27,226 bases of DNA from Thermoleophilia bacterium (GTDB taxonomy: Bacteria; Actinomycetota; Thermoleophilia; Gaiellales; JAICJC01), in the NCBI GenBank assembly GCA_025928435.1, contig JAICJM010000034.1, positions 1 through 27,226 on the forward strand, given 5' to 3'. Of this stretch, positions 1 to 27,226 are shown piece by piece. The first letter of the stretch is position 1, and every line of letters begins with the position of its first letter. The notes beneath the pieces were generated by a model. It searched no databases. It worked only from the letters and a program-made list of their open reading frames with translations, and was not told where the DNA came from. Made by a program: the position numbers and the translations under genes.

Positions 1-623
1 ACCAGGTGGTAGAGGCCGCTCGACCGCAGCTGGTCGCGCGTGCCGGTCGGGATCGCGCCGGTGTCGCCCAGCGCGATCCCCGCGACGAGCCCGCGCGCCG
101 GCGTCGCATCCGGGCCGACCTCGAGATGGGCGAGCGCCAGCCGGCGAAGCGCGTCGGTGACGCCCCAGATGCCTCCCCGGCGGCCGACCATCACCGTCTC
201 GGTGGCGTGCAGCTCGAGGTGGACGCCCTGGGTGGCGTAGTAGTCGCGCACGACCGGGTCGAGCGGCTCGTAGCGTCCGGCGACCCGATAGCGGCCGCCC
301 AGCTCGAGCGGCGTCCCGGGTGCGGAGAGCACGACCGTCTCCCCCGCCCCCGTCACCGCCGCGAGCCCGCGGCTACCCGTCGGCGCGCCGGTGACCACGA
401 CGACCGCGTCGCGCACGTGACCGGGCGCGAGGACATGCCGGTCGAGCGCGGCCACCCGGCCCGAGCCGAGGAGCAGCGCGACCGCGGCCACGGCGGCCGC
501 GGCGGCGCGTAGCCGCCCCGAGTCGCCCGCCAGCACCGCGGCCGCCGCCAGCAGCGGCCGGCCGAGCGCCGCGGCGGCCAGCCCGACCGTCGCGGCCAGG
601 ACGAGCCGCGTGTGCGGCCTCAC
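1..623 (-). CDS. comEC: ComEC/Rec2 competence channel protein, N-terminal part (cut by window edge)
   Basis: Reading the minus strand from a GTG at 623 gives an open frame to the window edge, about 207 residues. It starts with a hydrophobic, Ala/Leu-rich stretch with two or three predicted membrane spans (residues about 5-55). A soluble segment of the DUF4131/OB-like type follows, with a GxPxGSRG turn. The visible part ends in SSGLYHLV, which matches the start of the ComEC core (the conserved SG...H segment). ComEC forms the inner-membrane channel for single-stranded DNA during transformation. The GTG overlaps the comEA stop codon (GTGA), so the two are translationally coupled, and the comEA-comEC order is the usual one. 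The core membrane domain and any C-terminal metallo-lactamase domain lie outside the window. Confidence 0.85.
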
Positions 624-1222
624 AGCGTGACGTGGCCGTGCAGGGCGGCCAGCCGAGCGGGGCCGATCCCGCTCACCTGGTCGAGCTCCTCCAGCGACCG
701 AAACCCGCCGTGCGCCGTCCGGTAGTCGATGATCCGCTGCGCGAGCGCAGGGCCGATCCCGTCCAGCGTCTCGAGCTGCTCCAGGGAGGCCGAGTTGACC
801 GAAACCGGGGCGGCGGGAGTCGCGGTGCTGCCGGGGTCCGGCGTGCCCGCCGCGGCCGGCTCGCCGCGCACCGGCACGCTCACCTGCTCCCCGTCGGTCA
901 GGCGGGCCGCCAGGTTGACGGCCGCAAGGTTGGCGCGGCGGCGTGGCCCGGCCCGCCGTACCGCGTCGAGCACGCGCGCGCCGCCGGCGAGCCGGTAGAC
1001 GCCCGGGCGCCGCACCGCCCCGGAGACGTCGACGACCACAACGGCCGGTCCCGTATCGGCGGGGACATCCGAGGCGGACGCCGCCGGCGGGGAGTCGGAT
1101 GTATACGCCGGCGCCGCGGACGACCCCGCCTGGTACTTCCACCCCACCAGCAGGACGATCGCCGCGGCGGCGACGTAGAGCGCGATCTGGCGAGGCGACA
1201 GCACCGGCATGCCGGGCAGCAT
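620..1222 (-). CDS. comEA: ComEA-type DNA-binding competence protein
   Basis: About 200 residues. An N-terminal membrane anchor (residues about 12-30, [16 protein letters not shown]) is followed by a Pro/Ala/Ser-rich linker. Next comes an SLBB-type domain (about 60-120, [16 protein letters not shown]...). The protein ends with a double helix-hairpin-helix DNA-binding domain (about 137-200: [27 protein letters not shown], then [19 protein letters not shown]). ComEA is the membrane-anchored receptor that passes double-stranded DNA to ComEC. The start is uncertain: ATG at 1222 and ATG at 1210 both lie just before the anchor and neither has a clear ribosome binding site. A longer in-frame extension upstream is low-complexity and overlaps the divergent ABC gene, so it was not used. 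Confidence 0.9.
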
Positions 1223-1328
1223 CTCGCGGCCGGGTGTCACACATCCAGACGCGGTCCGTGCCGGAAGCGTGACGAATACGGCGCGGACCTGCGAGGTCTT
1301 CGGCCCATGTTTTGGCAAGGTACGACGT

Positions 1329-2242
1329 GTGAGCGGGGCGACCGACTCCACGATCCGCCTGCAGGGGCTCACGAAGTCCTTCGCGTCGCCTGCCGGCCCC
1401 GTGCATGCCGTCCGCGGGATCGACGTCGAGATCCACGCGGGCGAGACGGTCGCGTTGCTCGGCCCGAACGGCGCCGGCAAGTCGACGACGATCGACATGC
1501 TCCTCGGCCTGCTCCCGCCGGACGGGGGCGCGGTGAGCGTCTTCGGCCACACCCCGGGCGACGCCATCTCCGAGGGCGCGATCGGGGCGATGCTCCAGAC
1601 CGGCTCCCTCCTCCGCGACCTCTCCGTGCGCGAGCTGCTCGACATGATGGCCTCGCTCTATCCGTCCCCGCTCGGCGTGGACGAGGTGATCGAGCTGGCC
1701 CGGATCGGCGAGATCGCCGGCCGCCGCACCCAGCGGCTCTCGGGCGGCGAGACGCAGCGGGCCCGCTTTGCCGTCGCGCTCGTCTCGAACCCGGCGCTGC
1801 TCGTCCTGGACGAGCCGACGGTGGCGATGGACGTCGAGAGCCGGCACACGTCTGGGACTCGATGCGCGGGTTCGCGGCCCGCGGGAAGACGATCGTCTTC
1901 GCCACGCACTACCTCGAGGAGGCCGACGCGAACGCCGACCGGGCCGTGCTGATGGCGCACGGCAGCATCATGGCGGACGGGCCGACGACCGAGATCAAGG
2001 CGATGGTGGGCCTGCGGACGATCCGGGCCACCCTGCCCGACGCCGAGACCTCGGAGCTCGAGAGGCTGGCGGGCGTCACCGCCGCCGAGCGCCGTGGCCG
2101 GGCGATCGTGCTGCACTGCGCCGACTCCGACGCCGCGATCCGCGCGCTTCTGGCGGCCTATCCCGGAGTGCGCGACATCGAGATCACCGGCGCCGGCCTC
2201 GAGCAGGCGTTCCTGCAGCTCACGGGGGTCGAGACGGCGTGA
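1329..2242 (+). CDS. ABC-2 type exporter ATP-binding protein, interrupted by a frameshift near 1846
   Basis: A drug/antibiotic-exporter type ATPase (about 304 residues when repaired). The GTG start at 1329 has an AAGG about 7 nt upstream. Walker [10 protein letters not shown] is at residues 45-53, the signature LSGGETQR at about 137-144 and Walker B LLVLDEPT at about 157-164. After DVESRH the first frame loses all similarity (TSGTRCAG...). The frame two positions over continues the expected sequence ([27 protein letters not shown], then a C-terminal domain to the stop at 2242). One base appears to be missing between about 1841 and 1851. The stop overlaps the GTG of the permease, so they form one operon. 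Substrate is unknown. If the lesion is real, the product lacks its H-loop and the transporter would be inactive. Confidence 0.85.
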
Positions 2243-2967
2243 TCACCTTCGCCAGGTACGAGATCGTGCGCACGCTCCGCAACCGGCGCTTCTTCATCTT
2301 CTCGGTCGGCTTCCCGGTGGTGCTCTACTTCGCCATCGCCGGGCCGAACCGCAACGAGCACAACTTCGCGAACAGCGGGCTCCCGGCCGCCCTGTACTAC
2401 ATGGTCGGCCTGACCGCGTTCGGGACGATGAACACCGTCCTCTCGACCGGCACCCGAATCGCCGGCGAGCGCTCGGTCGGCTGGAACCGGCAGCTGCGCC
2501 TGACGCCGCTCTCGACCCGCAACTACTTCCGCACGAAGGTGGCGGTCGCCTGCCTGATGGCGTGCATCACGATCGCAGTGCTCTACGCCTCCGGGATCTC
2601 GCTCGGCGTCTCACTCGCGGCCGGGGAATGGGCGCGGATGACCGGCCTGATCCTCGTCGGCCTTGTGCCCTTCATCGCCCTCGGCGTGCTGATGGGCCAC
2701 CTGCTCACGACCGACTCGATCGGCCCGGCGATGGGCGGCACGACGGCCCTGCTCTCGCTGCTGGGCGGGGTGTGGTTCCCCGTGAACAGCGGCACGTTCC
2801 ACGACATCGCCGAGGCGCTGCCGTCGTTCTGGCTCGTCCAGGCGAGCCAGGTCTCGATCGGCGGCAGCGGGTGGCCGGCGCGCGGGTGGCTCATCATGGC
2901 CGCCTGGGCGGTCGTGCTCGCGTCGGCCGCCGGGTGGGCGTACCGGCGCGACACACAGCGGGTGTGA
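2239..2967 (+). CDS. ABC-2 type transporter permease
   Basis: 242 residues from a GTG that overlaps the ATPase stop (GTGA). A short cytoplasmic N-terminus (FARYEIVRTLRNRRFF) and about six hydrophobic spans are typical of ABC2_membrane/DrrB-like permeases. It has the usual ABC-2 features: FxxxxGFPxxLY in the first span, a STGTRIAGERSVGWNRQLRLTPL coupling segment, and the GGVWFPV...LPSFWLVQAS stretch near the end. It should pair with the preceding ATPase to export a small hydrophobic compound or lipid, although the substrate cannot be read from the sequence. Its TGA stop is the first triplet of the palindrome at 2965-2995. Its reading frame is intact, unlike that of its ATPase partner. Confidence 0.9.
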   Translation: MITFARYEIVRTLRNRRFFIFSVGFPVVLYFAIAGPNRNEHNFANSGLPAALYYMVGLTAFGTMNTVLSTGTRIAGERSVGWNRQLRLTPLSTRNYFRTKVAVACLMACITIAVLYASGISLGVSLAAGEWARMTGLILVGLVPFIALGVLMGHLLTTDSIGPAMGGTTALLSLLGGVWFPVNSGTFHDIAEALPSFWLVQASQVSIGGSGWPARGWLIMAAWAVVLASAAGWAYRRDTQRV

Positions 2968-2995
2968 ATAAACGGGGTCTGACCCCGTTTATTCA
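2965..2995. terminator. Perfect 31-nt palindrome carrying both convergent stop codons; probable bidirectional terminator
   Basis: Arms of 15 nt (TGAATAAACGGGGTC and its exact complement) surround a single central T. Read from either strand it gives a GC stem (ACGGGGTC/GACCCCGT) followed by TTTATTCA, the layout of an intrinsic terminator. The first triplet is the stop of the permease and, on the other strand, the first triplet is the stop of leuS. Related copies lie at 13580 and 23544, and a variant at 12512. Confidence 0.8.
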
Positions 2996-5461
2996 GCGGG
3001 TGACGAGGCTGACGAGCTTGCCCGGGACGACGATCTCCTTCACGACCGTCGTGCCGTCGAGGTGGCGGACGACGTTCGGGAGCGCCCGCGCCTCGGCCAG
3101 GACGCCGTCGCGGTCGAGGTCGACCGGCGCGCTGAACTGACCGCGCAGCTTGCCGTTCACCTGCACCGCGTAGGTGACGTGGTCGGAGACCAGCATCGCC
3201 GGGTCGGCGACGGGCCACGGCGCGTCCCAGAGCCGCTGGCCGCCCAGCCGCTCCCACAGCTCGCAGGCGATGTGCGGCGCGTACGGCTGCACCAGCGACA
3301 CGGCGGTCGCGACCGCGAAGCGGCGCTGCTCCGGCGTCGCGTCGCCGGCCGACTGGAGCTCCTTCACGAGCTCGTGCACCGCGGACTGCGCCGTGTTGAA
3401 CGCGAACCGCTCGCCGACGTCGCTCGTCACCCGGTCGATCGCCCAGTGGGCCTTGCGCACCAGCCCGGCGCCGGGGCCCTCGGCGGGCGCGGACGCCGGG
3501 ATGCCCGGCGGGGCCTCCGCCGCCGACTCGAGCGCCAGCCGCCACAGCCGGGCCAGGAACCGGTGGCTGCCCTCCACCCCGCCGTCGAACCACTCCGCGT
3601 CCTGGTCGGGCGGGCCGAGGAAGAGCGAGTACATGCGCACCGTGTCCGCGCCGTAGCGCTCGACCATCTCGTCGGGCGAGATGACGTTGCCCTTCGACTT
3701 GGCCATCTTCGCGCCCAGGTAGTAGATCATCCCCTGGGTGAAGAGGTTCGCGAACGGCTCCGTGAAGCCCAGGTAGCCGAGGTCGTACAGCGCCTTCGTG
3801 AAGAAGCGCGCGTACATGAGGTGCAGGATGGCGTGCTCGACGCCCCCGATGTACTGGTCGACCGGCAGCCACGCGTCGACCGCCTCGCGGCTGAACGGCG
3901 CCGTGTCGTTGTGCGGGTCGGCGTAGCGCATGAAGTACCAGGACGAGTCGACGAAGGTGTCCATCGTGTCCGTCTCGCGCGACGCCGAGCCGCCGCATGA
4001 CGGGCACTCGGTGCGCACCCAGTCCTCGGCGGCGGCCAGCGGCGAGCGGCCGCGCGGCGCGTAGTCGCGGACGTCGGGCAGCACCACGGGCAGCTGGTCG
4101 TCCGGGACGGACACGATCCCGCACTTCTCGCAATGGACGACGGGGATCGGGCAGCCCCAGTAGCGCTGGCGCGAGAGCAGCCAGTCGCGAAGCCGGTAGG
4201 CGACCGTGCCCTGCCCGCGGCCGTCCGCCTCGAGCCGGCCGACGATCGCGCGGGCGCCTTGGGGCGCGGGCATGCCGCTGAATTCGCCCGAGTTCACGAG
4301 CACCTCGTCGCTCGTGTGGGCCGAGTAGGCCGCGTCGGTCGACGGCTCCTCGCCGGCGGGCGCGACGACCGGCCGGATCTCGAGACCGTGGGCCTGCGCG
4401 AAGTCGAAGTCGCGCTCGTCGTGCGCGGGCACCGCCATGATGGCGCCCGTGCCGTACTCGGCCAGCACGTAGTCGGCCACCCAGACCGGGATCTGCTCGT
4501 CGTTCACCGGGTTCGTGACATAGCGGCCGGTGAAGACGCCGGTCTTCTCCTTGGCCTCGGCCCGCTCGACCGTCGAGCGCGCACCGGCGTGCCGGACGTA
4601 GTCGGCGACCGCGCCCTCGTGCTCGCTCCCGGCGGCCAGGTCCACCGCGCGCGGATGCTCCGGCGCGAGCACGAAGAACGTCGCGCCGTAGAGCGTGTCC
4701 GGGCGCGTGGTGAACACCTCGAGCGCGGTGCCGTCGTCGAGCGCGAACGACACCTCGGCGCCCTCCGAACGGCCGATCCAGTTGCGCTGCATCGTCACGA
4801 CCCGCTCGGGCCACTTCACGTCGGCCAGGTCGTCCAGCAGCCGGTCGGCGTAGGCCGTGATCTTGAAGAACCACTGCTCCAGGGTGCGCGCCTCGACCTC
4901 GGCGCCGCAGCGCTCGCAGTGGCCGTCGATCACCTGCTCGTTCGCGAGCACGGTCTGGTCGTTCGGGCACCAGTTGACGTTGGCGCTCTTGCGAAAGGCG
5001 AGCCCGGCCTCGAACAGGCGCAGGAAGATCCACTGCGTCCAGCGGTAGTACTCCGGCTCGGCCGTCGAGAGCTCCCGGTTCCAGTCGATCGACCAGCCCA
5101 TCCGCCGCATCTGGCGCCGGATCGCGGCGATGTTCTCGCGCGTGGACTCGGCCGGGTGTCGGCCCGACCGGATCGCCGCGTTCTCGGCCGGCAGGCCGAA
5201 CGCGTCGTAGCCCATCGGGTGCATGACCCGGTGGCCGCACCGGCGCCGGTAGAGCGTGACGACGTCGCCCATCGTGTAGTTCTTGACGTGCCCCATGTGC
5301 AGATCGCCCGACGGGTACGGGAGCATCTCGAGCACGTAGGTCAGGTCGTCGGTCGGCTCGCCGGGAGCGGGGTTGGGCACCTCGAAGACGCCCTCGCGCC
5401 TCCAGGTCTCCTGCCATCGGGCCTCGACGGCGGCCGCGTCATACCTGTCCATGGGCGGCAT
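2993..5461 (-). CDS. leuS: Leucyl-tRNA synthetase
   Basis: 822 residues, a normal bacterial LeuRS length. It charges tRNA-Leu with leucine in the cytoplasm. The class I signature HMGH is at residues 55-58 within [16 protein letters not shown] long CP1 editing insertion follows, with a [12 protein letters not shown] threonine-rich editing motif, a VPAHDERDF segment and a [15 protein letters not shown] segment. The KMSKS loop is at 585-589 (KMAKS, followed by KGN). The C-terminal domain ends with the usual [13 protein letters not shown]. The ATG at 5461 or at 5452 could be the start. LeuS near comEA-comEC is a common bacterial arrangement, and here the ABC exporter pair sits between them. No T-box is obvious in the 33 nt separating it from the next gene upstream. 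Confidence 0.97.
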
Positions 5462-5494
5462 TCTAGGGAAGGCCGGGCCGGGCCCGCCCGGCCA

Positions 5495-5977
5495 TCACAT
5501 GCCGGGCTTGACCACCATGTCGAACACCACGGCGAGCAGGAACACGAGCTCGATCCGGGAGACCAGGAAGATCCGCCGAATGCGGGCCTGCACCTCGGGG
5601 GAGTCGACGCCGAGACGCTCGGTGGCCTTGCCGATGCGCCCGGCCTCGGGCCCCAGGTAGCCAGCCCCAACCAGGATGGAGAGCGCGATGACGCCGAGGC
5701 CGAACTGCACCCAGCCCTGGCTGTAGCTCCAGGCCCCGATCGAGTCGTGGATCGTGAAGATGCCCGAGACGAGCAGGATCAGCGACGCCGGCAGGAAGAT
5801 CCTCATCCCCACGAACTCGGTGTCGCTCGCGAACGACGCGATCTTGAACGGGTCGTTCGTTCGCATTGCAAGGAGGGCGTACACCTGCACCGTGGCGGCG
5901 CCGCCCACCCAGACGACGGCGGAGAGCACGTGCACGAACTTGAGCGCGTTGTAGTGGGTGAGCGCAAGCTCGATCAT
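5495..5977 (-). CDS. DUF2269-like integral membrane protein
   Basis: 160 residues with four predicted membrane spans at about 10-35, 55-75, 85-110 and 135-158. The first span, LKFVHVLSAVVWVGGA, has the histidine-containing 'H-x-x-x-x-x-W-x-G' pattern of DUF2269/DUF2214-like and CopD-like proteins. Cytoplasmic loops carry the charged stretch SPEVQARIRRIFLVSR. No biochemical role is assured for this family. The gene lies 33 nt upstream of leuS on the same strand and could be co-transcribed with it. Its ATG start at 5977 is divergent from the MBL hydrolase at 6051. Confidence 0.75.
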   Translation of the reverse strand: MIELALTHYNALKFVHVLSAVVWVGGAATVQVYALLAMRTNDPFKIASFASDTEFVGMRIFLPASLILLVSGIFTIHDSIGAWSYSQGWVQFGLGVIALSILVGAGYLGPEAGRIGKATERLGVDSPEVQARIRRIFLVSRIELVFLLAVVFDMVVKPGM

Positions 5978-6036
5978 GGCGGCGGAGTTTTACCGCCTAC
6001 GCCGGGCGCGGTCAAGCGGTTGACGGCCCCCTGGTC

Positions 6037-6042
6037 TACGAT
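6037..6042 (+). promoter_or_regulatory. Candidate -10 box for a leaderless MBL hydrolase transcript
   Basis: TACGAT fits the TAnnnT form of an actinobacterial -10 element. It ends 8 nt before the GTG start at 6051, which has no ribosome binding site, as expected for a leaderless mRNA. No convincing -35 was found at normal spacing. Confidence 0.35.
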
Positions 6043-6050
6043 CATCTCCC

Positions 6051-6806
6051 GTGATCCTGCGCCAGTTCCTGTACGACCCCACGGCCTGCGCGAGCTACCT
6101 CTTCGGCTGTCTGACGTACAACCAGCTGGCCGTCGTCGACCCCCATGTCGAGCTCGTGGACAGGTACGTCGAGGCGGCCGAGGCGACCGGCGCGCCGATC
6201 GTCGCCGTGCTCGAGACGCACGTCCAGGCCGACCATGTTTCCGGCCTGCCGGGGCTCGTCGCCGCGACCGGCGCGAGGCCGTACCTGCCGGCCGGCGCCC
6301 AGGTCGACTTCGACCACCATGCCCTGGAGGACGGCGAGCGGCTCGAGCTCGGAAACACGATCGTGACGGCCATGGCGACGCCCGGCCACGCGCCTGCCCA
6401 TCATGCGTTCCTCGTGGCAGACCTGCGCCGCGAGACGGACGAGCCGTGGATCGCGTTCACCGGTGACTCCCTGCTCGTGAACGACGCCGGCCGCCCGGAC
6501 CTGCACGCGCGCGGCGGCGACCCGCGCGAGCTGGCCCTGCTCCAGCACGCGTCGATGCAGCGGCTCCTGGCCCTGCCCGACCACGTCGTCGTCTACCCGA
6601 GCCACTACGGCGGCTCCGTGTGCGGGCGCGGCCTGTCCGGGAACCCGATCTCGAGCATTGGCTTCGAGCGCCGGCACAACCGCGCCCTCGCCTACGCGGA
6701 GGCGGAGGCGTTCGCCGATCACCTGCTCGAGGACCTGCCGCCCGCGCCGCCCGAGCAGGCGCGCATCGTGGCCGCGAACCGGCGGGGCGAGCCCGCACCG
6801 GCCTGA
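6051..6806 (+). CDS. MBL-fold hydrolase of the ETHE1/persulfide dioxygenase group
   Basis: 251 residues. The metal motif reads ETHVQADHVSG (H57, Q59, D61, H62), followed by TPGHAPAHH (H113), GDSLLVNDAGRPDL (D139) and a C-terminal SHYGGSVCGRGLSGNP...SSIGFERRHN typical of this group. In ETHE1-like persulfide dioxygenases one iron is held by the first His of the THxHxDH motif, the GH histidine and the GD aspartate, and all three are present here. The second His of the motif is Gln, which would affect only the second metal site used by hydrolytic relatives. Likely role: sulfide/persulfide oxidation or glutathione-persulfide turnover. A rhodanese domain is absent. It starts with GTG and has its own divergent promoter region. 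Confidence 0.8.
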   Translation: MILRQFLYDPTACASYLFGCLTYNQLAVVDPHVELVDRYVEAAEATGAPIVAVLETHVQADHVSGLPGLVAATGARPYLPAGAQVDFDHHALEDGERLELGNTIVTAMATPGHAPAHHAFLVADLRRETDEPWIAFTGDSLLVNDAGRPDLHARGGDPRELALLQHASMQRLLALPDHVVVYPSHYGGSVCGRGLSGNPISSIGFERRHNRALAYAEAEAFADHLLEDLPPAPPEQARIVAANRRGEPAPA

Positions 6807-6867
6807 CCGGCCGCGACCAGCAATGGGCGGTCGGCGCGATCGGGGCGCGCTCGGCGAGGGCGCAAAA

Positions 6868-6904
6868 GCGGGGACAGTCCCCGCCGAGCGGGGACTGTCC
6901 CCGC
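6868..6904. repeat. Inverted repeat 16-5-16 with GGGGACAGTCCCC cores
   Basis: Arms 6868-6883 (GCGGGGACAGTCCCCG) and 6889-6904 are exact reverse complements around the 5-nt spacer CCGAG, and each arm is itself nearly palindromic. It lies in the 118-nt gap between the convergent MBL and PilZ genes, so it could fold into a strong hairpin as a terminator or be a REP-like element. Unlike the palindrome at 2965 it has no T-rich tail and does not carry the stop codons. Nothing else was recognised in this gap. Confidence 0.75.
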
Positions 6905-6924
6905 CCGGGCCCCCCATTCCCTGC

Positions 6925-7695
6925 CTAGCGCATGTAGCGGCGCACGGCGAGGCGCGACTTGAGCGCGTGCTGCTCCGACCGGCCCTGGACGCGGGCGGCC
7001 GTCGCCTCGGGGTCGCGCGCGTCGGGGTCGCCCTCGTCGTAGGACGCGGCGATCTGGCCGACGGCCTCGCGGTCGTGATCGGCGATCGCGTCGATCTCGC
7101 AGGCGATCCGGGAACGGCCGAACGACATCGGCTCGATGCGCATCACGAGCGCCTCCATCGTGATCGGTCGGGCGCCGATCCAGACGGACAGCATGATCCG
7201 GTCGCCGACGGCCAGGTGGAGCTCGGTCACGAATGCGACCCCGCCCTCGGAGATGTCCGCCGTCCGCACACGGAAGCGCTCGCCGTCCGCCAGAATGTTC
7301 GACCGGAGCACGACGGCGTCCGCCTCGTCGGTGCGGCGGGCGCGCTTCGTGCGGCGGTGGCCGGGCTGGTGGACGATCTCGATCACGCGCAGGTGCAGGA
7401 GCGTCTGGTTCGAGGACTGGAAGTACGCCTTCTCGATGCGCAGCGACACGTCGAAGCCGCCGCCGCTCTGGTCGCGCAGCGGACAGACGATGACGAGCCC
7501 CGGCTGCATCAGCATCTGGGGCGCGTAGCCGATCACGAGGCCGCGGTCGAGGTCGGCGAGGACGACCTCGGCGACGCCGCCGGCGGAGAACACGCCGATG
7601 GACGTCGGCAGCGCCGGCAACAGGCCGAGGAACTCGTCGAGCAGGACGCCGTCGGGATCGGGATCGGGAAGGGGCTTGGAGGCGAACTCTGACAT
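6925..7695 (-). CDS. PilZ-domain protein
   Basis: 256 residues from the ATG at 7695. The N-terminal half (about 15-110) resembles the YcgR-like flagellar brake N-domain in layout (beta-rich, DVSLRIEKAYFQSSNQTLLHLR), but the match is loose. The C-terminal half is a PilZ domain: an arginine cluster RRTKRARR at about 114-121 followed by ADISEGGVAF (about 146-155), corresponding to RxxxR and D/NxSxxG. PilZ domains bind cyclic di-GMP. A GGGGGAG run lies immediately before the ATG, closer than usual for a ribosome binding site, so the start is uncertain. Longer in-frame extensions upstream would cover the promoter of the amidohydrolase. Its partner is not visible here. Confidence 0.75.
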   Translation of the reverse strand: MSEFASKPLPDPDPDGVLLDEFLGLLPALPTSIGVFSAGGVAEVVLADLDRGLVIGYAPQMLMQPGLVIVCPLRDQSGGGFDVSLRIEKAYFQSSNQTLLHLRVIEIVHQPGHRRTKRARRTDEADAVVLRSNILADGERFRVRTADISEGGVAFVTELHLAVGDRIMLSVWIGARPITMEALVMRIEPMSFGRSRIACEIDAIADHDREAVGQIAASYDEGDPDARDPEATAARVQGRSEQHALKSRLAVRRYMR

Positions 7696-7730
7696 CTCCC
7701 CCTGAGTAATCGGCGCGGCGAGCGTGCGTC

Positions 7731-7762
7731 TTGAACGCCCGGCTGCCCCTGGCCGGTAGCAT
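7731..7762 (+). promoter_or_regulatory. Candidate promoter of the amidohydrolase (leaderless)
   Basis: TAGCAT (7757-7762) fits TAnnnT and ends 6 nt before the ATG at 7769, which has no ribosome binding site. TTGAAC at 7731-7736 resembles a -35 box but the spacer is 20 nt, longer than the optimum, so the -35 assignment is weak. Confidence 0.35.
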
Positions 7763-7768
7763 CGGGGC

Positions 7769-9418
7769 ATGCCCGCCGATCTCATCCTGCGCGGCGCGAC
7801 CGTGCACACGGTCGATGCCGCCCGGCGCACCGCGCAGGCCGTCGCGATCGAGGCCGGGCGGATCGCGGCGGTCGGCGACGCCGACCAGCTGGACGGCCTG
7901 CGCGGGCCGGCGACGCGGATCGTCGACCTCGACGGCGCAATGGTGCTGCCCGGGTTCGGGGACGCGCACTGCCATCTGGGGTCGAGCGGCCACGCCTCGA
8001 CCCTCTGCAGCCTCGACGGCAGCAGCGACGCCGAGGAGCACCTGCGGCGGATCGCCGCCTACCGGGAGGCGAACCCGGACCGGGAGTGGGTCGTCGGCAG
8101 CGGCTGGTCGATGAGCGACTTCCCCGGCGGGACGCCATCGGCCGCGGCCCTCGACGCCGTCGTGCCCGACCGGCCGGCCGTGCTCACGAACCGCGACTAC
8201 CACGGCGCCTGGGTCAACACCCGCGCGCTCGAGCTCGCCGGGATCACGGCGTCGACCCCGGATCCCGCCGGCGGGCGGATCGAGCGCGACGAGCACGGCG
8301 CGCCCATGGGGACGCTCCAGGAGCAGGCGATGCACCTCGCCCTCGACCTGGCGCCCGCGCCGACCCACGCCGACCGGGTCGCCGGGATCCGGGCCGCCAC
8401 CGCCTGCTACCACCGCCTGGGGATCACGTCCTGCCAGGACGCCCTCGTCGATCCGGAATGGCAGGCGGCCTACGAGGAGCTCGCCCGGGCCGGGGAGCTC
8501 GGGCTGCGCGTGCGCGGGGCGCTCCAGTGGGACGTCGGCCGCGGCGAGGCGCAGGTCGCCGAGCTCGTCGAGCGCCGCCGGAGCGGCACCGTCGGCCGGC
8601 TCGCCTGCGGAAACGCGAAATTCTTCCACGACGGAGTCGTCGAGAACCGCACCGCGGCGATGCTCGATCCCTATCTCGACGCCGAGGGCCGTCCCACCGA
8701 CGAGTACGGGATCGACATGTACGACCGCGCCGATCTGGAGCGGTTCGTGCGCATGTGCGACGCGGAGGGCTTCGGCGTCCACATCCACACGATCGGCGAC
8801 CGGGCCGTCCGCGAGTCGCTGGACGCGCTCGAGGCGGCGCTGCGGGCGAACGGCCGCCGCGACGCGCGCCACCAGCTCGCGCACGTCCAGTTCGCCCATC
8901 CCGACGACCTGCCCCGGTTTCGCGCGCTCGGCGTGATCGCGAACGTGACGCCGCTGTGGGCCCGGCTCGAGGCGTATGTCGCCGAGCTGACGCTCCCGTT
9001 CGTCTCCGAGCGGGCGGGGTCGGGGATGTACCCGTTCGGGAGCATCGTCCGGGCGGGCGGTGCGCTCGCGTTCGGGAGCGACTGGTCGGTGTCGACTCCC
9101 GACCCACGCCAGCAGCTCGCCACCGCCGTCGCCCGCCGCGACCCCCTGGGATCGGCGGGGGAGCCGCTCCTGCCCGAGGAACGGGTCGACCTCGGCACGG
9201 CCATCGCCGCCCACACCATCGGGGCCGCGCACGCCTGCAGCCTTGACGACGTGACCGGGTCGATCGAGCCGGGCAAGCTGGCCGACCTGGTCGTGCTCGA
9301 CCGTGACCTCTTCACCCTCTCCCCGGCGGACTACCTGGGCGTACGCGTGCTGGCGACGCTGCTCGAGGGCGAGGTCGTCCATGCCGAGCCCGGGTCGCCG
9401 CTGGACGGGGGGCCCTGA
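7769..9418 (+). CDS. Amidohydrolase family protein (YtcJ/AepA-like)
   Basis: 549 residues, the usual length of YtcJ-like amidohydrolases (Amidohydro_3). The N-terminal beta-sandwich (LILRGATVHTVD...) leads to the metal motif GFGDAHCHL with H67 and H69. It continues with a lysine-containing NAKFFHDGVVENRTAAML, then HIHTIGDRAVRESLDA (metal His), HQLAHVQF (metal His) and FGSDWSVSTPDP (catalytic Asp). The C-terminal beta-sandwich ends with GKLADLVVLDRDLF. It should hydrolyse C-N bonds in a cyclic or N-acyl substrate, but the substrate cannot be predicted. Its TGA overlaps the ATG of the DUF2182 gene by one base, so the two are probably translated together. It lacks an export signal and is likely cytoplasmic. 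Confidence 0.92.
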   Translation: MPADLILRGATVHTVDAARRTAQAVAIEAGRIAAVGDADQLDGLRGPATRIVDLDGAMVLPGFGDAHCHLGSSGHASTLCSLDGSSDAEEHLRRIAAYREANPDREWVVGSGWSMSDFPGGTPSAAALDAVVPDRPAVLTNRDYHGAWVNTRALELAGITASTPDPAGGRIERDEHGAPMGTLQEQAMHLALDLAPAPTHADRVAGIRAATACYHRLGITSCQDALVDPEWQAAYEELARAGELGLRVRGALQWDVGRGEAQVAELVERRRSGTVGRLACGNAKFFHDGVVENRTAAMLDPYLDAEGRPTDEYGIDMYDRADLERFVRMCDAEGFGVHIHTIGDRAVRESLDALEAALRANGRRDARHQLAHVQFAHPDDLPRFRALGVIANVTPLWARLEAYVAELTLPFVSERAGSGMYPFGSIVRAGGALAFGSDWSVSTPDPRQQLATAVARRDPLGSAGEPLLPEERVDLGTAIAAHTIGAAHACSLDDVTGSIEPGKLADLVVLDRDLFTLSPADYLGVRVLATLLEGEVVHAEPGSPLDGGP

Positions 9419-10206
9419 TGCCGCCGAACGACCGCGCCCCGTCCTGGTCGCGCAGCGGCGCGGCCGCGGCCGTCATCGTGGCCGCGGCCGCCATCGCCTG
9501 GCTCGAGGTCGCCCGCGAGGCCGGCGGCATGGACTCCGCGCCCGGCACGATGGGCTACGGCCTGGCCGGGTTCCTGGCGTTCTGGACGGTGATGATGGCC
9601 GCGATGATGCTTCCCGGGATCGCGCCCGTCGGCGGCCTCTACGCGCGCGCGATCCGGATGCAGGCCGCGGGGCGGCAGACGCGCGCCGCCCGGGTGGCGG
9701 GGCTCGTGATCGGCTACCTGTTCACCTGGGCGGCGTTCGGGCTGGCCGCGTTCGCGATCGCGGAACTGACCGGCCGGCTGGCCTCGGACCACCCCGACGC
9801 GGCCCGCTGGGCCGGCGCCGCGGTGCTCGTCTCGGCCGGCGCCTACCAGTTCACGCCGGTCAAGAACCGCTGCCTGTCGCACTGCCGCTCGCCCCTCGGC
9901 GTCCTGCTCCACGTCGGGAGCTACCGCGGGCCGCTACGCGACGTCCGGGCCGGGCTCTACCACGGCGCCTACTGCATCGGCTGCTGCTGGGGCCTGATGG
10001 TGGCGCTGATCGCGCTCGGCGTCATGGACCTGCGCTGGATGGCAGCCCTGGCCGCCGTCGTGGTGCTGGAGCGGACGTGGCGATACGGGTGGGCCACGGC
10101 GTATGTCGTCGGCATCGGCCTGATCGTGCTGGGGCTGCTGGCCCCCTCCCACCCGGGCATCATCCCGGGCCTGCACGGCCCGTCGCAGATGCCCATGGGG
10201 ATGTGA
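9418..10206 (+). CDS. DUF2182 integral membrane protein
   Basis: 262 residues with about six to seven spans. It carries the DUF2182 hallmarks: WTVMMAAMMLPGIAPV in the second span, AGAYQFTPVKNRCLSHCRSPL after the fourth, and GAYCIGCCWGLMVALIALGVMDL in the fifth. The paired cysteines (CLSHC, CIGCC) and methionines give it the look of a metal-binding membrane protein, and databases often label it 'predicted metal-binding', but no function is established. The C-terminus PSQMPMGM is methionine-rich. It is coupled to the upstream amidohydrolase (TGATG) and converges on the L,D-transpeptidase with a gap of only 7 nt. Confidence 0.88.
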   Translation: MPPNDRAPSWSRSGAAAAVIVAAAAIAWLEVAREAGGMDSAPGTMGYGLAGFLAFWTVMMAAMMLPGIAPVGGLYARAIRMQAAGRQTRAARVAGLVIGYLFTWAAFGLAAFAIAELTGRLASDHPDAARWAGAAVLVSAGAYQFTPVKNRCLSHCRSPLGVLLHVGSYRGPLRDVRAGLYHGAYCIGCCWGLMVALIALGVMDLRWMAALAAVVVLERTWRYGWATAYVVGIGLIVLGLLAPSHPGIIPGLHGPSQMPMGM

Positions 10207-10213
10207 GCGCGGC

Positions 10214-10954
10214 TCAGCCGCGCACGATCACGTAGGTGCCGAGCGGCGCGATCCGGCGCAGGATGCGGATCGCGCCCGGGCCGACGTGGATGCAGCCGTT
10301 GCTGACGCGGCCCATCGGACCGGGATGGATCGCGATCTGGTCGCCGCCGATCCAGGTCGGCGCGAGGTGCGTCTGGTGGGCCGAGAGGCCGAGCGCGAAC
10401 GGGAAGTAGGGGCTCCCGAACCCGAACTGGAGCCGGTCGGTCACGAAGAAGCGGCCGGTGGGCGTCGGCGTGAGCGGCGTCCCCTGGCCGATCGGGAACG
10501 CGCCCAGGGCCCGGTTCCCGCGGTGGATGGTCAGCCGCGAGCTCGCGAGATCGACGATCACGCGGATCCGCGACCAGCGCAGCGCCAGTGAGGCCACATC
10601 CGCGTGCACGACCCGGCCGTACGGCTTCAGCGGCACGAGCAGCTTCGCCTGCGATCCGCGGTGGCTCAGCACGGGGACCCACACCGGGCCGTCGAACTGC
10701 GTCTTCGCGTGGACGAGGCCAAACCGGGTGTGGAGTGGCCGGCGCAGGCGCGCCATCAAATATGCCCCGGCGCCGCGCGGGCGGGCGGGCGCGTGCCACA
10801 CCTTGGCCGCCACCGGCGCCTGAACCGGCTGGACCGCGTCCACGGCGATGACGCCGGCCGCCGGGGCGGCGGAGCGCTTCGATGAGCCTCCTCCCGCACA
10901 CCCGCTGCACAGCACCGCGGCGACGACGACCACGACCCAGACCCGAAACACCAT
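10214..10954 (-). CDS. L,D-transpeptidase (YkuD domain) with export signal
   Basis: 246 residues. The N-terminus is a signal peptide (MVFRVWVVVVVAAVLCSGC) with a cysteine suggestive of a lipoprotein, although the lipobox (CSGC) is not ideal. A variable region (30-140) is followed by a YkuD domain at about 145-246. The catalytic motif is IAIHPGPMGRVSNGCIHVG, with the conserved His and the SNGC cysteine. Such enzymes form 3-3 crosslinks in peptidoglycan or attach proteins to it. The segment RVIVDLASSRLTIHRGNRALGAFPIGQG is the usual start of the domain. The gene is monocistronic and diverges from the candidate retron, so the 55 nt between 10954 and 11009 must hold promoters for both. Confidence 0.92.
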   Translation of the reverse strand: MVFRVWVVVVVAAVLCSGCAGGGSSKRSAAPAAGVIAVDAVQPVQAPVAAKVWHAPARPRGAGAYLMARLRRPLHTRFGLVHAKTQFDGPVWVPVLSHRGSQAKLLVPLKPYGRVVHADVASLALRWSRIRVIVDLASSRLTIHRGNRALGAFPIGQGTPLTPTPTGRFFVTDRLQFGFGSPYFPFALGLSAHQTHLAPTWIGGDQIAIHPGPMGRVSNGCIHVGPGAIRILRRIAPLGTYVIVRG

Positions 10955-10999
10955 CGCCGTAAGGATACGCGGGGGCGCAACCCCCCGGTGTGACTCGGG

Positions 11000-11005
11000 T
11001 ATCTT
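11000..11005 (+). promoter_or_regulatory. Candidate -10 box of the retron transcript
   Basis: TATCTT fits TAnnnT and sits 4 nt before the left inverted repeat at 11009. Transcription starting about 7 nt downstream would begin within the first bases of that arm. No good -35 was found 17 nt upstream. Confidence 0.35.
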
Positions 11006-11008
11006 GAC

Positions 11009-11173
11009 GGCGTCCGGCGACGCGTCCCGAGCCGGCCCGCATCGGCGGGTCTCTCCGGGGCACCCCCGGGGGAACCGGTGTCACCACACATCGCATCGCA
11101 TGCGCTTCGCTGCGCCTCCGTCGCAGGCCCGCGCACGCACGACAGGCACAGTCGGGGCGCGCCGCCGGACGCC
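11009..11173 (+). ncRNA. Candidate retron msr-msd RNA bounded by a1/a2-like repeats
   Basis: The 22-nt arms 11009-11030 and 11152-11173 are reverse complements with 20 Watson-Crick pairs, one G-U (11025/11157) and one A-C mismatch (11020/11162). The right arm ends 5 nt before the reverse transcriptase ATG. After the left arm the sequence is A-G-C (11030-11032), which fits a branching guanosine directly after a1, as in retron Ec86. Two hairpins follow as in msr: 11034-11051 (CCCGC/GCGGG with an ATCG loop) and 11052-11072 (CCGGGG/CCCCGG core). The remaining 11073-11151 can fold (98-105 with 131-138 and 110-114 with 122-126 of this 11,000 block) as expected of an msd. The structure was deduced by eye; no folding program was run. 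Confidence 0.65.
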
Positions 11174-11178
11174 TCCCG

Positions 11179-12518
11179 ATGACATGGCCGCCGGGGACAC
11201 GGACGGGCATCGCCCGGGCACTGGCGGCGGCGTTCCTCGACGGCGAGTGGAGCCCGGCGGGATGGCGGGGCGGGCGGCGACCGCCCTCGGCCGCCGGCCG
11301 CGCTGGCTGGGGACCGTGGTGCGCGAGTCCCACGCGGCGTACCGGATGCGTCCGGCCGACGCGCCCCGGGCGCTCGCCGCGACCGTCGACCGCGCCCTGC
11401 GAGACCTGGACGCGCGGGGCCGGCTGGGGCGGCCACCGCGGAGCTTCCCGGGCGCGGTCTTCGCCCCCGAGATGGGCCTGGCCCGCTGGCCGGTGCCGGC
11501 GGCGGCGACGACGGCCGACCTCGCCGCGCTCCTCGACCTCCGTCCCGGCGAGCTGGCATGGCTGGCCGACCGCCGCGGCATCGAGCGCCGCGCCCCTCCC
11601 CGGCTGCGGAACTACCGCTACAGCTGGCTGGCACGGCCGGCCGCCCCGCCCCGGCTGATCGAGTCGCCGAAGGCGCTGCTGAAGGAGACGCAGCGGCGGA
11701 TCCTGCACGGCATCCTCGGCGCGATCCCGCCGCACGAGGCAGCCCAAGGGTTCCGCCGCGGCCATTCGGCGATCACGCACGCGCGGAGGCACACGGGGCG
11801 GCAGGTCGTGGTGCGGTTCGACCTCGAGGACTTCTTCGCGTCGGTCGCCGCCGGCCGGGTCTACGGGATCTTCCGGGCTGCGGGCTACCCGGAGTCCGTG
11901 GCCGAGTCCCTGACGGCGCTCGTCACGAACGCCGTCCCGCACGACGAGTGGGCGGCCGCCCCGCGCCCGGCCGATCCGGCGGCGCTCGGGGCGCACGCGC
12001 GCATGGGCCGGCTGCTGGCGGCGCCGCACCTGCCCCAAAGGGCGCCCACCTCCCCCGCCCTCGCCAACCTGTGCGCGTACCGGCTCGACTGCCGCCTGGC
12101 CGGGCTGGCGGACGCACTCGGCGCGGTCTATTCGCGCTACGCGGACGACCTCGCGTTCTCGGGCGAGAGGGCTGTCCTCGCGCGGGCCCCGTCGCTGCGC
12201 CGGGCGGTCGCGGCCATCGTCGCCGACGAGGGCTTCCGCCCCAACGACCGCAAGATGGCGCTCGCGACCCGGGCCGGGCGCCAGCGCGTGTGCGGCATCG
12301 TCGTGAACGCCCGGACGAACGCCCCGCGGGACGACTACGACCGGCTGCGGGCCGCGCTGCACGAGGCGGCCACGCGCGGCCCGGCGGCCGCGAACCGCGA
12401 CGGCGTGCCCGACCTACGCGGACACCTGCTGGGCCGCATCGGCTGGGTCGAGGCGCTGAACCCGGCCCGCGGCGCCCGGCTGCGCCGGACGTTCGCCGCG
12501 ATCGACTGGCGTGAATGA
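11179..12518 (+). CDS. Retron-type reverse transcriptase, frameshifted near codon 28
   Basis: About 446 residues once one base is restored in the GGG run at 11259-11261. The first frame gives MTWPPGTRTGIARALAAAF...SPAG (1-28), and the next frame continues MAGRAATALGRRPRWL to the stop. An N-terminal region of about 100 residues precedes the polymerase: LIESPKALLKETQRRIL, GFRRGHSAITHARRH (HARRH at 201-205, position of the retron NAxxH motif), FDLEDFF (D215), LPQRAPTSP (285-293), RYADDLAF (YADD 321-324) and RQRVCGIVVN (VCG 371-373, position of the retron VTG motif). Three catalytic aspartates are present. The usual QG of LPQGAPTSP is QR (AGG at 12039). A maturase or endonuclease domain is absent, which argues against a group II intron. 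No effector gene follows in the same operon. Confidence 0.85.
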
Positions 12519-12542
12519 CCGGTGCCGGGCACCGGGTATTCA
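12512..12542. terminator. 31-nt imperfect palindrome, variant core, carrying both convergent stops
   Basis: Arms TGAATGACCGGTGCC (12512-12526) and 12528-12542 pair except at two positions; the central base is G. It has the same length, ends and location as the element at 2965 but a different core (CCGGTGCC). The reverse transcriptase stop is the TGA at 12516-12518, created by one of the mismatches. The minus-strand gene stops on the last triplet. The T-rich tail is poorer than in the 2965 copy. Confidence 0.65.
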
Positions 12543-13553
12543 GGTGCGCTCGGGCGCCGGCAACGTGCGGTCGGCGAGGAAGCGCCGAAGGGGTGAGTTG
12601 GCCATCGCCAGCCAGATCGAGGCGCCGATCAACCCGAGGCCGGAGAGGATCAGCGTGGGCGCCGACGGGGCGATGATTGTGATGCCGATCCAGCCGCAGA
12701 GACCGCCGCCGACGAGGTAACCGACGCGACCGAGCCACACGCCGACCGAAAGGCCGATGGCGGCGCAGATGATGAGCACCAGATGCGGCTCCCAGACGAG
12801 CGCGCCGACCGCCCACAGCGAGGCGACCATCGCGAACAGGTGCGGCCAGAAGGCATGACGGCGCCAGCCCTTGTAATCGAGCACGACGCCGGCCACGAAC
12901 GTCGCGGCCGCGTACACCCCGACAACCTTCCCCAGCGTCCGCACGTCCTGTGAGCCGATCGCGTGCGCGGTGCCGTCCATCGCCAGAAAGTAGGCGAAGA
13001 GGAGCGTCGGGAACAGGAGAAACGACCGCCGGAACCAGGCAAACGCGGCGGCCCCTACGGCGATGGAGACGAGTTCCATCACCATCCAGCCCTGGCTCAC
13101 CCACGGATAGAAGTCGCGATACGAGCTGTGGAGCCCGACGCCGAGGACGCGCTCGGCCGAGTACACGGCCAGCGGGGTGCCGAACACCGTGACGGCGAGG
13201 AGCACACCCCCGATGCTTGCGTAACCACGGCGGCGGACGAGGGCCGCGGCGCCGGCGAATCCCGCCTGGAAGACCAGTGTGAGCGCGAGTACGCCGCCCC
13301 AGCCGGCGGTGTTGTGGAGCCCGTCGGCCCACCACCCGAACGCGCCGATCACGAGCACGACCCCGGCGTAGAGTAGCGTCAGTACCAGCCGGGAGAGGGC
13401 GGGCTGATCGGCGTACCCGGCCTCGGTCACGGCCGGCGCCGGCGCCTCGGTCTGCGTCGGGTAGAGCTCGGCGAAGAGGGCCTCCGCGGGCGCAGGGTCG
13501 ATCCCGGCCCGCGTGGCGGCGGCCAGGAACCGTTCCAGGTCGATCGCGCTCAT
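12540..13553 (-). CDS. Multi-span membrane protein of unknown function
   Basis: 337 residues. A soluble N-terminus of about 50 residues (MSAIDLERFLAAATRAGIDPAPAEALFAEL, then a Pro/Ala linker) is followed by about ten hydrophobic spans to residue 320 and a basic tail. Its layout recalls DUF2157-like proteins, but no diagnostic motif was recognised, so the function is open. The ATG at 13553 lies 27 nt downstream (in its direction) of the palindrome at 13580, so its promoter must be very compact. GATAAC ends 7 nt before the ATG and could be a -10. It converges on the reverse transcriptase and shares the palindrome at 12512; being on the other strand it is unlikely to be a classical co-transcribed retron effector. 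Confidence 0.75.
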   Translation of the reverse strand: MSAIDLERFLAAATRAGIDPAPAEALFAELYPTQTEAPAPAVTEAGYADQPALSRLVLTLLYAGVVLVIGAFGWWADGLHNTAGWGGVLALTLVFQAGFAGAAALVRRRGYASIGGVLLAVTVFGTPLAVYSAERVLGVGLHSSYRDFYPWVSQGWMVMELVSIAVGAAAFAWFRRSFLLFPTLLFAYFLAMDGTAHAIGSQDVRTLGKVVGVYAAATFVAGVVLDYKGWRRHAFWPHLFAMVASLWAVGALVWEPHLVLIICAAIGLSVGVWLGRVGYLVGGGLCGWIGITIIAPSAPTLILSGLGLIGASIWLAMANSPLRRFLADRTLPAPERT

Positions 13554-13573
13554 CGACGCAGTTATCGGCCGCT

Positions 13574-13616
13574 CCCGGCTGAATAAAAGGGGTCTGACCC
13601 CGTTTATTCAGCCGGG
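13574..13616. terminator. Extended 43-nt inverted repeat, copy of the TGAATAAA palindrome
   Basis: The 31-nt core 13580-13610 matches the element at 2965 with one change (AAAAGG for AAACGG in the left arm) and is lengthened by CCCGGC/GCCGGG on its flanks. The minus-strand gene at 13608-13988 uses its last triplet as the stop. It should terminate the deoC operon before the next minus-strand gene. Confidence 0.75.
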
Positions 13617-13988
13617 CGTCTGGTACGTGAACGGGCTGAGCGCGAGCAGGAGCGTGCCCGCGGAGCCCGTGGCGAGGCCGGCGCGCAGCGCCGCGACCCT
13701 GTGGGCCGAGAAGAGCACGGCGGCCGAGGCGAGCGAGATCGCCCCGCCGGCCAGCACGAGGACGTGCGACATGTGGTGCCAGTGGCTCGTTCCGTCGCCG
13801 TAGATGCTCGCCTTCATCGTGGCCAGCGCCGCCGCGCCGGCCACGGCGAGCACCACGACGGCGGCCGCGACCGGGCCTACGGCGTTCCCGAGCCGCGCCG
13901 CCGGGAGACAGGCCAGGGCCGCCAGCACGACGGCCGCGGCGAACATCGCCGGGACGACGATGTCGGGCCCGGGGCCGGAATCGGACAC
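13608..13988 (-). CDS. Small four-span membrane protein, last gene of the deoC operon
   Basis: 126 residues from a GTG at 13988, which is 2 nt after the stop of the preceding ALDH-like gene. Four hydrophobic segments (about 8-25, 32-52, 70-90, 98-118) are separated by short loops, one of which reads YGDGTSHWHHMSHVL with four histidines. The histidines could bind metal or lie near a quinone, but no family was recognised. The spacing implies co-translation with the aldehyde dehydrogenase genes. The stop lies in the palindrome at 13580. Confidence 0.65.
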   Translation of the reverse strand: MSDSGPGPDIVVPAMFAAAVVLAALACLPAARLGNAVGPVAAAVVVLAVAGAAALATMKASIYGDGTSHWHHMSHVLVLAGGAISLASAAVLFSAHRVAALRAGLATGSAGTLLLALSPFTYQTPG

Positions 13989-13990
13989 GC

Positions 13991-14787
13991 CTACACCCCG
14001 ATCGGGTGCCAGACCGTCTTGGCCTCGACCAGGGGCTCGATCTCCCACACGCTCTGCCCCGTCGGGGCGCCGCGCACCACGCGCTTCACGTTGTCGGCCG
14101 CGAGCCGCTCGAGGTCGGCGCCCGCGCCGCCGTCCGCGCCCGTCAGGTCGAGCGCGTTCACGTCCATGTGGGCCGCGAGCACGGGCGCGATCTCGGCCGG
14201 GTCGCCGGTCAGGATGTTGACGACGCCCCCGGGCATGTCGCTCGTCGCCACGGCCTCGGCCAGCTCGATCGCCGCCAGCGGGTGCTCGCGCGAGGCTGCG
14301 ACGACCGCCGTGTTGCCCCCGGCGAGCGCCGGCATGAGCCGGGACACCAGCCCCTCGAGCGCGGGCTCCGGCGGCGCGACGATCGCGACGACGCCGGTCG
14401 GCTCGGGGATGGTGAAGTTGAAGTACGGCCCCGCGACCGGGTTCGCGCCGCCCAGCACCTGGGCCAGCTTGTCGGCCCAGCCCGCGTACCAGACGACGCG
14501 GTCGATCGAGCGCTCGACCTCGTCCTCGCCGGAGCAGGCCGCCGCCAGGTCGCCGGCCCGCGTCTCCATCATCTCGGCCATGCGGTAGAGCACCTGGCCG
14601 CGGTTGTAGGCGGTCGCGCCCGACCACTTCCCGACGGCGGAGCGGGCCGCCCGAACAGCGTCGCGGGCGTCCTTGCGCGACGCCCGGGCGACGTTCTGGC
14701 CCTCGACCTCGTACGTCCGGCCCGACTCGGAGCGCGGGAACGCGCCGCCGATGTAGAGCTTGTAGGTCTTGCGCACGGGCAGGCGGC

Positions 14788-14791
<4 letters not shown>
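13991..14791 (-). CDS. Short aldehyde-dehydrogenase-like protein without catalytic residues
   Basis: 266 residues, about half the length of a normal ALDH. It aligns by eye with the N-terminal NAD-binding half: YKLYIGGAFPRSESG, NRGQVLYRMAEMMETR, DRVVWYAGWADKLAQVLGG, PEPTGVVAIVAPPEPAL, LAGGNTAVVAASREHPL and MPGGVVNILTGD. The PWNFP motif has become APPEP, the cofactor lysine (KPAE) has become ASRE, and the catalytic Cys/Glu part is missing. It therefore looks like a pseudoenzyme, perhaps a structural partner of the full-length enzyme. Its ATG overlaps the stop of the full-length ALDH by 4 nt (ATGA), so the two are made together. A recent truncation is unlikely because the start, stop and operon overlaps are clean. 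Confidence 0.85.
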
Positions 14792-16268
<1,477 letters not shown>

Positions 16269-16269
<1 letters not shown>

Positions 16270-17210
16270 CAGTCGACGGTGAAGTAGTCGGGGGACTGAT
16301 AGACGCCGGTCTTCTGCTTGCGGATCTGCATCAGGACGTCGTTCACGAGCGAGGACGCGCCGAAGCGGAACCGCTCCGGCGTGAGCCAGTCGCGGCCGAG
16401 CGTCTCGTGCAGCACGCACAGGTGCTGGATCGCCAGCTTGGCGTGGCGGATGCCGCCGGCCGGCTTCATCCCGACCTTGCGGCCCGTCTCGGCCTCGACG
16501 TCGCGGATCGCCTCGAGCATGCACAGGGTCACGGGCAGCGTCGAGGCCGGGCTGATCTTCCCCGTCGAGGTCTTGATGAGGTCCGCCCCGGCTGCCATCG
16601 CGAGCAGCGACGCCCGGCGAACGTTGTCGTAGGTGCCGAGCTCGCCGGTCTCGAGGATCACCTTCAGGTGGGCGGGGGCGGCGGCCTCCTTCACCCGCAC
16701 GATCTCGTCGTAGACCTTGGCGTAGCGGCCGGACAGGAACGCGCCGCGGTCGATGACCATGTCCACCTCGTCCGCGCCCATCTCGACGGCGGCGCGCACG
16801 TCGGCCAGCTTCACCTCGATCGGCGACTGGCCCGACGGGAACGCCGTGGCGACCGACGCGATACGCACCGTGCGGTCCGGCCCGAGCCGCTCGCGGGCGA
16901 CGGGAACCAGGTTCGGGTAGACGCAGACGGCCGCGACCGACGGCACGCTCGCGTCGACCGGGTCGGGCCGCACCGCCTTCTGGCACAGCGCCGCGACCTT
17001 GCCGGGCGTATCCGCGCCCTCGAGGGTCGTCAGGTCGGTCATGCGGATGATCAGGTCGAGCGCGGCCAGCTTCGAGTCGCGCTTGATCGAGCGCTTGGCG
17101 AGATCGGCCGCCCGCGCCTCGAGCGCCACGGCGTCAACCGCGCCGATCCGCGGCAGGCGCGGCTCGAGGGGCAGCTCGAACCCGCGGGTGAGCGTGGCGG
17201 TCGCGTCCAT
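16269..17210 (-). CDS. deoC: Deoxyribose-phosphate aldolase
   Basis: 313 residues. It splits 2-deoxy-D-ribose-5-phosphate into acetaldehyde and glyceraldehyde-3-phosphate during deoxynucleoside breakdown. The barrel contains VCVYPNLVPVARERL, SVATAFPSGQSP, EVDMVIDRGAFLSG (conserved Asp), LKVILETGEL, LIKTSTGK with the Schiff-base lysine K213, and VGMKPAGGIR (second lysine). It is longer than the roughly 220-260 residues of the short DeoC form, with an N-terminal extension of about 45 residues and a C-terminal one of about 30 (FRFGASSLVNDVLMQIRKQKTG...), as in the longer DeoC form. It is the first gene of the operon running toward 13608. Confidence 0.96.
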
Positions 17211-17244
17211 GCCCTTCAGTGTAGTGAGGCGAGGACGGCGTCGG

Positions 17245-17499
17245 TCAGGGCGCGACCGGAGCGGGGCGGCGCAACACGCGGCCGGCGAGCGCGAGCACGA
17301 TCGCGAGGATCAGGGGCACGACGATCAGACCCGCCTCGAGCCCGCCCCCACCCCCGTCAGGGCTCCAGCCGGAGACGCGCTCGATCCATTCGGGCCCACC
17401 GATCAGGCCCGCGCACCCAGCGGCCAGTGCGGCCGTGGCGAGCGCGGAACAGACGGCACCGGCCCGAGACCGGCGGCGGAGCGGCACGTCGCTGTTCAC
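17245..17499 (-). CDS. Small membrane protein or C-terminal remnant
   Basis: 84 residues from a GTG at 17499 overlapping the stop of the preceding frame (GTGA). There are two hydrophobic stretches: AGAVCSALATAALAAGCAGLIG (about 13-34) and GLEAGLIVVPLILAIVLALAGRVL (about 52-75), separated by a glycine-rich SPDGGGGG. No family was recognised. It may be an independent small gene, or the C-terminal anchor of a larger exported protein whose middle has been lost, because the upstream frame begins like a secreted BNR/sialidase-type protein and then ends abruptly. The gap of 34 nt to deoC shows nothing distinctive. Confidence 0.45.
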   Translation of the reverse strand: MNSDVPLRRRSRAGAVCSALATAALAAGCAGLIGGPEWIERVSGWSPDGGGGGLEAGLIVVPLILAIVLALAGRVLRRPAPVAP

Positions 17500-17845
17500 C
17501 GCGTCGGCTCGTCGGCTTCGGGGTCCTCCTGCATCTCGGGCGCCTCGCCGCCCGGCCGCAGCTCCTCGGCGTGCTCGCCCGGCGTACCGTGCACGTACGA
17601 GTTGTAGGCGGCCAGGGTGAAGTCGTATGTCGCCGGGTTGGTGAACCGCTTGGACGCACCGACGAGATTGAGCGAGTTCAGCGGATTGACCTCGAGCTCG
17701 GATTCGCTGCGTGCGTTGTTCGGGCTCGCACTGAAGCTGACCTGTGTGTTGCACCACACGGCGCCTACGCTCCCACCGCGATTCCGCACACGAGGAGCGC
17801 CCGCTTCCGGCCCTGCACGTGGTCGACCTGCCCGACCCGGCCCAC
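17496..17845 (-). pseudogene. Remnant of a secreted BNR/sialidase-like protein, frameshifted
   Basis: A strong ribosome binding site (AAGGAG, 7 nt spacing) precedes a GTG at 17845. That frame begins GRVGQVDHVQGRKRALLVCGIAVGA, a signal-peptide-like start, and meets TAG at 17767-17765. The adjacent frame continues SVGAVWCNTQVSFSASPNN, then ARSESELEVNPLNSLNLVGAS, the opening of secreted BNR-repeat proteins as I remember them. One base missing near 17772-17774 would join the two. The similarity stops after FTLAAYNSY, where the expected 'DGG-x-TW' repeat is replaced by an acidic tail ending at 17496. The family assignment rests on memory of the pattern and is uncertain. Confidence 0.45.
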
Positions 17846-17965
17846 CTGCTCACTCCTTCCGTCTGTGATGACGAAACTTGTGCTGCCCGGCACGAGCGAC
17901 CATACGCCGCGACGGCCTGGGAGTCAACCGGGCCCTCCGGCGGACGCGGCCGCCGAACTCCTCGC

Positions 17966-18228
17966 TCAGCGCAGCGAGACGAGGGCGGCGTCGAAGGCGT
18001 CGGCGAGCGGCGTCCAAGCCGCGGCGAGCTCGTGGAGCGATCCGGCTCCCGGCGAGCGGCGCCTCGCTGCCGGGTGCGATAGACCGCGTTGCGGCCCTGG
18101 GCGATGACCCGCCCCGACCGGTCGACCGCGACCGCGCCCACCGGGATCGTCCCGGCGGCGTGGGCGGCCCACGCGAGCTCGAGGGCCGCCCGCCACGGCG
18201 CCGGTACGTCCGCCGCCCGGCGTGTCAT
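17966..18228 (-). pseudogene. TadA-like nucleoside deaminase remnant with internal deletion
   Basis: The ATG at 18228 overlaps the stop of the PheRS-like gene (ATGA). It gives PAPWRAALELAWAAHAAGTIPVGAVAVDRSGRVIAQGRNAVYRT, the N-terminal part of a CMP/dCMP or TadA-type deaminase. The expected zinc-binding HAE and PCxxC segments do not follow. Instead, in a different frame, the sequence SLHELAAAWTPLADAFDAALVSLR ends at 17966 and looks like the C-terminal helix of the same family. So about 80-100 codons and the reading frame have been lost around 18050-18080. The original frame stays open much further downstream only because of high GC. The product cannot be an active deaminase. Confidence 0.6.
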
Positions 18229-19349
18229 GGGCGCACCGTATCCGCCCACTGATGGACGTCGCCCTCGTGCACGGCCGCGTATACGCGGTTGCGGACGGCG
18301 TTCGCCTCGGCCGCCGTGAGCGTCCGTGTGGGATGCCGCAGCACCAGCCGCAGGAGCACGTTCTTCTGCCCGGGCTTGAGACCGATCCGCGCCACCGCCT
18401 GCGGCGGCAGCTCCGGGCCCGGCGTCTCCCCCACGACACGCACCTCCTCGACGGCGTCCAGCTCGGCCGGGTCGAGCGCCCGGCGAACGCGGTCGCCGAG
18501 CTCCTCGGCGGCCACGCCGTCGGCGACCGCGATCGAGAGGTCGCGGGCGGTCGGCGGCATCGAGCTCACCTCGCGGTAGGGGTCGAGCGTCCGCATCTGG
18601 CCCGACACCCGCGGGTCGTCGCAGCGCAGGAGGCGGATGTCGCCGATCCCCTTGCGCAGCATGACGGCGCGGTCGAGCCCGATCCCGAGCGCCAGGCCGG
18701 TCCAGCGGCCCCCGTTCAGGCCGCCGGCGGCGAGCACATGCGTCCCCGCCAGGCCGCACTCGAGCAGCTCGACCCACTCGTCACCCACGAGCACCTCGAT
18801 CTCGCGGCCGGCGGTCGTGTACGGATGCGCCGTGCGCAGCATGCGCCATCTGGCGCCGGGCAGCACTGCGGCGACGACGAGCTCGACCATCTCGTCCAGG
18901 TCGCCCTCGGTCAGCGGCCGGTCGCGGCGGGTCCGCCACAGGTCGAGCTGGTGCGGCTCGCCGACATGGAGGCGGTCGACGACGTCGCGGCGGTAGACGA
19001 GCCCCGGGCAGGCGACGACCTGGTCGGGCTCGCCCGCGAGCGCGCGCAGGGCCGCAGGCACCATGGCGGTGGTGTGCGCCCGCAGCATGCGCGCGGCGTC
19101 GACATAGCGGGAGTAGCGGGCCTCCCGGGCGGGCGCGTCGGGCGGGTAGCCGAGGACGCCGTAGTTGTCCTCGACGGTGACGACGGGGCCGGCCCGGTAC
19201 GTGCGCACAGGACAGCCCCATGCGGCCTCCAGGGCATCGGTGACCGCGCCCACGAGCAGCTGCATCGCGTGCGGGCCGCGGTCGGGGTCGGACAGGTCGC
19301 GCAGCGCAAGCGCGCGGTCGAGCTCAGCGGGTGTGATGGTGGTCGGCAT
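18225..19349 (-). CDS. Single-chain phenylalanyl-tRNA synthetase-like protein
   Basis: 374 residues. A class II synthetase core resembling PheRS alpha carries motif 2 VYRRDVVDRLHVGEPHQLD (arginines at 120-121, HQ at 133-134) and motif 3 GLALGIGLDRAVMLRKGIGDIR (arginine 227). The C-terminal region (about 258-374, DPYREVSSMPPTARDLSIAV...) resembles the FDX-ACB anticodon-binding domain seen at the end of PheRS beta and in mitochondrial PheRS. Thus it has the domain order of the monomeric organellar enzyme, not of the bacterial heterotetramer. No beta-subunit gene is adjacent. It may charge tRNA-Phe as a second copy, or have another adenylation role. The ATG at 19349 has an excellent GAGGAGG 8 nt upstream. 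Confidence 0.8.
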   Translation of the reverse strand: MPTTITPAELDRALALRDLSDPDRGPHAMQLLVGAVTDALEAAWGCPVRTYRAGPVVTVEDNYGVLGYPPDAPAREARYSRYVDAARMLRAHTTAMVPAALRALAGEPDQVVACPGLVYRRDVVDRLHVGEPHQLDLWRTRRDRPLTEGDLDEMVELVVAAVLPGARWRMLRTAHPYTTAGREIEVLVGDEWVELLECGLAGTHVLAAGGLNGGRWTGLALGIGLDRAVMLRKGIGDIRLLRCDDPRVSGQMRTLDPYREVSSMPPTARDLSIAVADGVAAEELGDRVRRALDPAELDAVEEVRVVGETPGPELPPQAVARIGLKPGQKNVLLRLVLRHPTRTLTAAEANAVRNRVYAAVHEGDVHQWADTVRP

Positions 19350-19503
19350 CGCCGGTTCCTCCTCGTCGTTCCAGGGCGGGACATGACGCCCCGGCCGCGG
19401 GACGGCTGGGAGGAGAGAGGCGAAGCGAGCCGAGCCTGTCGCTACGGGCGAGCGCGCGCCACCACCCCAGCCTGCGGCCGGGGCGGGGTAAAGCAGCGTC
19501 TGC
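19350..19503 (-). promoter_or_regulatory. Structured leader of the PheRS-like gene, T-box-like antiterminator candidate
   Basis: Two nested inverted repeats occur on the minus strand: 19474-19483 with 19389-19398 (10 bp, CCCCGGCCGC type) and 19466-19472 with 19404-19410 (GGCTGGG/CCCAGCC). Directly after the inner 5' arm comes GTGGTGGCGCG (19465-19455). It recalls the T-box bulge TGGTACCGCG with two changes, and TGGT would pair with the ACCA end of tRNA-Phe. A stem I with a specifier loop cannot be made out in the 40 nt before it, so a complete T-box is doubtful. A small AGCAG/CTGCT hairpin followed by TTTA near 19490-19503 may terminate the upstream zinc operon. Confidence 0.3.
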
Positions 19504-20304
19504 TCAGAACGACCATGTCCTCATCCTAGCGCCGAGGTAGGCGGTGAAGGCAATCGCGCTGATGAAGAAGCTCGTCGGCCACGGCTGCTGCAGGCTCAGC
19601 AGGATCCCGCCCTCGGTGGCGACGAGCGCGATCACGATCGAGAGCAGGATCGCGGTCGCCGGGTTGGCCGTCAGCCGCTGCGCGGCCGCGGCCGGGGTGA
19701 TCACGAGCGTCAGGACGAGCAGCACGCCGACGACCTGGATCGCCTCGGCCGTCGTCAACGCCAGGAGCAGGAACGTCAGCACCGAAAGCGCGCGCACCGG
19801 CACCCCGCGGGCCTCGGCCACCTCCGGGTCGATGCTCGAGAAGAGCAGCGGCCGGTAGGCCGCGGCGATGCCGGCGAGAACGATCGCCGCGACGGCGGTC
19901 AGCGCCGCCAGTTGGCGGTCGCTCACCCCGACGATGCTGCCGAAGAGCAGGTTCGTCGCCTCGGTCGCGTAGCCCTGGTACAGGCTCAGGAACAGCACTC
20001 CTATCCCGAGGCCGAACGCCAGCACGGCGCCGATTGCGCTGTCGCGCTCGCGCCCGCGCAGCGAGAGCAGGCCGAGCACGCCCCCGACGAGCAGCGAGCC
20101 CGCCATCATCCCGGCGACCGGGTCGATGCCCAGAACGAGCGCGCCGGCGGCGCCGGTGAACCCGAGCTCGGAGACGGCGTGCACCGCGAAGCTCGCCCCC
20201 CGAGCGACGACGAACGTCCCGATCGCGCCGCTCACCACGGCCACGACCGCGCCCGCCATCAGCGCCGTGTGGACGAAATGCTGACCGAGCAGCTCCGTGA
20301 ACAT
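19504..20304 (-). CDS. znuB: Zinc (metal) ABC transporter permease
   Basis: 266 residues with about eight spans, an ABC-3 family permease. It includes FVHTALMAGAVVAVVSGAIGTFVVARGASFAVHAVSELGFTGAAGA at the start, the usual N-terminus of ZnuB/TroC-type proteins. GIDPVAGMMAGSLLVG and VVGVLLVLTLVITPAAAAQRLT follow, the latter being the conserved coupling and export-helix region. It imports zinc (or manganese) with ZnuC and ZnuA. The ATG at 20304 overlaps the znuC stop by one base (TGATG). Zinc is preferred because of the neighbouring Zur-like regulator and the His-rich tail of ZnuC. It is the last gene of the operon. Confidence 0.92.
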   Translation of the reverse strand: MFTELLGQHFVHTALMAGAVVAVVSGAIGTFVVARGASFAVHAVSELGFTGAAGALVLGIDPVAGMMAGSLLVGGVLGLLSLRGRERDSAIGAVLAFGLGIGVLFLSLYQGYATEATNLLFGSIVGVSDRQLAALTAVAAIVLAGIAAAYRPLLFSSIDPEVAEARGVPVRALSVLTFLLLALTTAEAIQVVGVLLVLTLVITPAAAAQRLTANPATAILLSIVIALVATEGGILLSLQQPWPTSFFISAIAFTAYLGARMRTWSF

Positions 20305-21125
20305 CAGTGCGCCCCCGCGTGCGCGTGGTCGTGGTGGTGCACGCCCTCGTCGTCGGGCGTCCCGACCACGACGATGCGGCCGCGGACGTGCAGGACGTCG
20401 ACCGGCGTGTCGTAGAGCCTGGACAGCGACTCGGTGGTGAGCACCTCGGACGGCGCCCCCATCGCCCACCGCCCCGGCGCCAGGTAGAGCACGCGGTCGG
20501 CGGCCCGCAGGATCGGGTTCACGTCGTGGGTGACGAACACGACGGGTGTGCCCGCCTCGCGCCGGCGACGGTCGAGGAGGTCGACCACGATCCGCTGCGA
20601 CGCCAGGTCGAGCGAGAGCAGCGGCTCGTCGGCGAGCAGCAGGGCCGGGTCCGAGACGAGCGCCTGGGCGATCCGCAGCCGCTGCTGCTCGCCCCCCGAG
20701 AGCCGCCCGACCGGCACCTGGCAATAGCCGGTCGCGCCCACGTCGGCGAGCGCCTTGTCGACGCACTCGTCCGCGCCGCGCGAGCGGAGGCTCAGGCCCC
20801 ACCGGTGGCCGTCCAGGCCGAGCCGGACGAGGTCGCACCCGCGCAGCGGTGCGTCCGGGTCGAACGCGTGCTGCTGCGGCACGTAGCCCACCTCGGCCCG
20901 GGCGAGCGCCGGCTCGCGGCCGGACACATGCACGGAGCCCGCCGCCGGATCGAGCAGCCCCAGCAGGATGCGCACGAGCGACGTCTTGCCGGTGCCGTTC
21001 GGGCCGAGCACGGCCAGGAACTCACCCTCGTGGAGGTCGAAGCCGAGGTCGTCCCACAGCAGGCGATCCCCGAACTGCAGCCGCAGGCCGCGGGCCTCGA
21101 CGACCGGTCGGCGCTCGCCGCTCAC
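20304..21125 (-). CDS. znuC: Zinc ABC transporter ATP-binding protein
   Basis: 273 residues. Walker A GPNGTGKT is at 41-48, the Q-loop in YVPQQHAFD, the signature LSGGEQQR at 142-149, Walker B ALLLADEP at 161-168 and the H-loop in VVFVTHDVNPIL. The C-terminus is histidine-rich (VHHHDHAHAGAH, 262-273), as in many zinc transporter ATPases, where it may sense or buffer the metal. The GTG at 21125 overlaps the znuA stop (GTGA) and the stop overlaps znuB, so all three are translated as a unit. An in-frame upstream extension was not used because it runs inside znuA. Confidence 0.94.
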   Translation of the reverse strand: MSGERRPVVEARGLRLQFGDRLLWDDLGFDLHEGEFLAVLGPNGTGKTSLVRILLGLLDPAAGSVHVSGREPALARAEVGYVPQQHAFDPDAPLRGCDLVRLGLDGHRWGLSLRSRGADECVDKALADVGATGYCQVPVGRLSGGEQQRLRIAQALVSDPALLLADEPLLSLDLASQRIVVDLLDRRRREAGTPVVFVTHDVNPILRAADRVLYLAPGRWAMGAPSEVLTTESLSRLYDTPVDVLHVRGRIVVVGTPDDEGVHHHDHAHAGAH

Positions 21126-22024
21126 CGGTTCAGCGCCCGCGCGAGGGCCCGCGCCTGGCGCAGCTGCCAGGCCTGGAACGTCTCGCCCGCGGGCAGCGTC
21201 TCGGTGGCGCCGACCACGGGGATGCCGGCCGCGAGGGCCGCCGAGCGGATGCGCGAGGTGATCGGCGAGACCGCCTGCGTGTTCACGAGCAGCGCGCGCA
21301 CGCGGCGCCCGGTGAGGAGGCTGGTCATGTCCGCCACCGCGGACGCCGTCGGCTCGCTGCCGTCCTCGATCGCGCGCGAGAACGCCGGCGGTGTCAGGTT
21401 GCGCAGCCCGGCCGCGGCCAGCAGGTAGCCCGGGACCGGCTCGGTGTAGGCGACCGGCGCGCCGCCGTCGCGGGCGCGGATCGCGGCCACCTCTTGCCTG
21501 AGCGGCGCCAGCCGGCGCTCGAACCGGGCCAGGCCGGCCCGGTAGTCCGCCCGGTGGCGGGGATCCGCCCGCTCGAGCCCTGCCGCGATCGCTCCTGCGA
21601 TCCGGCCGAGCCGGGGCACGTCGTACCACAGGTGCGGGTTCACGTCCGCGTCGTGCACCCCGAGGACGTCCGCGACGGTCACCACGACCCGGGCACCGCT
21701 GGGGGCTGCGTCCTCGAGCCGGTCCATGAAGGTGTCGTAGCCGGCGCCGTTCTGGATCACGAGCCCGGCTCGAGCCACCTCGAGCCCCGTTGCGGTATCG
21801 GCCGTGAAGAGGTGCGGGTCGGCCGCCGGGTCGCGCAGGATCGAGGTCACCGTGACGTGCCGGCCGCCGATCTGGGCCGCGATGTTGCCGTAGGCGTTCT
21901 CGGCGGCGACGACGGCGGCCTTCCCGCCGGACGGCCGGCCGGACGTGCCCGTCGCCGCCAGCGCGACACCGCCGGCCGCGAGCACGACGGCAAGCACGAG
22001 GTAACCGCCCAGGGTCTTCGACAC
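21122..22024 (-). CDS. znuA: Zinc ABC transporter substrate-binding protein
   Basis: 300 residues, cluster A-I (ZnuA/TroA) solute-binding protein. The signal/anchor sequence (GGYLVLAVVLAAGGVALAA, residues 6-24) lacks a lipobox cysteine, so it is either cleaved or stays membrane-anchored. The metal-site histidines are in RDPAADPHLF (H71) and DADVNPHLW (H131), followed by AYTEPVPGYLLAAAGL and a C-terminal NTQAVSPITSRIRSAALAAGIPVV. The usual His/Asp-rich loop between the lobes is not present. It is the first gene of the znuA-znuC-znuB operon and starts 18 nt from a Zur-box-like site at 22042, so zinc repression is expected. Confidence 0.93.
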   Translation of the reverse strand: MSKTLGGYLVLAVVLAAGGVALAATGTSGRPSGGKAAVVAAENAYGNIAAQIGGRHVTVTSILRDPAADPHLFTADTATGLEVARAGLVIQNGAGYDTFMDRLEDAAPSGARVVVTVADVLGVHDADVNPHLWYDVPRLGRIAGAIAAGLERADPRHRADYRAGLARFERRLAPLRQEVAAIRARDGGAPVAYTEPVPGYLLAAAGLRNLTPPAFSRAIEDGSEPTASAVADMTSLLTGRRVRALLVNTQAVSPITSRIRSAALAAGIPVVGATETLPAGETFQAWQLRQARALARALNR

Positions 22025-22041
22025 ACCGGCAGACTATCGGA

Positions 22042-22056
22042 AATGAAAACGGGTAT
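22042..22056. promoter_or_regulatory. Zur-box-like operator between znuA and zur
   Basis: TGAAAACGGGTATCA is an imperfect palindrome (TGA...TCA, five of seven symmetric pairs) close to the actinobacterial Zur box pattern TGATAACGGTTATCA. It lies in the 81-nt divergent intergenic region, 18 nt from the znuA start and 50 nt from the zur start. It could control both. Confidence 0.65.
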
Positions 22057-22105
22057 CAATGCTGTTCTTGAGATCCTCCGCACCGCGGAGTACGCTGGGA
22101 GGCGA

Positions 22106-22498
22106 ATGGAGACGGGACGCAACCGCCGCAACCGCGAGGCGCTGCTCGACGCCGGGAAGTCGATCGGCCACGCCTTCAGCGCCCGCGAGCTGCATGCCGC
22201 CGCCCGCCACGGCCAGCCCCGGATCGGGCTCACGACCGCCTACCGGGCGATCGAGCGCTGGCGCGACGCGGGCCTCGTCGAGGACGCCGGCACCCGTGGC
22301 GGCGAGGCCGTCTTCGTCATGTGCGGGGCCGACGGCCACCACCACCACATCGTGTGCGTCGACTGCGGCGCGGTGTCGACGCTCGAGGGATGCGCGCTCG
22401 TGTCGCTGCGCCAGGCCGCCGAGGCGGTCGGGTTCGAGCTCTCCGACCACGCGCTCCAGTCGCTCCCCGGCCGCTGCGCCCGCTGCGCCGCCGCGTGA
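22106..22498 (+). CDS. zur: Fur-family regulator, probably Zur
   Basis: 130 residues. A winged-helix DNA-binding domain (1-75, with AFSARELHAAARHGQPRIGLTTAYRAIERWRDAGLVE) is followed by a dimerisation domain. That domain has a histidine cluster (HHHH, 78-81) and two CxxC pairs, C84/C87 (CVDC) and C124/C127 (CARC), which form the structural zinc site. Its position divergent from znuACB, with a Zur-box-like palindrome between, makes zinc repression much more likely than iron. The ATG at 22106 has GGGAGG 4-5 nt upstream; longer in-frame starts would cross the operator. The GTG of the next gene overlaps its stop (GTGA). Confidence 0.9.
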   Translation: METGRNRRNREALLDAGKSIGHAFSARELHAAARHGQPRIGLTTAYRAIERWRDAGLVEDAGTRGGEAVFVMCGADGHHHHIVCVDCGAVSTLEGCALVSLRQAAEAVGFELSDHALQSLPGRCARCAAA

Positions 22499-23550
22499 GC
22501 GCGCTCCACGACGCCGCCGCCGCGGCGGCCAGCCCCGTCTTCGGCGTCCCGCTCTCGGTGCTCGACGTCGCGCCCGTGACGACGGACTCGAGCGCGCCGG
22601 CCGCGCTCGCCGAGGCGACCGAGCTCGCGGCCCTCGTCGACCGGCTCGGCTACCTGCGGCTGTGGTACGCCGAGCATCACAACATGCCCGGCATCGCCAG
22701 CTCGGCGCCCGAGGTGCTGATCGCGAACGCCGCCGCCCGCACCAGGCGAATCCGGGTCGGCTCGGGCGGGGTGATGCTGCCCAACCACTCGCCCCTGGTG
22801 GTGGCCGAGCGGTTCGGCACGCTGGAGGCGCTGCACCCGAACCGGATCGACCTCGGCATCGGCCGCGCGCCCGGCACCGACCACCGCACCATGATGGCGC
22901 TACGGCGGACGGCCGGCAACGACGACCTGATCGAGCTCCTGCGCGAGCTGTACGGCTTCTTCAACGGGTTCGCGCCCGGGGACGCGTACGAGGGCATCCG
23001 CGCCTTCCCCGGCTACGGCGGCAGCATGCCGGTGCTGTGGCTGCTCGGGTCGAGCGGCTACAGCGCCCAGGCGGCCGGGCTGATGGGCCTGCCGTTTGCC
23101 TTCGCGCACCACTTCAGCGCCCAGAGCACGCTGCCTGCGCTCGAGCTCTACCGGTCGCGGTTCGAGCCGTCGCCGGAGCTCGACCGGCCCTACGCGCAGG
23201 TGACCGTGTTCTGCGTCTGCGCCGACACGGACGAGCAGGCGAACCTGCTCGCGTCGGCGATGGCGCTCAGTTTCGCCCTGCGCAACACGGGCCGCCCGCC
23301 CGGCGCGCTGCCGTCGGTGCGGCAGGTGGAGAACCACGCGTGGACCGAGGCGGAGCGGGCGTTCGCCGAGAACTACCTGCGGCCGCAGGTGATCGGCAGC
23401 CCGGCGACCGTGCGGACGCGCCTGGAGACGCTGCTGGCCGAGACCGGCGCCGACGAGGTGATGGCAATCGCGAGCATCCCGGACGCGGCCGCCCGGACGC
23501 GGTCGTTCACCCTGCTCGCAGAGCTGGCGCAGCTGCCCTCGGGTGAATAA
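22495..23550 (+). CDS. LLM-class flavin-dependent oxidoreductase (MsnO8-like)
   Basis: 351 residues, bacterial luciferase-like TIM barrel. Recognisable parts are the N-terminal PLSVLDVAPV, LWYAEHHNMPGIASSAPEVLIA, RIRVGSGGVMLPNHSPLVVAERFGTL, RIDLGIGRAPGTD, VLWLLGSSGYSAQAAGLMGLPFAFAHHF and a C-terminal VIGSPATVRTRLETLL. These belong to the single-component subgroup often named MsnO8. The enzyme should use reduced FMN and oxygen on an unknown substrate. The GTG at 22495 overlaps the zur stop, so it is translated with the zinc regulator and may be under zinc control. The TAA stop lies inside the palindrome at 23544. Confidence 0.92.
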   Translation: MSALHDAAAAAASPVFGVPLSVLDVAPVTTDSSAPAALAEATELAALVDRLGYLRLWYAEHHNMPGIASSAPEVLIANAAARTRRIRVGSGGVMLPNHSPLVVAERFGTLEALHPNRIDLGIGRAPGTDHRTMMALRRTAGNDDLIELLRELYGFFNGFAPGDAYEGIRAFPGYGGSMPVLWLLGSSGYSAQAAGLMGLPFAFAHHFSAQSTLPALELYRSRFEPSPELDRPYAQVTVFCVCADTDEQANLLASAMALSFALRNTGRPPGALPSVRQVENHAWTEAERAFAENYLRPQVIGSPATVRTRLETLLAETGADEVMAIASIPDAAARTRSFTLLAELAQLPSGE

Positions 23551-23574
23551 ACGGGGTCTGACCCCGTTTATTCA
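23544..23574. terminator. Perfect 31-nt palindrome carrying both convergent stop codons
   Basis: Identical to the element at 2965: 15-nt arms around a central T. The plus-strand gene ends on the TAA at 23548-23550 (second frame of TGAATAA) and the minus-strand gene on the TGA at 23574-23572. A GC stem followed by TTTATT on both strands suggests bidirectional termination. Confidence 0.8.
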
Positions 23575-24273
23575 GATCCAGGGTGTCGTCGCGCGCTTGC
23601 GGGCGTCGACGTCGACGCCGGGGCCGCGGCTGCGGCGCCAGCTGACGAGGAGTGCGCCCAGCGCCACCAGCAGCGGCAGGCCGAGCACGAGCAGCGGGAT
23701 GAACAGCCAGTTCGCGCTCAGGTTCTGGTGGGTGGGCGACTGGCCCCCGGCCCCGACCCCGAAGTCCGGGGCGGCGGTGACCCTCGCCTGGTTCCCGGGC
23801 GGGGCGAACTCGGCCCGCGTCGTCATCGACGCCACCCGCCACTGTCCGGCGATCCGCTGCACCTCGGTCGAGAACACCTGCATGCCGGCGTTCGTGCCCG
23901 GCTTGGGGCGCACCATCAGCTCGAAGGTCACGTCATCGGGCTCGACGGTCACCGGGAGGATGCCGAATCCCCGCCCCACGGCCGGGTAGGGGAAGACGGG
24001 CAGATCGCCCTTGCGCCACTGGGCCCGGGTCGTGCCCTCGCGCATCGACGGCGCCGCAAGCGCCCAGGCTCGGCCGGGATGCTCGCGCGCAACCGCCGCG
24101 GGGACGAAGTCGCGCAGCAGCGCGCGGATCTGACGCAGCTCCGGCTGCGGGATGGTCGGCCCCTGCGCGGCGCGGGCAGGGACGGCCGCCACCAGCACGG
24201 CCGCTGCAGTTGCGGCCACGATCGTGAAACGCCTCACACGCGTAGGGTGCCACGACTCGCGCCGCAGCGCCAT
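23572..24273 (-). CDS. Exported single-pass membrane protein, function unknown
   Basis: 233 residues. A basic start and hydrophobic core (RVRRFTIVAATAAAVLVAAVPARAA, ending near residue 36) form a signal peptide with an ARA-A cleavage site. An extracytoplasmic domain follows (about 37-180: PELRQIRALLRDFVPAAVAREHPGRAWALAAPSMREG...). A membrane span (about 192-212, WLFIPLLVLGLPLLVALGALLVSW) and a short basic tail (RRSRG) complete it. The domain looks like an NTF2-like or SnoaL-like fold (AWALAAPSMREGTTRAQW, QWRVASMTTRAEF), but that is only an impression. The ATG at 24273 is 10 nt after the stop of the cyclase-like gene; the GTG at 24237 is an alternative. The two genes probably share an operon. 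Confidence 0.75.
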   Translation of the reverse strand: MALRRESWHPTRVRRFTIVAATAAAVLVAAVPARAAQGPTIPQPELRQIRALLRDFVPAAVAREHPGRAWALAAPSMREGTTRAQWRKGDLPVFPYPAVGRGFGILPVTVEPDDVTFELMVRPKPGTNAGMQVFSTEVQRIAGQWRVASMTTRAEFAPPGNQARVTAAPDFGVGAGGQSPTHQNLSANWLFIPLLVLGLPLLVALGALLVSWRRSRGPGVDVDARKRATTPWI

Positions 24274-24283
24274 GTGCCGGCGT

Positions 24284-27226
24284 TCAGGCGACCGGCTCGA
24301 CGGACGCCGGCTCGGCGATGGCGCCGGCCCGCGCGAGCCAGGGCGCCGCGCCCAGCTCGGCGAAGGTCGCCCGCGCGGCTGCCGCGAGCGGCGCCGCCTC
24401 CTCGGACCGGCCGGCTGCGACCAGTCGCTCGGCGTGCTCGAGCTCGGTGACCGCACGCCAGAACGCGATCCCCAGTCCGTCGAAGGTCGCCTGCGCGACG
24501 GCGAAGTGCATGCTCGCGATCTCGGTCGTCTCCGCCAGCCGTGCACGGGCGCGGTTGGCATGGGCGCCCATCGACGGCGGCCGCAGACCGGGCGGCATCC
24601 CCTCGAGCCGGCCGACGAGCTCCTCCGCCCTGACGCGGTCGCCGATGGCGAGCGCCGCCTCGATCGCCCACATGAACCCCATCTTCGCGTCCTGCCCGTC
24701 GATCCCGAGCGTCTCGCCGAGCTCGATCGTGCGGCACCCGAGCTCCACAGCCTCGGCGTGCCGGCCCTCCGCATGGAGGATGCAGGCCTGCGCCGCACAC
24801 CACGCGGCCCGCTCCTGGACGTCGGCGGAATTCTCGACCCGGGCGTAGATCTCGAGCAGGCGCCGGGCGGCGGCGAGATCACCGCGGTGAACCTGGATCT
24901 CGAGGATCGAGCTGAGCGGGCTGAGCAGCGTGCCACCGGTCGACAGGTGCTCCTCCGGCAGCTCCTGGTACACCGCCATCGCCTCGTCCCAGCGCCCGAG
25001 CATGTAGAGCGCGTACGTCGACTCGCTCTGGGCGAACCACTCGTGCGGACGGCTGCCGACCACGCGTCCGAGCTCGAGCGCCCGCTCGAGATGGGCGAGC
25101 GCGTCCGGATAGCGGTCACGCCGGAACGCGAGATCGGACAGGTTGGACGCCGCCCTGCTCGCCTCCTCGCGCAGCTGGTGCGTCTGCGCCAGCTCGAGCG
25201 CGAGTCCGAAGAGCCCTCGCGCTTCCTCGGGATGCCGCCCCGACGCGCCGACCATCGCCTTGATCATCACCGCGTTCGCGAGCACCCGCGGCAGGCCCTG
25301 GGCCTCGGCGATGTCGAGCGCCTGCTCGACGAGCTCGACGCACCGATCGATGTCGCCGGTGAAGTACGAAGCGCCGGCCAGGCGGGCGGCCAGCTCGGCG
25401 AACGGCTCGTCGGGCGGCTCGTCGCGCAGGACGTCGTAGGCGCGCTGCATGCGGACGAGCGCCTCGTCGACACGGCCATGCGCCTGGTCGATGCGCGAAC
25501 GGACGATGAGCACGCGCGCCGCCTGCCCGTGGTCGCCGGCATCCTCGAAGAGGGCATGCGCGCGGTCCGCGAGCTCGGCGGCCGCGTCCTGGGACGCGGC
25601 CCGCATCGCCATCTCGGCCGCCCGCGCGAGCAGGCGCGCCTGGTCGAGGCCCGTCTCCGAGAGATCGCCCGCACGGGTGTAGTAGCGCTGGGCCTCGGTC
25701 GGCGCTCCGAGCGACTCCGCCCGCTCGCCCGCGCGCACGAGCAGCTCGCGCCCCCGTCGCCGCACCGCGTCCGCTCCGTCGGCGTCCGGCGCGATGGTGA
25801 ACGCGTCGATGTAGTGCGAGGCGAGCACCTCGACGATCTCGTCGTCGTCGGCCAGGGTGCGTTCGAGGTAGTCCGCCGCAGCCAGATGGCGCTCGCGGCG
25901 GTCGCGCAGCGACAGCATCTCGTAGGCGACGCGGCGCATCAGGTCCTGGAGGAAGCCGTACTGGCCGTGCTCGGGCGAGCGCGGATCGGCCTGGATCGAG
26001 AACACCTCCTTGCGAACGAGCGCCGCCAGCACGGCCTCGCAGGCGGCGGCGTCGATCCCGGAGAGCGCCTCGACGGCGTTGCGCGTGAAGGTCTTGCCGA
26101 GCACCGCGCCGTCCTGGACGACCCGGCGCTCGTCGTCGGAGAGGCCGTCGAGGCGGGCCGCGATCAGCGCGTGCAGGGTTTCCGGCACCTCCAGCGCGTC
26201 GACCGGCCCGGCCGGCCGGTACACGCTCCCCTCGCGCACGAGGTGGCCGCGGTCGAGCAGCATCCGCACCGTCTCCATCGCATACAGCGGGACGCCCTCG
26301 GCGCGGGCCAGGATCTGGCTGCGGAGCGCGTCGGGGAGGCCGGGAACGAGGCCCTCCAGCAGCTCGAGCATGGCCGATTCCGGCAGCGACTCGAGGTAGA
26401 TCGACGTGAAGTTGCGCTTGCCGGCGCCCCAGGTCGTCCGGCGATCGAGCAGCTCCGGCCGGGCCGCGGTGACGACGAAGAGCGGACTCTGCCGCGACCA
26501 GTCGAGCAGGTACTCGATGAAGTCGAGCAGCGAGGCGTCCGCCCACTGCATGTCCTCGAACACGAGCACGGTCGGGTACGCGTCCGCCAGCCGCTCGAAG
26601 AACGTGCGCCAGGCCGCGAACAGGTCTTCGCGCGCGAACGCCGTACCCTCCTCGAGGCCGATCAGGTGGGCGACGCGGGGCTCGACGAACCCGCGCTCGT
26701 CCGCGTCGGAGATGTGCTCATGGATCACGCCGGAGAGCTTCCCGAGCGCGACGTCGGACGGCTCGTCCTCGCTGATCCTGCAGCGCATCCGCACCATGTC
26801 GGCCAGCGCCCAGTAGGTGACGCCCTCGCCGTAGGAGAGGCAGCGGCCGCGGTGCCAGTAGATGATCTGGGCCAGGCCGTCGAAGTACTTGTAGAACTCC
26901 CACCCGAGCCGTGACTTGCCGATGCCGGCGATCCCGGTCACCGAGACGAGGTGCGCGCGGCGCTCGTCCGCCGACGCGTGGAACAGCTCCTTGATCAGGC
27001 GCAGCTCGCGGTCGCGGCCGACGAAGGGCGCCTCGAGGCCCTCGGACTTGAGGGCGCCGCGGGCGCCGGAGACCACCCGCACCGCCCGCGAGAGCCGGTA
27101 CAGGCCCGACTTGCCCTTCAGCTCGTGGGTGCCGGCGTCCTCGTAGACGACGGTCGGCTCGGTCGCGCGCCGGGTGGCGTCGCCGGCGAGCACCTGGCCC
27201 GGCTCGGCCACCGACTGGATCCGCGC
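24284..27226 (-). CDS. Class III cyclase-AAA-TPR regulator, C-terminal part (cut by window edge)
   Basis: About 980 residues are visible. The first 45 (ARIQSVAEPGQVLAGDATRR, then EDAGTHELKGKSG) match the end of a class III adenylate/guanylate cyclase catalytic domain. Next is an AAA-type ATPase of the kind found with BTAD/LuxR regulators: FVGRDRELRLIKELF, Walker A GIAGIGKSRL and Walker B TVLVFEDMQWAD. A long helical region of TPR-like repeats follows (about 450-960; EAQRYYTRAGDL, ARLLARAAEMAMRAA, PDALAHLERALELGRVVG). It probably makes cAMP or acts as a signalling hub, but the cyclase metal-binding and substrate residues lie beyond the window, so activity cannot be judged. There is no C-terminal LuxR HTH. 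It is the gene upstream of the exported protein at 23572. Confidence 0.88.
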   Translation of the reverse strand, partial: ARIQSVAEPGQVLAGDATRRATEPTVVYEDAGTHELKGKSGLYRLSRAVRVVSGARGALKSEGLEAPFVGRDRELRLIKELFHASADERRAHLVSVTGIAGIGKSRLGWEFYKYFDGLAQIIYWHRGRCLSYGEGVTYWALADMVRMRCRISEDEPSDVALGKLSGVIHEHISDADERGFVEPRVAHLIGLEEGTAFAREDLFAAWRTFFERLADAYPTVLVFEDMQWADASLLDFIEYLLDWSRQSPLFVVTAARPELLDRRTTWGAGKRNFTSIYLESLPESAMLELLEGLVPGLPDALRSQILARAEGVPLYAMETVRMLLDRGHLVREGSVYRPAGPVDALEVPETLHALIAARLDGLSDDERRVVQDGAVLGKTFTRNAVEALSGIDAAACEAVLAALVRKEVFSIQADPRSPEHGQYGFLQDLMRRVAYEMLSLRDRRERHLAAADYLERTLADDDEIVEVLASHYIDAFTIAPDADGADAVRRRGRELLVRAGERAESLGAPTEAQRYYTRAGDLSETGLDQARLLARAAEMAMRAASQDAAAELADRAHALFEDAGDHGQAARVLIVRSRIDQAHGRVDEALVRMQRAYDVLRDEPPDEPFAELAARLAGASYFTGDIDRCVELVEQALDIAEAQGLPRVLANAVMIKAMVGASGRHPEEARGLFGLALELAQTHQLREEASRAASNLSDLAFRRDRYPDALAHLERALELGRVVGSRPHEWFAQSESTYALYMLGRWDEAMAVYQELPEEHLSTGGTLLSPLSSILEIQVHRGDLAAARRLLEIYARVENSADVQERAAWCAAQACILHAEGRHAEAVELGCRTIELGETLGIDGQDAKMGFMWAIEAALAIGDRVRAEELVGRLEGMPPGLRPPSMGAHANRARARLAETTEIASMHFAVAQATFDGLGIAFWRAVTELEHAERLVAAGRSEEAAPLAAAARATFAELGAAPWLARAGAIAEPASVEPVA

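Follow-up and report, generated by a model that had tools for sequence, protein, structure and literature searches.

A candidate retron with a covarying RNA family and no conserved effector gene in a Thermoleophilia contig

Introduction

Ec86 has an a1/a2 stem and a priming guanosine, and both features are common to Ec86 and the element described here, which is located upstream of a retron-type reverse transcriptase (RT) gene. In retrons, the priming guanosine is placed at the inner end of the stem, in the contexts TAGC, CAGC, GAGC, and others (Simon et al., PMC6868368), and an effector is typically carried as well (PMC12548924). Ec86 (retron-Eco1) and the other solved retrons resemble the present family in both RT sequence and fold, but the identity in the fold alignment is 24%, and they typically have an effector, whereas no conserved one was found in the present family. 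Of the closest PADLOC profiles, RT_other and RT_outgroup (PDLC02949 and PDLC03740), RT_other matches a near relative of the RT over almost its full length; both profiles describe the protein alone. For the RNAs of retrons, PADLOC includes msr-msd covariance models (PMC9252829), one of which may cover the element RNA.

We analysed a stretch of 27,226 nucleotides, hereafter called the “window”. A sequence-only reading of this DNA had pointed out a candidate retron and knew of no characterised retron from an actinobacterium of this kind. The latter remark needs qualification, as putative actinobacterial retrons, from the same phylum as the window, are already in print, albeit as bioinformatic predictions only (Simon et al. 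2019, PMC6868368). Here, we report that the locus is very probably a retron, a judgement that covers its identity and not its purpose.

Results

The inverted repeat and the hairpins

The inverted-repeat search found two arms of 22 nt each, 91% complementary and 121 nt apart, which bound an element of 165 nt from a1 to a2 (Table 1). Base by base, the arms form 20 Watson-Crick pairs, one G-U pair (11025/11157), and one A-C mismatch (11020/11162), in agreement with the earlier reading of 21 pairs in 22 positions with one G-U. The claim that such a repeat is improbable by chance in GC-rich DNA was also borne out. The 226-nt stretch from the start of the YkuD gene to ATG 11179 (74% GC) contains 20 Watson-Crick matches of 22, while none of 1000 dinucleotide-preserving shuffles reached at least 20 (maximum 18), and only one of the 239 tiles of the window passes the 20/22 threshold, namely the tile holding the retron element. 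Moreover, the RNA from 11005 to 11176 folds at −106.4 kcal/mol (z −5.39), a value equalled by none of 200 shuffles.

Table 1. Coordinates of the features of the candidate retron in the window
Feature	Coordinates	Strand	Remark
-10-like promoter hexamer TATCTT	11000..11005	+	consensus match, candidate promoter
a1 arm (5′ inverted repeat)	11009..11030	+	core with comparative support 11014-11030; pairs with a2 covary, 95 loci
Predicted branching (priming) guanosine	11031..11031	+	G in 94/95 loci, first base after the a1 stem
msr hairpin 1	11034..11051	+	sequence varies, hairpin conserved
msr hairpin 2, CTCCGGGG-CAC-CCCCGGGG	11052..11072	+	most conserved block of the family
Predicted msd template region	11073..11151	+	linker, stems, conserved CACGAC..AG ahead of a2
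a2 arm (3′ inverted repeat)	11152..11173	+	core with comparative support 11152-11168
RT gene start (ATG 11179), N-terminal part	11179..11249	+	frame differs from the RT body
Retron-type reverse transcriptase body	11250..12518	+	remainder of the helical N-terminal domain, then the YADD-containing RT domain and the C-terminal part

The two hairpins that had been noted after the left arm, as in an msr, are both present, and they are followed by a covarying msd stem. Hairpin 1 forms at least five base pairs in 91 of the 95 loci at which the RNA was found (median z −3.1 against simple shuffles), while hairpin 2, which corresponds to helix 4 of the RNA model, has two-sided changes in seven of its nine pairs, within near-invariant columns. 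The msd stem (11098-11105/11131-11138) and the inner stem (11110-11113/11123-11126) correspond to helices 5 and 6, and both covary. Folding the presumed msd product as DNA was uninformative, with a result no better than that of shuffles (z −0.06). The order expected of a retron, with the msr hairpins followed by the msd stem and the RT gene downstream on the same strand, is found here, and 94 of the 95 loci have the RNA and the RT in the same orientation.

In the remaining locus, L001:4767-4944 (= G001:C155:2586-2763), and in no other, the RNA and the RT are on opposite strands, perhaps through an inversion between the a1/a2 repeats or as an artefact of the bin assembly. A separate feature of the window is the long near-perfect hairpin at 6863-6909, just downstream of the MBL-fold ORF 6051-6806, with two GGGGACNGTCCCC palindromes; GGGGACNGTCCCC has two exact matches, versus 0.28 expected with one mismatch allowed.

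The priming guanosine and the promoter

The base directly 3′ of a1 is guanosine in all of the 95 loci but L055, and a conserved guanosine, the predicted priming base, is thereby found where retrons have it, at the inner end of a1. The triplet at the end of a1 is AGC in 43 loci, AGA in 20, AGG in 17, AGT in 10, and another in 5. Of the A-G-C that the sequence-only reading had compared with a branching site, the A and the G are thus conserved, but the third base is free. The -10-like TATCTT reported ahead of the left arm was found (Table 1). In the family, TANNNT occurs within −15 to +6 of the 5′ end of the element in 81/95 loci, as compared to 7/95 in a control of equal size located 30 nt further upstream. 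Transcription therefore probably starts at a1. On the other side, the element ends a median of 9 nt before the RT start, with a wide range (−331 to 188) because RT starts were extrapolated from partial protein matches at some loci. The distance of 5 nt given earlier for the window is correct for ATG 11179, but this ATG does not share the reading frame of the RT body.

Conservation and covariation of the RNA

The same RNA layout recurs upstream of related RTs. We built a covariance model, R1 (alignment A4), from 16 sequences of the class of G001, and ran it on 100 sources (the window, L001–L080, and L083–L101; the duplicates L081, L082, and L102 were omitted). In these 911,605 bases, R1 matches 95 of the 100 RT loci, with one match each, and 79 of the 84 loci outside its training set. 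The covariance search proposed in the earlier reading thus returns the same RNA at homologous loci. Five loci are missed at default settings: L064, where the RT is near the contig start, L068, L072, L076, and L079. With the filters off, R1 yields weak matches in place at L068 (E 0.0023), L076 (0.0029), L079 (0.02), and L072 (0.35), and no match upstream of the RT of L064. The matches span Actinomycetota, Myxococcota, Planctomycetota, Acidobacteriota, Pseudomonadota, and Verrucomicrobiota, according to record titles and tree labels, which can be wrong since several sources are metagenome bins.

All 16 modelled pairs of the a1/a2 stem (helices 1–3) change on both sides, and 93–96% are paired across the 95 loci. 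Conserved pairing of the a1/a2 inverted repeats, a hallmark of retrons, is thereby established, and the compensatory changes in the arms, whose absence the sequence-only reading had named as a refutation, are found throughout the stem. In the whole 95-row alignment, which was fitted to the model structure and is hence biased towards it, 94.9% of the cells are in standard pairs (42–47% in slid controls), 33 of the 36 pairs show two-sided changes, and covariation scores 0.581, versus 0.161 when shuffled. Among the rows outside the training set, 2649 of 2804 cells are paired. In the structure-free MAFFT alignment A3 of 17 sequences, two-sided changes are present in 18 of the 37 predicted pairs, including those of a1/a2, although covariation contributes little to the energy (−2.91 of −62.97 kcal/mol). 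No Rfam 15 model overlaps the element, at E up to 5 in the window or at E up to 0.1 in five relatives, and no description of the element RNA was found in the consulted parts of the open-licence literature searched (PMC6868368, PMC12548924, PMC9252829, PMC12262390, PMC10221251, PMC4244168, PMC8934634).

The reverse transcriptase

The window RT is matched best by PADLOC RT_other (3.1e-153) and RT_outgroup (1.4e-145), followed by RT_XIII (4.2e-82), and residues 7-445 of its relative P0002 match RT_other over nearly the full length (1e-162). The RT body also matches Pfam RVT_1, and the Ec86 RT is the nearest solved structure by sequence. The NCBIfam retron RT models match below their curated cut-offs (St85, 144.5 of 235 bits), with E values of 4e-42 for the retron St85 RT versus 1.4e-4 for Drt2. 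When the AlphaFold model of P0002 (mean pLDDT 85.4, pTM 0.65) was compared with known structures by Foldseek, ranks 1–18 of the matches to this predicted fold were all retron chains, above the group II intron RTs. YADD is retained by 99 of the 100 loci; L100, where it is missing, is cut by a contig end. The protein is thus a retron-lineage RT with YADD by its profiles and sequence, and P0002 by its modelled fold.

The motifs of regions X and Y are variant. The window RT has HARRH instead of NAXXH and VCG instead of VTG; in the family, strict NAXXH is found in 6 of the 56 parsable loci (43 of 99 were unparsable) and VTG in 32 of 99, while the corresponding values described for retron RTs are 59% and 47% (PMC4244168). 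In the P0002 model, the first ~80 residues of the RT are predicted to form a conserved four-helix domain. In this N-terminal domain, no Pfam family was found in more than one of 32 members at E up to 0.5, and no PDB fold matched at E < 3. One of the 32 domains touches Pfam EAD1, an effector-associated domain, at E 0.083; the match, though not significant, is a lead towards an adaptor role.

In the window, ATG 11179 and the RT body (11250-12518) are in different frames. The sequence MTWPPGTRTGIARALAAAFLDGEW at the RT start matches the N-terminus of P0002, which makes ATG 11179 the homologous start, and all 15 relatives aligned with the window RT hold the start and the body in one protein. Judging from the sequence, the gene appears to be broken by a frame change between the start and the body, as would result from decay of the window copy or from a misassembly. 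This break may have left the window copy without function. L088 and L098, both in the training set of R1, have a TGA within the RT match while the RNA is still recognisable; broken RT copies thus apparently occur elsewhere in the family.

Distribution, linkage, and neighbouring genes

Of the 7996 candidates scored in the protein search, 5344 proved to be relatives, with 91% identity for the nearest; among the matches listed, the nearest with a taxon is P0039, from a Gaiellales metagenome bin (68%). The genome scan, performed with an alignment of 51 relatives, contributed the best 80 of 577 confirmed loci, which are not an unbiased sample. G001, a Solirubrobacterales bin, is the source of L001; in its class, presumably Thermoleophilia, the RT (E up to 1e-60) is present in 20 of 399 genomes, G001 included, and the RNA (E up to 0.001) is present in the identical set of 20. 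In the class of the Myxococcus genome G401, the RNA is found in 17 of 147 genomes, all within the 18 RT-positive ones; G456 has the RT and no RNA match. As the RT occurs in 4 of the 129 genomes of the order of G197 and in two of the five of its family, the distribution is patchy.

The nearest kin of the window, L083 and L100, have the upstream YkuD gene in common with it. Their RNAs are 157/165 (95.2%) and 161/165 (97.6%) identical to that of the window, respectively, as compared to 80.8% and 74.6% for the RT coding sequence (470 nt compared for L100), 80.1% and 87.6% for the YkuD region, and 76.5% and 79.3% for the upstream 150 nt. By these sequence comparisons, constraint is stronger on the RNA than on the genes.

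Besides the RT and ORFs antisense to it, no family of flanking ORFs, which were called mechanically and clustered, occurs in more than 9 of the 100 loci; at least 2 kb was available on both sides in 65/100 loci, and at least 4 kb in 57/100. Neither these 100 loci nor the Pfam and PDB searches of the N-terminal domain yielded the effector gene or fused effector domain of a tripartite retron. The family therefore appears to be a lone retron, composed of the RNA and the RT without a conserved neighbour gene, although an effector acting in trans or of another kind could still exist.

We rejected a mobile origin of the locus on searches of viral and plasmid records. Viral contigs contained no match to the RT peptide patterns of the window protein or to the hairpin pattern, the latter a weak search for exact matches only; one phage record has a 30% RT match over 53% of the query, and the RT matches in 19 of 72,556 plasmid records are each below 60% identity and short of 80% query coverage.

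The genomes of a Pyxidicoccus and of Myxococcus qinghaiensis each carry the family plus separate retron-type RTs. Five such other RTs (L105–L109) are 35–42% identical to P0002 over the aligned parts, and the three from Myxococcus that were profile-scanned score best as type XIII. The Myxococcus genome G401 (L104, L105, L107, and L109) thereby holds four retron-type RTs, one of the family and three best-scoring as type XIII.

Discussion

Covariation, the conserved guanosine, the msr/msd anatomy, the RT profiles, and the fold of P0002 all support the candidate retron. The structure of the RNA, its covariation, its linkage to the RT, and the kinship of the RT are shown by the sequence comparisons, and, as far as sequence allows this to be judged, the locus is a retron by every testable feature except the variant motifs of regions X and Y.

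Could the locus belong to an already described group, or be something other than a retron? Mx162 and Mx65 are presumably type XIII retrons of Myxococcus, and we take L108/L109 and L107, respectively, to be these two from their long msd hairpin and RT length. Membership of the window locus in type XIII would agree with the third-best rank of RT_XIII and with the GAGC priming context, which the window element has in common with Mx65 (PMC6868368); the Mx162 and Mx65 RTs also have an extended N-terminus (PMC6868368). However, RT_XIII lags behind RT_other and RT_outgroup by about 200 bits or more, the five L105–L109 RTs split from the 99 family rows of the tree with 100/99 support (L100 is not in the tree), and R1 with its filters off reaches at best 28.1 bits at these loci (E 0.0044, 81 nt, L108), versus 62–72 bits at the family loci of the same Myxococcus and Pyxidicoccus genomes. 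On the profile ranking, the tree split, and the lack of a convincing R1 match, we rejected this assignment as highly improbable. We consider it only slightly less improbable that the RNA serves a non-retron, DRT-like defence RT as a template and is copied without a 2′-5′ branch: a lone RT with a structured RNA is also seen in DRT2 and DRT9 (PMC12039810, PMC12489045), but the fixed priming guanosine beside an a1/a2 stem is a retron signature, the DRT2 and DRT9 chains come at ranks 27 and 28 in the fold search with the P0002 model, below the retron chains, and the NCBIfam models likewise favour the retron St85 RT over Drt2. The chance that the arms are an ordinary attenuator, a terminator, or a fortuitous palindrome ahead of the RT gene is negligible. 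Long imperfect inverted repeats are indeed common (148 pairs in 2.2 kb), and the window is GC-rich; nevertheless, we rejected this explanation on the shuffling result, and the covariation over loci from six phyla and the tight linkage to one RT family are also against it.

A different matter is whether the window copy is dead—a retron by descent, with the RT inactivated by the frame break and the RNA recently orphaned—which would be compatible with the retron explanation of the whole family. The different frames of the RT start and body suggest it, as does the length of the called protein P0001, 418 aa versus 434–448 aa in its 20 nearest relatives P0002–P0021. On the other hand, the rest of the gene stays open as far as 12518 with YADD intact, the RNA still has 95–98% identity to those of L083 and L100, an internal start could yield a shorter RT, and the window may be a metagenome contig, where one-base errors are common. 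We therefore regard a dead copy as a serious possibility, but somewhat doubtful.

For the retron reading of the family, we propose the following mechanism. The transcript from the candidate promoter around 11000 would start near a1, span the 165-nt element, and probably continue into the RT gene. The pairing of a1 with a2, which is evident from the covariation, would place the end of the msd template beside the 2′-OH of G11031. Bound to the msr hairpins, the RT would then prime DNA synthesis at G11031 and copy back through the msd stem, stopping at a presumed point within the msd region. From this anatomy and from known retrons, we infer that the product would be a branched msDNA of ~55–79 nt.

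What the family does can be addressed by analogy. With a probability that we put just short of even, it most likely acts as a phage-sensing ribonucleoprotein like other retrons, in which the effector would be either the N-terminal RT domain or the product of a gene at another locus. Somewhat more tentatively, we suggest that this is a cross-phylum retron lineage with an RNA family of its own and without an effector gene, in which the N-terminal four-helix domain serves as the effector or as a docking adaptor. If so, the RNA, the msDNA, and one protein would make up a complete system.

By record titles, the family is found in six phyla, and its RNA fold appears strongly conserved in the sequences compared. 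A group of RTs that PADLOC labels only as “other” or “outgroup” retron RTs is thereby joined to a defined RNA, for which the priming base and the msd are predicted. The role of a retron without a visible effector becomes directly testable, and a compact unit of RNA and RT from GC-rich bacteria is added for DNA-writing tools.
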